Below, in pieces: positions 1 to 64,000 of a DNA stretch of 64,000 nucleotides. Position 1 is the first letter of the stretch; every line of letters begins with the position of its first letter. Both the position numbers and the translations under genes were made by a program. The DNA is taken from assembly GCF_004364975.1 (NCBI RefSeq), contig NZ_SOBW01000007.1, forward strand, positions 682,001-746,000, given 5' to 3'. The DNA comes from Gelidibacter sediminis. GTDB taxonomy: Bacteria > Bacteroidota > Bacteroidia > Flavobacteriales > Flavobacteriaceae. Under the pieces are notes generated by a model, which saw nothing but the letters and a program-made list of their open reading frames with translations, did no database searches and was not told the origin of the DNA.

Positions 1-3000
1 GCCGTCATTGGCACCTTGTTGATATTCGAGCGTTATATCAGGGAGTAAACTTTGTTTTTCCTGTTGCAGTTTGGCCTCATAAAATGTTTTGGATGCGTCA
101 TAATACAGCAAACCAACATTGTCATTGAGCGCTTGTGGGTTGAGTTCCAATTTCTGTAAAGCATGTTTATTGACAGTTATGTCTTCCACTTGAACAATTT
201 TACGTAACTGTGCCTTATAAATGACTTCTTGTTGCTGCGCTTGCCTATATAAGGTTTCCAATTGTTTTTGTTTGGATTGGGCGGTGATCATTTCCAAATA
301 ATTAGTTTCTCCCAATTCAAATCGGCGCTTGGCAGCCTTGGCAAAATTTTGGTATAAACTGTCTAAAAACCGATAAGATTCTGATTTGTTTTTAGCGTAA
401 CTCAAATTATAATAGGCCGCATACACTTCCTTTTTCAAACTTTGAAGCTTAATAGCGTGTGCCGATTCTTGCAAGCCAACCTTAGACCTGTTGACCTTTC
501 TATCTGCAAAATAGACGGTAGGAAACTTAAAATCTTGAGAAACCCCAAACACTTTTAAAGCTTCATTGGCACCGGCACCATTCTCATGTTTATAGAATAT
601 TTCGGTTTTATCGAAACTGAAAGCACTTCCAACCAAAACATCAGTTTCCTCAATTTGCAAGGAAGAGGCTTTTAGGCCGGCGTTATTTTCAATGGCGATG
701 TTAATGGTTTCTTCAATTGTCATCGGTTGTTCTTGAGCATTCATATTGAAAGTCAACATCAGCGCCATAACGGTTATCAATCCTGACTTTTTCATTTTCA
801 GATCTTTTTTCTTTTCCACCCAAGCGTACAGTACCGGCAATACAACTAGAGTTAGAATTGTTGCACTAATCAAGCCGCCAATCACCACCGTAGCTAACGG
901 ACGTTGCACTTCTGCCCCAGCATTGGTAGAAATAGCCATAGGCAAAAACCCTAGCGCCGCCGCTGAAGCGGTCAATAATACCGGCCTTAACCGTTCTTGC
1001 GTCCCTCTTTTGATACGTTCTTCAATGTTGGTCATGCCTTCACTTTTGAGTTCTTTAAAATGTTCTATCAATACAATCCCGTTAAGCACTGCAATTCCGA
1101 AAAGCGCAATAAACCCGACACCTGCTGAAATACTAAACGGTAAATCGCGAAGCCATAAAAATAATATTCCCCCTACTGCCGAAAGTGGAATTGCCGTATA
1201 AATCAATAAGGCATCTTTAACGGAATGGAAGGCAAAATACAATAGAATAAAAATTAATAACAAGGCAACCGGAACCGCTACCAATAACCTGGCCTTGGCA
1301 CTTTGTAAATTCTCAAACTGCCCTCCATAGGTGACGCTATACCCCGCAGGGAGTTTGACATTTGTTTCAATAAGCGTCTGAACCTCATCAACAACGGACT
1401 GTAAATCTCTGTTTCTCACATTGACACCAACCACAATGCGACGCTTGGTATCATCTCTCGATATTTTGGCAGGACCAGTCGTATAACTAATATCGGCCAA
1501 TTCACTCAACGGAATTTTACCGCCATTTGGCGTATCTACATACAGGTTCTGAAGACTTTCCAAATTTTTCCGTTTGGACTCCTCTAGCCGGACCACCAAA
1601 TCAAATCGTTTTTCGCCTTCAAACACACTCCCCACAATGCCACCAGCAAATCCAGAAGAAATCAGTTGGTTCAAATCGGCAATATTCAGTCCGTAACGTG
1701 CAATTTTAGCCCGATTAAAGTTGACGCTCATTTGTGGCAAACCTTCTACTTTCTCTACTATAATATCTGAAGCACCTTCAACGTCCTGAATTAATATCTT
1801 TATTTCTTCAGCCTTATTGGCCAATACAGTTAAATCTTCACCAAAAATCTTAATCGCTACGTCGGCCCTCACTCCCGTAATCAACTCATTAAAACGCATT
1901 TCTATAGGTTGGGTAAACTCTACGTCCATTCCTGGAATGACGAGAAGGGCTTCCTTAAATTTATCCGCCAATTCATTTTTAGAACTCGCAGAAACCCATT
2001 CACTTTTTGGTTTTAATTTGATGATCACATCACTTTCTTCCATAGACATTGGGTCAGTAGGGACTTCAGCAGCGCCAATACGCGTAACCACCTGTTCTAC
2101 TTCAGGAAAATTATCGAGTAAAATCTGCTCTATCTTAGTAGTGATTTCAATGGTTTTACTCAACGAGGTTCCCGTTTTTAAAACCGGTTGGATTACAAAA
2201 TCACCTTCATCGAGCGTAGGTACAAACTCGCCTCCCATCCTACTAAAAATCCATCCACTTAATACCAACAACACCACTGACACTCCAATGACAATGCGTG
2301 TGTTTAACAATGCCCAATGGATTACTGGTCGGTATTTTTTGTTTAAATAGTGCATTAAGCGAGCCGAAATATTGGTTTCGCTTTGTTTAGTGGCCTTCAG
2401 AAATATAGATGATACTACAGGAACATAAGTAAGACAAAAAATCATGGCCCCTATTAATGCAAAACTAAAGGTCATAGCCATGGGCTTAAACATTTTGCCT
2501 TCCACCCCACTTAAAGACAGGATAGGGATAAACACGATGAGAATGATGAGTTGCCCAAAAATGGCAGAATTCATCATTTTAGAGGCACTTTTTAACGTAA
2601 TCTCATCAATTTCCGTCTGTTGATCAATTTTGGTGAGCCTCTTTATTTTGGCACTTTGGGTGGTGATTTGAAAGGCAATGAATTCTACAATAATTACCGA
2701 TCCATCAATAATAATCCCAAAATCGATAGCGCCAAGACTCATTAAATTGGCATCGACTCCAAAGACATTCATAAGAGAAATGGCGAATAGCAAACTTAAC
2801 GGAATCACTGACGCGACTACTAAGCCAGATCGCCAATTTCCCAATAATAAGACCACTACAAAAATGACGATGAGAGAGCCTAAAATTAAGTTTTCCGCTA
2901 CGGTAAATGTGGTTTTGTCAATAAGTTCTGTACGTTCTAAAAACGCATTGATATAGACACCTTCAGGCAAAGTTTCTTCAATAGACGCCACCCGATCCTT

Positions 3001-3918
3001 TACCGCTTCAATAATTTTTTTAGAGTCGCCATCCTTAATCATCATGATCTGCCCCAAAACTTTCTCCCCTTCACCATTTCCAGTAATAGCTCCAAAACGT
3101 GTGGCACTTCCAAAATCAACGCTAGCGACATCCTTTATCAAGGTGGGGACACCATCATTTTTAACCACAATATTTTCAATATCCTCTAAGGAACTGATCA
3201 AGCCTTCACCTCGAATAAAAAAAGCCTGATTGGTCTTTTCTATATACCCACCACCCGCAACACTGTTGTTTTTTTCGAGCGCCTCGTATAATTCGGAGAT
3301 TGAAATGTTCATGGCAGTCAATTGCTGCGGGTTGATGGCCACTTCATATTGCTTTAAAAAGCCTCCCCACGTATTGACCTCTACGACCCCCGGAATTCCA
3401 GACAGTTGCCGTTTGACAATCCAATCTTGAATGGTGCGTAATTCTGTAATGTTATACCGGTCTTCATAGCCCGGTTTTACATCTAAGATATATTGGTAAA
3501 TTTCGCCCAGTCCTGTAGTAATCGGCCCCATTTCTGGTGTTCCAAAGCCTTCAGGAATTTTCTCAGATGCGGTTTTTATCTTTTCGGCAATCAATTGTCG
3601 TGGCAAGTAAGTACCCATGTCATCTTCAAAAACGATGGTCACCACGGAAAGTCCGAATTTTGAGATGGATCGAATCTCTACAACACCAGGTAAGTTCGCC
3701 ATTTCCAATTCTATCGGATAACTGATAAATTGTTCAACGTCTTGAGTGGATAAATTGCGCGAGGTGGTGATGACCTGCACTTGATTATTGGTAATATCCG
3801 GAACGGCACCAATGGAGATTTTTGTCAAGGAGTAAATTCCAAAACCCACTACAAACCCCATAAATAGTAGAATAATCAGCTTATTCCTTAAACTAAATTT
3901 AATAATGTTTTCTAACAT
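1..3918 (-). CDS. CzcA/CusA-type heavy-metal RND efflux pump fused to a TolC-like outer-membrane domain (C-terminus outside window)
   Basis: The reading frame runs open from ATG at 3918 to base 1, 1306 codons with no stop, so the C-terminus lies beyond the window. Residues 1 to about 1040 are a complete inner-membrane RND permease. It starts MLENIIKFSLRNKL, has the TM4 motif DFGIIIDGSVIIVE (Asp399, Asp405, Glu412) typical of divalent-cation (HME-RND, CzcA-like) pumps, and ends near VLPVLYAWVEKKK. Without a stop the frame continues into MKKSGLITVMALMLTF (Met1042) and NAQEQPM, which looks like a retained signal peptide, then a TolC/CusC-like helical domain (TIEETINIAIENN onward). This fusion is seen in Bacteroidetes CusA proteins. 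Role by homology: proton-driven export of Zn, Co, Cd or similar metals. The metal is not determined by the sequence. The membrane-fusion partner is probably just outside the window. Confidence 0.9.
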   Translation of the reverse strand, partial: MLENIIKFSLRNKLIILLFMGFVVGFGIYSLTKISIGAVPDITNNQVQVITTSRNLSTQDVEQFISYPIELEMANLPGVVEIRSISKFGLSVVTIVFEDDMGTYLPRQLIAEKIKTASEKIPEGFGTPEMGPITTGLGEIYQYILDVKPGYEDRYNITELRTIQDWIVKRQLSGIPGVVEVNTWGGFLKQYEVAINPQQLTAMNISISELYEALEKNNSVAGGGYIEKTNQAFFIRGEGLISSLEDIENIVVKNDGVPTLIKDVASVDFGSATRFGAITGNGEGEKVLGQIMMIKDGDSKKIIEAVKDRVASIEETLPEGVYINAFLERTELIDKTTFTVAENLILGSLIVIFVVVLLLGNWRSGLVVASVIPLSLLFAISLMNVFGVDANLMSLGAIDFGIIIDGSVIIVEFIAFQITTQSAKIKRLTKIDQQTEIDEITLKSASKMMNSAIFGQLIILIVFIPILSLSGVEGKMFKPMAMTFSFALIGAMIFCLTYVPVVSSIFLKATKQSETNISARLMHYLNKKYRPVIHWALLNTRIVIGVSVVLLVLSGWIFSRMGGEFVPTLDEGDFVIQPVLKTGTSLSKTIEITTKIEQILLDNFPEVEQVVTRIGAAEVPTDPMSMEESDVIIKLKPKSEWVSASSKNELADKFKEALLVIPGMDVEFTQPIEMRFNELITGVRADVAIKIFGEDLTVLANKAEEIKILIQDVEGASDIIVEKVEGLPQMSVNFNRAKIARYGLNIADLNQLISSGFAGGIVGSVFEGEKRFDLVVRLEESKRKNLESLQNLYVDTPNGGKIPLSELADISYTTGPAKISRDDTKRRIVVGVNVRNRDLQSVVDEVQTLIETNVKLPAGYSVTYGGQFENLQSAKARLLVAVPVALLLIFILLYFAFHSVKDALLIYTAIPLSAVGGILFLWLRDLPFSISAGVGFIALFGIAVLNGIVLIEHFKELKSEGMTNIEERIKRGTQERLRPVLLTASAAALGFLPMAISTNAGAEVQRPLATVVIGGLISATILTLVVLPVLYAWVEKKKDLKMKKSGLITVMALMLTFNMNAQEQPMTIEETINIAIENNAGLKASSLQIEETDVLVGSAFSFDKTEIFYKHENGAGANEALKVFGVSQDFKFPTVYFADRKVNRSKVGLQESAHAIKLQSLKKEVYAAYYNLSYAKNKSESYRFLDSLYQNFAKAAKRRFELGETNYLEMITAQSKQKQLETLYRQAQQQEVIYKAQLRKIVQVEDITVNKHALQKLELNPQALNDNVGLLYYDASKTFYEAKLQQEKQSLLPDITLEYQQGANDG

Positions 3919-3986
3919 AATGTATGCGTAAAGTGTTTTAAGCCATAGAGAAATGGCTTATTTATAATAACTTAAAATCATAGCAA

Positions 3987-4376
3987 TTATGCCAGTTGTG
4001 GCGGTTGAAACACAGACGGTTTCTCAAATAAAGACGTGCTTTCCTTGTAAAAGAAGTTAAAAGGAATTTCAATAAACATCTCGTAAGGCTTTAAAATATC
4101 AAAGTGTAATAACGTGAAATTTGTATGGACTTGACAGCTATTATGACCGTCATGCTTAAAAGGAAGATCTTCGTGTTCTGTATGCTCATTCTCATGTTGT
4201 ACTAACGATGCACCATAATGTTCAGCGATAAATTGCGCGAATGAATCGCCATACGTCTCTTGATGGTAAGTTGCATGTTCTATAAGTGCACTCAGCTTTG
4301 ACGCATCTTCAAAGCTGATATTCAAACTTTGAAAACCGATCAAGGTGGCGTAAAATATGGCGAGTAACTTTGACAT
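3987..4376 (-). CDS. small exported His/Glu-rich protein upstream of the metal pump
   Basis: This 129-residue protein has a hydrophobic N-terminal segment (MSKLLAIFYATLIGFQ) that could be a signal peptide or anchor. Its middle is rich in His and Glu (HENEHTEHEDLPFKHDGHNS, about residues 61-80) with a Cys just after. It ends in a Pro/Gln-rich tail. It lies 68 bp upstream of the fused CzcA-like gene on the same strand and is probably co-transcribed with it. The His-rich patch suggests periplasmic metal binding or sensing for the pump; that is inference from composition and position. I do not recognise a named family. Confidence 0.7.
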   Translation of the reverse strand: MSKLLAIFYATLIGFQSLNISFEDASKLSALIEHATYHQETYGDSFAQFIAEHYGASLVQHENEHTEHEDLPFKHDGHNSCQVHTNFTLLHFDILKPYEMFIEIPFNFFYKESTSLFEKPSVFQPPQLA

Positions 4377-4431
4377 GATTTCGACAAAGCTACAAAAATT
4401 ATATATGGATATCCATGATAACTGTCACGTT

Positions 4432-7400
4432 CTAAAAATAAGCTTTTAACTGAACAGTGCCCGTATGGATCGTTTTTGATGTTTCTGTTTTGCGTCCGAA
4501 ATAATTTAAATTCAAGTCTAAAAATGCGGTCAATTTTTTCTGTGCCAACAATGACCAGGTAAAGTTTTTACCGGCTTGCAAACCTTCCAACATTTGATAA
4601 GATACAGGCGTATTTTCATTTCCAGAAAAAGCATTATCGTAAAAATTTACTTCGCCATTAAGCGCTATTTTTTGCGCGTTGTTATAGGTAAATGAAACAC
4701 CAAAATTGTTTTGACGCAACATCTCCTTGTTTCCTATGGTGTTATCTTTGGAGGTGAATTGATAAAACACGTCAAACCGCGCATTATCATTATGCAAGTA
4801 GGACAACTTTGGTTTAACTCTAGTTTCCTCAATAGTATAATTCCTAGACACAAAATTCTCACTAAAACTTTGGTTTTCTTCCAAGCTGCCGTTTAAAATT
4901 AACAGCCAACTTTCAGCAAATTTATGATTAACATTGAGTTGATGACTTTTAAGCTTACTTTCTTGAAACCCTATAGATAAGAGCGTTCGTGCTGTATTCG
5001 CCAAATATGTGTACGATGTTGTAAAATGTTGTTTTCCTCGATTGAAAAACAAAACATTTCTGACACTTTTGTTCAAGGCCAATTGCCTGTCATCAGCATC
5101 AGCAAACGGGTTGAGATCGAAAGTGTTCTCCTCTCTGTTTATTTTTCGATCTACCAAATACGAAGTTTGATTATAAAAGTGAGACCAGAATTTCTTAGCC
5201 TTTTTTGCACTTCCTGCCCATTGTTGCGGGTTAACTGTTAGAGTTTGGCTCAATCTGTTTTGATGTGTTTTTATATAGATTCGATTTGGTAATAACACAC
5301 GAATATATTCCCCTTGGTCTAAAAACTTAGCAATTTCGAATTCATTAAGCTCCTGCACCGCGTTACTATTGTAATCAATCCAAGTATAAGCCCCTTGGCC
5401 GGGCTCCACTTTAACATAGGTAAAATCTTGTTGCGGGAGACTGCCCGCATTGGTTTCAAACACAGTATTCCAAAGTACGATTTGATCAAATAATTGCTTG
5501 TTAAAAGTAATTCGAGAATTTAAGGATTGTTCGTCTTTTACAGTCTCATCAACGGACTTTAAAGTGCGATAATTGACATAAACGCCTAAATCAGTTGTGG
5601 TATTCTGGATAATTTTAGATTTGAGATAATAGGTATTGGAGCTACTTACTTTTTCAAGAACATTTTTTCTAACACTGTCATTAACACGATGTTTATAGCC
5701 CAATTCCACAAAAACATTGGAACTATCACCAATACCATAAAATACTTCTGCCGATTTAAAACGCTGACTCATTGCCATTAATTGGTCTGTACCACTGTCA
5801 CGCTGCTCATTATCTTCGGCGGCTATCTTTGTACCCAGCCACTGCTGATGAAAATTGTAAACCGATCTATTGAATGTTCTTAAGAAAGTTGATTGGACAT
5901 GGTTACTGTCGCTATTTAAAAAACTTGTATTTGTGAATAACTGCCACTTTCCTAATTTAAAACTTGCAAATACGCTATGTCTATTGCCATTAAAGTTCTC
6001 AGAATAGTTAAGATGTTCAAATTTATAGGATGCAAATCCATTGTTAGGATTGAAAAGCTCGAGACCTGCAGTAATTAAATTTTGATTACCAATAGGCCTA
6101 TCCAAATTCCAGTTTCTAGTAAACTCAGTATCATAGAGCCGTTGAATTGTTTGGAAATTTTCCTGAATAAGGTCAGTATCAATACTTGCCGAAAGATCCC
6201 ATAAGCTGTCCGATTTAATTAAGGACTGTTTAATACGTAATTTTCCAGCAAAGCCATCATTATTGGCATCATCTAATCCAGAAAAGAGGTTCATGTCATT
6301 TTTGCTTCCTGCGGCTTCAAAATAAATCTCAGTATGATCTGTAGGTTGATAGGTTCCATTTAAAACCGCTACTTGCAATTTAGTTGGGGCTATTAATTTT
6401 ACAATAGGCGCATAATTACCTTGGGGCACACCTGATATTGGCGCAACGTACTCATAAATACTTGAAATAGCATTGCTGTTAATCAATACATAATTACCTT
6501 GATTTTGACCTACCAATCGGAATTTCACGCTATACAATTCGTCATCCGGATTGTTTGAAAATAGGTAAACTTCGGTCCCGTTTACAAAGGCCTTACGATA
6601 TAATATCCGATTTTCGTTATACGCTTCAGACATCCCTGAAGGGGCCACCATTAAAGCAGAATCATCGCCTGCATTGGCCAATATTTGAACTTGCTCGGGC
6701 GACAAGTTTTGTTGTAGAGGTTGATTTTTTGAATCAATTTCAGAATAGACTGAAGCACCAATTTTAAATTTCTCAGTTTCATAATCGCCCCCTCCAAATA
6801 CTGTAAATCGTGAAAAATTGCGTTCACTAAATTGGTAATCTACGGTGATTCGCATTTCCGAAGTTATGGGAAAGGTGGAATTGAAGATAATTTCTCCCGC
6901 ATTATAATCAATAATATAATCTTGGGTTTCACCGCGCCTTATTGGGGTGCCGTTAACATAAACAGTTTCGCTTCCAGAAACCACCAACACGTACAACTCA
7001 TTGTTTGGCCCCCTCAACTTATAAGGCCCCTGATTGCCTTCTTGTGCTGTAAATTTACTGGTCGTAAACTGCCCGCGCACCAAAGCCCCAGCAGCAAAAA
7101 GATTGGTTTTGGAAGCGTCATTATCTAAATTCACATCCACCAACAAGCCTTGAACACGCTTACTGAAACTCGCAAAATAGGAGTTGGTATTCACCAAGTC
7201 AATATCACCTGCCCTAATACGCCAATCATCACTAAACAGTTCAATAAATACTTGGTCAAACTCGTCCAATCGTTGGGAATATCCACTTTCTTGCAAAGGA
7301 ATGTTAGCGTCCTGAATGGATGCCCGTAACGATACCTTATCACTCAACTTTCCAGAAATTTGAAGGTCCAATTCGCTATTTAACACAGAGTTTTGATTGT

Positions 7401-7842
7401 TGCCTAGGGTTACACCCCTTGAAATACTTCCAGAAGTGGTCAATCCATCAAATGGTGCATAATTTTTGGCTATTGAGGATTGCTGTAGTTTGTATAGACG
7501 CTGCATATTATCAGTGTTATTTACAATAATACTTTTATCAAGCTGAACATATTTTCGGGTAATGAAATTTGGATAGCGCAGATAATTAATAACTACGGAG
7601 TCAGAAGTCATTGGTTTTTTAAACGTTACAAATGCTTTTGAAAAATCGACGGTGTAATAGCTAGTGTCAATAACACGTCCCTCTTTCGTTTTTAAACTGA
7701 AAAAACTTGAATTAATACTAATGGAATCTATTTGGATGGTATTTGCAAAGGCCATGGTCTTTGATCGGTAATTACCCGGTGGCTCTTGTGAAAACACACA
7801 ACAACTAATTAAAAAGAAGACTAGGACAACAGCAATTTTCAT
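4432..7842 (-). CDS. large outer-membrane beta-barrel protein, function unknown
   Basis: This 1136-residue protein has a signal peptide (MKIAVVLVFFLISCCVFSQ, cleavage probably after FSQ). A beta-rich N-terminal part follows (about 20-330), including YIIDYNAGEIIFNSTFPIT, a type of strand repeat also seen in large Bacteroidetes surface proteins. The rest alternates short aromatic-rich strands and ends in VQLKAYF, an aromatic C-terminus typical of outer-membrane barrels. A conserved-looking element, GQGAYTWIDYNSNAVQELNE, lies near residue 820. I see no TonB plug or enzyme domain. It looks like a conserved flavobacterial outer-membrane protein of unknown role, possibly structural or secretion-related. 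It is a single gene read away from exoA, with a shared 140-bp upstream region. Confidence 0.75.
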   Translation of the reverse strand: MKIAVVLVFFLISCCVFSQEPPGNYRSKTMAFANTIQIDSISINSSFFSLKTKEGRVIDTSYYTVDFSKAFVTFKKPMTSDSVVINYLRYPNFITRKYVQLDKSIIVNNTDNMQRLYKLQQSSIAKNYAPFDGLTTSGSISRGVTLGNNQNSVLNSELDLQISGKLSDKVSLRASIQDANIPLQESGYSQRLDEFDQVFIELFSDDWRIRAGDIDLVNTNSYFASFSKRVQGLLVDVNLDNDASKTNLFAAGALVRGQFTTSKFTAQEGNQGPYKLRGPNNELYVLVVSGSETVYVNGTPIRRGETQDYIIDYNAGEIIFNSTFPITSEMRITVDYQFSERNFSRFTVFGGGDYETEKFKIGASVYSEIDSKNQPLQQNLSPEQVQILANAGDDSALMVAPSGMSEAYNENRILYRKAFVNGTEVYLFSNNPDDELYSVKFRLVGQNQGNYVLINSNAISSIYEYVAPISGVPQGNYAPIVKLIAPTKLQVAVLNGTYQPTDHTEIYFEAAGSKNDMNLFSGLDDANNDGFAGKLRIKQSLIKSDSLWDLSASIDTDLIQENFQTIQRLYDTEFTRNWNLDRPIGNQNLITAGLELFNPNNGFASYKFEHLNYSENFNGNRHSVFASFKLGKWQLFTNTSFLNSDSNHVQSTFLRTFNRSVYNFHQQWLGTKIAAEDNEQRDSGTDQLMAMSQRFKSAEVFYGIGDSSNVFVELGYKHRVNDSVRKNVLEKVSSSNTYYLKSKIIQNTTTDLGVYVNYRTLKSVDETVKDEQSLNSRITFNKQLFDQIVLWNTVFETNAGSLPQQDFTYVKVEPGQGAYTWIDYNSNAVQELNEFEIAKFLDQGEYIRVLLPNRIYIKTHQNRLSQTLTVNPQQWAGSAKKAKKFWSHFYNQTSYLVDRKINREENTFDLNPFADADDRQLALNKSVRNVLFFNRGKQHFTTSYTYLANTARTLLSIGFQESKLKSHQLNVNHKFAESWLLILNGSLEENQSFSENFVSRNYTIEETRVKPKLSYLHNDNARFDVFYQFTSKDNTIGNKEMLRQNNFGVSFTYNNAQKIALNGEVNFYDNAFSGNENTPVSYQMLEGLQAGKNFTWSLLAQKKLTAFLDLNLNYFGRKTETSKTIHTGTVQLKAYF

Positions 7843-7982
7843 TGAATAAATTAACTTCTAAAGACAACAACAGTACAATCGTTAAAATGCCTATAAAATT
7901 ACCGTATAAAAGTACAGTATTATTTACTTTAGCCCATATAATAAGGTTGAACTAAAAGATCCCCATATTCTGGGATATATTT

Positions 7983-8768
7983 ATGAAAATTATCTCTTAC
8001 AATGTTAATGGTATACGTGCAGCGTTAAACAAGGGCTTTATAGACTGGTTAAAGAGCGCCAATCCCGATGTTATATGTTTGCAAGAAATTAAAGCCATGA
8101 AAGAGCAGGTGGATGTGCAATTATTTGAAGATGCTGGCTATACATATCATTATTGGTTTAGCGCCCAAAAGAAAGGCTATAGTGGTGTTGCTATTTTGAG
8201 CAAAATTAAGCCAAATCATGTTGAATATGGTACAGGCATTCCCTCAATGGATTTTGAAGGACGCAATATTCGCGCTGATTTTCCAGCAAGTACTCCAGGC
8301 GAAAAAGGTGTGTCCGTAATGAGTTTGTACTTACCTTCAGGCACCAATGATGCGCGCTTACAGCATAAATTTGATTATATGGACATGTTTCAAGCGTATA
8401 TAGATAAACTCAAGCTGAGCATTCCAAACCTTATAATTTTGGGCGATTATAATATATGTCATGAGGAAATTGATATCCACAATCCAAAAGGGCTGTCCAA
8501 TGTTTCAGGGTTTCTTCCTCAAGAACGTGAGTGGATTGGGAACTTTTTAAACACCGGATTTATTGACTCTTTTAGACACTTTAATAAAGAACCGGACCAT
8601 TATACCTGGTGGAGCTATAGAGCGAATTCTAGAGCCCGAAATAAGGGTTGGCGTTTGGATTATGCCTTAGTTAACACGCCATTGCAAGAAAGACTTAAAC
8701 GAAGCGTTATCTTATCTGATGCGGTGCACAGTGACCATTGTCCGATATTGCTGGAGATTGAGAATTGA
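7983..8768 (+). CDS. xth: exodeoxyribonuclease III (AP endonuclease)
   Basis: This 261-residue protein of the exonuclease III/EEP family has the usual family length. It repairs abasic sites in DNA by cleaving 5' of the lesion and has 3'-5' exonuclease activity. Visible motifs are the N-terminal ISYNVNGIRAAL, the metal-binding Glu in LQEIKA (about residue 35), GDYNICHEEIDIHNP (about 152-166), the substrate-binding region GWRLDYALVN, and the C-terminal catalytic SDHCPILLE. The ATG at 7983 begins exactly with the conserved MKIISYNVNG, so the start is secure. It is transcribed divergently from the large outer-membrane protein gene and looks monocistronic. Confidence 0.96.
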   Translation: MKIISYNVNGIRAALNKGFIDWLKSANPDVICLQEIKAMKEQVDVQLFEDAGYTYHYWFSAQKKGYSGVAILSKIKPNHVEYGTGIPSMDFEGRNIRADFPASTPGEKGVSVMSLYLPSGTNDARLQHKFDYMDMFQAYIDKLKLSIPNLIILGDYNICHEEIDIHNPKGLSNVSGFLPQEREWIGNFLNTGFIDSFRHFNKEPDHYTWWSYRANSRARNKGWRLDYALVNTPLQERLKRSVILSDAVHSDHCPILLEIEN

Positions 8769-8873
8769 AGATTGCTAATGCTGTTTGCTAATTGTTGATT
8801 TGATCTTTGATTTACGATTTTTTATTTACGATATAATAAAACCACATATACCTATCACTAAACTTTTATAACC

Positions 8874-9830
8874 ATGATTAAAAAACTGTCACTTATTGTT
8901 TTGACACTGATGTTGACAACTTCTTGTGTCTCTAAAAAAATCTATACCGATCTAGAAAGCAAATATGCCACGCTTAATAAAGAAAACCGTAAACTTTCAG
9001 AGGAAAATGGAGATCTTAAAAAAGATTTGCTGCTCTCGCAAAATAGATTATTACAACTTCAAAGAGATTATGACGATACCACCGCCAAACGCAACCAATT
9101 GCAAAGAGATTATGATGCTGCAAAGACCAATCTCGATAATTTACAAAAATCGTATACCGCTTTAGAGCAGAACAGCTCTTCTGCAATTGCTGAAAATTCT
9201 AAGAAGAACAGGGAATTATTGGCACAGTTGGAAGCTAAGGAACAAGCGCTTGCTGCCGAAAATGCCCGTTTACAAAAGTTGAAACAGGATATGGAAGCGC
9301 GTTCACAACGTATTGCAGAGCTTGAAAGTGTGATAGCTTCTAAAGATGCAGCCATGAACAAGCTTAAAAACGCTATTTCAAAAGCGTTGACCAACTTTGA
9401 AGGTAAAGGCTTAACTGTTGAGCAACGCGATGGAAAAGTATACGTATCTATGGAAAATAAATTGCTGTTCCAATCAGGAAGCTGGGCTGTGGGCGCCAAT
9501 GGTAAACAAGCTGTTAATCAATTGGGAAGTGTATTGGCTGAAAATCCAGAAATTGCAATTTTGATTGAAGGTCATACAGATAATGACCCTTATACGGGTA
9601 CCGGTGTTATGAATAGCAACTGGGATCTATCTACAAAACGCGCCACGGCAATTGTTCAGATTCTCAAGGAAAATCCAGCCATTAATCCAGAAAACCTTAC
9701 GGCTGCAGGCCGTGGAGAATATGCACCTATTGCTAGTAATGACACGAGTGAAGGTAAGGCTAAAAATAGACGTATTGAGGTGATCCTGACTCCAAAATTG
9801 GATGAGATTTCAAAATTGTTAAACGATTAA
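8874..9830 (+). CDS. OmpA-family peptidoglycan-associated lipoprotein with long coiled coil
   Basis: This 318-residue protein has a lipoprotein signal with lipobox TTSC (Cys about residue 18). A long, heptad-rich, Lys/Glu/Gln/Leu coiled coil spans about residues 25-170. A C-terminal OmpA/MotB peptidoglycan-binding domain follows, with LFQSGSWAVG, IEGHTDNDPYTG, NWDLSTKRATAIV and AAGRGEYAPIASND then NRRIEVIL. The coiled coil would act as a spacer between the lipid anchor in the outer membrane and the peptidoglycan. Its role is probably envelope integrity; no partner is encoded next to it. It is followed directly by the dispersed-repeat cluster. Confidence 0.92.
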   Translation: MIKKLSLIVLTLMLTTSCVSKKIYTDLESKYATLNKENRKLSEENGDLKKDLLLSQNRLLQLQRDYDDTTAKRNQLQRDYDAAKTNLDNLQKSYTALEQNSSSAIAENSKKNRELLAQLEAKEQALAAENARLQKLKQDMEARSQRIAELESVIASKDAAMNKLKNAISKALTNFEGKGLTVEQRDGKVYVSMENKLLFQSGSWAVGANGKQAVNQLGSVLAENPEIAILIEGHTDNDPYTGTGVMNSNWDLSTKRATAIVQILKENPAINPENLTAAGRGEYAPIASNDTSEGKAKNRRIEVILTPKLDEISKLLND

Positions 9831-9840
9831 TAATGAAATG

Positions 9841-9980
9841 TCAGGTTGAGCGCATGCGAAGTCAGGTTGAGCGCAGTCGAAGTGCGATGTCAGGTTGAGC
9901 GCATGCGATGTCTGGTTGAGCGCAGTCAAAACCCAATTTGAGTTTTGTGAAAATTGGTTGTCAGGTTGAGCGCAGTCGAA
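9841..9980. repeat. cluster of five ~20-bp dispersed-type repeats (TCAGGTTGAGCGC...)
   Basis: Five copies of a 20-bp unit start at 9841, 9862, 9890, 9911 and 9961. Copies 2, 4 and 5 read TCAGGTTGAGCGCAGTCGAA (copy 4 with two changes). Copies 1 and 3 carry a GCGCATGCGA variant in the second half. Spacing is irregular (1, 8, 1 and 30 bp), so it is not a CRISPR. It lies in the gap between the OmpA-like gene and the next terminator. From memory this is a common intergenic repeat of marine flavobacteria; I infer a REP-like role without proof. Confidence 0.75.
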
Positions 9981-10030
9981 ACCCTCTCGAAAAAGAATCA
10001 TTCTATTAAAATCATACCCTAACAACAACA

Positions 10031-10067
10031 AACCTTTCCGTTCCACAAGAGCTGAAAGGTTTTTTTT
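10031..10067 (+). terminator. rho-independent terminator, T-run merges into next promoter
   Basis: An 8-bp stem AACCTTTC / GAAAGGTT (10031-10038 and 10054-10061) is followed by T8 ending at 10067. It would end transcription from the OmpA-like lipoprotein gene. The T-run continues directly into the TATCTTTG box of the next gene. Confidence 0.7.
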
Positions 10068-10074
10068 ATCTTTG
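10067..10074 (+). promoter_or_regulatory. Bacteroidetes -7 promoter box for the aldo/keto reductase gene
   Basis: TATCTTTG matches the Bacteroidetes primary-sigma -7 consensus TAnnTTTG and sits 32 bp before the ATG at 10107. No clear TTG -33 element is visible at the usual distance. Confidence 0.5.
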
Positions 10075-10106
10075 ATCATCAAACACAGCAAACAGTAAGC
10101 ATAGCT

Positions 10107-11141
10107 ATGAAATATACCACACTACCACATACCGATATTAAAGTCAGTAAATTATGTTTAGGCACCATGACTTGGGGACGTCAAAACACCCAAGCTGAAG
10201 GCTTTGAACAAATGGATTATGCCATAGACCAGGGCATTAATTTTTTTGATACGGCAGAACTATATCCCGTTCCTTCAGAAGCAAAAACCTATGCCGACAC
10301 AGAACGTATTATTGGCAATTGGTTTGAAAAAACTGGCCATAGAAATCAAGTCATATTGGCCTCCAAAATTGCAGGTCCTGGCGAATATACTGCGCATATT
10401 AGAACGACAGGCTTTAGTCCAGACGCCTTAAAAGATGCCATCAATAACAGTTTGAAGCGTTTAAAAACTGATTATATCGACCTTTACCAACTGCATTGGC
10501 CGGAGCGGAATACCAATACTTTGGGCATTCGCGATTACAAACATGAGGACGACCAATGGCAGGATAATTTTAACGAGATCCTGCACACTTTTGACGGCAT
10601 TATAAAATCAGGAAAAGTAAGACATATCGGGATCTCAAATGAAAAGGCTTGGGGCACTATGCGATATCTAGAGGAATCGAAAAAACACGATTTGCCAAGA
10701 ATGCTTACCGTACAAAATGCATACTCTTTACTCAATCGACTATTTGAAGGTGATATGGCAGAAATAGCCATGCGAGAAAATATCGGACTTCTGGCCTATT
10801 CTCCATTAGGATGTGGTGTTTTATCAGGAAAATACATTAAAGGGGAAGACACCAAAGATTCTAGGTTGAATCTTTTTACACGTTTTGCACGCTACAGCAG
10901 TGCATCATGTACAGAAGCGACCAAGCAGTATCTTGCTATTGCCGAAGCACATCAATTAAAACTATCTCAAATGGCACTGGCTTTTGTTACCCAGCAACCC
11001 TTTGTGACAAGTAATATCATTGGCGCCACTAACTTGGCGCAACTTAAAGAAAATATAGAAAGTATCCATTTGACGCTTAATCAAGAGGTTTTAAATGCTA
11101 TTGAAGACGTGCATAAGGTCATTCCGAATCCTTCTGCATAG
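10107..11141 (+). CDS. tas: NADP(H)-dependent aldo/keto reductase, Tas-like
   Basis: This 344-residue cytoplasmic protein is colinear with E. coli Tas (346 residues) as I remember it. It has LCLGTMTWGRQN, the active-site region DQGINFFDTAELYPVP (catalytic Asp and Tyr), TDYIDLYQLHWPER, IGISNEKAWGTMRY, NAYSLLNR, and the cofactor-binding region SNIIGATNLAQLKENI near the C-terminus. The TIM-barrel family reduces aldehydes and ketones with NADPH. The physiological substrate is not known. It is monocistronic, between a promoter box at 10067 and the terminator at 11156. Confidence 0.92.
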   Translation: MKYTTLPHTDIKVSKLCLGTMTWGRQNTQAEGFEQMDYAIDQGINFFDTAELYPVPSEAKTYADTERIIGNWFEKTGHRNQVILASKIAGPGEYTAHIRTTGFSPDALKDAINNSLKRLKTDYIDLYQLHWPERNTNTLGIRDYKHEDDQWQDNFNEILHTFDGIIKSGKVRHIGISNEKAWGTMRYLEESKKHDLPRMLTVQNAYSLLNRLFEGDMAEIAMRENIGLLAYSPLGCGVLSGKYIKGEDTKDSRLNLFTRFARYSSASCTEATKQYLAIAEAHQLKLSQMALAFVTQQPFVTSNIIGATNLAQLKENIESIHLTLNQEVLNAIEDVHKVIPNPSA

Positions 11142-11155
11142 TAACCTACAAATAG

Positions 11156-11186
11156 AAAAAGCGGATTTAAAAATCCGCTTTTTTTA
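11156..11186. terminator. bidirectional terminator between tas-like gene and lipoprotein gene
   Basis: The stem GCGGATTT/AAATCCGC (11161-11168 and 11171-11178) is flanked by A5 on the left and T7 on the right. It can therefore terminate the gene ending at 11141 (+) and the convergent gene ending at 11205 (-). Confidence 0.85.
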
Positions 11187-11204
11187 TGCTGTATTTAAAT
11201 GGAA

Positions 11205-11729
11205 TTATGCCTGTACTTTCTCAAATGTAAACGTCACCTTAGTATTTTTTATAAGGCCACTTACTTCACGGATATTTACCAATGCTTCATAAGTAAACAC
11301 ATCGTCAGTTTCAGCAACTTCAATCTCAATTGTTTGGGTAGAACACCCTGATACAAATGCCAAAACCTTATCAGTTAAGCTCCAGGTACCAGTTAGACTC
11401 TGCTTACCCTCACAATCCGTAGCCGATTGTGCTTGTTTAAACACATAGTTTCTGTTATCAACAAAGTCATATACTAAGTCACGCTGACACTCAGTATACT
11501 GCGCAAAGATATCCGTACTCGGATTTTCAGTGTTGTCATCTGTTATATCGATAGCATCTTCGGCATCTAATCCGGTTAACACCCATGAGCCAGCAAAAGC
11601 CGTCTCGGTGGTAGTCAATTCACCCGTTATGGCTTCAGGACATTCAATGCTATCATCGTTGTTACAGCTCACTATAAAAAGGGTCGCCGTTACCATTAAA
11701 GATTTCATCAATACATTCATTTTTTTCAT
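11205..11729 (-). CDS. small lipoprotein, lipocalin-like
   Basis: This is a 174-residue protein starting at ATG 11729 (MKKMNVLMKS); MNVLMKS at 11720 is an alternative. The longer frame to 11825 adds a non-signal-like segment and is not used. A lipoprotein signal ends at FIVSC, and the mature part starts NNDDS. The body is Thr- and acid-rich with GSWVLTG and LTGTWSLTD, spaced as in Bacteroidetes lipocalin-like lipoproteins. Cysteines at DCEG and SGCS may form a disulphide. It is probably an exported lipid-anchored protein of unknown ligand. Its 3' end faces the tas-like gene across a shared terminator. Confidence 0.75.
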   Translation of the reverse strand: MKKMNVLMKSLMVTATLFIVSCNNDDSIECPEAITGELTTTETAFAGSWVLTGLDAEDAIDITDDNTENPSTDIFAQYTECQRDLVYDFVDNRNYVFKQAQSATDCEGKQSLTGTWSLTDKVLAFVSGCSTQTIEIEVAETDDVFTYEALVNIREVSGLIKNTKVTFTFEKVQA

Positions 11730-11955
11730 GTTTTTGTAGATTTTAAGTTCTTTTATAAGATGTCTGAAACTGCAAAAGGTTGCTTTGAAGAAGTGAAAAA
11801 AATTGATTAAAAATGTGCTTAGCACGACTTTGACAGTTGATCAATTGACTTTAAGACCAATAAGCAGAAATAAATAGTTCTGTTTTTTTTAAAACCACCA
11901 TCACATGACACTCAAAAACATGACAGACCCGTAAAACGAAACTTGATAGCAATAA

Positions 11956-12079
11956 AAAACCCCTTACTTCCGAAGAACTAAGGGGTTTGTGATTCAATCG
12001 ATTTTGTCACCATTTTTATCATAAAAATGGTATTCAAGATATGTGTAAGCATCTCTGGGTAATACTTTTACCCATTTTT
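11956..12079 (-). pseudogene. detached 3' end of rng plus its terminator (direct repeat of 15775-15898)
   Basis: These 124 bp match the 3' end of rng and its downstream terminator, with about five differences by eye. In the RNase G frame the fragment encodes WVKVLPRDAYTYLEYH and the rest of the C-terminus without amino-acid change. The differences inside the coding part are synonymous (GTATTACCC against GTACTGCCC), and the stop is TGA where rng has TAA. It has the same orientation as rng, 3819 bp away. It has no start and is not a gene; it looks like a displaced gene end left by an insertion. The stem CCCCTTA/TAAGGGG (11960-11985) repeats the rng terminator. Confidence 0.9.
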
Positions 12080-12140
12080 AGTAGAATATGTAATATACAT
12101 AATCAGGAATAAGCTCTGTACAATTAAGCCTCCATTCAAT

Positions 12141-12167
12141 AATTTGTTAATAACGTGTTAACAAATT
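12141..12167. repeat. perfect 10-bp inverted repeat upstream of toxin gene
   Basis: AATTTGTTAA and TTAACAAATT are separated by TAACGTG. It lies about 145 bp before the toxin start, without a T-run, so an operator or a leftover junction is as likely as a terminator. Confidence 0.6.
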
Positions 12168-12222
12168 ATATGGTTCAATTTAATGGCCACCGTCATCTAT
12201 AAGATAAGAACAGTAAGGTTTT

Positions 12223-12241
12223 ACCGTAACAAGTTTACGGT
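12223..12241. promoter_or_regulatory. 7-bp inverted repeat near toxin promoter, possible operator
   Basis: ACCGTAA and TTACGGT are separated by CAAGT, followed by a further CCGTAAA. It lies about 30 bp upstream of the candidate -7 box at 12273, where a repressor or activator could act. No regulator gene is in the island. Confidence 0.4.
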
Positions 12242-12272
12242 TTCCCCGTAAATGGATAAGAGGAAAATAATT

Positions 12273-12280
12273 TAGATTTG
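12273..12280 (+). promoter_or_regulatory. candidate -7 box of the toxin operon
   Basis: TAGATTTG fits TAnnTTTG, 32 bp before the toxin ATG. The -33 element is not clear. Confidence 0.4.
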
Positions 12281-12312
12281 ATAAGACAAAACAATCAAAA
12301 AAAATACTTTCT

Positions 12313-14289
12313 ATGAAAAATTATTACCTGTTTCTGCTTTCTCTTATTCTGTTCACGAATTGCCAAAAATATGACATTGATAAAAACTCGCTTGGTCATA
12401 CCCAATCACAAAATGACTTTTTGGAAGTTAAAAAAATCAGTTTTGGTGAAGCTATTAACCTAGAACCTATTTTACAAACCTTAAATAGAGTGGAACACAA
12501 AACTAACAAATTTAAGGACAATAATTTAAATGACATCGAAATTGTTGGCAAAGAAGGGTCACTCATTTCTGATGGTATCGACGATTACTATACCTTTCAA
12601 ATTACAAGGAACAATTCTACTCGAATTGAAAACCTAATCCTAAAGGTCCAATATGGTGCTAAAAAAAAGAAATACGCCACTTACATCGCATCTTATGACC
12701 TAACACTATTTGATAAGATAAATTTAGAAAAAGGAGGAAAGGTAGACTTAGTTTCAAAAATACAAATCCTTCCAATTTCATTAGATAAAGCAACCATCTT
12801 GGTAGGCCAAAAATCTTCAGAGAGATGCTACGAAATAATAAAAACCACAGAAACAGAAATAAGTAGAGGTACTGGATGGGATATACCAGTTTATAGAATT
12901 ATCGAAATCCCTTGCGAATCAGGAGGAGGAGAAGGAGAAATCATTCCGGAAAATACTGCAGGTGATGATTATGGCAATCAGTTTCCTGAAAGCTCCTTCG
13001 GTGGTGATGGTGGTGATTTTGGTGGTGGTGGCAATGAAGCAGGTAGCTCAGGCCCAAACAGTCCCGAAGAAATTGATTTCAATGATACTGGCCTTTACAC
13101 AACCCCTATTCTAAGACTTGACATTATTGGAGAGCTAGGAGAACTCTTGCAATTAGGGCCGTATACAACACCACAAATGCAGTATCTGTTGAATGATGCC
13201 AGTATTGACGAAGTGGTCGAACTTTTAAATTTTATCGAAGAAGGACAAAAATCAAATGAGGTCAAGGCTCAAGCCAAAATGACAATTGACGCCAACAGAG
13301 CAAAAAATGGTTGGGATTTTTCAAGAACGGGCACTGTCTACAACTTACCGTCATTAAAATACAAGGCTGCCTTTAATCCTAACAAAGGAGAAATAATGTA
13401 CCTTTTAGAAAATGGTTTAGTACTTTACCAACCTTCCGGTCCTATAGCTATTAATCAAAATAATATACAAGGCACCATAGGATCCTCCGAAGTTCCTACT
13501 GATGGGTATAACTATATTCACAACTATGACAATAGTAATTGGTATGAATACAGGAAAGCTCCAAATGCAACTTATGCAAGTGCTGATATAGATTTTTTAC
13601 TTACGGCCTTTTGGAATAAGGTAAAGATAATTGGACGTTATGCCACACCTATAGAGGATGCCATTATTCTAATTGATGGAAAGGATTTTGATGGGGTTGA
13701 GCAAGATAAAGTACAGACTGCTGGATTTATGATTGTGGGAATTATCCCAGGCGGGAAAATAACCAAAGCATTTAAACCTATTGCCAAAGTTCTAAAAGGT
13801 AGCGAGATTGCCAGAAATGGTTGGAAAATTATAGCGAAGTCAGGAAATAAAACAATAAATTTATCCTTTAAAGTTGTAAATGGATTAGTCGAATTTGGAA
13901 GCAGAAGCAAACTTGCAGACATAATAAATACAACAACACTTGAAGAAGCACATCACATTCTACCTTGGAATAAATTAAATAATGAAGTTATACAAGAAGC
14001 CGCTTATGCAGGTTTTCATATGAATTCAAAAGTTAATGGAAAAGCATTAAAGAAATATACTTCTCTTACTGGGGAAGGTCTTCATGGAAATCATCCTGCT
14101 TATGATAAATATGTTCAAAAAAGATTAGATGATTTTGCAAATAATAATTTTGATTCTAACGGTGCTAAAGATTTTCTTGAAAAAAGCTTAATCCCAAAGT
14201 TAGATGAGCTAATAGAACTTGCTAAAAGTTCAAATTTAAATTTAAATGAATATTTTAAACAAGTTATTAATCCTCCTTTAGGATTATAA
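12313..14289 (+). CDS. polymorphic-toxin lipoprotein with C-terminal AHH nuclease domain
   Basis: This 658-residue protein has a lipoprotein signal with Cys in LILFTNCQK (about residue 18). An N-terminal region of unknown fold spans about 25-200. A Gly/Asp/Ser-rich linker follows (about 200-255, with GGDGGDFGGGGNEAG), then a middle region and a hydrophobic pre-toxin segment (QTAGFMIVGIIPGGKITKAF). The C-terminal domain has EEAHHILPW (AHH at 546-548) and GLHGNHPAYDKYVQKRL (His591, His594, Tyr597), the pattern of the AHH family of HNH/EndoVII-fold nuclease toxins. Base composition becomes more AT-rich near the toxin domain. The next gene starts 8 bp after its stop and is the expected immunity gene. 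I infer a contact- or surface-delivered nuclease toxin against competing bacteria; the route of export is not shown. Confidence 0.85.
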   Translation: MKNYYLFLLSLILFTNCQKYDIDKNSLGHTQSQNDFLEVKKISFGEAINLEPILQTLNRVEHKTNKFKDNNLNDIEIVGKEGSLISDGIDDYYTFQITRNNSTRIENLILKVQYGAKKKKYATYIASYDLTLFDKINLEKGGKVDLVSKIQILPISLDKATILVGQKSSERCYEIIKTTETEISRGTGWDIPVYRIIEIPCESGGGEGEIIPENTAGDDYGNQFPESSFGGDGGDFGGGGNEAGSSGPNSPEEIDFNDTGLYTTPILRLDIIGELGELLQLGPYTTPQMQYLLNDASIDEVVELLNFIEEGQKSNEVKAQAKMTIDANRAKNGWDFSRTGTVYNLPSLKYKAAFNPNKGEIMYLLENGLVLYQPSGPIAINQNNIQGTIGSSEVPTDGYNYIHNYDNSNWYEYRKAPNATYASADIDFLLTAFWNKVKIIGRYATPIEDAIILIDGKDFDGVEQDKVQTAGFMIVGIIPGGKITKAFKPIAKVLKGSEIARNGWKIIAKSGNKTINLSFKVVNGLVEFGSRSKLADIINTTTLEEAHHILPWNKLNNEVIQEAAYAGFHMNSKVNGKALKKYTSLTGEGLHGNHPAYDKYVQKRLDDFANNNFDSNGAKDFLEKSLIPKLDELIELAKSSNLNLNEYFKQVINPPLGL

Positions 14290-14297
14290 TAGAAGAG

Positions 14298-14966
14298 ATG
14301 AACTACTACACAATAAATACGTCCGATGATTTAAAAATCATCGGACATTATCCGCAAACAAGAATTAGAGTAGATACAGGGGAAAATGTGAGGGTTGATG
14401 GTTATTTAGCTATGAAAGCTAATGATTTCCCTGATTTTGTGCCTAATTTTAAATTAGAGCTACATCATAAAGCAAAACCCACGAATTTTTTACCCAAAAA
14501 TCCAGCAAGTTTTGGGTGGATTATTGATACAAAATTTAAAATGATTTTAGATAATTATAATCTTCCAAAGCATCATTACTATAAAGTAAAAGTATATCAA
14601 AATAATAAAATCCTCGACTATTATTGGCTACATTACATTGTTGACGACTTTTGGGATTTTATTGATACTGATAAGTCATACGTTGAAGTTTTTAAATTTG
14701 AAACGCCTTTCGACATTAAAGTAATTAAAAATATTCCTATTATTTCACAAAAACAAATAATTGAGGAAGAAGAAAAATATGATTATGGAAACATAAGAAT
14801 CGGAAGTATAAAAATGAACAAACATTTTCCTAAATATGATTTATATCAAACACGATGCATCAATTATAACACAATCATTAGTGAAAATTTAAGAAATGAT
14901 TTGATTAAAGAAGGTATGACAGGTTTTGAAACTAAGTTATACGACAAATTTGAAACAACTGATTAA
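14298..14966 (+). CDS. probable immunity protein to the AHH toxin (Imm11/DUF1629-like)
   Basis: This 222-residue protein without a signal peptide starts 8 bp after the toxin stop, and the two genes are surely co-transcribed. It is rich in Lys, Asn, Tyr and Asp. The middle NLPKHHYYKVKVYQ plus YYWLHYI, and the end TIISENLRNDLIKEGMTGFE, resemble the layout of DUF1629/Imm11 immunity proteins (a serine or similar residue, then LRDAL-like, then a G-(I/M)-TG-F motif). It would bind and block the toxin in the producer's cytoplasm. The family name is by eye and moderate; the role rests mainly on position. It is markedly AT-rich compared with its chromosomal neighbours. Confidence 0.7.
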   Translation: MNYYTINTSDDLKIIGHYPQTRIRVDTGENVRVDGYLAMKANDFPDFVPNFKLELHHKAKPTNFLPKNPASFGWIIDTKFKMILDNYNLPKHHYYKVKVYQNNKILDYYWLHYIVDDFWDFIDTDKSYVEVFKFETPFDIKVIKNIPIISQKQIIEEEEKYDYGNIRIGSIKMNKHFPKYDLYQTRCINYNTIISENLRNDLIKEGMTGFETKLYDKFETTD

Positions 14967-15027
14967 AAAAAACAACAGAATTGAGAAACGAGGAGTTTTT
15001 CACTATTCATTTTATCATTTTTACACA

Positions 15028-15723
15028 ATGAAGACAAACATATTATTAAGTTTAATTATATTGTTTTTGACCAACTACATGCACAGCCAAGACAAAAGTT
15101 TCAAAAACACTTCGATTGATTTTGTAATCAAAAAAAGACACCTTGTGAGTTCAAAGTATACCGATGCAGAAAATAATAAAGAGCATGGTGGAACTTGGGA
15201 TGGAAATATGCCAATTGGCACTCCACCTCCACCTCCTCTACCCAAGGAAGTAACATCCAATTACAAAGGATTTAAATACTTTAATATCACTCCAACACAA
15301 TATGTTATATACAATACCAATTATAATGATTTTGAGAGTGACACGCTCTATAACGCAGTCTTAAACATCCTAAAGATTGACAGACTTGATCATTCAGTTA
15401 CCAATTTTAACCTTTATAATTTTACCCTGAGAAAAGAAGAATTATATCGAAGCAATTATTGTGATTATGATGTCATAACGGAAGATAGAAACGACATAAA
15501 AGTCATTGCTGGCTACAACTGTTTTAAGGTGACTTTAAAAAATGAACGTCAGCCAGATTTATCAATTGACATGTATGTTACTACAGAAATTTCGTTGGAT
15601 TATCATCCCATAATCAATTGCGAAACAGTTCTTGAAAATTATTATCCTTTGTATTTTAAGGAATATAAAAATAAATACCCTGATGATTATTTTACCGAGT
15701 ATACATTTGTAAAAGCGCAATAA
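15028..15723 (+). CDS. exported protein of unknown function in the toxin island
   Basis: The protein starts at ATG 15028 (MKTNILLSLIILFLTNYMHS). The in-frame upstream extension to 14926 overlaps the immunity gene and lacks signal-like character, so it is not used. It has 231 residues. A type I signal peptide is probably cleaved before QDKSF. A proline run PPPPPLP lies at about residues 70-76. A beta-rich body follows with VIAGYNCFKVTLKNE and DMYVTTEI, somewhat like the GLPGLI-type secreted proteins of flavobacteria. It ends near the rng terminator. It may be a third member of the toxin operon (61 bp after the immunity gene) or separate cargo. I do not recognise a family firmly. Confidence 0.7.
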   Translation: MKTNILLSLIILFLTNYMHSQDKSFKNTSIDFVIKKRHLVSSKYTDAENNKEHGGTWDGNMPIGTPPPPPLPKEVTSNYKGFKYFNITPTQYVIYNTNYNDFESDTLYNAVLNILKIDRLDHSVTNFNLYNFTLRKEELYRSNYCDYDVITEDRNDIKVIAGYNCFKVTLKNERQPDLSIDMYVTTEISLDYHPIINCETVLENYYPLYFKEYKNKYPDDYFTEYTFVKAQ

Positions 15724-15774
15724 GTATTATCGGCTATTATTACCAATAAATACATTAAAACACATTCCAAAAAT

Positions 15775-15808
15775 AAAACCCCTTACTTCCAAAGAAATAA
15801 GGGGTTTG
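15775..15808 (-). terminator. rng terminator
   Basis: A stem of CCCCTTA with TAAGGGG and flanking A/T tracts lies directly after the rng stop. It can also stop the convergent island operon ending at 15723. The same hairpin is copied at 11956-11992. Confidence 0.75.
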
Positions 15809-15812
15809 TGAT

Positions 15813-17354
15813 TTAATCGATTTTGTCACCATTTTTATCATAAAAATGGTATTCAAGATATGTGTAAGCATCTCTGGGCAGTACTTTTACCCATTTTTTA
15901 TGTTCTAAAAACCATTTTGACCTGATGGAAGGGAATCCCTTGGTCAAAAAGGCTGCTATAAAAGGATGTGTGTTTAAAGTCACCTTTTTGTAGTCTTTTT
16001 TGAAAATCCGTTCCATGTCTTGGGTGATGCGTTGTACCACCTTAATTGGCGCTTCAATCTCCTCCCCACTAACATTCGGATTTTCTTCTTTTGTTTCAAT
16101 ATTCCTTTCTGGGCGCACGCGTTGTCTGGTAATTTGTATCAGACCGAATTTGCTAGGAGGTAATATCTTATGTTTTGCTTTATCATCTTTCATTTCGTCA
16201 CGAAGATGATTGTACAGTTTTTTTCGATTCTCTGCATTACCCATATCAATAAAATCGACTACTATAATACCGCCCATATCACGTAAACGCAATTGTCTGG
16301 CAATTTCAGTAGCTGAAATCATATTAACTTCTAAAGCAGTGTCCTCTTGATTTTTTTCTTTGTTGGATCTATTGCCACTGTTCACATCAATAACATGGAG
16401 TGCTTCGGTGTGTTCTATTACAATATACGCACCTTTAGCCATAGAGACTGTACGTCCGAAAGAGGTTTTTATTTGCCTCTCAATACCATGTTTTTCAAAA
16501 ATGGGCACGCCATTTTGATAATGTTTCACAATAGATTCCTTTTTTGGTGCAATTTGATGCACGTAATCTTTGATTTGCATATATAACTCTTCATCATCTA
16601 CAACAATACTTGAGAACGAATCGTTGAAGATGTCCCTCAAAATTGAAGATGCTTTGTTCATCTCTCCAAGTACTTTACTTGGGTGAGGGGCCTTGTTGAG
16701 CTTCTTGCACATTGCTGTCCAACGGCTCAATAGGTTCTGCAAATCAGTATCCAACTCAGCAACTTTTTTACCCTCAGCAACCGTACGGACAATAACGCCA
16801 AACCCTTTAGGGGTAATGCTTTTGACCAATCGTTTTAAACGATCTTTCTCTTCTTTTGATTCTATTTTTTGAGAAATAGAAATCCGATCAGAAAAGGGTA
16901 CTAAAACAATGTACCTTCCGGCAATTGACAACTCGCTACTAATACGAGGCCCTTTGGTTGAAATAGGTTCTTTTACAATTTGTACTAAAAGAGATTGATT
17001 GGATTTTAAGGCGTCAGCAATACTGCCGTCTTTATCAATATCTTTCTCAAACTGAAAGTTTTTGAGCAGAAAATCTGTGTGTTTCCCTGTGCTTACACGT
17101 TTTACGAATTTTAAAAGCGAAGGTAATTTTGGACCTAAATCATGATAGTGCAAAAATGCATCTTTCTCATAGCCTACATTAACAAATGCAGCATTTAGTC
17201 CAGGAACAGCTTTACGGATTTTGGCGATAAACACATCACCAACCGCAAAGTTATTATCCTCTTCATCTTTATGTAATTCAATAAGTTTTCCATCTTTTAA
17301 TAAGGCAAAATCAACAAAGTCTGAACTTGAACGAATAATTAATTCCTTATCCAT
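15813..17354 (-). CDS. rng: ribonuclease E/G family endoribonuclease
   Basis: This 513-residue protein matches the usual Bacteroidetes RNase G length. It starts MDKELIIRSSSDFVDFAL. It has an S1-like RNA-binding domain (about 35-125, GDVFIAKIRKAVPGLNAAFV and YEKDAFLHYHDL). The catalytic core includes LHVIDVNSGNRS and the metal-site GGIIVVDFIDMGNAENR (about 360-376, two Asp residues), then GLIQITRQRVRPE. It acts in rRNA maturation and mRNA turnover in the cytoplasm. It lacks the long C-terminal degradosome scaffold of RNase E. It lies downstream of the 29-residue basic protein gene and HU, separated by a strong terminator at 17521. Its 3' end is the insertion point of the toxin island. Confidence 0.95.
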   Translation of the reverse strand: MDKELIIRSSSDFVDFALLKDGKLIELHKDEEDNNFAVGDVFIAKIRKAVPGLNAAFVNVGYEKDAFLHYHDLGPKLPSLLKFVKRVSTGKHTDFLLKNFQFEKDIDKDGSIADALKSNQSLLVQIVKEPISTKGPRISSELSIAGRYIVLVPFSDRISISQKIESKEEKDRLKRLVKSITPKGFGVIVRTVAEGKKVAELDTDLQNLLSRWTAMCKKLNKAPHPSKVLGEMNKASSILRDIFNDSFSSIVVDDEELYMQIKDYVHQIAPKKESIVKHYQNGVPIFEKHGIERQIKTSFGRTVSMAKGAYIVIEHTEALHVIDVNSGNRSNKEKNQEDTALEVNMISATEIARQLRLRDMGGIIVVDFIDMGNAENRKKLYNHLRDEMKDDKAKHKILPPSKFGLIQITRQRVRPERNIETKEENPNVSGEEIEAPIKVVQRITQDMERIFKKDYKKVTLNTHPFIAAFLTKGFPSIRSKWFLEHKKWVKVLPRDAYTYLEYHFYDKNGDKID

Positions 17355-17520
17355 GTTGTTAATTTAAATCCGTCCTAAAATTCATCAGAACAGATGGATT
17401 ATACTAAATTTTTTGACACAGGATTCCCGATGAACCATCGGGATAATTCCGGTAAATCCAAATGCACCACAACCAGCGGCAACATTTAAATTTTATATCA
17501 AAGAACGTTACTGTAAAACC

Positions 17521-17547
17521 GAAAAAGTAGTTAAAAACTACTTTTTC
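17521..17547 (-). terminator. terminator after the 29-residue basic protein gene
   Basis: A perfect 12-bp stem GAAAAAGTAGTT/AACTACTTTTTC with loop AAA lies 3 bp beyond the stop at 17551. A T-rich stretch follows on the minus strand. Confidence 0.75.
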
Positions 17548-17550
17548 AAT

Positions 17551-17640
17551 TTATTTTTTCTTATGACGGTTAGCGCGTCTACGTTTTTTACGCTTATGCG
17601 TCGCTACCTTATGTCTTTTTCTTTTTTTACCACTTGGCAT
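17551..17640 (-). CDS. 29-residue highly basic conserved small protein, probable ribosome-associated
   Basis: This ORF starts MPSGKKRKRHKVATHKRKKR and continues RRANRHKKK. About two thirds of its residues are Lys, Arg or His. The start at 17640 lies 43 bp downstream of the HU stop, and it ends just before a strong terminator, so HU and this gene look like one unit. I recall near-identical short ORFs across Bacteroidetes, in the same place before rng. Composition is that of small ribosomal proteins such as THX or bL36-like peptides, and it may be a phylum-specific ribosomal protein. The assignment is inference; the ORF itself is convincing. Confidence 0.8.
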   Translation of the reverse strand: MPSGKKRKRHKVATHKRKKRRRANRHKKK

Positions 17641-17683
17641 AAATCAAGTCTTTTTTAAATTAATGTTTCGTTTTATATTTTTA

Positions 17684-17971
17684 CTATACTTCAACATTAG
17701 ATTTAACGCCTTCTACAAATACTTTTGCAGGCTTAAATGCTGGAATGTTGTGTGCTGGTATTTTAATTGTGGTGTTTTTAGAAATATTTCTACCTGTTTT
17801 CTCAGCTCTTGTTTTAACGATAAAGCTACCGAAACCTCTTAAATACACATTATCTCCACTCTCTAAAGATGTTTTAACTTCCTCCATAAAGGTTTCAACG
17901 GTCGCTTGAACATCTCCTTTTTCAATTCCTAATTTCTCAGAAATTTTCGCTACTATATCAGCTTTTGTCAT
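17684..17971 (-). CDS. hup: HU-family DNA-binding protein
   Basis: This 95-residue protein is close to the 90-residue HU norm. It starts MTKADIVAKISEKLGI, has the dimer core GDNVYLRGFGSFIVKTRAEKTGRN, and the DNA-binding arm NISKNTTIKIPAHNIPAFKP with the intercalating Pro region. It bends and compacts DNA as a dimer in the nucleoid. It has its own promoter at 18013-18044, divergent from mutY, and is followed by the 29-residue basic protein gene. Confidence 0.95.
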   Translation of the reverse strand: MTKADIVAKISEKLGIEKGDVQATVETFMEEVKTSLESGDNVYLRGFGSFIVKTRAEKTGRNISKNTTIKIPAHNIPAFKPAKVFVEGVKSNVEV

Positions 17972-18012
17972 TGTTATTAATTTTAGGGTTTATCTATTAA
18001 TTATAAGGGATG

Positions 18013-18044
18013 CAAATATAGGGATTTTAATTTCAATATTTCAA
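18013..18044 (-). promoter_or_regulatory. promoter of HU gene
   Basis: On the minus strand TTG (18044-18042) is followed after 21 bp by TATATTTG (18020-18013), matching the Bacteroidetes TTG-N-TAnnTTTG pattern. The leader is about 35 nt. Confidence 0.65.
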
Positions 18045-18078
18045 GCCTAATTAATTAAAATTTAAGCTTGTAAAGGAT

Positions 18079-18086
18079 TATTTTTG
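18079..18086 (+). promoter_or_regulatory. candidate -7 box of mutY
   Basis: TATTTTTG matches TAnnTTTG, 19 bp before the mutY ATG. No clear -33 TTG is seen at the right distance. Confidence 0.45.
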
Positions 18087-18105
18087 TGGCGATTAAAAAA
18101 TTTAA

Positions 18106-19143
18106 ATGGATTTTAACAAGACTTTAACCCTTTGGTATTCAGAACATAAGCGCGAACTCCCATGGCGAAGAACTAAAAACCCCTATAACATCTGGTTGTC
18201 AGAAATAATTTTACAACAGACCCAAATAGCCCAAGGGCAACCTTATTACAACGCTTTTGTTTCTAAATATCCTACAGTTTTTGATCTTGCTAACGCCCAA
18301 GAAACTGAGGTATTAAAACTTTGGCAAGGTCTAGGATACTACTCTAGGGCACGCAACCTACACACCACAGCCAAACATATTGCCACCCATCATAATGGCA
18401 TCTTTCCAAACACCTATAAAGACCTCTTAAAATTAAAAGGTGTGGGCGATTATACGGCCAGTGCCATAGCATCTATTTGCTACGGAGAACCTACAGCTGT
18501 GGTTGATGGGAACGTTTACAGAGTATTGTCGCGTTATTTTGGCATTGACACTCCCATAAACGCTACAGACGGTATTAAAGAATTTAAAGCCTTGGCTGAG
18601 TCTTTAATGGATCATGATCATCCGTCAGATTATAATCAGGCCATTATGGAGTTTGGAGCTGTGCAATGCAAACCTAAAAATCCGAATTGTCAAATCTGTC
18701 CTTTAAATGACAGTTGTGTGGCACTTCAGAAAAATTTAATTGATCAACTCCCCGTTAAGCTTAAAAAAACAAAAGTCAGCACTAAGTATTTTAATTTTTT
18801 AGTCCTACTGTCTACTGATAAGCAAACGATATTTCAAAAAAGAGTCAAAAAGGGCATTTGGCAAAACCTATATCAGTTCCCTTTATTGGAAACTGAAAAA
18901 AAATTAAAAATAGCCGACTTTAAAAATCACCCTTTCATCAGCAGGTATTTTGCCAATGCGCCGTTTGAATTTAGCCTTTATAACAATAAAGACATTATTC
19001 ACAAACTTTCGCATCAACATTTGCATACCAAATTTTGGATTATTGAAATTGATCAGCTACCCCAAAAAGGAATGCCAATCACTGAAATCAAGAACCACCC
19101 TACACCCATATTAATTAGTAATTTTATTGATGATTTTTTTTGA
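18106..19143 (+). CDS. mutY: A/G-specific adenine DNA glycosylase
   Basis: This 345-residue protein is of normal MutY length. It removes adenine mispaired with 8-oxoguanine. Visible features are WRRTKNPYNIWLSEIILQQT with the catalytic Glu in LSEI (about residue 31), the helix-hairpin-helix LKGVGDYTASAIAS and catalytic Asp in VVDGNVYRVLSR (about 135-140), and the 4Fe-4S cysteines CKPKNPNCQICPLNDSC (about 190-206). The C-terminal NUDIX-like domain (about 225-345) recognises 8-oxoG. It is first in a mutY-ssb-gldE-gldD order that is conserved in flavobacteria. Confidence 0.96.
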   Translation: MDFNKTLTLWYSEHKRELPWRRTKNPYNIWLSEIILQQTQIAQGQPYYNAFVSKYPTVFDLANAQETEVLKLWQGLGYYSRARNLHTTAKHIATHHNGIFPNTYKDLLKLKGVGDYTASAIASICYGEPTAVVDGNVYRVLSRYFGIDTPINATDGIKEFKALAESLMDHDHPSDYNQAIMEFGAVQCKPKNPNCQICPLNDSCVALQKNLIDQLPVKLKKTKVSTKYFNFLVLLSTDKQTIFQKRVKKGIWQNLYQFPLLETEKKLKIADFKNHPFISRYFANAPFEFSLYNNKDIIHKLSHQHLHTKFWIIEIDQLPQKGMPITEIKNHPTPILISNFIDDFF

Positions 19144-19259
19144 GTATTAGGACCATAGAACTACTGTAATGAATCATCAGCCACCCTCAATAAATTATAG
19201 CGACTATAAATAATAACTCACATTTTTTTATTACTTTTAATAATATCCGTGCAATTGGT

Positions 19260-19267
19260 TAATTTTG
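19260..19267 (+). promoter_or_regulatory. -7 promoter box of ssb
   Basis: TAATTTTG fits TAnnTTTG, 21 bp before the chosen ssb start at 19289. This placement argues against the longer in-frame start at 19265, which would overlap the box. Confidence 0.6.
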
Positions 19268-19288
19268 CACATTAATTATAAAACTATT

Positions 19289-19723
19289 ATGTCTGGAACT
19301 TTAAATAAAGTCATGTTAATTGGTCATTTGGGTGATGATGTTAAAATGCACTATTTTGATGATAAAAACTGCGTTGGACGCTTCCCGTTGGCTACAAATG
19401 AGACTTATACGAGTAAACAAACCAACGAACGTATTACCAATACGGAATGGCATAATATAGTGGTACGAAATAAGGCGGCAGAAATTTGTGAAAAATATTT
19501 AAGCAAAGGCGACAAAGTCTACATAGAAGGACGCATCAAGACCAGAAAATGGAATGACGATAAAGGTATTGAGCGCTATTCTACTGAAATTCAATGTACA
19601 GACTTTACGTTTTTAAGCACTAAAAATGATGGTCAAGAGCATAGCTCAAGCCAGACGCCTCCAACGTCTAATCCAAATAAAAACACTGCGGAGCCCGAAC
19701 AGAATGATGATTTGCCATTTTAA
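19289..19723 (+). CDS. ssb: single-stranded DNA-binding protein
   Basis: This 144-residue protein starts at ATG 19289 (MSGTLNKVMLIGHLG). An upstream in-frame ATT/ATG-like extension overlaps the promoter box and is rejected. The OB-fold is visible: KVMLIGHLGDDV, TEWHNIVVRNKAAEICEKYL, KGDKVYIEGRIKTRKW, and YSTEIQCTDFTFL. A short disordered Ser/Thr/Pro/Asn tail ends in the acidic tip DDLPF, which recruits replication and repair partners. It lies between mutY and gldE, and could be expressed with both from its own promoter. Confidence 0.95.
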   Translation: MSGTLNKVMLIGHLGDDVKMHYFDDKNCVGRFPLATNETYTSKQTNERITNTEWHNIVVRNKAAEICEKYLSKGDKVYIEGRIKTRKWNDDKGIERYSTEIQCTDFTFLSTKNDGQEHSSSQTPPTSNPNKNTAEPEQNDDLPF

Positions 19724-19744
19724 ATTTAACTAATTTCTTTTCCT

Positions 19745-21049
19745 TTGGACCCTGAACCCATACAATTCCTTATTCTTCAAACTTCTGATAACATCTCCCT
19801 GATCATTGGCGTTATCTTATTATTTATTTTATTGGCGTGTTCTGCTCTTATTTCTGGTGCTGAAGTCGCATTTTTCTCTTTAACACGTTCTGACCTAGAC
19901 AACGGAATGGCGCAAAACGCAACGGCATTTCAAACCATTTCTAAATTATTGGAACGTCCTAAAAAACTATTGGCCACCATATTGGTTGCCAATAATTTTA
20001 TCAATATCGCTATCGTTATTTTGTTTGCTTATATTGGAGAATTCATTTTTCACCAAATTAGCATCACGTGGTTAAAATTTCTGCTCGAAGTGGTTTTGGT
20101 AACCTTTTTAATTTTGCTCTTCGGAGAAATTATCCCTAAGATTTACGCCAACAGAAATCGGAATAAATTTGCCATGTTTATGGCACAACCGGTCCGGTTT
20201 TTAGATATTATATTTTCGCCAATCAGTTTACCCATGCGCTCTATCACCATTGGAATTCATGATAGATTAGGGAAACAGAAATCTAACCTCAGTGTAGACC
20301 AATTGTCGCAGGCACTAGAACTTACTGGAGAGCATGAAACCACTATGGAAGAACATCGCATCCTTCAGGGAATAGTATCTTTCGGTAATACAGATACCAA
20401 ACAGGTTATGCGTCCGCGTATTGATATTTTCGCACTGCATACTGATCAGAAGTATTCTGAGATCATCCCTGAGATCGTCAAGAATGGTTACTCAAGAATT
20501 CCTGTGTACAAAGAGACTATTGATACGGTGGTAGGAATATTATACGTAAAAGACTTGTTGCCATATATTGATCGTAAACAATTTGATTGGACCGCCCTGT
20601 TGCGTGAACCATTTTTTGTGCCTGAAAACAAAAAATTAGACGATTTAATGGCCGAATTTCAAGAGAAAAAGGTCCATCTAGCGGTTGTGGTTGATGAATA
20701 CGGTGGCACTTCCGGATTAGTCTCTTTAGAAGATGTTATCGAAGAAATTGTAGGTGATATTAGTGACGAATTTGATGACGACGATTTAATTTACACTAAA
20801 ATAGACGATAATAATTACGCGTTTGACGGCAAAACACCCCTCAAGGATTTTTACAAAATTGTAAATTTAGACAATGAGGCCGATTTTGAAAACCACAAGG
20901 GGGAAGCTGAAACCATTGCAGGCTTTGTATTAGAAATTTCTGGACTATTCCCACGGCGCGGTAGTAAGATAAATTTTAAAAATTATGTGTTTACTATTGA
21001 AACACTAGACAAAAAACGCATCAAACAGGTAAAATTTACCATCTTATAA
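19745..21049 (+). CDS. gldE: gliding-motility protein GldE (CNNM/CorC-like transporter domain protein)
   Basis: This 434-residue inner-membrane protein appears to start at TTG 19745 (reads MDPEPIQF). The frame has no nearby ATG that keeps the first membrane span. It has three to four spans in a DUF21/CNNM domain (about 15-200: ACSALISGAEVAFFSLTRS, LLFGEIIPKIYANRNR). Two CBS domains follow (about 215-335: VMRPRIDIFAL, GYSRIPVYKET, LAVVVDEYGGTSGLVSLEDV) and a C-terminal CorC/HlyC domain. GldE is needed for or supports gliding and T9SS function with GldD in Flavobacterium. The stop overlaps the gldD start by one base (TAATG), so the two are translationally coupled. Confidence 0.92.
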   Translation: MDPEPIQFLILQTSDNISLIIGVILLFILLACSALISGAEVAFFSLTRSDLDNGMAQNATAFQTISKLLERPKKLLATILVANNFINIAIVILFAYIGEFIFHQISITWLKFLLEVVLVTFLILLFGEIIPKIYANRNRNKFAMFMAQPVRFLDIIFSPISLPMRSITIGIHDRLGKQKSNLSVDQLSQALELTGEHETTMEEHRILQGIVSFGNTDTKQVMRPRIDIFALHTDQKYSEIIPEIVKNGYSRIPVYKETIDTVVGILYVKDLLPYIDRKQFDWTALLREPFFVPENKKLDDLMAEFQEKKVHLAVVVDEYGGTSGLVSLEDVIEEIVGDISDEFDDDDLIYTKIDDNNYAFDGKTPLKDFYKIVNLDNEADFENHKGEAETIAGFVLEISGLFPRRGSKINFKNYVFTIETLDKKRIKQVKFTIL

Positions 21050-21630
21050 TGATAAAGACAAAACTTTTAATTTTCACATTATTACTTGCAATTTGCTATT
21101 CTTGTGGTGATGACCCCGTACCAAAACCAAAGGGTTTTTTACGGTTAGATTACCCACCGGCAGAATATGAAGAGATTGCTCTTAATTTGCCATTTACGTT
21201 TGAGAAAAACACTCTTGCGGAACGTATTAAAAATATCAAAGTAGATTCAAAAAATCAAACTTATGGTATAGACATCCATTACCCTACCCTAAAAGGCACT
21301 ATTTATTTGACTTATATAAAAGTGAATGAAGACAATCTTATTCCACTGATAAGAGATTCTCAAAATTTAACTCAAGAGCATACACAAAAAGCCGATGCCA
21401 TTGAAAGCAATTTATATAGCAATAATGACCATAAGGTATATGGCATGTTTTATGAAGTGGGAGGAAATGCCGCTTCACAATCACAATTCTATGTGACTGA
21501 CAGTGTGAATCATTTTTTAAATGGATCACTTTATTTCTATGCGAAACCAAATTTCGATTCCATTTTACCTGCAGCCGATTATTTAAAAAAAGACATTAAA
21601 CATATCATGGAAACCCTAAGGTGGAATTAA
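21049..21630 (+). CDS. gldD: gliding-motility lipoprotein GldD
   Basis: This 193-residue lipoprotein has lipobox AICYSC (Cys about residue 19) followed by GDDPVPKPKGFLRLDYP. The last is a signature stretch of GldD. The body continues to YPTLKGTIYLTYIKV and ends HIMETLRWN. It overlaps the gldE stop by one base. GldD is required for gliding motility and chitin use in F. johnsoniae and is tied to the type IX secretion and gliding machinery in the envelope. The mutY-ssb-gldE-gldD order supports the assignment. Confidence 0.93.
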   Translation: MIKTKLLIFTLLLAICYSCGDDPVPKPKGFLRLDYPPAEYEEIALNLPFTFEKNTLAERIKNIKVDSKNQTYGIDIHYPTLKGTIYLTYIKVNEDNLIPLIRDSQNLTQEHTQKADAIESNLYSNNDHKVYGMFYEVGGNAASQSQFYVTDSVNHFLNGSLYFYAKPNFDSILPAADYLKKDIKHIMETLRWN

Positions 21631-21642
21631 GCAACTTCTACT

Positions 21643-21671
21643 TTTGTAAATTACAATAATCCTTATATTTG
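21643..21671 (+). promoter_or_regulatory. candidate pyrH promoter
   Basis: TTTG (21643-21646) is followed after 17 bp by TATATTTG (21664-21671), close to the Bacteroidetes promoter pattern. It lies upstream of the duplicated leader, about 200 bp from the pyrH ATG. Confidence 0.55.
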
Positions 21672-21690
21672 CTAAACTTTTCAAAACAAC

Positions 21691-21870
21691 ACATGAAACG
21701 AGCCTGCCGAAGCTTGTAAAACATAAAGCAGTGGTCATTAGCGAGCAGCATGTGACCTTTGAGAAACATTAAGAATGAACACATGAATCGAGCCTGCCGA
21801 AGCTTGTAAAACATAAAGCAGTGGTCATTAGCGAGCAGCATGTGACCTTTGAGAAACATTAAGAATGAAC
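21691..21870. repeat. 90-bp tandem duplication in the pyrH leader
   Basis: Two head-to-tail 90-bp units (21691-21780 and 21781-21870) differ at one base by eye (ACATGAAACG against ACATGAATCG). The next bases, ACATGAAATA, are the pyrH start region, so the first bases of a third unit coincide with the real start codon. Each unit therefore offers an ATG (21693 and 21783) followed by an eight-codon ORF ending in TAA. The original promoter lies upstream, giving a leader near 190 nt. Confidence 0.95.
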
Positions 21871-21872
21871 AC

Positions 21873-22580
21873 ATGAAATACAAAAGAATCCTCCTCAAAT
21901 TATCAGGCGAAGCATTAATGGGAGATCGTCAGTACGGTATTGATCCACTACGACTGGAAGAATATGCCGCCGACATTAGTGCCATTACAAAATTAGGCGT
22001 AGAGGTAGCTATTGTTATTGGTGGAGGAAACATTTTTAGAGGTGTTGCAGGCGCAAGCAACGGTATGGATCGCGTGCAAGGTGACCATATGGGTATGCTT
22101 GCAACGGTAATCAACGGATTGGCTTTGCAAAGTGCTTTAGAAGATGCCGGCATCCCAACCCGTTTACAGTCTGCTGTCCATATCAATCAGGTTGCAGAGC
22201 CTTTTATAAGAAGAAAAGCCATGCGCCATTTGGAAAAAGGACGTGTCGTCATATTTGGAGGTGGCACTGGCAATCCTTATTTTACGACAGATTCAGCCGC
22301 TGTATTAAGAGCTATTGAAATAGAGGCTGATGTCATTCTAAAAGGTACTCGTGTAGATGGTATTTACAATACTGACCCTGAAAAAGATATCAGTGCTGTA
22401 AAATTTGACCAAATCACTTTTGATGATGTTTTAAGAAAAGGATTAAAAGTAATGGATACCACTGCGTTTACGTTAAGCCAAGAAAACGAATTGCCAATTA
22501 TTGTTTTTGATATGAATAAAAAAGGGAACCTTCTTAAAGTGGTTCTCGGCGAAAAAATTGGAACTGAAGTCAATTTGTAA
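21873..22580 (+). CDS. pyrH: UMP kinase
   Basis: This 235-residue protein starts at ATG 21873 ([17 protein letters not shown]). A frame extension through TTG 21849 is rejected because it lies in the repeat. Amino-acid-kinase fold motifs are [49 protein letters not shown] (about 135-154) and [17 protein letters not shown]. It phosphorylates UMP to UDP in pyrimidine nucleotide synthesis, as a hexamer regulated by GTP and UTP. frr follows 61 bp later, the common bacterial pyrH-frr pairing. Confidence 0.96.
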
Positions 22581-22641
22581 CCTTTTAAAGTTGCCGTTTG
22601 GCTCATTTTTTAAACTGTTTAAAATTTAAAATTTTTTAGTG

Positions 22642-23199
22642 ATGAACGAAGACATTAAATTTATATTAGATAGCGCTCAGGAGGCCATGGACAATGCCAT
22701 TAAGCATCTGGAAAAACAATTTATGAATATTAGGGCGGGTAAAGCTACTCCCGCAATGTTGGGCAGTGTAATGGTTAATTATTATGGTACACAAACACCG
22801 TTAAACCAAGTGGCTAACGTGAATACGCCTGATGGAAGGACAATTTCAGTGCAACCTTGGGAGAAAAAAATGCTTCAAGAAATTGAGAAAGGAATTCAAG
22901 TTGCCAATTTAGGGTTTAATCCGATGAACAATGGAGACCTTATCATCATCAATGTGCCGCCATTAACAGAGGAACGCAGACGTGATTTAGCAAAACAAGC
23001 TAAAGCAGAAGCTGAAGACGCGAAAATTGGAGTGCGTAGCGCAAGAAAAGATGCCAATACTGAGATTAAAAAACTGGAAGACGTGTCTGAAGATCTTCAA
23101 AAAGATGCGGAACAAAGCGTACAACAGCTCACTGATAAATACGTTAAAAAGATTGATGATTTCTTAGAAGTAAAAGAAAAGGAGATCATGACCGTATAA
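22642..23199 (+). CDS. frr: ribosome-recycling factor
   Basis: This 185-residue protein has the exact family length. The start chosen is ATG 22642 (MNEDIKFILDSAQ); the GTG codon just before it is in frame but unneeded. Signatures are HLEKQFMNIRAGKATPAML, TISVQPWEKKMLQEIEKGI, and PPLTEERRRDLAKQAK. It splits the post-termination ribosome with EF-G. It is followed by a strong terminator. Confidence 0.96.
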   Translation: MNEDIKFILDSAQEAMDNAIKHLEKQFMNIRAGKATPAMLGSVMVNYYGTQTPLNQVANVNTPDGRTISVQPWEKKMLQEIEKGIQVANLGFNPMNNGDLIIINVPPLTEERRRDLAKQAKAEAEDAKIGVRSARKDANTEIKKLEDVSEDLQKDAEQSVQQLTDKYVKKIDDFLEVKEKEIMTV

Positions 23200-23204
23200 A
23201 ACAG

Positions 23205-23230
23205 AAAGCGACTTCCAAGTCGCTTTTTTT
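23205..23230 (+). terminator. terminator of pyrH-frr
   Basis: The stem AAAGCGACTT/AAGTCGCTTT with loop CC (23205-23226) is followed by T-rich DNA, ending the pyrH-frr unit. Confidence 0.85.
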
Positions 23231-23261
23231 AGCTTATCAAAATTATCATAACACACTCGCT

Positions 23262-24545
23262 ATGCAAAAATACTGTGCTTATCTGTTTTTTATTATTTGT
23301 ATATGGTCAGCACAATCACAGGCACCTACTAAACCAGGAGACACACTTTCCGTTGTTGAACAGGATTCACTTAAAAAAAGCAAATTTTTTAAGCAAATAG
23401 GGAATGGTTTTTTTCCTACTAAATACATTGATATTGACCTAAGATACCTGTTTAAATTCAATCAATATGAAGGTGTAAGGACTGGCCTGGGCGGAAGAAC
23501 CAATAACAATCTCTCTGACAGATATAGGATGAATGGCTATGTGGTGTATGGTTTTAAAGACCATACTTTCAAATATAGTATTGGTGGTGGCTTTCGAGTT
23601 TCTAAAGCTTCAGAAACCTGGGTTAACCTCTCCTACACAGATGACCTACAAGAAACTGGAAGTTCTAATTTTTTAACTGACAAACGATTCTTTTCATTTT
23701 TTGAGCCTCGATTACTGAACATTAATCGTTTTCATCATCACATTACAAAATCGGTATCCTTAGAACATAGAATAACCCCTTATCTACTATCAGAAACGCA
23801 ACTTTCTAGGAGTAATGTCACGCCTACTTACAATTATACATTTTTTGTTGATGATACGGCTTTTAATGAATTTAGGATGAGCCGTGCTCAAATTTCCTTG
23901 CAATGGAATCCCTTTAACACATTCGAAACAATTGGAGATGTAGAGGTAGAAAAAGAAGGTTTTCCAAACTTCACTTTACAACTGTCACAAAGCTTTAAAG
24001 ATGTTTTAGGAGGCGATTTTAATTTCTTTAAGGCTGATTTTAGAACCATCTATAAGCTAAATCATAATGCGCTAGGTAACAACTTTACTGAAGCCACACT
24101 TACTAGCGGTATCGCAACCGGTAAAACACCACTTACACATTTATACCACGCCTATCCCAATAATATTGACAAACAGACCATTTTACAACGTTTTTCCGTA
24201 GCTGGTATCAATAGTTTTGAAACGATGTACTTTAATGAATTTTTCTCAGATCGGTTTGCAACCTTACAATTGAAACATTACTTAAAGCCTTTTAATATTG
24301 CCAAACGTTTGCAGCCACAAATGGTCCTGATTTCCCGTTTTGCATTGGGAAACATGCATGATATTGAACGCCATCAAGGTGTTAGCTTTGGAACCTTAAA
24401 CAAAGGTTACTCTGAAGCCGGTTTGGAGCTAAACAAGATTCTCTTTGGTTTCGGATTAAGTTTTGCCTACCGTTATGGCGGATACCATTTACCAGAATTT
24501 GCAGATAATGTTGCGGCAAAATTCACTTTTAATATTAGTTTGTAA
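23262..24545 (+). CDS. outer-membrane beta-barrel protein, DUF5686-like C-terminal region
   Basis: This 427-residue protein has a signal peptide (MQKYCAYLFFIICIWSAQSQ). The body alternates strand-like segments: YIDIDLRYLFKFNQYEGVRTG, YGFKDHTFKYSIGGGF and QISLQWNPFNTFE. It ends in KFTFNISL. EGVRTGLGGRTN, TLQLSQSFKD and the late SEAGLELNKIL are like the barrel part of DUF5686 proteins, which are BamA-like. It lacks the N-terminal carboxypeptidase-regulatory domain usual there. It is likely an outer-membrane protein of unknown role. It sits between frr and the RND exporter and may be co-transcribed with the exporter (51 bp gap). Confidence 0.7.
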   Translation: MQKYCAYLFFIICIWSAQSQAPTKPGDTLSVVEQDSLKKSKFFKQIGNGFFPTKYIDIDLRYLFKFNQYEGVRTGLGGRTNNNLSDRYRMNGYVVYGFKDHTFKYSIGGGFRVSKASETWVNLSYTDDLQETGSSNFLTDKRFFSFFEPRLLNINRFHHHITKSVSLEHRITPYLLSETQLSRSNVTPTYNYTFFVDDTAFNEFRMSRAQISLQWNPFNTFETIGDVEVEKEGFPNFTLQLSQSFKDVLGGDFNFFKADFRTIYKLNHNALGNNFTEATLTSGIATGKTPLTHLYHAYPNNIDKQTILQRFSVAGINSFETMYFNEFFSDRFATLQLKHYLKPFNIAKRLQPQMVLISRFALGNMHDIERHQGVSFGTLNKGYSEAGLELNKILFGFGLSFAYRYGGYHLPEFADNVAAKFTFNISL

Positions 24546-24596
24546 TCGCCTTCCAAATCTTTTGTTTTTTCTACCTTTGTTGTAGTAAAAATTGCT

Positions 24597-26981
24597 ATGA
24601 CTAAACGGTTTACTAAAAGATTTTGGGAAATTGTGGCGCGACTCATCTTGCGTAACAAAATTATTATACTTGCGGCTGTCGTAATTATTACGCTACTTTT
24701 CAGTACCCAATGGAAGAATATGCGTTTCACCTTTACGGAAGCAAATCTACTCCCCAACGACCATGAAGTAAACCAAACCTATAATGAGTTTTTAAACATT
24801 TTTGGCGAAGAAGGCAATTTGGTTGTCCTTGGTGTTAAAGATCCAACACTCTTTACGGTTGAAAAATTAAATGCGTGGAACCGGTTATCTGAAAGTTTTA
24901 AGCAGTATGAGGAAGTTGAGACCGTGCTGTCCATTAAAGATTTACAAAAACTTGTTAAAAATACGGACAAGGAAAAGTTTGACCTCAAGCCCTTTATAAC
25001 TGATTCATTAACCTCCCTAGCTGAAATAGACTCACTACAACAAGAGCTTTTTCAGCAGTATCCTTTTTATGATAACTTCCTATTCAATAAGGAAACCCGC
25101 ACTATAAGAACCGCTATTTACCTTAAAAAGGACATTATAAATACATCAGCTAGGAAAGATTTCATTATAGATGTCCTGGAAACAAGGGTCAATACTTTTG
25201 AAGAAAAGTATAATTTAGACGTCCGGGTTTCAGGCATGCCTTATATCAGAACCCTTAATTCTCAAAGCATTGTTGACGAAATTGGCTTATTTATTGGGGC
25301 CGCATTATTAGTCACCTCATTTATCTTCTTTTTATTTTTTAGATCAGTTAGAGCAACGCTCATATCGCTTCTTGTAGTGTCTGTTGGCGTTATGTGGACT
25401 TTCGGCATCATTGGACTGTTAGGTTACGAAATTACAGTATTAACAGCCTTAATTCCGCCGCTCATTATTGTTATTGGAATACCCAACTGTATATTTCTTA
25501 TCAATAAATACCAACATGAGGTAAAACTGCATGGCAATAAAGTAAAATCCCTACAGCGCGTTATTACCAAAATAGGTAATGCTACCTTAATGACCAATAT
25601 GACTACCGCTTCTGGGTTTGCGACGTTTATTCTCACAGAAAGTACCTTATTAAAAGAATTTGGTATTGTGGCATCATTGAGTATTATTTCCATTTTTATT
25701 CTCTCCATACTCATAATACCTATTATATACACGTTCTTGCCTTATCCCAAAGAGCGGCATTTAGACCATTTTAACAGACGGTGGACGAGTGGATTTGTTA
25801 ATTGGATGGCACGTATGGTTAAAGAACGCCGTATAACCATATACATTACTGCAGTCAGTTTATTGACCTTAAGTTTGATAGGCATCTTTCAGATAAAAAT
25901 TTCTGGAAGCCTAATAGAGGATATGCCTCAGAATACACAATTCTTTAAGGATATTCGCTTTTTTGAAAGCGAATTTAATGGGATAATGCCATTAGAAATC
26001 ATGATTGATACCAAGCGGAAAAAAGGAGTTATGAAATTGAGCACGCTTAAACGCATGAATGAGTTGGAAGAGCATATTAATGACATTCCGCAACTCTCTC
26101 GGCCTGTTTCTGTGGTCAGCTTGGTAAAGTATTCCAAACAAGCTTATTATAACGGAAATCCTAAATATTATCAGCTCCCTACGAGTCAAGAAAACAGCTT
26201 TATTTTATCATACGCCAAAAACTCAAGTACTGAGGCCAATCTTCTAAAGAGCTTTGTAGATAGTACTGGCCAATATGCGCGTATTACCACGTTTATGAAG
26301 GATATTGGTACGGATAAAATGGAACGCATTGAAGAGGGCTTACAAACTGAGATAAATAAGCTTTTTCCTGAAGAGCGTTACAGTGTCATCATGACTGGGA
26401 AAGCCTTAGTGTTTCAAAAAGGTACCAAATACTTGGTAAAAAATTTATTTATTTCCCTTTCACTTGCCATTTTATTGATTGCCTTATTTATGGCGTATTT
26501 ATTTAGATCATTCAGAATGATTGTGGTATCCCTAATTCCTAACCTTTTGCCATTGCTAATTACAGCTGGTCTTATGGGGTATTTGGGAGTACCCATAAAA
26601 CCATCTACAATCTTAGTATTTAGTATTGCTTTTGGAATTTCAGTAGATGATACCATTCACTTTTTGGCAAAGTACCGTCAGGAATTGCAGGCCAATAATT
26701 GGAAAATCAAAAAATCAGTATATGCTGCCTTGCGTGAAACTGGAGTAAGTATGTTCTATACATCTATTGTACTGTTTTTTGGATTCTCAGTATTTACATT
26801 GTCAAGTTTTGGAGGCACAGTAGCCTTAGGGGCTTTAGTATCTGCAACTCTCTTGTTCGCGATGCTTTCTAATTTGCTTTTATTGCCATCTTTACTCTTA
26901 TCATTGGAGAAAAGTATAGCAAATAAACAAACATTAAAAGAACCCACCATTAACATTATACCTGAAGAGGATGACAATTAA
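24597..26981 (+). CDS. RND-superfamily (MMPL/patched-like) exporter
   Basis: This 794-residue polytopic inner-membrane protein has two matched halves. TM1 lies at about 20-40 and a first extracytoplasmic loop at about 45-215. A block of five spans follows (about 220-385). TM7 is near 410-430, with a second loop and a final five-span block (about 620-770). The motif AFGISVDDTIHFLAKYRQEL in TM10 is the hallmark of the hydrophobe/lipid-type RND family (HpnN-like) and distinct from AcrB or CzcA. The substrate is probably a lipid or other hydrophobic compound; nothing nearby identifies it. It does not need a TolC partner, and none is adjacent. Confidence 0.85.
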   Translation: MTKRFTKRFWEIVARLILRNKIIILAAVVIITLLFSTQWKNMRFTFTEANLLPNDHEVNQTYNEFLNIFGEEGNLVVLGVKDPTLFTVEKLNAWNRLSESFKQYEEVETVLSIKDLQKLVKNTDKEKFDLKPFITDSLTSLAEIDSLQQELFQQYPFYDNFLFNKETRTIRTAIYLKKDIINTSARKDFIIDVLETRVNTFEEKYNLDVRVSGMPYIRTLNSQSIVDEIGLFIGAALLVTSFIFFLFFRSVRATLISLLVVSVGVMWTFGIIGLLGYEITVLTALIPPLIIVIGIPNCIFLINKYQHEVKLHGNKVKSLQRVITKIGNATLMTNMTTASGFATFILTESTLLKEFGIVASLSIISIFILSILIIPIIYTFLPYPKERHLDHFNRRWTSGFVNWMARMVKERRITIYITAVSLLTLSLIGIFQIKISGSLIEDMPQNTQFFKDIRFFESEFNGIMPLEIMIDTKRKKGVMKLSTLKRMNELEEHINDIPQLSRPVSVVSLVKYSKQAYYNGNPKYYQLPTSQENSFILSYAKNSSTEANLLKSFVDSTGQYARITTFMKDIGTDKMERIEEGLQTEINKLFPEERYSVIMTGKALVFQKGTKYLVKNLFISLSLAILLIALFMAYLFRSFRMIVVSLIPNLLPLLITAGLMGYLGVPIKPSTILVFSIAFGISVDDTIHFLAKYRQELQANNWKIKKSVYAALRETGVSMFYTSIVLFFGFSVFTLSSFGGTVALGALVSATLLFAMLSNLLLLPSLLLSLEKSIANKQTLKEPTINIIPEEDDN

Positions 26982-27064
26982 AACGGAAGTTGAGCAATAA
27001 GCTTTCAAATTTTAAAAGTTCTACCCTCTAGATTTTCGTTTATAGATTTTTAAATCTTTCAGGC

Positions 27065-27094
27065 TTGAAAGCCGCTCGGCTTTTTTTATCTTTG
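27065..27094 (+). promoter_or_regulatory. asnS promoter overlapping a terminator
   Basis: TTG (27065-27067), 19 bp, then TATCTTTG (27087-27094) is an exact Bacteroidetes promoter pattern. It lies 13 bp before the asnS ATG. The 19-bp spacer is itself the terminator hairpin of the upstream gene. Confidence 0.75.
27068..27087 (+). terminator. short terminator upstream of asnS
   Basis: The stem AAAGCC/GGCTTT (27068-27073 and 27078-27083, loop GCTC) is followed by T to 27087. It would stop transcription from the RND-superfamily exporter gene. Confidence 0.6.
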
Positions 27095-27107
27095 CACACT
27101 TAAATTT

Positions 27108-28547
27108 ATGACGATGACATCAAAAACTGTTGCAGAATTATTGAAGGCCGATTTTAAATCGCAAGACATAGATATCAAAGGGTGGGTAAGAACCTTTAGA
27201 GCGAATCGTTTTATTGCTTTAAATGATGGTTCTTCACTTCAAAATATACAGTGTGTTGTTGATTTTGAAAACACTGACGAAAAACTTTTAAAGCGCATCA
27301 CTACGGGTGCCGCCGTCCATATTAAAGGTGAACTTATTGAAAGTCAAGGCAAAGGCCAGTCTGTTGAAATTAAAGTGGATAAAATCACGATTTTAGGCGA
27401 TTCTGATCCGGAGACCTATCCTATCCAACCTAAAAAACACTCGTTTGAGTTTTTACGTGAAAATGCCCACCTACGCACCAGAACTAACACTTTCAGTGCC
27501 GTAATGCGATTGCGTTCTACATTATCCTTCGCTATTCATAAATACTTTAATGACAATGGGTTTTACTATATGCACACCCCAATTATCACTGGAAGTGATG
27601 CGGAAGGTGCCGGTGAAATGTTCCGTGTGACAGGTTTGGACCCAAAGAATCCACCGTTAACTGAAAATGGTGAGGTCAATTATAAAGAAGATTTTTTTGG
27701 TAAAGAAACCAATCTTACAGTTTCAGGACAATTGGAGGCAGAATCATATGCCATGTCTTTAGGTAAGGTATATACCTTTGGGCCAACCTTTAGAGCAGAA
27801 AATTCTAATACCTCGCGCCATTTAGCGGAATTTTGGATGATTGAGCCAGAGGTCGCTTTTATGGATTTGGCTGGTAATATGGACTTGGCAGAAGATTTTC
27901 TAAAATCAGTCTTAACTTATATTTTAGAACATAATCGTGAAGATTTAGAGTTCTTGGAGCAACGTTTGTTAGACGAAGAAAAAACAAAACCACAAGCTGA
28001 ACGCTCAGCAATGAGCCTTATTGAAAAACTAAAGTTTGTTATTGATAACAATTTCAAAAGAGTAAGCTATACAGAAGCCATAGACATTTTAAAGAATTCT
28101 AAACCTAATAAGAAGAAGCAATTTAACTATATAATTGAAGAGTGGGGTGCTGATCTTCAAAGTGAACACGAACGCTTTTTAGTAGAAAAACACTTTAAAT
28201 GTCCTGTCATTTTATTTGATTATCCTGCAAATATTAAAGCCTTCTATATGCGTTTGAATGAGGATGGTAAAACCGTTCGCGCTATGGACATTCTCTTCCC
28301 TGGTATTGGTGAAATGGTTGGAGGTTCTCAACGTGAGGAGCGCTTAGAAGTATTAAAAGAGAAAATGAAGGCTTTAGATATTGATGAGGCGGAACTATGG
28401 TGGTATTTAGATTTACGCAAATACGGTACAGCAGTGCATTCAGGGTTTGGACTTGGTTTTGAGCGATTGGTAATGTTTGTAACCGGAATGGGTAATATCC
28501 GCGACGTTATTCCGTTTCCTCGTACACCGCACAACGCCGAATTTTAG
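27108..28547 (+). CDS. asnS: asparaginyl-tRNA synthetase
   Basis: This 479-residue protein is a class IIb aminoacyl-tRNA synthetase. It has an N-terminal OB anticodon-binding domain (about 20-105, IDIKGWVRTFRANRFIAL). The catalytic core has motif 2 FRAENSNTSRHLAEFWMIE (about 226-244) and motif 3 GFGLGFERLVMFV (about 447-459). The Asn rather than Asp type is indicated by the motif-2 neighbourhood and the final DVIPFPRTPHNAEF. It charges tRNA-Asn. A second in-frame ATG two codons later (27114) is also possible. Confidence 0.95.
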   Translation: MTMTSKTVAELLKADFKSQDIDIKGWVRTFRANRFIALNDGSSLQNIQCVVDFENTDEKLLKRITTGAAVHIKGELIESQGKGQSVEIKVDKITILGDSDPETYPIQPKKHSFEFLRENAHLRTRTNTFSAVMRLRSTLSFAIHKYFNDNGFYYMHTPIITGSDAEGAGEMFRVTGLDPKNPPLTENGEVNYKEDFFGKETNLTVSGQLEAESYAMSLGKVYTFGPTFRAENSNTSRHLAEFWMIEPEVAFMDLAGNMDLAEDFLKSVLTYILEHNREDLEFLEQRLLDEEKTKPQAERSAMSLIEKLKFVIDNNFKRVSYTEAIDILKNSKPNKKKQFNYIIEEWGADLQSEHERFLVEKHFKCPVILFDYPANIKAFYMRLNEDGKTVRAMDILFPGIGEMVGGSQREERLEVLKEKMKALDIDEAELWWYLDLRKYGTAVHSGFGLGFERLVMFVTGMGNIRDVIPFPRTPHNAEF

Positions 28548-28608
28548 GACAAAATGAGACATGTTTTATAATTATAATAGAGCAGTCTCAAAATGTAAAT
28601 ATTTCACA

Positions 28609-28646
28609 AAACAATCTATATTTATTACATTTATAGATTGTTTTTT
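28609..28646 (+). terminator. asnS terminator
   Basis: A perfect 12-bp stem AAACAATCTATA/TATAGATTGTTT with an 11-nt loop is followed by T6. Confidence 0.8.
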
Positions 28647-28675
28647 CTATTTTAGACTAAAACCTTTTTAAACGT

Positions 28676-30136
28676 ATGCTAAAGCAGTATTTACAGTTCA
28701 AATTATCTCAAAAGTTGTCGCCGCAACAAATTCAGTTGATGAAACTGATCCAATTGCCTACACAAGCATTTGAACAACGTTTAAAGCAGGAAATGGAAGA
28801 AAATCCCGCTTTGGAATCTGGTAAAGAATCGGATGATCTCGACGACAATTTTGATGAATTTGACAATACCCAAGAAGAGTTTGATGATTCCGATCAAATT
28901 GGTGAAGACATTAATGTTGATGAGTATTTAAGTGATGATGATGTCCCTGACTATAGAACCCAGGCCAATAATTATAGTGCTGATGATGAGGACAAAGACA
29001 TGCCATTTGCTGCAGGTACATCCTTTACCCAATACCTCACCAATCAACTCAATACATTTAGATTGACGGATGATGAACGAGACATTGCCGAATTTTTAGT
29101 AGGCAGTGTAGATGAAAGCGGTTATATCAGACGTTCATTAACTGACATAACAGATGATTTGGCCTTTACCCAAAATGTCTTTACAGATGAGGAGTCTATA
29201 GAAAAAGTGCTTCACGTAGTGCATCAATTGGATCCTGCAGGAGTGGGAGCTCGTAACCTTCAAGAATGTTTGAGTATTCAATTGCATCGCAAGGAAAAAA
29301 ATCCGGACGTAGAGTTGGCCATTGAGATCATTGACAATGCCTTTGATCAATTTACCAAGAAGCATTACAAAAAACTAATTCAGAAGTTTGACATTACTGA
29401 GATGCAACTTAAAGATGCGATTGATGAGATAGAACATCTGAATCCAAAACCTGGAGGATCCTATTCAGGCAATAATCGCATCGTTGAACATATTGTGCCC
29501 GATTTTGCCATTAGAATAGTAGATGGCGAATTGGAATTGACCTTAAATGGTAGAAATGCACCAGAGTTACACGTTTCAAGAGAATACAGTAATATGATGA
29601 AGGGCTATAAGGAGTCCAAAGACAAATCGAAATCCCAAAAGGACGCCGTCATGTTCATCAAACAAAAGTTGGATGCCGCCAAGTGGTTTATTGAAGCCAT
29701 TAAACAACGTCAACAAACATTATTTGTTACAATGAGTGCCATTATGCACTATCAAAAGGAATACTTCCTTACAGGCGATGAGCGCAAGTTAAAACCTATG
29801 ATTTTGAAGGATATTGCAGATGAAATTGAAATGGATGTCTCCACAGTGTCCCGTGTTGCCAACAGTAAATATGTAGATACGCCATATGGTACAAAATTGA
29901 TTAAGGAGTTTTTCTCAGAATCTATGACAAACGACCAGGGTGAGGAAGTATCTACGCGTGAAATTAAGAAGATTTTAGAAACGGTCATTGAAGACGAAAA
30001 CAAACGCAAACCATTAACAGATGAAAAATTGGCTGCTATCTTGTTGGAAAAAGGCTATCCAATTGCACGTCGTACCGTTGCAAAATACAGAGAACAACTT
30101 GATATCCCTGTAGCGCGATTACGTAAAAAAATATGA
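28676..30136 (+). CDS. rpoN: RNA polymerase sigma-54 factor
   Basis: This 486-residue protein has region I at the N-terminus (LSPQQIQLMKLIQLPTQAFE), typically Gln/Leu-rich for activator contact. An acidic region II follows (about 48-110). The core-binding region includes LDPAGVGARNLQECLSIQL, and the helix-turn-helix region includes EIEMDVSTVSRVANSKYV. The C-terminal RpoN box ARRTVAKYREQL (about 463-474) recognises the -24 promoter element. It would need AAA+ activators, none of which is in the window. Its last four bases overlap the start of the next gene. Confidence 0.96.
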   Translation: MLKQYLQFKLSQKLSPQQIQLMKLIQLPTQAFEQRLKQEMEENPALESGKESDDLDDNFDEFDNTQEEFDDSDQIGEDINVDEYLSDDDVPDYRTQANNYSADDEDKDMPFAAGTSFTQYLTNQLNTFRLTDDERDIAEFLVGSVDESGYIRRSLTDITDDLAFTQNVFTDEESIEKVLHVVHQLDPAGVGARNLQECLSIQLHRKEKNPDVELAIEIIDNAFDQFTKKHYKKLIQKFDITEMQLKDAIDEIEHLNPKPGGSYSGNNRIVEHIVPDFAIRIVDGELELTLNGRNAPELHVSREYSNMMKGYKESKDKSKSQKDAVMFIKQKLDAAKWFIEAIKQRQQTLFVTMSAIMHYQKEYFLTGDERKLKPMILKDIADEIEMDVSTVSRVANSKYVDTPYGTKLIKEFFSESMTNDQGEEVSTREIKKILETVIEDENKRKPLTDEKLAAILLEKGYPIARRTVAKYREQLDIPVARLRKKI

Positions 30137-30741
30137 TACACTACCTTTTAAAGAGTATCTCATACATCTTTCATCCATTGCTCATGCCCCTACTTGGGGT
30201 GTTATTCTATTTTTCAAAAACACCGCGTTTTATTCCGGATCCTGTCATAAAAGCAAAAGTATTCTCAATTACCATCCTAACGCTCATACTACCCATCCTC
30301 TTATATTTTTTATTGAAAACAATTAAAAGAGTAGATTCTTTACATCTAAAGTCTACCAAAGAACGCATCATCCCTTTGTTTTTGAATGCAATCATTATCG
30401 TATTGATTTTAAACAGAGTACTGCCATATCACGAGATCACAGAACTTTATTATTTTTATTTAGGCATACTTTTCTCCACTTTGGCATGCTTGTTTTTAGC
30501 TTTTTTTAAGGTGAAGGCTAGTATACACATGATTGCAAGTGCCGGCTTTTTCATGTTTGTCGTGGCCTTGAGCATTCATTTTAAAATTAACATCAACGGT
30601 ACCATCGCACTAATGTGTGTAATTATTGGTGCCATTGCAACCTCCAGATTGCATTTAAAAGCACATACGAACATCGAATTGCTTATCGGATTTTTTGTTG
30701 GTTTGCTACCGCAGTTAGTTTTATTGAATTATTGGTTATAG
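30133..30741 (+). CDS. polytopic membrane protein, function unknown
   Basis: This 202-residue protein has about six hydrophobic spans (ISYIFHPLLMPLLGVLFYF, VFSITILTLILPILLYFLL and four more). It starts four bases inside the end of rpoN (ATGA overlap), so the two are translationally coupled. It is rich in Leu, Ile and Phe with few charged loops (KSTKERIIPLF). The arrangement is reminiscent of PAP2-type phosphatase membrane cores, but I do not see the catalytic Arg/His motifs clearly. Unknown role; conserved position after rpoN is likely in flavobacteria. Confidence 0.75.
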   Translation: MIHYLLKSISYIFHPLLMPLLGVLFYFSKTPRFIPDPVIKAKVFSITILTLILPILLYFLLKTIKRVDSLHLKSTKERIIPLFLNAIIIVLILNRVLPYHEITELYYFYLGILFSTLACLFLAFFKVKASIHMIASAGFFMFVVALSIHFKININGTIALMCVIIGAIATSRLHLKAHTNIELLIGFFVGLLPQLVLLNYWL

Positions 30742-30774
30742 GAGCATGTAGACAAGGAGTTGATGTAAATAAAA

Positions 30775-31473
30775 TTAAAGGATGTAAAACATCAAACCAA
30801 TTTTTATGCTATTCATATCCATAGCTTGGCCATTGAGCTGCGCAGTGTCCTTAAAAATAGTATTTAGGCCGTAATAAACATGAAAATTCCAAGTAGAATA
30901 CCCTGCGCTTAATGTGAGTCCGTATTGCAGGCCATTAAAATCTTCAATACCATTTAATTTTATATCCTTTACACTCCCTGTAAATTTAGAAGAATTATAA
31001 AAGACATAGCCTAATTTTATGCCGGTGTAAATACGCCAAAACTTATAGTCAACCGCAGTAGAGGTACGCCATCTGTATTGCAACGGCATCTCTAAGGTAT
31101 ATGTGGTAAATTTGTTTCTTTTGATGGTAATGATCCGCTCATCAATAATGTCGTAATCGATACCGCCATCAGATCCTTTAGAAATAAGCACATTTTGATT
31201 GTAAGAATTGGTAGATAGGCCCAGTCCTATTCCTACCGCTTTATTACGCCGAGCATTTATAGGCATATCTCTAATAACCCCAAAATGCACGCCACTAGAG
31301 AAACCACTTTGTTTTAAATCATTAGGCACCTTACCCAAAAGATTGTAGGTTAAGGAAAAATAAAATTGATCTTCTCTATATTTTTGATCTACAAAGGTGG
31401 TATCGGCAACTTGTTGCGCCCATATTAGGGATGTAAAACCACAACCTAAAACAAATAGTATAGCACTTCTCAT
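30775..31473 (-). CDS. PorT-like outer-membrane beta-barrel protein
   Basis: This 232-residue protein has a signal peptide (MRSAILFVLGCGFTSLIWAQ) and an eight-strand-like body ending in IGLMFYIL. Segments such as FGVIRDMPINARRNKAVGIG, LEMPLQYRWRT and IKLGYVFYN resemble the PorT/SprT family of Bacteroidetes outer-membrane barrels, in which one member is a T9SS component. Whether this copy is that component cannot be told by eye. It is convergent with the rpoN operon (33 bp gap) and lies downstream of the exbB/exbD group, separated by a terminator. Confidence 0.65.
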   Translation of the reverse strand: MRSAILFVLGCGFTSLIWAQQVADTTFVDQKYREDQFYFSLTYNLLGKVPNDLKQSGFSSGVHFGVIRDMPINARRNKAVGIGLGLSTNSYNQNVLISKGSDGGIDYDIIDERIITIKRNKFTTYTLEMPLQYRWRTSTAVDYKFWRIYTGIKLGYVFYNSSKFTGSVKDIKLNGIEDFNGLQYGLTLSAGYSTWNFHVYYGLNTIFKDTAQLNGQAMDMNSIKIGLMFYIL

Positions 31474-31477
31474 ACCA

Positions 31478-31485
31478 CAAATATA
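31478..31485 (-). promoter_or_regulatory. -7 box very close to the PorT-like start
   Basis: TATATTTG on the minus strand ends 4 bp before the ATG at 31473. A start point at the usual 5-8 nt would put the transcript start at or beside the ATG, so this mRNA may be leaderless. Confidence 0.5.
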
Positions 31486-31606
31486 GTTGATAATACGGAT
31501 ATAGTAATGAAAACGTACACATGTAACATTACATTATAAACACACTTATAAACGCCATAGTGAAGCGACATATAACCTAAAAAGTTTTAATCTAAATACC
31601 ATCACA

Positions 31607-31640
31607 AAAAAAAGCATCCTACATAAAGTAGAATGCTTTT
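31607..31640 (-). terminator. exb operon terminator
   Basis: The imperfect stem AAAAGCATcCTAC / GTAGaATGCTTTT is followed on the minus strand by a T8 run, 32 bp after the last exbD stop. Confidence 0.8.
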
Positions 31641-31671
31641 CAGACTATTTAACTAATACATTTTAGTATTT

Positions 31672-32148
31672 TTAATTATCTTTTACATCACCTTTTTTAG
31701 TGGTATAATTGATTTTTAAGGCGTTCTCTTTTCTAAGTTCTTTCTTAACATCCCCAACCAATCCCATGTTAGCGCCTTCGTCAACTTTAAGAGCAACGGT
31801 CAAGAACGGAATTAGCTCTTCTCTTTTAGAGGCTCTTTCAGAAGCAATAAAAGCTTTGATATCAGAAAGTTCAGCAAACTTATCATTAAGTTGGATACGC
31901 GATTCTTTACCATACTGACCTTGGAAAGCTTCTTGAGGTTTACCTATATAGATATACATTATCAAGTCTTTCTTATCAAGTTTTTCAACCTGATCTGCAA
32001 AAGGTAATTTGTTTTCAATCTTTAACGTTGTATCACGCATTGTCGTTGCCACCATAAAAAAGAACAATAGCATAAATACAATGTCTGGTAAAGACGCTGT
32101 TGATATTGCCGGTAAATCGCCTGATTTCTTTTTATTAAATTTGGCCAT
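31672..32148 (-). CDS. exbD: ExbD/TolR-family biopolymer transport protein (second copy)
   Basis: This 158-residue protein has a short cytoplasmic N-terminus (MAKFNKKKSGDLPAI). One membrane span follows, LPDIVFMLLFFFMVATTM (about 21-38), with the conserved Asp essential for proton use. The periplasmic domain lies at about 40-158. It works with ExbB and TonB to energise outer-membrane receptors. It is last in the unit and 20 bp after the first ExbD. Two ExbD genes in a row are common in Bacteroidetes. Confidence 0.92.
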   Translation of the reverse strand: MAKFNKKKSGDLPAISTASLPDIVFMLLFFFMVATTMRDTTLKIENKLPFADQVEKLDKKDLIMYIYIGKPQEAFQGQYGKESRIQLNDKFAELSDIKAFIASERASKREELIPFLTVALKVDEGANMGLVGDVKKELRKENALKINYTTKKGDVKDN

Positions 32149-32168
32149 ATTGCTTTTTTTCTAAATTA

Positions 32169-32768
32169 TTATTGAACTTCTGATAGCTTCTGAGGGTATT
32201 CAATCTTAATCTTTTCGATTTTCTCTTTAAGATTTTCCTTGTTCCCTATCCAATTAACATCGCTGTAATTAGCTTCCATTTCCTTTAAGGTTTTCCCATA
32301 CAGCTCCATAGCTCTTCTATCTCTTAACTGATTGTAGGCTGCTACCAATTCATTTTGAACAGAAATGTAGACACCATACTTGGTCTCTCTTTCATTCTTC
32401 AATGAAATAATGGCCTTGTCAGGGTTGTCAGAAGATTTTGGATCTTTTTTACCTTTACAATAAGAGCAAGCGTCCTCTCCTACACCACCACCGTTGTCTA
32501 AAAATTCAACAGCAGCTTTTCTTAAATCTTTAAGTTCCATCAACTCATCTTCAACTAAAAGTTGGTTCTTACCGTTGATTAAAACTGTAAAAATGTTCTT
32601 CTGTTTAATGATAGGTGGTTCTACCTTTTCATCATCAATTGGAGGTAATTTTCTGTTTAAACCTGTATCGGTTTCAATGGTCGTTGTGACCAAGAAAAAG
32701 ATAAGAAGCAAAAATGCAATATCAGCCATGGATCCTGCATTAACTTCGGGTGCTGATCTCTTTGCCAT
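32169..32768 (-). CDS. exbD: ExbD/TolR-family biopolymer transport protein (first copy, with CxxC insert)
   Basis: This 199-residue protein is longer than usual. The N-terminus MAKRSAPEVNAGSMADIAF leads into the membrane span IAFLLLIFFLVTTTI, with the conserved Asp at its start. The periplasmic part carries a distinct insert GEDACSYCKGKKDPKSSDNP (about 95-115) with a CxxC motif, then a C-terminal helical extension that could contact TonB or the cell wall. Neither insert nor extension is in the second copy. It is co-transcribed with ExbB and the 150-residue membrane protein. Confidence 0.9.
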   Translation of the reverse strand: MAKRSAPEVNAGSMADIAFLLLIFFLVTTTIETDTGLNRKLPPIDDEKVEPPIIKQKNIFTVLINGKNQLLVEDELMELKDLRKAAVEFLDNGGGVGEDACSYCKGKKDPKSSDNPDKAIISLKNERETKYGVYISVQNELVAAYNQLRDRRAMELYGKTLKEMEANYSDVNWIGNKENLKEKIEKIKIEYPQKLSEVQ

Positions 32769-32770
32769 AA

Positions 32771-33223
32771 TTACTTAGTTATTTTTTTGACTCCTGCAAC
32801 AGCCATTGCTGCGGCAGCTCCAATGATTAGGATGTAAAACGCTATTAAACCTGCACCTACCATATGTGCCTCTCCTTCAGTTGCAGGGGCTCCATTATAG
32901 AGATAGTTTCCTGCGTCATCACCACTAGATACGAGATAAGATATTATTAAGACTGCTGCAAAAGCGCCTACTCCTATTAATGTGTTTTTTAATGAACTTG
33001 TATTTGTAAACAAGTTTTTAATTACAAAAAACAGAACGAAAGCTATAGTCAGTGCAAAAATAATGTAAGTTACAAAAGCCATTGGATCTATAATGGCACT
33101 GTCGCCATCAAGAGCTGCAGCTTTAATTGCTTCATCACCTTTTGAGATAATCATCACTAAAAAGATGATACCTGCAAGGCCCAAAAGCGCAGCTACTATT
33201 TTTAATATTTTGTGTAAATTCAT
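32771..33223 (-). CDS. small membrane protein of the exb unit
   Basis: This 150-residue protein has about four hydrophobic spans (AALLGLAGIIFLVMIISKG, YIIFALTIAFVLFFVIKNLF, LIGVGAFAAVLIISYLVSSG, and one near the end). It lies between ExbB and ExbD with 21 and 2 bp gaps, so it is part of the operon. I know of similar genes here in flavobacteria but not a function. It may assist assembly of the TonB motor; this is inference from location. Confidence 0.8.
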   Translation of the reverse strand: MNLHKILKIVAALLGLAGIIFLVMIISKGDEAIKAAALDGDSAIIDPMAFVTYIIFALTIAFVLFFVIKNLFTNTSSLKNTLIGVGAFAAVLIISYLVSSGDDAGNYLYNGAPATEGEAHMVGAGLIAFYILIIGAAAAMAVAGVKKITK

Positions 33224-33244
33224 AATTTTTTATAATTGGTCGGT

Positions 33245-34024
33245 TTATCTTTTGTATCTCACAAGCATATCCATCAATGTGATAGATGCATCTTCCATAT
33301 CATTTACAATACTATCAATTTTAGCAATGATATAGTTGTAAAATACTTGAAGAATAATGGCTACAATAAGACCAAAAACCGTTGTTAAAAGTGCTACTTT
33401 AATACCACCCGCAACAAGTGAAGGTTGCATATCTCCAGCAGCTTCAATTTTATCAAAGGCTTGAATCATACCGATTACAGTACCCATGAACCCTAACATT
33501 GGCGCTAATGCGATAAACAATGAAATCCATGACACGTTTTTCTCTAATTGACCCATTTGAACACCACCGTAAGCAATGACAGCTTTCTCAGCAGCATCTA
33601 AATCGCCGTCTGCCCTATCTAAACCTTGGTAATAAATAGAAGCAACAGGTCCTTTTGTATTTCTACAAACTTCCTTAGCAGCTTCAATTCCACCTGATTG
33701 TAAAGCATCTTCTACATTTTGGACTAATTTCTTAGTGTTTGTAGTAGATAAGTTTAAAAAGATAATTCTCTCAATGGCAATTGCAAGTCCTAAAATTAAA
33801 CAAAGCAATACAATACCCATAAAACCTGGGCCACCTTCAATAAAACGTTTCTTTAATTCTTGATGAAACCCTAGATCGTCTTCAGCCTGAGCCGGAGTCT
33901 CGTCTTGAGTTACTGTTGCAACGGTTGTAGTCGCCATTGATGCTGTAGTTGCGAAGTTATTTGCACTTACAGTTCCGAAAGCCATGATTCCTGCAATGGC
34001 TAGGATAGAAAATAGTCTTTTCAT
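33245..34024 (-). CDS. exbB: MotA/TolQ/ExbB-family proton channel protein with signal-like N-terminus
   Basis: The protein has 259 residues starting at ATG 34024 (MKRLFSILAIAGIMAFGTVSA). The longer frame to 34078 adds 18 residues without signal character. After a signal-like segment and an acidic Thr-rich stretch (TTTVATVTQDETPAQ), the ExbB core has span 1 (GFMGIVLLCLILGLAIAIER), the cytoplasmic loop, WISLFIALAPMLGFMGTVIGMI and GIKVALLTTVFGLIVAIILQV. Together with the ExbD pair it forms the motor that drives TonB. It is first in the unit. The N-terminal extension is typical of Bacteroidetes. Confidence 0.93.
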   Translation of the reverse strand: MKRLFSILAIAGIMAFGTVSANNFATTASMATTTVATVTQDETPAQAEDDLGFHQELKKRFIEGGPGFMGIVLLCLILGLAIAIERIIFLNLSTTNTKKLVQNVEDALQSGGIEAAKEVCRNTKGPVASIYYQGLDRADGDLDAAEKAVIAYGGVQMGQLEKNVSWISLFIALAPMLGFMGTVIGMIQAFDKIEAAGDMQPSLVAGGIKVALLTTVFGLIVAIILQVFYNYIIAKIDSIVNDMEDASITLMDMLVRYKR

Positions 34025-34216
34025 TGTTCTGATCTTAATTTTATTAGTTAAAGTGTTAAAGATATAAAAAAATTGCAATTAAAAAATAAAAATGCGGGAG
34101 AGTCTAGGAGATTAATGATATCTCAAACCCAACTACTACCGTGGTTGTGCAATATAATTCTTGTTCAAGTGGTTGACTTTAATCAGAAATGACAACCACT
34201 GCCTCAAAATTAATTG

Positions 34217-34304
34217 CAGAGAGGAAGGGATTCGAACCCTCGATACCCTTTTGAGGTATACACGCTTTCCAGGCGTGCGCCTTCGACCGCTCGGCCACCT
34301 CTCT
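34217..34304 (-). tRNA. tRNA-Ser (GGA)
   Basis: This is an 88-nt cloverleaf on the minus strand. The acceptor stem AGAGAGG/CCTCTCT has discriminator G. The D-arm region is GTGGCCGAGCGGTCGAAGGC, the anticodon stem CACGC/GCGTG has loop CTGGAAA (anticodon GGA), and there is a long variable arm as in class II tRNA-Ser. The T-arm has GGTTCGAATCC. CCA is not encoded. Confidence 0.95.
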
Positions 34305-34376
34305 AAAATTTAGAACTTAATTGCTGTGCCAAATAACGAAAAAATCTTTTAGGTCAGAAAATTTTAAGCGTTAATT

Positions 34377-35408
34377 TTAAGACATTTCTCCACGCAAAGA
34401 GGTTTCAAATATGGTTTTGAAGGTTTTAGAAGAAATTTTTTCTCCCAACAGATACATTAATTTGGTAACTGCGGCCTCAGTTGTGATGTCTTTTCCTGAA
34501 ATGACACCCATTTTTTTCAATTGTGAACTGGTTTCATATTGACCCATGTTTACACTTCCTCCAGAACATTGTGTAACGTTGATTACGGGAATCCCGCTTT
34601 TAATCTTACTTTTTACGAGATTGATAAACCAATCTTCAGTAGTAGTATTTCCTGCACCGTAGGTTTCTAATATAATGCCTTTGATATAGGGTGAAGAAAA
34701 CATGCACTCTAACACAGGTTGTGAAATACCAGGAAACATTTTAATTAAGGCTATATGGTTTTCTAGTTTTTTATGCACCTTAAACGTTTTGCGAGTATTT
34801 GGTTTAAACAAATGGTCTTTTGATACTTTTAAATGCACCCCGGACTCGGCCAAATCAGGATAATTTAAAGACTCAAAGGCTTCAAAATGTTCCGCATTTA
34901 TCTTTGTGGTCCTATTACCACGGTAAAGCTTATATTCAAAATACAGGCCTACTTCTTTTATAACAGGTTTACCTTGGTACTGTAAAGAGGCCATTTGTAT
35001 GGATGTGATGAGATTTTCTTTAGCATCCGTTCGCAAATCGCCAATTGGCAATTGAGATCCGGTTAAGATTACAGGTTTGGCCAAATTTTCAAGCATAAAA
35101 CTCAATGCTGAAGCCGTATAGCTCATTGTGTCACTTCCATGCAATACCACAAAACCATCAAACGAAGAATAATTATTCTCGATAACCTCAGCAATTTGGA
35201 TCCAATATTGCGGATTCATGTTTGAAGAATCTATGGGCTCTTCAAATGAATAGGTTGTTATTTGACAATCCAACAGTTTCAACTCAGGAATTTTTTTGAT
35301 CAAATTACTAAAATCAAATGCTTTCAGAGCACCTGATTCTGCATGTTTGATCATACCAATAGTACCTCCTGTATAAATTAATAAAATTTTGGGTTGTTGG
35401 TTAGACAT
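34377..35408 (-). CDS. ansA: type I L-asparaginase
   Basis: This 343-residue cytoplasmic-type asparaginase has the N-terminal catalytic loop KILLIYTGGTIGM with its nucleophilic Thr (about residue 14). The second active-site motif is VLHGSDTMSYTASALSFML (about 88-106), with the Thr-Asp pair. PVILTGSQLPIGDLRTDAKE follows. It hydrolyses asparagine to aspartate and ammonia. It has no signal peptide. It lies 3 bp downstream of the tatD gene on the same strand, so the two form one unit. Confidence 0.94.
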   Translation of the reverse strand: MSNQQPKILLIYTGGTIGMIKHAESGALKAFDFSNLIKKIPELKLLDCQITTYSFEEPIDSSNMNPQYWIQIAEVIENNYSSFDGFVVLHGSDTMSYTASALSFMLENLAKPVILTGSQLPIGDLRTDAKENLITSIQMASLQYQGKPVIKEVGLYFEYKLYRGNRTTKINAEHFEAFESLNYPDLAESGVHLKVSKDHLFKPNTRKTFKVHKKLENHIALIKMFPGISQPVLECMFSSPYIKGIILETYGAGNTTTEDWFINLVKSKIKSGIPVINVTQCSGGSVNMGQYETSSQLKKMGVISGKDITTEAAVTKLMYLLGEKISSKTFKTIFETSLRGEMS

Positions 35409-35411
35409 CTT

Positions 35412-36179
35412 TTAAATTTTAAAAATGGCTTTAGAATTTTCAGTGGTAATTTCGGCAATTTTTTCAGGTGACGCACTGTAGAGTTCAGATAATTTATCTA
35501 AAACTTTTATTATGTAGGCACTTTCATTACGTTTCCCTCTAAAAGGCGTTGGCGACAAATATGGAGCATCAGTTTCTAAGACGATATGTTTTAAATCAAT
35601 TTCATTCAAGAATTTATCGACGCCTCCATTTTTAAAAGTCACAACGCCACCAATACCTAGTTTCATATTATAGGAAATTGCCCGTTTCGCCTGCTCTAAA
35701 GTTCCGGTAAAACAATGGAAGATGCCAAATAAATCATCTGACTTCTCCGATTCTAAGACTTCAAATATCTCATCAAAAGCATCACGACAATGAATAACGA
35801 TAGGCAACTGATACTTTTTAGCGAGTTTAATTTGATGTTTGAATGCTTCTTTCTGGATTTCTAAGGTAGATTGATCCCAATATAAGTCGATACCAATTTC
35901 TCCAATCGCTACAAATTCCCGTTTGGACAGCAGGTCTTCAACATGGCTTAATTCCTCTTTATAATTCTCCTTAACTGACGTGGGATGCAAACCCGTCATC
36001 AAATATACATGTTCAGGAAAATCGGCCTCCAACTGCATCATGGCCTCTGTATAAGTGGAATCGATAGCGGGTATAAAAAAGCGAGACACATTCGCTGCAA
36101 GAGCACGTTCAATCATAGCTTTTCGATCGTCATCAAACGCAGGGCTATATAAATGGGTATGGGTATCTGTAATAATCAT
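35412..36179 (-). CDS. tatD: TatD-family metal-dependent hydrolase
   Basis: The protein has 255 residues starting at ATG 36179 (MIITDTHTHLYSPAFDDDR). The longer frame to 36206 runs through the promoter box and is rejected. Metal ligands are seen in DTHTHL, AIGEIGIDLYWDQ (Glu, about 88), VIHCRDAF (His) and FHCFTGTLEQA, with ETDAPYLSPTPFRG at the C-terminal side. Family members are 3'-5' DNA exonucleases or related hydrolases. Co-transcribed with ansA. Confidence 0.93.
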   Translation of the reverse strand: MIITDTHTHLYSPAFDDDRKAMIERALAANVSRFFIPAIDSTYTEAMMQLEADFPEHVYLMTGLHPTSVKENYKEELSHVEDLLSKREFVAIGEIGIDLYWDQSTLEIQKEAFKHQIKLAKKYQLPIVIHCRDAFDEIFEVLESEKSDDLFGIFHCFTGTLEQAKRAISYNMKLGIGGVVTFKNGGVDKFLNEIDLKHIVLETDAPYLSPTPFRGKRNESAYIIKVLDKLSELYSASPEKIAEITTENSKAIFKI

Positions 36180-36183
36180 TATG

Positions 36184-36191
36184 CAAAAGTA
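36184..36191 (-). promoter_or_regulatory. -7 box of tatD-ansA, leaderless spacing
   Basis: TACTTTTG on the minus strand ends 4 bp before the ATG at 36179, so the transcript probably starts at or beside the start codon. Confidence 0.5.
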
Positions 36192-36413
36192 TAGGTTCTT
36201 TAACAAATAATTGCACTCAACTCAATTGGAGTTTAAGTTATAAGCCATCTTAAAAAACTTATACCGCCTCAACTCAGTGCATCTTAACAATTACACGCTT
36301 GACAACATATTTAATTTAGCAAAACATTTTACAACCCTATATATTTATAATTTCATTGGGATGTTGACCAAATTAAAAGTTCTATTTTTAGTGCTATAAA
36401 TGAAAAATCGATT

Positions 36414-36878
36414 ATGAAAGCAAAATCCCATCAAAAACCTAACTCCTTAAAAGATTTTCTTCTAGAAAAAGGTTATATCAAGGTGAAGCTCAAATTGACC
36501 AAAACCAATCATTTCGAAATTAAAGCCACTATAAATGGCGTAAAGGGACTTTTTATTTTAGATACAGGCGCATCAAACTCGTGTGTGGGGTTTGAAGGAC
36601 TTGAAACATTTAAACTCACCGCAAAAGATTCTGATGTAAAAGCCGCTGGAGCTGGCGCCACGGACATGTTAACTCAACTTTCAAAAAAAAACAAACTAAA
36701 AATTGGCACCTGGAAAAAAGACAAAGTAGCGTTGGTACTATTTAATTTAACGCATGTTAATACCGCCCTTTTACATCATAATGCCCAACCTGTAGATGGC
36801 ATTATTGGCGCTGATGTCTTGAAGAAGGCAAAAGCAATTATCGATTATGAAAAGAATTATGTTTATTTAAAAATGTAG
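36414..36878 (+). CDS. retropepsin-like (clan AA) aspartic protease domain protein
   Basis: This 154-residue cytoplasmic-looking protein has the single-lobe aspartic protease signature LFILDTGASNSCVGFEGLE (about 45-63) with the catalytic Asp-Thr-Gly. The second conserved part is PVDGIIGADVLKKAKAIIDY (about 124-143), as in retropepsin-type bacterial proteins. It would act as a dimer. No signal peptide is seen. It lies 62 bp upstream of the response regulator on the same strand; whether they are linked is unknown. Proteolytic activity is inferred, and substrates are unknown. Confidence 0.8.
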   Translation: MKAKSHQKPNSLKDFLLEKGYIKVKLKLTKTNHFEIKATINGVKGLFILDTGASNSCVGFEGLETFKLTAKDSDVKAAGAGATDMLTQLSKKNKLKIGTWKKDKVALVLFNLTHVNTALLHHNAQPVDGIIGADVLKKAKAIIDYEKNYVYLKM

Positions 36879-36940
36879 TAATAGCCCCGTTTTTATAACA
36901 AAGTAGTACCTTTAAATTCCCTAACAATACGTAATAGCCC

Positions 36941-37576
36941 ATGCAAGCCTCTATAATTATAGCAGACGATCACCCTCTCATTCTTAAAGGTCTCACAGAT
37001 TTTCTAGTTGAAAAACAGTATAACCTTACTGGAAGCGCCGCGAATGGCAAAGAAGCATTCGAGATGATTCAATCACAACGCCCAGATATTGCCATATTAG
37101 ATATACAAATGCCTTATTTAACCGGGCTTGAAATAGCACAAAAGTGCCAAGATTTAAACCTCACCACCAAAATAGTCCTGATTACTTTTGAAAAGGATGA
37201 AAGTATTTACGCACAAGCTAAAACTTTAGAAATATACGGATACGTTCTTAAGGAATTTGCACTTGAAGAGATTGAAAACTGTATTGCTGCCGTACTAAAA
37301 GGTCGCGCCTATTTTAGCCCTGAATTGATTGAATATCTCGAAATTGACGAAGCACCTAAAGAACTGACGACTTTGACGCCCACTGAAAAAGAGGTGCTGA
37401 GACTTATTGCCAAAAATAAAACGGCTAAAGAAATAGGCAATATCCTATTTACGTCCAGTAGAACAGTGGAAAAACACAAAAGCCATATTATTAAAAAACT
37501 CAATTTAGAGTCTAAAGCGGGTAGTTTGGCCCTTTATGCCAAAGAGAATGAATCTTACCTTATAAAAAATACGTAG
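36941..37576 (+). CDS. NarL/FixJ-type response regulator (orphan)
   Basis: This 211-residue protein has a receiver domain with the acidic pair IIADDHP (about 7-9), phosphorylation Asp in PDIAILDIQMPYLTG (about residue 54), switch Thr in VLITFEKDE and Lys in YGYVLKEFALEE. The C-terminal LuxR-type helix-turn-helix spans about 145-200 (LTPTEKEVLRLIAKNKTAKE, SSRTVEKHKSHIIKKLNL). No sensor kinase gene is adjacent. The stop codon lies inside the first of three ATACGTA-N4-TACGTAT repeats that head identical promoter modules. That position makes this regulator the natural candidate to bind them, by inference only. Confidence 0.93.
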   Translation: MQASIIIADDHPLILKGLTDFLVEKQYNLTGSAANGKEAFEMIQSQRPDIAILDIQMPYLTGLEIAQKCQDLNLTTKIVLITFEKDESIYAQAKTLEIYGYVLKEFALEEIENCIAAVLKGRAYFSPELIEYLEIDEAPKELTTLTPTEKEVLRLIAKNKTAKEIGNILFTSSRTVEKHKSHIIKKLNLESKAGSLALYAKENESYLIKNT

Positions 37577-37616
37577 TTTTACGTATTGTTTGATAACATC
37601 TTTATAGCGATCTTTA
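37569..37616 (+). promoter_or_regulatory. regulated promoter module 1 (inverted repeat, 22 bp, -7 box)
   Basis: The inverted repeat ATACGTA GTTT TACGTAT (37569-37586) overlaps the response-regulator stop codon. Exactly 22 bp later lies GATCTTTA (37609-37616), a -7 box one or two bases off TAnnTTTG. No TTG -33 element is present. The repeat is centred near -44 of the expected start, as for an activator that replaces the -33 contact. Confidence 0.75.
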
Positions 37617-37621
37617 TAGTG

Positions 37622-37686
37622 CTATTAATCACACTGTTTGGAGGAACAGAGAAGCTCTGAATTTCAAAGAGATTCAGAGCTTTTTC
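37622..37686 (+). ncRNA. putative short RNA 1, ending in a strong hairpin
   Basis: The expected transcript from module 1 is about 65 nt. It begins with GTGCTATTAAT-type sequence shared with RNA 2. It has a small stem CTGTTT/GAACAG (37634-37649) with loop GGAG. It ends in a perfect 11-bp hairpin AAGCTCTGAAT/ATTCAGAGCTT (37652-37682) plus T5. It could be a free small RNA or a leader with a terminator before the peptide gene at 37702. Confidence 0.55.
37652..37686 (+). terminator. hairpin terminator between response regulator and peptide gene 1
   Basis: A perfect 11-bp stem with a 9-nt loop is followed by TTTTT. It ends the regulator transcript and RNA 1, and could attenuate the peptide gene. 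Confidence 0.8.
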
Positions 37687-37701
37687 ATAAAGATAACAAT
37701 C

Positions 37702-37803
37702 ATGAAACATCATTTCAGCCTGAGCAATATATTTTTCGCTTTGGGATTAATCACAACCTCAATTCTGGTAATCTCAATGAATATTTTAGTCGCTTTTTTT
37801 TAA
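37702..37803 (+). CDS. 33-residue single-span membrane peptide 1
   Basis: This peptide starts at ATG 37702 (MKHHFSLSNIFF). Residues about 10-33 form one hydrophobic span, and it ends NILVAFF. It is followed by a terminator at 37827. Its length equals that of peptide 2 at 38171, the two align without gaps, and both end in NILV(A/T)FF with a similar hydrophobic pattern, while the surrounding DNA differs. That is good evidence that both are translated. The function is unknown; a small regulator of a membrane protein or a stress peptide are possibilities. Confidence 0.7.
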   Translation: MKHHFSLSNIFFALGLITTSILVISMNILVAFF

Positions 37804-37826
37804 TTCGTTAGTTTTATAATTATAAG

Positions 37827-37855
37827 AGCGCACTCTAAACAAGAGTGCGCTTTTT
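37827..37855 (+). terminator. terminator of peptide gene 1
   Basis: A perfect 10-bp stem AGCGCACTCT/AGAGTGCGCT with a 5-nt loop is followed by T5. Confidence 0.88.
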
Positions 37856-37885
37856 GTATTATAAAAAATCAAAAGAATCAAAAAT

Positions 37886-37933
37886 ATACGTAGTTCTACG
37901 TATTGTATGGTACGCAAATAATGACGAAATTTA
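37886..37933 (+). promoter_or_regulatory. regulated promoter module 2
   Basis: The inverted repeat ATACGTA GTTC TACGTAT (37886-37903), exactly 22 bp, then GAAATTTA (37926-37933) has the same geometry as modules 1 and 3. It drives RNA 2. Confidence 0.75.
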
Positions 37934-37938
37934 CAGTG

Positions 37939-37999
37939 CTATTAATTCTTAGGGGAATTATTTTATAGAGCTCTGGATTGTCATTGATTCAGGGCTTTA
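37939..37999 (+). ncRNA. putative short RNA 2, related to RNA 1
   Basis: The expected transcript from module 2 is about 60 nt. It shares AGTGCTATTAAT at its start region with RNA 1. It ends in a related hairpin AGCTCTGGAT/ATTCAGGGCT (37969-37996, two G-U pairs in RNA), followed by a T-rich stretch. No convincing ORF follows before module 3; a 15-codon frame at 37921 is probably chance. It looks like a second copy of the same small RNA. Confidence 0.5.
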
Positions 38000-38026
38000 T
38001 TATTTAAGAGCATTTCTAAGCCAAAA

Positions 38027-38074
38027 ATACGTAACTCTACGTATTGTTTCATGTTGCCGCAAATCCGAAATTTG
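38027..38074 (+). promoter_or_regulatory. regulated promoter module 3
   Basis: The inverted repeat ATACGTA ACTC TACGTAT (38027-38044), exactly 22 bp, then GAAATTTG (38067-38074) is the closest of the three -7 boxes to TAnnTTTG. It drives peptide gene 2 with a leader of about 90 nt and no internal terminator. Confidence 0.75.
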
Positions 38075-38170
38075 CACAGTATCTAGTTGTCAGTAAAGGC
38101 TTACTATAGCAAAAATTGAACTTCTAAATTACAGAAATTGCATACCCAAATTATCTATATGTTTAAGCCT

Positions 38171-38272
38171 ATGAAAAAAAACAGCACGCATTGGAGCAAG
38201 TTATTTATCATCACTATCATCTTAAGCGCCGTATTGATCATCACCGCTAATATTTTGGTTACCTTCTTTTAA
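38171..38272 (+). CDS. 33-residue single-span membrane peptide 2
   Basis: This peptide starts at ATG 38171 (MKKNSTHWSKLF). A four-codon-longer start at 38159 (MFKP) is also possible. A short basic N-terminus leads into one hydrophobic span (about 11-33), ending NILVTFF. It is paralogous to peptide 1 in length, end motif and hydrophobic pattern. Downstream of module 3 and upstream of the terminator at 38295, it forms its own unit. Confidence 0.7.
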   Translation: MKKNSTHWSKLFIITIILSAVLIITANILVTFF

Positions 38273-38294
38273 AACTAACCTAACCACCAAATCA

Positions 38295-38323
38295 AAAGGG
38301 ACACTTCTATGAAGTGTCCCTTT
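38295..38323. terminator. terminator between peptide gene 2 and sucB
   Basis: A perfect 13-bp stem AAAGGGACACTTC/GAAGTGTCCCTTT with a 3-nt loop. It serves peptide gene 2 and perhaps the convergent sucAB unit. T-runs on both sides are short. Confidence 0.8.
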
Positions 38324-38346
38324 GTGATATTATCTATTAATTAAGA

Positions 38347-39618
38347 TTATAATTCTAACGCTCTCTTAACATCGTTATCCATTAACAACTCTGTCGGATT
38401 TTCGAGAGCTTCTTTTATGGCCACTAAGAAACCAACACTTTCCTTACCATCAATAATTCTATGGTCATAAGAAACTGCTAAGTACATTATTGGTCTAATT
38501 TCTACATGTCCATCTATTGCAACAGGTCGCTCTACAATATTGTGCATTCCTAAAATTGCACTTTGTGGTGGGTTAATAATTGGTGTAGACAGCATACTGC
38601 CAAAAACACCACCGTTAGAAATCGTAAATGTCCCCCCGGTCATTTCATCTACGGTAATTTGACCATCACGAGCTCTAATAGCCAGTCGTTTGACCTCTGC
38701 TTCAACCCCTCTGAAGGTTAGATTTTCAGCGTTTCTAATTACCGGAACCATCAAGCCCTTTGGACCGGATACCGCAATACTGATATCACAAAAATCAAAA
38801 CTGATCATTTCCTGACCATCAATCATGGAGTTCACTGCAGGATATTGCTGTAGAGCTCTCACCGCTGCAAGGGTGAAGAAACTCATAAAGCCCAAACCAA
38901 CACCATGTTTTGTTTTAAATGTTTCTTTGTATTCTTCGCGCAATTTAAAAATGGCTGTCATATCAACCTCATTGAATGTGGTTAACATAGCGGTTTCATT
39001 TTTAGCGGATACCAAACGTTCAGCAACCTTACGACGCAACATAGATAATCTTGAGCGCGACTCACCACGTCTTCCTCCAGTTGGCGTTCCCATAGATGGT
39101 ACTGCTTTCACCGCATCATCTTTAGTAATACGTCCATCTTTACCTGAACCACTTACATCTGAAGCAGATATGTTTTTTTCAGCCAAAACTTTCTTAGCGG
39201 CTGGACTTGCAACACCAGAAGCATAAGTTTTTTGGGATGGATTTTCCTGTTTCTTAGATTCTCCCGTATTTGGGGTTTCCTTTTGTTCTTTAGCCAATTC
39301 TTTTTCAACGTCTTTATCACCGGAACCTTCATCACCTGTAGACTCAGATTTTTCAGAATCTGAACCACCACCTGGTTTTTCAGCGGCTGTATCAATTAAA
39401 CAAACCACTTCTCCAACGGCAACAGCATCACCTTCTTCTGCCTTTAATGTAATAATTCCGCTGGCTTCAGCAGGAAGCTCTAAGGTAGCTTTATCACTAT
39501 CTACTTCAGCAATAGCCTGATCTTTTTCTACATAATCGCCATCTGCAACTAACCAAGCTGCAATTTCTACTTCTGTAATGGACTCTCCTGGTGAAGGAAC
39601 TTTCATTTCTAAAATCAT
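38347..39618 (-). CDS. sucB: 2-oxoglutarate dehydrogenase E2, dihydrolipoyl succinyltransferase
   Basis: This 423-residue protein has one N-terminal lipoyl domain (lipoylated Lys in [12 protein letters not shown], about residue 43). A Lys/Glu/Ser-rich linker follows (about 85-130). The E3-binding domain is [19 protein letters not shown] and [13 protein letters not shown] (about 135-168). The catalytic domain has [31 protein letters not shown], and the active-site [13 protein letters not shown] (His, about 393). It transfers succinyl groups to CoA in the TCA cycle. It lies 72 bp downstream of sucA on the same strand, so it is co-transcribed. Confidence 0.96.
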
Positions 39619-39690
39619 AGTTCTTATTGTTTTTTGTAACCTATTGGTTTGCGTTGTTGAATTCCCGCATCAGCAGGAGTATTTTTAATT

Positions 39691-42453
39691 TTATCGTTGG
39701 TTATTTTTTGTTTTGTCAAAGACATAGTCAATCACTTCTTTATGACGACGCTTAGAACGTGTTGAGCTACCCGCCGCTGGCGCACCATAAGCTCGTCTGG
39801 AGGCTATTCTAAACGATTTTGACTCTTCAAAATGCATCATCATAAAACTATAAGCGCCCATGTTACGCGGTTCTTCCTGTGCCCATACAATGTCATTAGC
39901 ATGCTCATATTTCTTTAAAATATCACGCATTTGTTTTGCTGGCAACGGGAACAATTGCTCTATTCGCACCAATGCCACATCATCTCTTTTCTGTTCTTCC
40001 TTGACCTCCAGTAGGTCATAATAAAATTTTCCGGTCACGAATACGAGTGATTTTACTTTCTTCACATCAGCCTTATCATCATCAATAACCATTTGGAAAC
40101 TTCCATTTGCAAATTCATCAACCGTTGACACCACTAAAGGGTGACGTAACAAGCTCTTAGGTGTAAATATAATTAATGGTTTTCTAAAGTTTGCTTTTAC
40201 TTGTCTTCTTAACAAATGATACATATTGGCAGGTGTCGTACAGTCTGCAACATACATATTGTCACTAGCGCAAAGTTGCAAGTAGCGTTCCATACGCGCT
40301 GATGAATGTTCAGCGCCTTGACCTTCATAACCATGTGGCAATAACATTACCAATCCATTTTGTAGTTTCCATTTGTCTTCGGCAGCTGAAATGTATTGAT
40401 CCAACATAATTTGTGCTCCATTACTAAAGTCTCCAAATTGCGCTTCCCAAATGGTTAACGTTTTAGGACTTGCCATAGCATAACCGTAGTCAAAACCAAC
40501 CACGCCATATTCAGAAAGCAAGGAGTTATAAATAAAGAATTTACCTTGATGGTCACTAATATGATTCAATAAAACAATTTCTTCTTCACTGTCTTCAACT
40601 TTAACAACGGCATGACGATGGGAAAAGGTGCCGCGTTCCACATCTTGTCCAGATATACGTACATCATGACCTTCTTCCAATAATGTTCCATAAGCTAAAT
40701 GTTCAGCCATTGCCCAATCTAATTTGTCCTCGTCAAACATCATTTTTCGAGATTTAACCAGACGTTCAATTTTGCGGATAAATTTTTTATCTTCTGGTAA
40801 ATTTGAAATAACATCAGCAATTTTGGTCAGCTTTTCTTTAGGAAAAGTCGTATCCACAGCTTCCATCATCTTGTGCTCATCGGCACTCTCATAACCCGTC
40901 CATTCATCTTGCATAAAGGGTGTAATAACCGTTTTTTCCTGTTTCCGGGAATCTTCCAATTCTTCTTCTAGACTTGCTTTATAGGACTCTTCAAGTTGTT
41001 GAACAAAATCCTTATCAACAATACCATCTTTTAATAATTTAGCGGCATAAATTTCTCTCGGATTTTCATGCTTCGCAATGGCTTTATATAATTTTGGCTG
41101 TGTAAAGCGAGGCTCATCGCCCTCATTATGCCCATATTTTCTATAGCCTAACAAATCAATAAACACATCGCGCTTAAAGGTCATTCTAAAATCTAAAGCG
41201 AACAACATGGCATGCACAACGGCTTCAACATCATCCGCATTAACATGCAATACGGGAGACAAGGTTACTTTGGCAACATCAGTACAGTAGGTACTAGAAC
41301 GTGCATCTAAATAATTTGTAGTAAAACCAATTTGGTTGTTGATGACAATATGAATAGTGCCATTGGTTTTATAACCATCCAAATTCACCATTTGAATTAC
41401 TTCATAGACTATGCCTTGCCCTGCAATTGCAGCATCTCCATGCACAATAATCGGCAGTACCTGAGAGGGGTTGTCTGTGTATTTATCGTCTTGTTTTGCT
41501 CTCGCAATTCCTTCAACCACTGCGCCAACAGTTTCTAAATGAGAAGGGTTTGGCGCTATATTTAAGTTTATCTTTTTACCCCCTTTAGATTCTCTATCGC
41601 TAGTCCAACCCAAATGGTATTTTACATCTCCATCAAAAATTTCCTGTTCATAATCCTTTCCATCAAATTCGCTAAAGATATCTTTTGCTGACTTCCCAAA
41701 AATATTAATTAAAGTACTTAAACGGCCGCGGTGTGCCATTCCCATTACAAATTCTTTAACACCAACTTCTGCCGCACTTTCAATAAGTGTGTCCAAAGCC
41801 GGAATCAAAGACTCACCACCTTCCAATGAAAAGCGCTTTTGCCCTACATATTTGGTATGTAAAAAGTTTTCAAATGAAACAGCTTCATTCAGTTTAGTAA
41901 GAATGTGCTTCTTTTGATCTGTGGAAAACTTAGGTTGATTATCATTAACATTAAGTTTTTCCTGAATCCACGCAATTTCTTTAGGATTACGGATATACAT
42001 ATACTCTACACCAATTGAAGAACAGTAAATTTTCTCCAAATGTTCTATAATACTTTCCAAGGTTTGAGGCCCGGTCCCTAATATTTCTCCAGCAGAAAAT
42101 ACCGTTTTTAAGTCGTTTTTATGCAATCCGAAATTTTCAATGGCCAGGGTAGGCTCATACTTACGGCGTTCTCTAACAGGGTTTGTTTTGGTAAATAAAT
42201 GACCTCTATTTCTGTATCCATCAATTAAGCGTACCACATTAAATTCCTTTTGCATGTGCTCAGGAATTTCAGGCGAGATACAAACGTCACCATCAGCATA
42301 GGTGGCTTCGCTGTTTTCTGAACCAAAATCGAAACCTTGAAAAAAGGCTCTCCAACTTGGTTCTACTGTATCCGGATTTTGTAAATATTGATCGTATAAT
42401 TCAGCAAAGTAGGCTGAGTGAGCGGCGTTTAAAAAGGAATATTTATCCATCAT
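39691..42453 (-). CDS. sucA: 2-oxoglutarate dehydrogenase E1
   Basis: This 920-residue protein is of normal length for the family. It starts MDKYSFLNAAHSAYFAELYD, either from Met1 or the adjacent Met. Thiamine-diphosphate enzyme features are EFVMGMAHRGRLSTLINIFG, IVHGDAAIAGQGIVYE with the metal-site GD, QIGFTTN and LLPHGYEGQGAEHSSARMER. The C-terminal domain ends near GAPAAGSSTRSKRRHKE. It decarboxylates 2-oxoglutarate and passes the succinyl group to SucB. It is first gene of the sucA-sucB unit. Confidence 0.97.
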   Translation of the reverse strand: MMDKYSFLNAAHSAYFAELYDQYLQNPDTVEPSWRAFFQGFDFGSENSEATYADGDVCISPEIPEHMQKEFNVVRLIDGYRNRGHLFTKTNPVRERRKYEPTLAIENFGLHKNDLKTVFSAGEILGTGPQTLESIIEHLEKIYCSSIGVEYMYIRNPKEIAWIQEKLNVNDNQPKFSTDQKKHILTKLNEAVSFENFLHTKYVGQKRFSLEGGESLIPALDTLIESAAEVGVKEFVMGMAHRGRLSTLINIFGKSAKDIFSEFDGKDYEQEIFDGDVKYHLGWTSDRESKGGKKINLNIAPNPSHLETVGAVVEGIARAKQDDKYTDNPSQVLPIIVHGDAAIAGQGIVYEVIQMVNLDGYKTNGTIHIVINNQIGFTTNYLDARSSTYCTDVAKVTLSPVLHVNADDVEAVVHAMLFALDFRMTFKRDVFIDLLGYRKYGHNEGDEPRFTQPKLYKAIAKHENPREIYAAKLLKDGIVDKDFVQQLEESYKASLEEELEDSRKQEKTVITPFMQDEWTGYESADEHKMMEAVDTTFPKEKLTKIADVISNLPEDKKFIRKIERLVKSRKMMFDEDKLDWAMAEHLAYGTLLEEGHDVRISGQDVERGTFSHRHAVVKVEDSEEEIVLLNHISDHQGKFFIYNSLLSEYGVVGFDYGYAMASPKTLTIWEAQFGDFSNGAQIMLDQYISAAEDKWKLQNGLVMLLPHGYEGQGAEHSSARMERYLQLCASDNMYVADCTTPANMYHLLRRQVKANFRKPLIIFTPKSLLRHPLVVSTVDEFANGSFQMVIDDDKADVKKVKSLVFVTGKFYYDLLEVKEEQKRDDVALVRIEQLFPLPAKQMRDILKKYEHANDIVWAQEEPRNMGAYSFMMMHFEESKSFRIASRRAYGAPAAGSSTRSKRRHKEVIDYVFDKTKNNQR

Positions 42454-42574
42454 TTTTTGTAAAACGTTCAGATGTTTTCAAATTTTAGTCAAAAATACAA
42501 CTTTTACCAAAATAAGAATTGCTTTTAGTATATTTATATGATATAAGTGTATCGATAATCATAATACATGATTT

Positions 42575-43108
42575 ATGAGATTTCTGCGGCATAAAAACCA
42601 AATTTTTCATCTTTTGATAATGACCATTTCTATGAATGCAGTGGGTCAATTACAAACCAGTTCCAAACCTACTGACTTCTGGAGCAGTGTCCGATTTGGA
42701 GGAGGCATTGGACTAAGTTTTGGCGATGGATTTTTTAGCGGCACACTTGCGCCTAGTGCTATTTATGAATTTAATGACCAATTTGCATTAGGAGTGGGAC
42801 TTAATGGCACTTACAACAAGCAAAAAGATTTGTATAAATCCACTGTTTTAGGAGGCAGTCTGATTGGTTTATTTAATCCATTACGAGCCATCCAACTGTC
42901 AGCGGAATTTGAAGAACTTAATGTGAGCAGAAACTGGGATGACAGATTAGGGTTAACCAATGACAACTATTGGTATCCAGCCTTATTTCTTGGAGCAGGA
43001 TTCCGAGCTCAAAATGTGGCTATAGGGATTAGGTATGATGTTTTATATGACAAAAACAAGAGTATCTATGCTGATGCGTGGGCCCCTTTTGTGAGGGTAT
43101 ATTTCTAA
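42575..43108 (+). CDS. small outer-membrane beta-barrel protein
   Basis: This 177-residue protein has an N-terminal hydrophobic segment (FHLLIMTISMNAVGQL) that fits a signal peptide. A body with VRFGGGIGLSFGDGFFSG, ALGVGLNGTYN and FLGAGFRAQNVAIGIRYDVL ends in FVRVYF, typical of an eight-stranded barrel. It is divergent from sucA. Flavobacterial homologues have been called 2-oxoglutarate decarboxylase in databases, in my memory; the sequence shows no such enzyme domain, and that name is probably carried over from the neighbour. Confidence 0.65.
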   Translation: MRFLRHKNQIFHLLIMTISMNAVGQLQTSSKPTDFWSSVRFGGGIGLSFGDGFFSGTLAPSAIYEFNDQFALGVGLNGTYNKQKDLYKSTVLGGSLIGLFNPLRAIQLSAEFEELNVSRNWDDRLGLTNDNYWYPALFLGAGFRAQNVAIGIRYDVLYDKNKSIYADAWAPFVRVYF

Positions 43109-43138
43109 ACCTATTTGAATTTTAATTGAAATGTATGG

Positions 43139-43489
43139 TTAAGAATATTGATTTCTAAAATATACTTTTTGCCATTCCCGCTTGAGAATCAAAAAAGTGA
43201 CATTCTCTGACATTAGTAGAACGTCATTACCGTCCAATTCTCTAATCTTTGCTTCGGAAACATCAACAATATAAAGTAAATTTAAGTAATCCATAAATTT
43301 ATTCTGAATCAATTCAAAAACCTTCTCATGCAACATTAATTTTAAACTTGTTGGGAGCACATCCGCATGAAATTCTAAGTTGATATTTGCCAAGCCCAAA
43401 TCCTTGTTGAGTTGTGCCACCAATTTGGAATACAAATTAAGCTGATTGGCCTGGGCAATCAAATCATCAAAGGTCTGTAAGTCTTTCAT
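43139..43489 (-). CDS. conserved small cytoplasmic protein, function unknown
   Basis: This 116-residue, mixed helical protein has no signal or membrane span. Its first part has QTFDDLIAQANQLNLYSKLV, and the C-terminal half has DYLNLLYIVDVSEAKIRELDG. It ends 6 bp before the polyprenyl synthetase stop region in gene order (6-bp gap), so it is likely co-transcribed downstream of that gene. I recognise no family. Confidence 0.75.
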   Translation of the reverse strand: MKDLQTFDDLIAQANQLNLYSKLVAQLNKDLGLANINLEFHADVLPTSLKLMLHEKVFELIQNKFMDYLNLLYIVDVSEAKIRELDGNDVLLMSENVTFLILKREWQKVYFRNQYS

Positions 43490-43494
43490 AACAA

Positions 43495-44469
43495 TTAAAC
43501 TCTCCTATTCATTAAATCATGACCAAAATGCTTCAACATGTCTTTTTTATCTTCAGATATGGACAACTCATCTAACACAGCGAAGGCCATTTTAGTATAA
43601 TTTTCAATTTCTTGACGTGTGGCATCTGCTGAACCACTAGTCTGAAATATATGCTTTGCAGTCTCTATTTTATCAGTAGCATCTGAGGGATTGATCCCAA
43701 ATAAATGTTGCAACTGTAACTGGTCATCCTCATTTGAAAACTCTAAAGCTTTTAAAAACAAATAGGTTTTCTTGTTCTCAATAATATCACCTCCTACTTG
43801 CTTGCCAAACGTTTCCGGATCACCAAAGGCATCTAAATAATCATCTTGAAGTTGAAAAGCCACGCCCAATAACCTGCCAAACTCATACACATGGTCTTGG
43901 TCTTCTTTTGATGCACCTGCAACTATTGCTCCCATTTTCATGGCAGCTCCCACTAATACTGCAGTTTTAAACTCAATCATTCTTAGATACTCGTCCACGG
44001 AGACATCATCGCGAGTTTCAAAGTCCATATCGTATTGCTGCCCTTCGCACACCTCTAAAGCAGTTTTGCTAAACAATTTTGCCAATTCCTGAAAGGTGTT
44101 AGGATCATAATATTCAAATAATTGGTAGGCCATAATTAACATGGCATCTCCTGAAAGAATACCGGTATTGATGTCCCATTTTTCATGTACTGTAGGTTGA
44201 CCTCTTCGCAATGGTGCATCATCCATTATATCATCATGGATTAGTGAGAAATTATGGAAAATTTCAATACTCAAGGCTGCATTTAACGCATGTTTGTAAT
44301 CACCATTAAAAGCGTCAGCCGTCATTAGCGTCAATAAGGGACGAAGTCGCTTGCCTCCCAACTCTAAAATATAATGTATGGGGTCATATAAAGATGCCGG
44401 TTCTTTTACTTGAATTTTATCATCCAAATAGGCGACAAAGGCCGTGTGGTAATAAGAAATATTTTGCAT
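43495..44469 (-). CDS. polyprenyl diphosphate synthase
   Basis: The protein has 324 residues starting at ATG 44469 (MQNISYYHTAFVAYL). The 18-bp upstream extension runs over the promoter box and is rejected. The two Asp-rich motifs are HDDIMDDAPLRRG (about 79-91) and FQLQDDYLDAFGD (about 203-215). ELGGKRLRPLLTLM carries the diphosphate-binding Lys/Arg. It condenses isopentenyl diphosphate onto an allylic starter, probably to C15-C20 or longer; product length cannot be read reliably here. It supplies quinone side chains, carotenoids or cell-wall carrier lipid. Confidence 0.93.
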   Translation of the reverse strand: MQNISYYHTAFVAYLDDKIQVKEPASLYDPIHYILELGGKRLRPLLTLMTADAFNGDYKHALNAALSIEIFHNFSLIHDDIMDDAPLRRGQPTVHEKWDINTGILSGDAMLIMAYQLFEYYDPNTFQELAKLFSKTALEVCEGQQYDMDFETRDDVSVDEYLRMIEFKTAVLVGAAMKMGAIVAGASKEDQDHVYEFGRLLGVAFQLQDDYLDAFGDPETFGKQVGGDIIENKKTYLFLKALEFSNEDDQLQLQHLFGINPSDATDKIETAKHIFQTSGSADATRQEIENYTKMAFAVLDELSISEDKKDMLKHFGHDLMNRRV

Positions 44470-44473
44470 CCCA

Positions 44474-44481
44474 CAAAAATA
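44474..44481 (-). promoter_or_regulatory. -7 box of polyprenyl synthetase gene, leaderless spacing
   Basis: TATTTTTG on the minus strand ends 4 bp before the ATG at 44469. It is the third gene in the window with this short spacing. Confidence 0.5.
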
Positions 44482-44539
44482 AGGCAAATACCACTAGCAA
44501 AACAAACCTAGAACTCAATATTAATTTTATATTAAACTT

Positions 44540-44569
44540 AGGAAACTGTTTTTGTTTTTAAAGTTTCCT
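44540..44569. promoter_or_regulatory. candidate TetR operator over the efflux promoter
   Basis: The inverted repeat AGGAAACT (44540-44547) and AGTTTCCT (44562-44569) spans the -33 element of the tetR promoter. That is the place expected for autorepression. Confidence 0.6.
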
Positions 44570-44581
44570 GTTGTACATTTG
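44551..44581 (+). promoter_or_regulatory. promoter of the tetR-efflux operon
   Basis: TTTG (44551-44554), 19 bp, then TACATTTG (44574-44581) is an exact Bacteroidetes consensus. The ATG of tetR lies 10 bp on, so the leader is only a few bases. Confidence 0.8.
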
Positions 44582-44590
44582 CAGCCCATT

Positions 44591-45208
44591 ATGAGAGAAA
44601 ATATAATTAAAAGAGCTACGGAATTGTTTCTCACACTAGGTTTTAAAAGTGTGACTATGGATGACATTGCAAATGCGTTAGGAATCTCTAAAAAAACAAT
44701 CTATGTTCATTTTGAAAACAAGACCAAACTCATAGAAGCGGCAACATTTTCAGTATTGGACGATGTTTGCAAGGGTATCGATTGCATCTCCGATTCTTCA
44801 ATTAACCCTATTGAAGAATTGTACGAGATTAAAAAATATGCGATGATTTATTTAAAGAATGAACAATCGTCCCCACAACATCAATTAAAAAAATACTATC
44901 CACAAATTTATCAACGTCTACAGGTGAAGCAGTTTGAGAAAATGCAAGCCACGGTTCAAGAAAGCATCCAAAAAGGCATTGATACAGGGTTATTTAGAAG
45001 TACAATAGACGTCGATTTTATATCACGCATGTATTTTAATGGGATGTCCGGTATTAGAGATGGGCATATTTTTCCACAAGACCAATTTACTATTGAATAC
45101 CTCATGGAAAGTTACCTTGAATACCATTTAAGAGCCATCACTACTGACACCGGCCTATCCGTTTTAAAAAAATTCATCAACCACCAATTACAACCAAATG
45201 ACATTTAG
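44591..45208 (+). CDS. TetR-family transcriptional regulator
   Basis: The protein has 205 residues starting at ATG 44591 (MRENIIKRATELFLTLGF). The longer frame overlaps the promoter and is rejected. The N-terminal helix-turn-helix has SVTMDDIANALGISKKTIYVHFENKTKLI (about residues 20-47). The ligand domain is variable. It sits first in the operon with the pump genes and an operator-like repeat covers its promoter, so it is very likely an autorepressor of the efflux genes. Its last 11 bases overlap the start of the TolC gene. Confidence 0.92.
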   Translation: MRENIIKRATELFLTLGFKSVTMDDIANALGISKKTIYVHFENKTKLIEAATFSVLDDVCKGIDCISDSSINPIEELYEIKKYAMIYLKNEQSSPQHQLKKYYPQIYQRLQVKQFEKMQATVQESIQKGIDTGLFRSTIDVDFISRMYFNGMSGIRDGHIFPQDQFTIEYLMESYLEYHLRAITTDTGLSVLKKFINHQLQPNDI

Positions 45209-46550
45209 ATTTTTTATCTTTTTACTGCTATTCAGCCCATTAGTAGGATTTGCGCAACAAGCACCCAATAGCTTCAGTTTGCAGGAAGCTATAGATTTTG
45301 CCTTAGAGAATAATCGCAAAGCGGTAAATGCCCAATGGGATATTGAGGCAGCCAAAGCACAAAAATGGGAAACCACAGCAACAGGGTTACCTCAAGTTAG
45401 CGCTGCAGTAGATTACCAAAACTTCTTAAAGCAGCAAGTACAGGTTATCCCTGCAGAATTTTTTGGGGGCACCCCAGGAGAATTTACCGAAGTTGTTTTT
45501 GGCACCAAACAAAGTATGAATGCCACGGCTACTTTAAGCCAAAAGATATTTGACGGGTCCTATTTGGTCGCATTACAGTCGGCCAAGGTGTTTTTGGACA
45601 TTTCAAAAAACGCTAAAACAAAAACAGATTTAGAGGTTCGTAAGGGTGTTATCAATGCTTATGGAAATGTGCTTTTGGCGGCAGAAAGTGTCCAAATACT
45701 ACAGCGTAATCTCGAAGTACTTCAGAAAAATCTTGATGAAACCACAAAAATCTTTGAAAACGGATTGGAAGAGGAAGAAAGTGTAGAGCAGTTACAGATT
45801 ACGCTTGCTGGGGTTGAAAGCAATTTAAAAAATGTTTCACGAATGAAAACTTTGGCGCATCAAATGTTGAACATGACATTGGGACTTGAAATTAACAGAC
45901 CCACCGTTCTTACTGATAATTTGGAGCGTCTTACGCAAGAGCATATTTCTTTAGGATTGTTGGAAACTCAAGCAGATGTTGAAAATACCATCGACTATCA
46001 AATTGCAGAAAACGACAAAATTTCGAAAGAACTATTATTAAAATTAGAAAAAAGTAAGGCGTTGCCAACACTTAATGCGTTTATAAATGGCGGATATTCA
46101 GCCTTTAGTGACGATTTTACGTTTTTCGACAAAGATCAGACATGGTTTGGTTCTTCCCTATTTGGGGTTAGTCTAAACGTGCCTATTTTTAGTTCAGGAA
46201 TGCGAAGTGCAGCAACACAACGGGCAAAAATTAATTTAGAAAAGGCAGAGATTGATTTGATTGATAAAGAACAAAGCATTCAGTTTGAAATTGCATCAGC
46301 CAAAAGCGATTACCAATTTGCCATTGAAGATTACGACAATAAAAAACAGAATCTTAGGTTGGCAGAGCGTATTGAAGAAAAAAACCAAACCAAATTTTTT
46401 GAAGGTATTTCTTCCAGCTTTGAGTTGCGTCAGGCACAAACACAATTGTACGCGGCGCAGCAAGAATTTCTACAAGCCATGTTAGACGTCATCAACGCGA
46501 AAGCGGAATTGGAAACGGCATTGAATACAGTACAACTAAACAACCAATAG
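45198..46550 (+). CDS. TolC-family outer-membrane efflux protein
   Basis: This 450-residue protein has a signal peptide (MTFRFFIFLLLFSPLVGFAQ). Two homologous halves carry the helical OEP pattern: LQEAIDFALENNRKAVNAQW, SLNVPIFSSGMRSAATQRAK and FFEGISSSFELRQAQTQLY. It forms the outer-membrane duct of the tripartite pump encoded here. It starts inside the tetR gene (11-bp overlap) and is followed 12 bp later by the adaptor gene. Confidence 0.92.
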   Translation: MTFRFFIFLLLFSPLVGFAQQAPNSFSLQEAIDFALENNRKAVNAQWDIEAAKAQKWETTATGLPQVSAAVDYQNFLKQQVQVIPAEFFGGTPGEFTEVVFGTKQSMNATATLSQKIFDGSYLVALQSAKVFLDISKNAKTKTDLEVRKGVINAYGNVLLAAESVQILQRNLEVLQKNLDETTKIFENGLEEEESVEQLQITLAGVESNLKNVSRMKTLAHQMLNMTLGLEINRPTVLTDNLERLTQEHISLGLLETQADVENTIDYQIAENDKISKELLLKLEKSKALPTLNAFINGGYSAFSDDFTFFDKDQTWFGSSLFGVSLNVPIFSSGMRSAATQRAKINLEKAEIDLIDKEQSIQFEIASAKSDYQFAIEDYDNKKQNLRLAERIEEKNQTKFFEGISSSFELRQAQTQLYAAQQEFLQAMLDVINAKAELETALNTVQLNNQ

Positions 46551-46562
46551 AAACCTTACCCT

Positions 46563-47750
46563 ATGAAAAATATATTTGTATTACTAATACCAGCCCTACT
46601 ACTCACCTCTTGTGGCGATGATAACAACAACACGGTAGAAAAAGCCCTAGATAGCAACAATCTTGAAACCATCAGAAAAAAGAAAGCTGAGTTGGTTGAT
46701 GAGCAGCAAGTGCTACACGATAAAATTAAGATGCTTGATGAAAAGATTTCTGAGTTGGATACCACTAAAAATGTGCCGTTAATAACCACTATTAAAGCAA
46801 TCCCAGAACAGTTCAATCACGTGCTGGAGCTACAAGGCAACGTAACTACCAAAAACCTTTTGGTTCTTAAACCAGAATACAATGGCATTCTTACCAATGT
46901 ATATGTAAAAGAAGGACAACGCGTAAGCAAAGGTCAAACTTTGGCTAAAATTGATGATGGTGGATTAAGTCAGCAATTAGCCCAACAACAAATTCAGGCT
47001 GATTTGGCAAAAACTACCTATGAGCGTCAAAAACGTTTATGGGATCAAAAAATTGGAAGTGAGATTCAGTTTCTTCAGGCTAAATCAAACTATGAAGGAC
47101 AAGCTGAGGCAGTGAGTCAAATAAGACAGCAAATAGCCAAAACAGTAATTAGAGCGCCATTTTCTGGGACTATTGATAACATTATTACAGAACAAGGAAG
47201 CGTAGTGGCGGCAGGCCAAACACAATTGATGCAGATTGTTAATTTAGACGATATGTATATTGAAACTGAAGTTCCAGAGCGTTATGTCAATGCCATTACA
47301 AAAGGCAAAGATGTTGAAGTCAACTTCCCTGTACTAGGAAAAACTATCAGTACTAAGGTACGTCAAACCAGTAGTGTAATCAACCCTGCAAATAGAACCT
47401 TTAAAGCAGAAGTTGCCATTCCTAATAAGGATAACATAATTAAACCTAACCTCACCGCGCGTTTAAAAATTAATGATTACACTAATGAAAATGCCTTGTT
47501 GATACCACAAAGTATCATCTCTGAGAACGCTGAAGGCGAGCAGTATGTCTACGTAGTTAAAGATAAAAACGATAAAAATCAGGGTATAGCCACACGAGTG
47601 GTCATCAAAACTGGAAGAACCCAAGGAGATCAAATTGAAGTTTTGGAAGGTATTGAAAACAATGCAGAACTCATTCAAGAGGGTGCTAGAAGCGTCAAGG
47701 ATGGGCAAACTGTAGAGGTATTAACAATAGACGCTACACAGAATGGCTAA
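46563..47750 (+). CDS. RND efflux periplasmic adaptor (HlyD/AcrA-like) lipoprotein
   Basis: This 395-residue protein has a lipoprotein signal with lipobox LLLTSC (Cys about 18). A coiled-coil stretch (about 30-65) lies before a lipoyl-like domain (LVLKPEYNGILTNVYVKEGQ). A hairpin follows (about 140-200), then the barrel and membrane-proximal parts (VIRAPFSGTIDNIITEQGSV, NANRTF-like NPANRTFKAEVAI). It links the TolC duct to the permease. It overlaps the permease gene by 8 bp. Confidence 0.92.
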   Translation: MKNIFVLLIPALLLTSCGDDNNNTVEKALDSNNLETIRKKKAELVDEQQVLHDKIKMLDEKISELDTTKNVPLITTIKAIPEQFNHVLELQGNVTTKNLLVLKPEYNGILTNVYVKEGQRVSKGQTLAKIDDGGLSQQLAQQQIQADLAKTTYERQKRLWDQKIGSEIQFLQAKSNYEGQAEAVSQIRQQIAKTVIRAPFSGTIDNIITEQGSVVAAGQTQLMQIVNLDDMYIETEVPERYVNAITKGKDVEVNFPVLGKTISTKVRQTSSVINPANRTFKAEVAIPNKDNIIKPNLTARLKINDYTNENALLIPQSIISENAEGEQYVYVVKDKNDKNQGIATRVVIKTGRTQGDQIEVLEGIENNAELIQEGARSVKDGQTVEVLTIDATQNG

Positions 47751-50700
47751 GAAGAACAAAAAAGTAGAAAAAAGATTTGGCTTATCATCATGGGCCATTA
47801 ACAATAAAACCACAATGTATGTGCTCATTGCGGTGATTTTCTACCTCGGTATTACTGCGTTTTTTAGTATGCCAAGGGAAAGTTTCCCTGAGGTTAATGA
47901 AACTAAGATTTATGTCAGTTCTGTTTTTCCAGGAAATACTGCTGAAGACATTGAAAAATTAATTACTGATCCGCTTGAAGACAAGTTAAAAACGGTAAGC
48001 AATGTGGTGGACATCACCTCAACGTCCCAAGAAGATTTTTCTATGGTGGTGGTAGAGTTTGATGAACACATTACTGTAGAACAGGCCAAACAAAAGGTTA
48101 AAGACGAAATAGATAGTGAAACGGCTAGTGAGGACTGGCCTACATTTAATGATGCTAAAGTAAAGCCCGATGTTTTTGAGTTGAGTCTTTCAGAAGAAAT
48201 GCCCATTTTAAATATCAATATTTCTGGAGATTATACTGTTGAAAAACTAAAAGAGTTTGCAGAATACCTTCAGGATGAAATTGAAGACATTCAAGAAATC
48301 AAGAAAGCTGATATCCGTGGAGCTCAGGAAAAAGAAGTAGAAATAGCGGTAGACATCTATAAAATGATGGCCTCTGAAGTGACCTTTAATGATATTATTG
48401 GCGCCATTAAAAACGGCAACGTTACCATGTCTGCCGGCAACTTAATTGCAAGCGGACAACGCCGAACCATTCGCATCTTAGGTGAAATTGAATCGCCTAA
48501 AGAATTGGAAAATTTTGTGGTAAAAGCCGAAGACGGAAACGCCATCTATCTTAAGGATGTGGCTACGGTAACTTTTCATGAAGAAGACAAAACTACATTT
48601 GCGCGCGAATTTGGTGAGCCTGTTGTGATGCTAGACGTTAAAAAACGTGCTGGCAAAAATATGGTAGCGGCAGTAGAACAAATCAAGGTGGTTGTTGAGA
48701 AAGCCAAAGCGGACATCTTTCCTCCAAATCTTAAAGTAAGTATTACCAATGATCAATCTTCCGTAACCATCGGACAGGTGGACGATTTGGTGAATAACAT
48801 CATTTTCGGGGTGATTCTTGTAGTCACTGTGTTAATGTTCTTTCTAGGATTTAAAAACGCCATTTTCGTGGGGTTTGCCATTCCTATGTCCATGTTTATG
48901 TCTTTAATGATATTGAACATGTTAGGTCAAAGCTTGAATACCATGGTGCTTTTCGGACTCATTATGGGCCTTGGGATGTTGGTAGACAATGGTATTGTAG
49001 TGGTTGAAAATGTCTATCGTTTGATGGATGAAGAAGGCATGAGTCGTATAGAAGCGGCAAAGGAGGGAATTGGCGAAATTGCTTTCCCAATTATCATTTC
49101 TACCGCCACCACTGTTGCTGCATTTATTCCTTTAGGCTTGTGGCCCGGAATTATGGGCGAATTCATGATGATTTTACCAATCACATTATCTGTAGTTTTA
49201 GGCTCGTCCTTATTTGTGGCCATATTCTTTAACTCCGTGTTGGTTTCGCAATTTATGAGTATTGAAGACAAGAATATGCCTTTAAAACGCATCATCATCA
49301 CCACAAGTGTTATGGTGGTGATAGGTTTGATTGTGTTTTTTACTGCGGGCGACTACCGTGCGTTAGGCACCATAATGATCTTCACGGCCATTATGCTGTG
49401 GGTATACCGACTTTTTTTAAGGGGCTGGGCTAACAACTTTCAGAATCACACCCTTGTTAAATTAGAAAATTGGTATGAACGTCAACTGCGCAGCGCTCTT
49501 TCTGGAAAAATGCCGTATATATTAAGCATTGGTACCTTCGCGTTGTTGATTTTGGCATTTGTGGCTTTTGGCGCGTCACTGTCTTCCCAACGTACTAAGG
49601 TTGAGTTTTTCCCAGATAATAAGCCGAATCAGATTATTGTTTATATAGAATACCCACAAGGGACGGCTATTGAAAAAACCAATGCCATTACCCAACAAAT
49701 TGAAAAGCGGGTCTATGATGTTATCAATGACAAACAGTACAAAGAAGGAGATTATAACTTTTTAGTAGAAAGTGCTGTTTCTCAAGTTGGAGAAGGTGCC
49801 GGAAACCCACAGACTGACATGGGCTCTGCAGCTGAAATGCCCCATAAAGCCAAAATTACCGCCTCTATGCGCGAGTATAAATTTAGACAAGGTGCGGATA
49901 GTGAGCTCCTTCGACAAAAAGTACAAGAAAAATTAGTGGGTATTTATCCAGGGGTTTTAATTTCTGTTGAAAAGGATGCCAACGGTCCTCCTGCGGGATC
50001 ACCAATTAATATTGAAATTGAAGGCGATGATTATAATGAGTTAATTGCAACCGCTGAAAACATGCGCGAATTTATCAATACCAAAAACATTGCCGGCATT
50101 GATGAGCTCAAAATTGATGTAAATAAAGACAAGCCAACCATGCGTGTTACTGTAGATCGTGAGAAAGCAGGCGAACTTGGCGTGAGTGCATCGCAAGTAG
50201 GGCAACAGCTCCGTAATTCGATATTTGGGGCCAAAGCTGGAATCTATAAAGATGGCGGTGACGATTTTGATATTAACGTGCGTTTTAATGAAGAAAACCG
50301 TTATAATACCAGTGCAATATTCAATCAAAACATCACCTTTAGGGACAATAAGGGTCAGATTAAGAACATCCCGTTATCTACGCTGATTAAATATGAAAAC
50401 AACTCCGGATTTAGCGCCATTAAACACAAAGGCACCAACCGTGTGGTAACCGTTTATTCTGCGCTGTCTCCTGGTTATACTGACGCCGGTGCCATTGTAA
50501 CACAGATTCAGAATGAGATGAAAAGTTACGAAGGTTTACCTGAAAACATCAAGATTGATTACACAGGACAAATTGAAGAACAAAACAAGCAAATGACGTT
50601 CTTAATGGGCGCCTTCTTTACGGGGCTCGGCTTGATCTTTTTTATCCTGATTTTTCAATTTAATTCCATTTCAAAGCCCGCTATAATCATGCTGGCAATC

Positions 50701-51243
50701 TTTTTAAGTTTGATTGGTGTGTTTGGTGGTCTTGTAGTTACAGGAAGCGCATTCGTAATTATGATGACTATGGTGGGCATTATTGCCTTAGCTGGAATAG
50801 TTGTTAATAACGGTGTGGTACTATTGGATTATGCCGAATTGCTTATAGAACGTAAAAAGAATGCACTCAATCTCGAAAAAAGTGATTATTTAGAAACCGA
50901 AGATCTCTTTGAAACGATTGTCAAAGCAGGAAAAGCGCGTTTGCGACCTGTATTGTTGACGGCCATTACGACGATTTTAGGATTGATCCCTTTAGCCATC
51001 GGACTTAACATTAACTTCTTTACCTTATTTAAAGAGTTTGATGCTAATATTTATATTGGTGGTGATAACGTGGTGTTTTGGGGTCCTCTGGCTTGGACCG
51101 TTATATACGGATTACTGATAGCCACATTCCTTACCTTAATAGTAGTACCAATTTTATTTTTCTTAATCACCAAATTTAAAATGTGGTTACGTACAAAGAT
51201 GAAATCGGTTAACGAAGACTTGGATCAAGAGTTAGCAGAGTAA
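47743..51243 (+). CDS. RND multidrug-type efflux permease (AcrB-like)
   Basis: This 1166-residue inner-membrane pump is somewhat longer than AcrB (1049). Two halves are each preceded by a large periplasmic loop. TM4 carries GLGMLVDNGIVVVENVYRL (about 405-423), with the first proton-relay Asp followed by Asn where AcrB has a second Asp; this variant occurs in related subfamilies. The central region (about 515-600) holds extra membrane spans between the halves (RIIITTSVMVVIGLIVFF, AIMLWVYRLFL). The late MMTMVGIIALAGIVVNNGVV is typical of TM10-11. It exports drugs or other hydrophobic compounds using proton entry. Last gene of the operon. Confidence 0.94.
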   Translation: MAKKNKKVEKRFGLSSWAINNKTTMYVLIAVIFYLGITAFFSMPRESFPEVNETKIYVSSVFPGNTAEDIEKLITDPLEDKLKTVSNVVDITSTSQEDFSMVVVEFDEHITVEQAKQKVKDEIDSETASEDWPTFNDAKVKPDVFELSLSEEMPILNINISGDYTVEKLKEFAEYLQDEIEDIQEIKKADIRGAQEKEVEIAVDIYKMMASEVTFNDIIGAIKNGNVTMSAGNLIASGQRRTIRILGEIESPKELENFVVKAEDGNAIYLKDVATVTFHEEDKTTFAREFGEPVVMLDVKKRAGKNMVAAVEQIKVVVEKAKADIFPPNLKVSITNDQSSVTIGQVDDLVNNIIFGVILVVTVLMFFLGFKNAIFVGFAIPMSMFMSLMILNMLGQSLNTMVLFGLIMGLGMLVDNGIVVVENVYRLMDEEGMSRIEAAKEGIGEIAFPIIISTATTVAAFIPLGLWPGIMGEFMMILPITLSVVLGSSLFVAIFFNSVLVSQFMSIEDKNMPLKRIIITTSVMVVIGLIVFFTAGDYRALGTIMIFTAIMLWVYRLFLRGWANNFQNHTLVKLENWYERQLRSALSGKMPYILSIGTFALLILAFVAFGASLSSQRTKVEFFPDNKPNQIIVYIEYPQGTAIEKTNAITQQIEKRVYDVINDKQYKEGDYNFLVESAVSQVGEGAGNPQTDMGSAAEMPHKAKITASMREYKFRQGADSELLRQKVQEKLVGIYPGVLISVEKDANGPPAGSPINIEIEGDDYNELIATAENMREFINTKNIAGIDELKIDVNKDKPTMRVTVDREKAGELGVSASQVGQQLRNSIFGAKAGIYKDGGDDFDINVRFNEENRYNTSAIFNQNITFRDNKGQIKNIPLSTLIKYENNSGFSAIKHKGTNRVVTVYSALSPGYTDAGAIVTQIQNEMKSYEGLPENIKIDYTGQIEEQNKQMTFLMGAFFTGLGLIFFILIFQFNSISKPAIIMLAIFLSLIGVFGGLVVTGSAFVIMMTMVGIIALAGIVVNNGVVLLDYAELLIERKKNALNLEKSDYLETEDLFETIVKAGKARLRPVLLTAITTILGLIPLAIGLNINFFTLFKEFDANIYIGGDNVVFWGPLAWTVIYGLLIATFLTLIVVPILFFLITKFKMWLRTKMKSVNEDLDQELAE

Positions 51244-51266
51244 TTAATTTGCTACAACTTATATTA

Positions 51267-51305
51267 AAAAGGCTACATGACAGTGATCGTGTAGCCTTTT
51301 TACTT
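51267..51305 (+). terminator. terminator of the efflux operon
   Basis: The stem AAAAGGCTACA/TGTAGCCTTTT (51267-51277, 51290-51300) ends in T-rich DNA. Confidence 0.85.
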
Positions 51306-51439
51306 TGTTGCGTGTTAATAAAGACTAACTGCTGAATCAACTCCAAACACATCACATTTATATTATAATTACCCCTAAAGAAGCCTTTAATAGAGAAAAA
51401 AGTACGCAGCTGACAATATATTTAAAGACCACAATACAA

Positions 51440-51478
51440 AAACACCCTAAGCCGATTGAATATCCGTTTAGGGTGTTT
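51440..51478 (-). terminator. terminator of the porin-PiT unit
   Basis: The stem AAACACCCTAA/TTAGGGTGTTT has a 17-nt loop and a T-run on the minus strand, 24 bp after the PiT stop. Between the two terminators (51306-51439) I see nothing. Confidence 0.75.
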
Positions 51479-51501
51479 ACTGTAAGACACTGTAGTATTT
51501 C

Positions 51502-53820
51502 CTATTTTTTGTGTTTATCAGGAAATGTAATCGGTTTTACTGAACTGTCATGAGCGTTATGATATTCTTCCAACAGATTCATAGTAGCATTTAACAAATC
51601 TTTTGTCTCCAACAAAATACTGAAATATAGTGTCGTATTTTTAGGGCTAGATTCTTCCGTACGTGTACGCTCTACTTGCTTTTGAATTTTATCGGTTACA
51701 AGCGTGATGATCTCTTTTTTTCTTCCTAATATAATACCAATTTCTTCAAATGAGTGCGATTCAAAAGCATTCCTAGTATTATTGAAAAAGCGTTCAAAAC
51801 GTTCATCCACTTCCTTCAGTTCCTTAATCTGACTAAATTTCAATTTCTTATGGTTATTATGGATGTGCTTATGACTCACCTTAGAAATGTATTCTAAAGA
51901 CTGGGTCATATCTTGCAAATACCCTAGAATATTGATGTAAAAATTACTGGCTCCTACACTAGATTCATCTAAGTTCTTTATGAAATAGAACACATTGTCA
52001 CGCAATTCATCCACTTCTTCAGACAGTTTTCTTACCTGTTTCTTGTTCTTTTTCAACATGGACAAATCTTGTAACGCCAGACCATTGATGGCATTGGTGT
52101 AAATTTTATTACCTCGCTTGATTACATTGGCAATATTATTGGCACTCTCATGAATGACGCCTTGTACAGAACTGCTCTCGGTTTTATTCAATCGGTCTTC
52201 AGCTTTGCTCTCTTTAATCTTATTATTATGCGCTATAGAACTTTTAATCAGTAAAGCAAAGGCCACCAATAGCAAGATTGGGAACATCACCTTAACATTT
52301 AAATTTAACAAATACGCTACCAAAGCCGCTGCAAAGAAGGCACTAATGGCGGTAAAAAACCAGCCGCCAATAACATTAATTACTCCAGCAACTCTATAGA
52401 CCGCACTTTCTGCACCCCAAGCTCTATCAGCCAATGAAGTACCCATGGCCACCATAAATGTAACGTATGTGGTTGATAAAGGCAATTTATAGGAAGTGGC
52501 GATGGCAATCAGCACTGCTGCTACCATTAAATTAACTGCGGCCCTTACCAAGTCAAAAGAAGGTAATTCGTGCACTTTATCTTTTGCCAATTTTATAACC
52601 GGAGCCTCAAATTGTTTGTCAATTTTTTCTTCCCAAGATTTTGGCAAAATATAAGAGGTAACCTGAGAGATGCCCATGGCCATTCTCACAAAGTTTCTTG
52701 ACAAGAAATTAGGTTGAAAACGTTCTTTAGTTTCGCCTTGACTCGCCAAATCGAGAGAGGTTTTTACAACCCCTTTAGCTTTAGAAGAGAACCATAAGGT
52801 TAACACCATAACGATACCAGCACCTAGCAATAATAGTGTAGGGGTTGATGCTTTCTCTCCCAAACTCGCCATCGGAAATTCAGAAGCAGATAAACCAAGC
52901 GTATTCACGGCAGGATTTGTAAAATCAGAATAGGCTTGAAAAGCCCCCATAGATGGCCCGATAAAGTTTACTAAATCGTTCCCTGCAAAAGCTAACGCCA
53001 AAGCAAAAGTACCAACCAAAATGATCAACTTATAAATATTTGTTTTCAAAAAGACAATAACAGCATAAGACAAGGCCGTCCATACTAAGAAACTTAACGA
53101 TACAATATAAAAAGCTTGATGTTCTAAGAATTCCTTGATGGTTTCCCCACTGGTAAAATCATAACTTTGTTTAGCCAAGTTTGTTCCACCAATACCTTTA
53201 AGAAAAATAAAGTACGTAATTGATGTTAACGCAATCCCACCAAATAATGCACCTACCCAATTTGCTTTTCTCTCAAAGTCATACGAAAGCAACAATCTGG
53301 CGACCCACTGCACAATGGCTCCTACAGAAAATGCGATAACCACGGAGAGCAGGATCCCGGAAATAATTTCTGTTACTTTGGCAGTATTGATATAATCTAT
53401 GACATCAGCAAAATTGCCACTGTCATGACTGATTTTTATCAGTGTCATTGCCACAGAAGCTCCAAGTAATTCGAATACAATGGACACCGTCGTAGAGGTT
53501 GGCAATCCCATGGAATTGAAGAAATCTAACAACAAAATATCAGTAATCATCACCGCCATAAAAATGATCATAATCTCGCTGAACATAAATTGCTCCGGAT
53601 TGAAGATCCCTTTCCGTGCAATTTCCATCATCCCACTAGAAAATATGGCACCAATGGCAATACCTAAACTCGCAACTATCATGAGTGTTCTAAAAGAAAC
53701 CGCTTTAGAACCAATTGCTGAGTTTAAAAAGTTAACCGCGTCATTACTAACCCCGACCACCAAATCAGCAACCGCTAAAATGGCCAAAGCAATGATCATG
53801 TACAAATAAATATTCTCCAT
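51502..53820 (-). CDS. pit: PiT-family inorganic phosphate transporter with PhoU-like C-terminal domain
   Basis: This 772-residue protein has about a dozen membrane spans (residues about 1-540). The paired PiT signatures are GVSNDAVNFLNSAIGSKA (about 23-40) and FAGNDLVNFIGPSMGAF (about 278-294). TSTTVSIVFELLGASVAM and LPLSTTYVTFMVAMGTSLA belong to the same repeats. The C-terminal cytoplasmic part (about 580-772) is helical and PhoU-like (ALQDLSMLKKNKKQVRKLSE, EEIGIILGRKKEIITLV). It imports phosphate with protons or sodium, and the tail probably regulates flux. It lies downstream of the phosphate-type porin gene and is likely co-transcribed. Confidence 0.92.
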   Translation of the reverse strand: MENIYLYMIIALAILAVADLVVGVSNDAVNFLNSAIGSKAVSFRTLMIVASLGIAIGAIFSSGMMEIARKGIFNPEQFMFSEIMIIFMAVMITDILLLDFFNSMGLPTSTTVSIVFELLGASVAMTLIKISHDSGNFADVIDYINTAKVTEIISGILLSVVIAFSVGAIVQWVARLLLSYDFERKANWVGALFGGIALTSITYFIFLKGIGGTNLAKQSYDFTSGETIKEFLEHQAFYIVSLSFLVWTALSYAVIVFLKTNIYKLIILVGTFALALAFAGNDLVNFIGPSMGAFQAYSDFTNPAVNTLGLSASEFPMASLGEKASTPTLLLLGAGIVMVLTLWFSSKAKGVVKTSLDLASQGETKERFQPNFLSRNFVRMAMGISQVTSYILPKSWEEKIDKQFEAPVIKLAKDKVHELPSFDLVRAAVNLMVAAVLIAIATSYKLPLSTTYVTFMVAMGTSLADRAWGAESAVYRVAGVINVIGGWFFTAISAFFAAALVAYLLNLNVKVMFPILLLVAFALLIKSSIAHNNKIKESKAEDRLNKTESSSVQGVIHESANNIANVIKRGNKIYTNAINGLALQDLSMLKKNKKQVRKLSEEVDELRDNVFYFIKNLDESSVGASNFYINILGYLQDMTQSLEYISKVSHKHIHNNHKKLKFSQIKELKEVDERFERFFNNTRNAFESHSFEEIGIILGRKKEIITLVTDKIQKQVERTRTEESSPKNTTLYFSILLETKDLLNATMNLLEEYHNAHDSSVKPITFPDKHKK

Positions 53821-53890
53821 AATTTAATTTAAAATAGTTTGCAAATATCCTAAGTGTTTTTAAAGGTAGTGTTACGTAAATGTTATGTTT

Positions 53891-55093
53891 TTAAAAATGG
53901 ACAGCAAATTGTAAACGGAACATTAATTGATCTTCAGAAGCCTTTGCATTTAAATAACTTAGGTCCGTCTGAACCTTCAATTTATGTCCCAAAATATATT
54001 TTGAAACCCCAAAGGTGTATTGGTTTTCTACGTCGTCGCCAGTGATTTGTTTTTCAGGATTAAGATTGGAATATCTACCGGTCACTTCCCAATTATTTTC
54101 AAACACATAGCCCATTTGCAGATTAAACCCTGAACCTACTTCCACAACATCTCCAGTGGTTGTACCATCAGAATTTTTCGCAACCGCATCATCCGCAGAT
54201 CTATCAGCATATTCAGCCATTAAAGAAAAACCTTGATATTTCACTAAGGCATCAATAAATAATGTGGAAATATCGGTTTCGTGAAATCCAGTATCGGTGA
54301 CCATATACCGTCCCTGATTACTCCCTGATTTAACAGCGTTATCATTAAAATCATATGCAACACCAAACGCTAATTTCGGCGTTGGTTCTCTATAAATATC
54401 ACCTCCTAAAAACGCACCGCCTTTAATGAAATCTCCAAGCGGGTAAAATTCCAATCGCGATGTATATTGATTCCCACCGAAGTTGCCAGAAGTCACATTG
54501 CGGCCTTCACCTTGAGAAATGGCAAATGCTTCTTTTAAGAGCATCTTATCAGAAAGTTTAATCTTATGATGAATTTGCAGTCCTAAATCGCGATCAATTC
54601 CGAAGGATTTATTCATTAGAGAACGGTCAACCAGTTGAAGATTGCCTGATGATGTCAGGGTTTCCATATCGCCTGGAAGTTTTGTCTGTCCAAACCACAA
54701 TTCAAAATTCTCATAAAAATTCCATTTCATAACCGCATCAACAATATACCGTGGCGCATTATTTGTGTAAACAGAAGCCCCAGACATATCTCTATTAGAA
54801 AGTCCCAATGCTATTTTATAAGTTAATTTTGGAGAATAGACGAATCCGTAAAATTTAAGACGTGCCCTTCTTATTATGAATTGTGATTGAGTATCTGTAA
54901 AAGAATTATTACGTTCTGTCCATTCAGATGCACCTTGAAATTGCAGCTGTAAGCCCATTCTCATTGAAAAAGTACTGTCTTTCCCAACTATATTAAAGAT
55001 ACCGTTACCTAAACTAGGCCCTTCAGTAGTTTGTGCATTAAGAAATGTACTTATACCAAAAAGCAGCACAAAGAGTCCAGAAGATAATTTCAT
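53891..55093 (-). CDS. phosphate-selective porin (OprO/OprP family)
   Basis: The protein has 400 residues starting at ATG 55093 (MKLSSGLFVLLFGISTFLNA). The frame to 55117 adds eight non-signal residues. The signal ends near NAQ. The body has FSMRMGLQLQFQGASEW, FIIRRARLKFYGFVYSP (the RRAR-K-type element is characteristic of this porin family), FELWFGQTKLPGDMETLTSS and a C-terminal FRLQFAVHF. It forms the outer-membrane channel for phosphate or polyphosphate. PiT follows 70 bp later, so uptake through both membranes is encoded together. A Pho-box-like array lies upstream. Confidence 0.9.
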   Translation of the reverse strand: MKLSSGLFVLLFGISTFLNAQTTEGPSLGNGIFNIVGKDSTFSMRMGLQLQFQGASEWTERNNSFTDTQSQFIIRRARLKFYGFVYSPKLTYKIALGLSNRDMSGASVYTNNAPRYIVDAVMKWNFYENFELWFGQTKLPGDMETLTSSGNLQLVDRSLMNKSFGIDRDLGLQIHHKIKLSDKMLLKEAFAISQGEGRNVTSGNFGGNQYTSRLEFYPLGDFIKGGAFLGGDIYREPTPKLAFGVAYDFNDNAVKSGSNQGRYMVTDTGFHETDISTLFIDALVKYQGFSLMAEYADRSADDAVAKNSDGTTTGDVVEVGSGFNLQMGYVFENNWEVTGRYSNLNPEKQITGDDVENQYTFGVSKYILGHKLKVQTDLSYLNAKASEDQLMFRLQFAVHF

Positions 55094-55119
55094 AAAATCA
55101 GTATTAGTTTTTGTCACTG

Positions 55120-55127
55120 CAAAGAAC
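55120..55127 (-). promoter_or_regulatory. candidate -7 box of the porin gene
   Basis: GTTCTTTG on the minus strand is close to TAnnTTTG, about 26 bp before the ATG at 55093. The Pho-box-like units lie directly upstream. Confidence 0.4.
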
Positions 55128-55132
55128 CAACA

Positions 55133-55165
55133 CTAAACTGTATTTAATGTTTCCTTAACATTAAA
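55133..55165 (-). promoter_or_regulatory. Pho-box-like tandem 11-bp units upstream of the porin
   Basis: On the minus strand three abutting 11-mers read TTTAATGTTAA, GGAAACATTAA, ATACAGTTTAG. The first fits the consensus seen at 55383-55426; the other two fit partly. The location just upstream of a weak -7 box suits a PhoB-type activator. Confidence 0.4.
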
Positions 55166-55382
55166 TTTTCAAATAAACAAAACTGCCTTGGCCAAAGGCA
55201 GTTTTTAGAATTCATGATATTATAGTCGACAAAAACTAATAAAATATAATGAAATACTACTGATGAATGTCTTAAGACTATTGCAAATATCAAATATTAT
55301 TCGCTGTGTTATGTCAAGACAATATTAACCTTAATGCCTACAAATAATATTTTCAATCCCCTCATTGGCATTCAATTACATC

Positions 55383-55426
55383 TCCAATGTTAACTTAACG
55401 TTACCTTAATGTTGCGTTTATGTTAA
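55383..55426 (+). promoter_or_regulatory. four tandem 11-bp Pho-box-like repeats
   Basis: Four abutting 11-mers read TCCAATGTTAA, CTTAACGTTAC, CTTAATGTTGC, GTTTATGTTAA, with consensus cTTAATGTTaa. An 11-bp direct-repeat period is the known layout of PhoB boxes. The array spans about -66 to -23 of the promoter of the MORN-like gene. Confidence 0.6.
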
Positions 55427-55442
55427 CTATTCTTTATGTTTG
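55412..55442 (+). promoter_or_regulatory. promoter of the MORN-like gene
   Basis: TTG (55412-55414), 20 bp, then TATGTTTG (55435-55442). The ATG at 55465 is 22 bp on. Confidence 0.65.
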
Positions 55443-55464
55443 TGTATCGTCAAAACCTAAACAT

Positions 55465-55821
55465 ATGAAAACATCCATCTTATTCATCGCTGCTATATTA
55501 TGTTCTGCAACTACAATCTCCCAGGAAAAACGAGACCTAAAGCTCAATGATAAGGAGAAAACTATTGAAGTTATTTATTATCATGACAATGGTGCTGTAA
55601 ACCAGAAAGGTACTTATACGCTAGACGGAAAGCTTCAAGGTGAATGGTCAGAATATGACCGAGCGGGGAATAAAACCGTTGCCGCTACCTTTGATAATGG
55701 CAAAAAAGTTGGGAAATGGCTTTATTTTAACGCAGAAACTGTAAAAGAAGTACACTATAATCAGAATGCTATAGTAAGTGTGAGCGCTCCTAAAAAAGCA
55801 CAGAGTCTTATAAAGCAATAA
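55465..55821 (+). CDS. small secreted MORN-like repeat protein
   Basis: The protein has 118 residues starting at ATG 55465 (MKTSILFIAAILCSATTISQ). The longer frame to 55420 runs through the promoter and is rejected. The signal peptide is cleaved near ISQ. The body has MORN-variant repeats: YYHDNGAVNQKGTYT, LQGEWSEYDRAGNK and GKKVGKWLYFN, as in YwqK-type proteins. The role is unknown. The Pho-box-like array in its promoter and the neighbouring phosphate uptake genes suggest phosphate control. Confidence 0.75.
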   Translation: MKTSILFIAAILCSATTISQEKRDLKLNDKEKTIEVIYYHDNGAVNQKGTYTLDGKLQGEWSEYDRAGNKTVAATFDNGKKVGKWLYFNAETVKEVHYNQNAIVSVSAPKKAQSLIKQ

Positions 55822-55833
55822 ACACATAAAAAC

Positions 55834-55866
55834 AAAAAAAGCATCCCTTTGGATGCTTTTTTTTAT
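55834..55866. terminator. bidirectional terminator between MORN-like gene and pth
   Basis: The stem AAAAAAGCATCC/GGATGCTTTTTT with loop CTTT is symmetric and can end both convergent genes. Confidence 0.88.
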
Positions 55867-55891
55867 TGAGTAATTTAACCGACAAAGATGT

Positions 55892-56524
55892 TTACTGCCC
55901 GTTAAAGGTATTCATCGTAATATTGACCCCTGCCATTGCGAAAGATTTGATCAGTTCAACCGATTTATCCAAGCGCTCTCCCAATTTTGCGTTCTCCTCC
56001 GGCGTCCATTCACCCAACACATAATCCACCTGCCTGCCTTTGCTAAAGGCATTACTTATCCCAAATCTAAATCGGTTGTAATTAGTAGTCTGTAATTTAT
56101 CCTGCGTATCTTTCAATCCGTTATGACCACCTGCACTCCCTTTTGTCTTTAAGCGAATGGTACCAAAAGGTAAGTTCAAATCGTCAGTAATAACCAATAC
56201 GTTTTCTAAAGGGATGTTTTCCTTAGCCATCCAATACACAATAGCCTTACCGCTTAAATTCATATAAGTATTAGGTTTCAACAAGATAAATTGTCGCCCT
56301 TTAAACTTATACTCAGCAACATCTCCCAATTTTCGGGTTTCAAAATTTAAATCTTCCTGTTTGGCCAAATGATCTAAGACCTTAAAACCAATATTATGTC
56401 TTGTATTTACATAGTCACTTCCAATATTACCAAGACCTACAATGAGATATTTTTTCATAGTGCTTTCTTCAACCTGATTTGATCGCTTTGAGGGTTTAAA
56501 AATATGTCTTAAAAACTTCAGCAT
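55892..56524 (-). CDS. pth: peptidyl-tRNA hydrolase
   Basis: This 210-residue protein carries an N-terminal extension of about 22 residues (MLKFLRHIFKPSKR...) before the family start MKKYLIVGLGNIGSDY. The inner Met (residue 23) is an alternative start, but flavobacterial members often have such extensions. The catalytic His is in NTRHNIGFKVLD. FILLKPNTYMNLSGKA, ITDDLNLPFGTIRLK and KGSAGGHNGLKD are all present. It frees tRNA from stalled peptidyl-tRNA. It lies downstream of rplY with its own gap and terminator. Confidence 0.94.
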   Translation of the reverse strand: MLKFLRHIFKPSKRSNQVEESTMKKYLIVGLGNIGSDYVNTRHNIGFKVLDHLAKQEDLNFETRKLGDVAEYKFKGRQFILLKPNTYMNLSGKAIVYWMAKENIPLENVLVITDDLNLPFGTIRLKTKGSAGGHNGLKDTQDKLQTTNYNRFRFGISNAFSKGRQVDYVLGEWTPEENAKLGERLDKSVELIKSFAMAGVNITMNTFNGQ

Positions 56525-56610
56525 TCTCGAGCTATGCGCTGCATTTTAAATATTCTTATAAATCAGAAGGGTTCAAAATAATTTACCATTCTAATTGTTG
56601 ACAAAAATAA

Positions 56611-56640
56611 AAAAAGCATCCTGAATACACAGAATGCTTT
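56611..56640 (-). terminator. terminator between rplY and pth
   Basis: The stem AAAGCATcCTG/CAGaATGCTTT with one mismatch is followed on the minus strand by a T-run. Confidence 0.75.
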
Positions 56641-56662
56641 AAAATATGTCGTGAAGCAAGAT

Positions 56663-57307
56663 TTATTCTTGACCTTCTGCCGCACCTTCAGTAGCTTCCG
56701 CTCCCTCTGCTGCTGCTCCTTCTTCTAATTCTTCTTCATCATCTTCAAACTCAGCAACACTTGCTCTAGAACGTCTTACTTGACAAACTACAGTGTTATC
56801 TGGGTGTAAAAATTTGTAATCAGGGTTCTCTAAAGAAGTGATATACAATTTACCACCAATTTTTAAAGGCGTAATATCAGCTTCAATAAAATCTGGCAAG
56901 TTAGCTGGTAGAGCTTTTACTCTTAGTTTACGTTGGTTTCTACGTAGAACACCACCGTTTAATACTCCTTTAGAAGTTCCGATAATATGCACAGGAATAT
57001 CCATTGCTATTTCTTTATCATCAAATAACTGATAGAAATCTATATGTAAGATTCTGTCTGTTACAGGGTGAAACTGGATATCTTGCATAATAGCATTAAA
57101 AGATGATCCGTTTTCTATGGCAATCACAACTGTATGCGCATTAGGCGTATAAACCAGTTTAGAGAAAGCCAATTCAGGTGCTGAGAAATGCACTGGTTTG
57201 TCTCCTCCGTATAATACGCAAGGAACCTGACCAGCATTACGTAAGGCTTTTGTTGACTTTTTGCCCACGCTTTCTCTTTGAGATCCATTGATTGTAATTG
57301 ATTTCAT
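56663..57307 (-). CDS. rplY: 50S ribosomal protein L25/general stress protein Ctc
   Basis: This 214-residue protein is the long Ctc/TL5 form. The N-terminal L25 domain (about 1-95) has [34 protein letters not shown], and [14 protein letters not shown]-terminal beta domain follows (about 96-185). An acidic Glu/Ala tail from about 190 ([20 protein letters not shown]) is usual. It binds 5S rRNA in the large subunit. It lies between prs and pth, an order common in many bacteria. Confidence 0.95.
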
Positions 57308-57368
57308 TTTGAAAATTTATAGTTAATAATTAAAAATACATTTTTGGTATGCAGCTTTTTAATAAAGA

Positions 57369-58310
57369 CTACATTAAGAACTTAGAGCTGATTGACTTGT
57401 TGTAATGCACATTATGCATAACCTCAGCAAATAAGTTAGCGCAACTGATTACTCTAATCTTGTCGCTTTTTTGTTTTAAAGGAATTGAATCTGTTACGAT
57501 TAACTCCTCTAATTTTGAATTTTCCAAACGCTCATAAGCATTTCCAGATAAAATTGGATGTGTACAAATAGCTCTTACACTCAATGCACCGCGCTCCATC
57601 ATTAAATCAGCAGCTTTGGTCAATGTTCCGGCGGTATCCACCATATCATCTACCAATACGACGTTTTTACCTGTTACATCACCAATCAATTCCATATGTG
57701 AAATGACATTAGCCTTTTCACGTTGTTTGTAACAAATAACCACATCACTTTCTAAAGCTTTAGAATAGGCATAAGCTCTTTTGGAACCACCCATATCTGG
57801 CGAAGCAATAGTTAGGTTGCTCAAGTTTAACCCTCTTAAATACGGCAAAAACACTGTAGACGCGAACAAATGATCTACGGGTTTTTCAAAAAAGCCTTGA
57901 ATTTGATCAGCATGCAAATCCATGGTGATAATTCGGGTAGCTCCTGCAGCCTCCAACATTTTCGCAACTAGTTTAGCTGCAATTGGAACACGAGGTTTAT
58001 CCTTTCTGTCCTGTCTTGCCCAACCAAAGTAAGGCAACACTGCGGTAATGTGTCTTGCTGAAGCACGCTTTGCAGCATCAATCATCAATAACATTTCCAT
58101 TAAATTTTCAGGTCCAGGATGTGTGGATCCGATAATAAACAATCGCGTACCCCTAATAGATTCTTCATAAGATGGCTGAAATTCGCCGTCACTGTATGTT
58201 GATGTAATAACCTTACCAAGAGGCTCACCAAAGGTGGCTGCAATTTTTTCGGCTAGTTCCCTACTCTGAGAACACGTAAAAATCTTGGCTTTAATAGCAA
58301 CGTTAGGCAT
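57369..58310 (-). CDS. prs: ribose-phosphate pyrophosphokinase
   Basis: This 313-residue protein has KIFTCSQSRELAEKIA, RDKPRVPIAAKLVAK and metal/ATP-site TMDLHADQIQGFFEKPVDH (about 128-146). The PRPP-binding loop is VVLVDDMVDTAGTLTKAADL (about 216-235). It makes PRPP for nucleotides, His and Trp. Its promoter box lies at 58363-58370. It is followed by rplY. Confidence 0.96.
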   Translation of the reverse strand: MPNVAIKAKIFTCSQSRELAEKIAATFGEPLGKVITSTYSDGEFQPSYEESIRGTRLFIIGSTHPGPENLMEMLLMIDAAKRASARHITAVLPYFGWARQDRKDKPRVPIAAKLVAKMLEAAGATRIITMDLHADQIQGFFEKPVDHLFASTVFLPYLRGLNLSNLTIASPDMGGSKRAYAYSKALESDVVICYKQREKANVISHMELIGDVTGKNVVLVDDMVDTAGTLTKAADLMMERGALSVRAICTHPILSGNAYERLENSKLEELIVTDSIPLKQKSDKIRVISCANLFAEVMHNVHYNKSISSKFLM

Positions 58311-58362
58311 CTGTAATGAGGTGTTTTATAGCGAATTAATACTCGATCTGTTTAACAGGCTG

Positions 58363-58370
58363 CAAATTTA
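58363..58370 (-). promoter_or_regulatory. candidate -7 box of prs-rplY
   Basis: TAAATTTG on the minus strand fits TAnnTTTG, about 52 bp before the prs ATG. The region from 58371 to 58653 holds nothing else I can identify. Confidence 0.5.
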
Positions 58371-58653
58371 GGAATTTATTTGGACAGAAATGGATAAATA
58401 ATAGATATTTTTAGTTGTTTTTGATTAATGGTTGAAAATAGAATCAAGATCGCTTTGCTGTAGGAGCCAAGAATCAAGACTTTAAATTCTGATCGGGATA
58501 ATTCATGTTAAGATTTAGAATTCAGCTAGTTGGATTATAAATCGACAAAACCATGAAATTAAAAATCATTTAGTACAAGATTAAGAGCCCTATTTTAGAG
58601 TAATTTTTTATAAAATTTTCTAATACTCACAAAATTTTATCCCTCAACAATGA

Positions 58654-58683
58654 TTGTTTATTATAAATTATTTTATAATTTTG
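58654..58683 (+). promoter_or_regulatory. original tRNA-Leu promoter
   Basis: TTG (58654-58656), 19 bp, then TAATTTTG (58676-58683), an exact consensus. It ends 12 bp before the truncated tRNA copy, so it now drives that fragment and the GIY-YIG gene. Confidence 0.75.
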
Positions 58684-58694
58684 CAATCCTAATT

Positions 58695-58743
58695 GCTCAA
58701 GTGGCGGAATTGGTAGACCTGTCTGCCGACAGGCAGGCGCGCT
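58695..58743 (+). pseudogene. truncated 5' tRNA-Leu copy broken by a 20-bp hairpin
   Basis: GCTCAAGTGGCGGAATTGGT AGAC (58695-58718) equals the first 24 nt of the tRNA at 59028. A 20-bp insert (58719-58738) forms a hairpin, CCTGTCTG/CAGGCAGG with loop CCGA. GCGCT then continues the tRNA sequence for five bases before unrelated DNA. Confidence 0.85.
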
Positions 58744-58762
58744 TTCTTAATCTCATTGACAT

Positions 58763-59008
58763 ATGTATCACGTTTATGCAATATCAAGTACGATTAAGAA
58801 TTACATTTATGTAGGAATGACCGCTAACCTTGATGATAGATTAGAAAGACATTTTAAAGGACTAGAAAAAACGACAAAGGCCTACCAACCTTTTGAGTTG
58901 ATTTTCACAGAAATAGCTGAAACGCGAGTGTTGGCTAGAATGAGAGAGAAGTATTGGAAATCTGGAGTTGGTAAAGAACAGCTTCGATTGCTAAGGGATA
59001 ACAAATAA
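58763..59008 (+). CDS. small GIY-YIG nuclease-domain protein
   Basis: This 81-residue single-domain protein reads MYHVYAISSTIKNYIYVGMT. It has the GIY-YIG-type pair VYA...YVGMT spaced by about ten residues. The catalytic Arg is probably in LDDRLERHFKG (about 26-36), and the Glu in ARMREKYWKSGVGKEQL (about 58-74), as in the UPF0213/YhbQ-like group. It lies inside a duplicated tRNA-Leu 5' end, so it is a good candidate for the agent of its own insertion. Activity is unproven. Confidence 0.85.
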   Translation: MYHVYAISSTIKNYIYVGMTANLDDRLERHFKGLEKTTKAYQPFELIFTEIAETRVLARMREKYWKSGVGKEQLRLLRDNK

Positions 59009-59027
59009 AGTATAGCACCGAATAATT

Positions 59028-59108
59028 GCTCAAGTGGCGGAATTGGTAGACGCGCTGGATTCAAAATCCAGTTCCTTTGGAGTGTGGGTTCGATTCCCAC
59101 CTTGAGTA
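59028..59108 (+). tRNA. tRNA-Leu (CAA)
   Basis: This is an intact 81-nt cloverleaf. The acceptor GCTCAAG pairs with CTTGAGT (one G-U) with discriminator A. The anticodon stem CTGGA/TCCAG has loop TTCAAAA (anticodon CAA). The T-arm GTGGGTTCGATTCCCAC follows a short variable arm. CCA is not encoded. It lies 19 bp after the GIY-YIG stop and has no obvious promoter of its own. Confidence 0.95.
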
Positions 59109-59111
59109 CAG

Positions 59112-59144
59112 AAGGCTTCAACTGAAATGTTGGAGCCTTTTTTT
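59112..59144 (+). terminator. tRNA-Leu terminator
   Basis: The stem AAGGCTTCAAC/GTTGGAGCCTT (one U-G pair) with a 6-nt loop is followed by T5 or more. Confidence 0.85.
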
Positions 59145-59225
59145 GTTACACCTGTAACGCTTAAAAGAATTTATTTAGGTCGCAGATCAATTCTCAAAAG
59201 CACAGTCAATTACTGTACATTTGAT

Positions 59226-59543
59226 TTAAAGTTTGTCATACCCATTAAATGTTGGACTAACAATACGTTTCCACTCTGGATGTTTCTTGATATAAGCAAA
59301 CACGTATGGGCAAAAGGGAAGCAAAGAGATATTATTATCATCCAAATAATGTAATGTTTTCTCAACCACGGCAGCTGCGGCACCTTTCCCCGCTAATTCC
59401 GGATCTGTTTCAGTATGTATCAAGGCTATTTTATCACCAGATTCCTTATAATCGATGAAAGCGAAGTGCCCATCAATTTCAATTTCAAAGCGTTTTTTCT
59501 CTTCGTTTTTAACTAATGGAATGTCAATATATTCTGTTTTCAT
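59226..59543 (-). CDS. small GNAT-type N-acetyltransferase (YjdJ-like)
   Basis: This 105-residue single-domain protein is of the short GNAT class. FEIEIDGHFAFIDYKESGDK leads to IHTETDPELAGKGAAAAVVE (about 41-60), whose GKGAAA part is the acetyl-CoA pyrophosphate loop. The end has LPFCPYVFAYIKKHPEWKRI, usual for the YjdJ group. The acceptor is unknown. The 343 bp between this gene and the response regulator (59544-59886) hold nothing I can name apart from a weak ACAAGT/ACTTGT hairpin near 59862. Confidence 0.85.
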   Translation of the reverse strand: MKTEYIDIPLVKNEEKKRFEIEIDGHFAFIDYKESGDKIALIHTETDPELAGKGAAAAVVEKTLHYLDDNNISLLPFCPYVFAYIKKHPEWKRIVSPTFNGYDKL

Positions 59544-59886
59544 TGTTTAAAATTTTAGTACAAATAATTTATGTGATAAACGTGATCTAGGTTTTACTTC
59601 AGCATTAAACTAAACTGATAGATTCAAATTAACTTATAAAATGTCAGGTTCAAAACCAAAATCATCCAATACATGTAAATTTAATAAATCCTTTTAACAC
59701 TTAAATGTATTCCTTTCAAAAGAAGAAAAATAAGTTGTTTCCATAATATATTCTTCAGAACGCCGATTCGAACCTTACCTTAAGTCTTCAACAGACATAC
59801 CGTAGTTTTACACACAACTTGATTGAAAAACGAACGCAATCCGATGCACCATCTTATAATAACAAGTAACAACTTGTACCCTGTAT

Positions 59887-60585
59887 TTAAGTAAATCGTT
59901 TCATAAAGTCATTTTTATACGCCCTACCAACAGGAATTCTAATATCTCCCTCTATAAACACTTGGTTTCCGGAAATTTTCAAAATCTTACACGTATTGAA
60001 TATATAAGATTTATGAATGCGCATAAATTTCTTTGCTGATAGTGTGTCTTCCCAATGCCGCAAAGATTCAGAAGACAATAGTTTTTTATCTTTTAAGTGT
60101 ATTTCAGTATAATCGGAATCCGATTTTAAAAAGATAATGTCGTCAGTCATAACCCGTATAAGGTCATATCCGCTTTTTATATAAACCTCCTGAGATGTGT
60201 TACTCTGGTCAATGGCCTCCTTAGCTAAATTCGCATCGCTTGACTTGCTAATTTTGGAGACTGCTTTCACAAATCGCTGAAAAGAAAAGGGTTTCAAGAG
60301 ATAATCCACCACATTATGTTCATAACTTTCCAGAGCATACTCTTGAAAAGCGGTCGTTAAAATCACTTGTGGCGGATTGGTCAAGGTTTTCAAAAAATCA
60401 ATACCTGATAATTTTGGAAGATGGATATCCAAGAACATTACATCTATCGTGACTGAATTCAAGATCTGCATCGCTTCCAGTGCATCGGTATAAGTGCCCA
60501 CTAAATTTAGTGACCCTATATCTTCGATATATTTTTTCAGAATGCGTTGGGCTGGCATTTGGTCTTCTATTATGATGCAGTTCAT
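59887..60585 (-). CDS. LytTR-family response regulator
   Basis: This 232-residue protein has a receiver domain with IIIEDQMPAQRILKKYIED, phosphorylation Asp in VDVMFLDIHLPKLSG (about residue 54), TTAFQEYALESYE and YLLKPFSFQRF. The C-terminal LytTR DNA-binding domain (about 135-232) has IIFLKSDSDYTEIHLKDKK, FMRIHKSYIFNTCKILKI and IPVGRAYKNDF. It overlaps the sensor gene by one base, so they form a pair. Likely targets are nearby, such as DoxX and the receptor, but this is not shown. Confidence 0.95.
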   Translation of the reverse strand: MNCIIIEDQMPAQRILKKYIEDIGSLNLVGTYTDALEAMQILNSVTIDVMFLDIHLPKLSGIDFLKTLTNPPQVILTTAFQEYALESYEHNVVDYLLKPFSFQRFVKAVSKISKSSDANLAKEAIDQSNTSQEVYIKSGYDLIRVMTDDIIFLKSDSDYTEIHLKDKKLLSSESLRHWEDTLSAKKFMRIHKSYIFNTCKILKISGNQVFIEGDIRIPVGRAYKNDFMKRFT

Positions 60586-61613
60586 TAGCCTTGGGTTTTG
60601 CTTAAATTGATGGTTAGATCAACTATGTATTGGTCATGTTCAGTCTCGATTTGTAGAGTGTGACACTTTGGATAAATCAGTTCCAAACGTTTTTTGACGT
60701 TCTCCAATCCTATGCCGCTATCCATACTTTTTGTATTGCTCTGTTCACAAAACGAATTCTTACAAATAAAATGTAGGACACCGTCATCACAGACCTTAAC
60801 GTCAATAACTATGATAATATTTTTGGTCTGGCTAGACACACTGTGTTTAAAAGCGTTCTCTATAAACACGGAGAGAATTAAGGGTGCAATCTGATAATTG
60901 GAAGGAATATTCCCTTTTTTAAAAGTAACCTCGCCACGACCTTCAACATGAAGTTCGCTTAAATTAATATAGTTTTGTATATGCTCCAATTCCTTTGTAA
61001 TTGAAACAAAAGGAGCTTGGCATTCATACAACATATAGCGCAAAACAGAAGAAAGCTCTAAAATAATCTCTGGTGTTTTTGGAGATTGTTCTACCGCATA
61101 AGCATACAAATTGTTCATATTATTAAACAAAAAATGTGGATTGATCTGTGACTTCAAAAATTGTAACTCACTTTCCTTTACCGTATTTCTCAATTCGATA
61201 ACTTCTTGCTGTTTTTTTAAGGCATCCCAAGCAAATTTAAAACCCACCAAAATGGTAATGGTCGGCATCGTGCTCAATAAATTATAGAACACACCCAAGA
61301 ATTTTGTTCCTCGCGTGTCCGGATAAAAGATTTGCTCTAAAAATGCCTCTTCCACAAAAATTACAATTCCGATAATCACAAGTGCGTAAATAACAAATTC
61401 TAAATAACGGTTTTTATAGAGATAGCGCGGTAATAAGGCATAATTGATAACGAGTGCGGCAAGAGCATAATTGAGAAAGAAAAAGAGTTGGTATGATTCT
61501 ATCCCTGGCAAACGTCTATCAAATCCAAAAAACACAAACACCGTAATATTCAGCAGGACCTGAAAAATTAGCTCTTTTAAATTAATATGTGATGAGGACA
61601 TTTTAAAATTCAT
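60585..61613 (-). CDS. LytS-like sensor histidine kinase
   Basis: This 342-residue inner-membrane protein has about four spans in the first 130 residues (LIFQVLLNITVFVFFGF, YALAALVINYALLPRYLY and two more). The His_kinase domain has QFLKSQINPHFLFNNMNNLY with the phospho-His (about 158). The ATPase part has QIAPLILSVFIENAFKHSVS and DSGIGLENVKKRLELIYP. There is no large periplasmic sensor, so the stimulus is probably in the membrane. Start MNFKMSSSH may instead be the Met four residues later. Confidence 0.93.
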   Translation of the reverse strand: MNFKMSSSHINLKELIFQVLLNITVFVFFGFDRRLPGIESYQLFFFLNYALAALVINYALLPRYLYKNRYLEFVIYALVIIGIVIFVEEAFLEQIFYPDTRGTKFLGVFYNLLSTMPTITILVGFKFAWDALKKQQEVIELRNTVKESELQFLKSQINPHFLFNNMNNLYAYAVEQSPKTPEIILELSSVLRYMLYECQAPFVSITKELEHIQNYINLSELHVEGRGEVTFKKGNIPSNYQIAPLILSVFIENAFKHSVSSQTKNIIIVIDVKVCDDGVLHFICKNSFCEQSNTKSMDSGIGLENVKKRLELIYPKCHTLQIETEHDQYIVDLTINLSKTQG

Positions 61614-61834
61614 CCTATAAAAGTAAATAATTTATAAGGTACTAACTTAATAAAAGACGTCATCGACTGTCTGAATACTATAAACAGCAATTTTACACCT
61701 CTAAATGCACATATGATTTTTAAGGTAGAAGTTCTGTCGTTCACGGGAAAATATTTTCACCTACGCGGTTCCATTGGTTTCTTTGCAACATCAAATTAAA
61801 CAACAAACTAAAAATTATAAATAATTAAAATTAG

Positions 61835-62266
61835 ATGAAAGCACTAGAAAAATTCACAAACTTCACTTTAAATGATACAGGCCTCTTGCTTTTGAGGTTG
61901 TTTTTAGGTTTAACAATGTTATTTGCTCACGGAATCGGAAAATGGGGACGACTTTTTGGCAGTGGAGACATCCGGTTTTCAGATCCTTTTGGTGTAGGCG
62001 ATACCACTTCTTTGGCTTTGGCAGTTTTTGCCGAGGTAATTTGTAGCATATTATTGGCTCTGGGCCTACTGACACGCTGGGCTTTAATACCACTAATTAT
62101 AACAATGTTTGTAGCGGCATTTATAGTCCATATTAATGATGATTTTGGAATAATGGAAAGAGCCTTGCTTTATGGCGCTGGTTACGTGACCTTATTCCTT
62201 ACGGGCCCTGGTAAATATTCTATCGATTATTTCTTGAGAAATAGAAAAACAGAGGTCAATCAATAA
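61835..62266 (+). CDS. DoxX-family membrane protein
   Basis: This 143-residue protein has about four membrane spans. LLLLRLFLGLTMLFAHGIGK, SLALAVFAEVICSILLALGL, IPLIITMFVAAFIVHINDDF and LYGAGYVTLFLTGPGKYS are all seen. This is the DoxX pattern, implicated elsewhere in redox or thiosulphate metabolism. It lies 222 bp from the divergent LytS gene and 9 bp before the receptor gene, with which it is probably co-transcribed. Confidence 0.85.
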   Translation: MKALEKFTNFTLNDTGLLLLRLFLGLTMLFAHGIGKWGRLFGSGDIRFSDPFGVGDTTSLALAVFAEVICSILLALGLLTRWALIPLIITMFVAAFIVHINDDFGIMERALLYGAGYVTLFLTGPGKYSIDYFLRNRKTEVNQ

Positions 62267-62275
62267 AAAAGGGTT

Positions 62276-64000
62276 ATGAAAAAATATATTAGCATTATCC
62301 TGTTATGTATGTCTTTTGTGTCATTTGGGCAAAGCCCAGGTGATACAAAAAAAGTTACAATAACCGGAACCATTATAGAGGCCTCTACAGGCGCCGTATT
62401 AGAATATGCAACAGTGGCGTTTACAGATATGCAAGGCAAGATTGTAACGGGCGGTATTACAGATTTGGAAGGTAAATATGCCATTAAAGTACCGGCTGGA
62501 ATGTATAAAGTTACATTTGAATTTATTGGCTTTGAAACCAAAACATTGGAGAATCAAAATTTAAATAAGGACACCACTTTGCCCACTGTTAAGTTGGCAG
62601 AAGACTCTCAGGCTCTTGATGAAATCGTAATTAGAGCAGAAACAACCGAAGTACAGGTAAGGCTCGACAAGAAAATTTATAACATCGGGAAAGACCTTAC
62701 CACAAGTGGCGCCAATGTAGGCGATGCATTGGCAAACGTCCCATCTGTTACCGTAGATATTGACGGCGCCATAGCCTTACGAGGTAATGAAAATGTACGT
62801 ATATTAATTAACGGTAAACCTTCCGCAATTGCTGGCTTCGGTTCTACTGACGCCTTACGCGCGCTTCCTGCTGATGCTATAGACCGGGTTGAAGTAATCA
62901 CATCGCCATCCGCTCGATATGACGCCGAAGGTACTGCCGGTATCTTAAATATAATATTACGAAAAGAAAAAACTTTGGGCTTAAATGGGTCCATACAAAC
63001 CAATATTGGCTACCCAAACAGTAGTGGTATTAATGGAAATATTAATCTTCGAACAGAAAAATTCAATATTTTTAATACCACAGGTTGGGGGTATCGCGAA
63101 TCTCCTGGAAAAGCTATATTTAAGAATCAATACCTTTCCGAAAATATAATAAATCCTCTAGTAATCGAAACGCGGGATGGAGACCGTATTGGTAGAAATT
63201 TCAACACCAATTTAGGGATTGAATATTTCCTTTCTGACAAAACTTCCCTTACCGCTTCTGCATTTTTCTCAAGTGGTAATGATGATGATGAAACCGTTAA
63301 TTTAGCCAATGAATTCAATAGCTCAAATGAATTGGCCATCAGCAGAAATCGAACCGAATATGAATTTGAAGATGATAAAAACTATCAATTTGCCTTAAAC
63401 TATATTACGAAGTTTGATGATAACGGTCACGAACTAAAAGCCGACTTTCAATATGAAAATAGGAACTCTGATAATACATCGCAGATTGATGAACTAAATA
63501 CATTTCCAAATCTAGATATTTTACCTTCTGAGTTTATTACTTCGGATAATACTCAAAAGGAATATCTTGCCCAAATAGATTATGTACGCCCTATTGGCGA
63601 GAATGCGCAATTTGAAGCCGGTTATCGCGGAAATTTCTCAGAAACTTCAACCGACTACGAACTGACAGAACAGCTCACGTCTGGCGGGAATTTTATTCGT
63701 AACGATAGTTTGTCCAATATTTTCAATTATAAGGAAAATGTCAACGCAGTCTATACGCAATATGGGAATAAGTTTGGAAAATTTTCATTCTTGGCAGGTT
63801 TGCGTTTAGAACACACCCAATTAAAAGGTAAAGTAAATGCAGAAAATGTCGAAACCATTGAAGACGATGCACTCCACATTGATTTTGACAAGTCTTACAC
63901 AGGTCTGTTTCCGACCTTGAACTTTACTTACGAACTCAACGATCGTGAAAACATTACCTTGGGTTATAACCGAAGAATCAATAGACCAAGAGGTCGTTGG
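62276..64000 (+). CDS. outer-membrane receptor-like beta-barrel protein with carboxypeptidase-regulatory domain (partial)
   Basis: The gene runs off the window end (575 codons visible). The signal peptide is MKKYISIILLCMSFVSFGQ. A CarboxypepD_reg-like domain (about 25-115) has VTITGTIIEASTGAVLEYAT and GGITDLEGKYAIKVPAGMYK. A plug-like part (about 130-230) has GDALANVPSVTVDIDGAIAL, NVRILINGKPSAIAG and AIDRVEVITSPSARYDAEGT, then barrel strands. This is the TonB-dependent-like, OMP_b-brl_3 type common in flavobacteria. The ligand is unknown. Confidence 0.9.
   Translation, partial: MKKYISIILLCMSFVSFGQSPGDTKKVTITGTIIEASTGAVLEYATVAFTDMQGKIVTGGITDLEGKYAIKVPAGMYKVTFEFIGFETKTLENQNLNKDTTLPTVKLAEDSQALDEIVIRAETTEVQVRLDKKIYNIGKDLTTSGANVGDALANVPSVTVDIDGAIALRGNENVRILINGKPSAIAGFGSTDALRALPADAIDRVEVITSPSARYDAEGTAGILNIILRKEKTLGLNGSIQTNIGYPNSSGINGNINLRTEKFNIFNTTGWGYRESPGKAIFKNQYLSENIINPLVIETRDGDRIGRNFNTNLGIEYFLSDKTSLTASAFFSSGNDDDETVNLANEFNSSNELAISRNRTEYEFEDDKNYQFALNYITKFDDNGHELKADFQYENRNSDNTSQIDELNTFPNLDILPSEFITSDNTQKEYLAQIDYVRPIGENAQFEAGYRGNFSETSTDYELTEQLTSGGNFIRNDSLSNIFNYKENVNAVYTQYGNKFGKFSFLAGLRLEHTQLKGKVNAENVETIEDDALHIDFDKSYTGLFPTLNFTYELNDRENITLGYNRRINRPRGRW

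Follow-up and report, generated by a model that had tools for sequence, protein, structure and literature searches.

OmpR is a winged-helix response regulator, the small RNAs (sRNAs) OmrA and OmrB use Hfq and reportedly pair through a conserved 5′ end, and the Qrr sRNAs of Vibrio repress luxO itself. According to the accessible part of the source, OmpR activates the related OmrA and OmrB, whose pairing represses ompR mRNA in a negative feedback (PMC12692685). LuxO–Qrr, as set out in the accessible part of its source, comprises several almost identical sRNAs with one activator site apiece, in feedback loops; LuxO acts together with sigma-54, the Qrr sRNAs together with Hfq (PMC2680268). For the window, by which we mean the whole 64,000-nucleotide stretch of Gelidibacter sediminis DNA analysed here, and its relatives, we computed a conserved promoter geometry, an RNA family, a pairing of sites with regulators and a leader complementarity; from sequence comparison, we consider it probable that a response regulator (RR) switches on tandem sRNAs, which then pair with the RR's own translation start without a recognisable Hfq. 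As for OmpR–OmrA/B, the predicted sRNAs are complementary to the start region of their putative activator's own mRNA, statistically so over 83 leaders, with the window alone not significant. Unlike OmpR, the window regulator is of the GerE/LuxR type; unlike OmrA/B, Hfq is not recognisable in relatives (PF17209 over cut-off in 0 of 39, with Hfq detected in 5 of 14 control genomes); and, unlike OmpR–OmrA/B, the palindromes are regulator-specific and adjoin the regulator, and one RNA is common to several regulators. The locus resembles Qrr in having several related sRNAs, each with its own activator site, and a proposed feedback, but differs from LuxO–Qrr in its sigma-A-type −7 box and GerE regulator.

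By description in the accessible parts of the reports, the nearest Bacteroidota sRNAs are FopS and Rfp18. FopS of Bacteroides comprises multicopy paralogous sRNAs pairing near start codons, with 14 copies, canonical promoters, susC-like mRNA targets and binding by RbpB; unlike the window sRNAs, it has no adjacent cognate regulators described in the part of the report available, and it is set apart on that description (PMC11697453). Rfp18 of Flavobacterium psychrophilum, a conserved flavobacterial sRNA, pairs with protease mRNAs through its third stem-loop, as far as the accessible text describes it, whereas the window RNA has two hairpins, and it too is set apart by description (PMC9723704). 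We found no homology to OmrA/B or Qrr; Rfam gave no match at gathering score at the window sRNAs or at six relative loci, the matches at the window sRNAs all being sub-threshold, and a literature search that covered few subscription papers found no description of the family. The palindrome sites described below look like promoters of a small-RNA family without earlier description. The action of sRNAs in Bacteroidota is little understood, and neither Hfq nor CsrA is recognisable in 39 relatives; the 1.4-kb locus studied here adds a conserved family of sRNAs for which an activator, a promoter, a 5′ end, a seed and a first target can all be predicted.

The RR gene (36941..37576, + strand) encodes 211 residues with a receiver and a GerE/LuxR helix-turn-helix (HTH) domain. 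Its earlier assignment to the FixJ/NarL type was borne out by PF00072 (1e-24) and PF00196 (1.2e-14), both over the Pfam cut-offs; a sigma-54 domain is absent from its Pfam matches, and UvrY/SirA/GacA are among its weaker matches. The gene upstream (36414..36878, +) is aspartyl-protease-like (Pfam Asp_protease_2) and is the usual upstream neighbour of the RR, found by tblastn at many loci of the palindrome class A defined below; this small gene is also a frequent neighbour of the RR in other genera. The right border of the cluster is a convergent dihydrolipoamide succinyltransferase-like gene (38347..39618, −), which we take to be odhB, and an odhB-like right neighbour is common to many class-A loci.

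Three palindromes ATACGTA-N4-TACGTAT (37569-37586, overlapping the RR stop codon, 37886-37903 and 38027-38044, with no strand assigned) are followed by −7 boxes on the + strand: GATCTTTA (37609..37616, predicted +1 near 37621), GAAATTTA (37926..37933, near 37938) and GAAATTTG (38067..38074, near 38079). All six positions, and the end of the regulator gene inside the first repeat, were verified as given in the preliminary description. The motif lies above background, with 3 matches in 64 kb at up to two mismatches compared to a shuffle mean of 0.24 (largest count 2 among 100 shuffles, 0 of 100 reaching 3). Across the whole genome, exact copies occur only at these three sites, with 3 further places at two mismatches; the reversed control pattern has no exact match and gives 16 matches at up to two mismatches versus 6 places for the real pattern, so only exact palindrome copies stand out. 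The 22-bp spacing is kept in relatives: at 12 cluster loci in 12 genomes (the window plus G001-G008, G013, G031 and G035), an xAnnTTTR box stands exactly 22 bp after each of the 33 exact palindromes, for 28 of them in the strict form GAnnTTTR, and any other offset from 12 to 32 has a box in at most 1 palindrome. The 24 exact palindromes elsewhere, which include one RR locus with a 21-bp spacing (L033 in G017), show no 22-bp preference, with 3 loose and 0 strict boxes at that offset. Clustering beside regulator orthologues was seen in 9 of 9 genus genomes, each with three clustered copies at the RR orthologue; the orthologues in eight congeneric relatives are 72–88% identical to the window RR.

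This fixed promoter geometry across relatives argues that the regulatory unit is real, as had been claimed, and, counted from where the conserved RNA core begins, the palindromes centre at −43.5, in agreement with the proposed class II activator geometry near −44. One earlier statement was wrong: a TTG −33 element, said to be missing, arises from the TG after each of the three repeats (ATACGTATTG), and among the upstreams listed all 32 class-B promoters retain a TTG after the palindrome, as do 32 of the 95 in class A. Taken as a whole, the preliminary description stood with respect to the regulatory unit, its geometry and the candidate RR, and failed on the TTG; it also overlooked the products driven, the complementarity of the RNA to the RR mRNA and the palindromes of other regulators before the same RNA. 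A sigma-A −7 box spans −12 to −5 in the accessible part of one report (PMC9723704), and placing the boxes here at −12 to −5 puts the predicted 5′ end of the RNA at the G of GCUAUUAA. A generic promoter and terminator scan of the window called neither the palindrome promoters nor the sRNA terminators.

Sites 1 and 2 precede predicted RNAs of ~70 nt with a conserved 5′ end, a hairpin and a terminator. The first, sRNA1 (37619..37690, +; fold z −4.94), has a terminator-like stem, and in sRNA2 (37936..38003, +; fold z −4.36), the most conserved copy, such a stem follows the core GCUAUUAAUUCUUAGGGGAAUU; in one relative the sRNA folds with a z of −4.2. Behind sRNA1 lies an open reading frame (ORF) for a hydrophobic micropeptide of 33 aa without a Pfam match (micropeptide 1, 37702..37803, +), followed by a terminator (37824..37854, +). 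Site 3 precedes a second hydrophobic 33-aa ORF (micropeptide 2, 38171..38272, +), and the intervening leader (38077..38170, +; fold z +0.74) is unstructured, folding no better than shuffles; the product of site 3 would be a membrane micropeptide with a putative single span. Small hydrophobic ORFs between the RR gene and odhB lie on the RR strand at 58 of 62 loci versus 9 of 62 for the other strand, and in G034 and G020 one follows the site directly, without the RNA.

Conserved features of the predicted transcripts, aligned 3′ of the promoters, are the start GCTATTAAT, the block TTCTTAGGG and a hairpin, rich in G+C, with a run of T. Scanning named genomes with a pattern for the RNA core, without the promoter, gave at least 116 loci; the shares reported here describe this sample, whose sequences were collapsed only when identical and whose relatives are not independent of one another. 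An ATACGTA-type palindrome (up to three mismatches) accompanies 81 of the 122 core matches listed and ends exactly 34 bp before the core in 79 of those 81, and 32 other core matches listed have a different palindrome, AATACTCAA-W-TTGAGTATT. In an alignment of 62 RNAs, the core is nearly invariant and the terminator stem is changed on both sides at 13 of 13 pairs; the 5′ hairpin covaries at 1 of 6 pairs only. A model of the family matches in 32 of 120 Flavobacteriaceae genomes, with up to four copies each.

The 139 distinct core upstreams listed comprise 95 of class A (centre −43.5) and 32 of class B (centre −43.0), with a −7 box in 93 and 31 of these, respectively. Class-A sites (ATACGTA) lie just downstream of the RR in 89 of the 95 distinct cases listed, class-B sites (TACTCAA-W-TTGAGTA) lie behind a PAS-LuxR protein (PAS_3–GerE) in 30 of the 32 listed, and there are no crossovers (0/95 class A with PAS-LuxR, 0/32 class B with the RR, among those listed). 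Seven of the eight non-pairing cases are near locus edges (five class A and two class B, all without upstream sequence), and L173, a class-A site without the RR, is a true miss. Because class-A sites adjoin the RR and never PAS-LuxR, and vice versa, the adjacent RR, already named as the obvious ligand, appears to be the best candidate.

That another NarL/LuxR-type regulator binds the palindromes instead seems improbable to us. It would account for one genome type, represented by G070 (locus L304) and L173, with intact sites and RNAs and no RR orthologue: G070 is complete in one contig and keeps both palindromes and RNAs, its best RR match being 32% identical and followed by a one-mismatch palindrome variant. 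It would also suit a paralogous RR in G035 whose stop codon is followed by two copies of this palindrome and no RNA core. Against it stand the 89 of 95 listed class-A cores behind an RR of the adjacent type, and L112 and L182, in which the RR was not found and the palindrome is degenerate.

The family offers a natural series: operator and regulator vary in step, and the RNA stays constant. At L145, a PAS-LuxR gene with a class-B site sits at the odhB locus, and 13 of 15 assemblies, chosen by name as each the source of two loci, carry two palindrome classes, with identical core letters in nine of these. Among PAS relatives read, the palindrome is behind the stop codon of the PAS gene in four of five, and a sixth, L199, has none there. 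A reading of 25 copies in 20 loci found no LuxR-type HTH nearby in L291 (near a contig end) and L304, near four class-E copies, or near one of four class-A copies of L297.

Further candidate regulators are a second PAS-LuxR and, more weakly, a kinase–RR pair. The former, at L092, has PAS_3 and GerE domains and adjoins an ATACCCA-N4-TAGGTAT site; classes C and D comprise 3 copies, only L092 having such a neighbour, while the locus edge truncates the neighbour at L133, a propeller protein, and also the neighbourhood of L103. Class E (TTACGG-N4-CCGTAA, 4 copies in G013, G112 and G113) lies behind the RR of a kinase–RR pair and is only a possible class, because that RR has a receiver domain below the Pfam cut-off and no GerE domain, the palindrome centres range from −38.5 to −45, the usual −7 box is missing from every copy, and G112 and G113 carry an altered 5′ block. 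Eight of the 139 upstreams fit no class: L087 and L132, which resemble class A with more mismatches; L126, similar to class B but shifted; the degenerate L096; L139, a tandem copy lying close by; L111, apparently a chance match; and L112 and L182, both without the RR. We tentatively suggest an interchangeable regulator–sRNA cassette, which might well be what these classes reflect: at least three regulators (the NarL-type RR, PAS-LuxR and the second PAS-LuxR, this last seen in one genome), perhaps also the kinase–RR pair and the propeller-type protein, would have captured one core, each with its own palindrome at nearly the same position. The RNA would then be a shared hub that dampens regulator mRNAs, its own activator's first, and links pathways without Hfq, with the membrane micropeptide as a second output.

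Two blocks of the RNA are antisense to the leader of the RR mRNA, where the complementary site (36915..36938, +) consists of AATTCCCTAA (36915-36924) and TAATAGC (36932-36938), the latter ending 2 nt before the RR start codon. The first block, TTAATAGC, occurs in 32 of 83 distinct RR leaders compared to a shuffle mean of 0.585 (largest 3 in 200 rounds), and the second in 42 of 83 compared to a mean of 9.5 (largest 18), and sense-strand control versions of the two blocks gave 0 and 0. Where an sRNA-like core lies nearby, 63 of 79 RR leaders contain one block or the other; where none does, 0 of 4 do. By duplex energy, 39 of 74 RR leaders rank with the best 5% of shuffles versus 2 of 27 PAS leaders, and PAS-LuxR leaders contain the first block in 0 of 31 and the second in 3 of 31; PAS-LuxR as a general target of the RNA is thus unsupported. 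In the window itself, the sRNA2–leader duplex (−19.1 kcal/mol) is equalled by 26 of 200 shuffles and is not significant alone, sRNA1 is matched by 43 of 200, and the site-3 leader by 107 of 200. Many RR leaders outside the genus have the two blocks in swapped order, and one continuous duplex therefore cannot form. Of 84 RR coding starts, 20 likewise contain TAATAGC, which we ascribe to conserved VIADD codons.

These data bear on an alternative in which the RR drives the sRNAs as a standard regulon output whose main work is on other mRNAs, the leader complementarity being secondary. The same core stands under regulators whose own leaders lack sites (the PAS leaders above), so a shared trans target would be expected, and pairing in the window is modest; we nevertheless find this alternative unlikely, given the block enrichment in RR leaders and the lack of another near-perfect target in the genomes searched. 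The 13-base complement TTCTCCCTAAGAA has 42 exact places in 27 genomes, of which 40 are sRNA genes. The other two lie upstream of regulators, 23-25 nt before a PAS-LuxR gene (L118/L292) and before another receiver-domain gene (L306); they are striking for their places but, at 2 versus 5 reversed-control matches over the 27 genomes, show no excess. Nor was there an excess of complementary patterns in the genus (32 versus 41 reversed controls, the 32 including two places in G003 that had no locus and were left unread) or of one-mismatch complements in four genomes (24 versus 29), where the 15 one-mismatch places all lie away from gene starts. The genome-wide search for exact and one-mismatch sites gave no gene-start target beyond the two regulators.

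In the autoregulatory reading that we prefer, the active RR would bind ATACGTA-N4-TACGTAT centred at about −43 and, as a class II activator, recruit sigma-A RNA polymerase, with two or more sRNAs of ~70 nt and a micropeptide with a single membrane span as the predicted output. The RNA 5′ block GCUAUUAA and the hairpin-loop block UUCUUAGGG would pair with UUAAUAGC and CCCUAA in the RR leader; to judge from this complementarity, pairing beside the start codon may block RR translation and close a negative feedback loop in which one activator is served by several copies of the RNA. Other regulators, chiefly PAS-LuxR with its own palindrome, would drive copies of the same RNA, and different signals would therefore feed one RNA. 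Our confidence is held at about two thirds because of the genomes without the RR, the weak pairing in the window, the swapped blocks, TAATAGC in coding starts, the control-level match counts and the generic scan.

The GacA-dependent RsmY/Z RNAs carry a GGA-like motif in a hairpin and act as a sponge for CsrA. The GGGA in the loop of the window RNA and the weaker GacA-like matches of the RR would fit such a function, which we rejected as scarcely credible, since CsrA (PF02599) is over cut-off in 0 of 39 relatives and was detected in the E. coli, B. subtilis and T. maritima controls; a different protein that binds GGA might still be the one sequestered. Equally far-fetched is that the repeats serve not as promoters but as a mobile or structural element of the DNA: isolated exact palindromes do occur in other contexts in related genomes, with several copies in G031, but the fixed −7 spacing, the covarying terminators and the regulator-specific palindromes argue against it.

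Palindromes in other settings have recurrent contexts of their own. In four congeneric genomes, isolated exact copies (L039, L040, L046, L049) share the context AAATGCA...GATAAAATGCA..TAGTCGAAATTAT, which adjoins a terminator-like hairpin and is without the −7 spacing; another recurrent context, TTTCA.GA.TGGAATTCAAGAAGC..., also without that spacing, is found at L041, L043 and L047. G031 (L028, L037, L038) contains five TATACGTAACC-type palindromes, then a shared TTTTT(A/T)-rich stretch, perhaps a repeat element. The paralogous RR of G035 (L307) is 40% identical, and its palindrome is long and of the TCAATACGTAGGTCTACGTATTGA type. The variant directly behind the distant RR gene of G070 is TACGTA-N4-TACGTA (L335, 2131-2146), and a site behind a regulator's own gene may be a wider habit.
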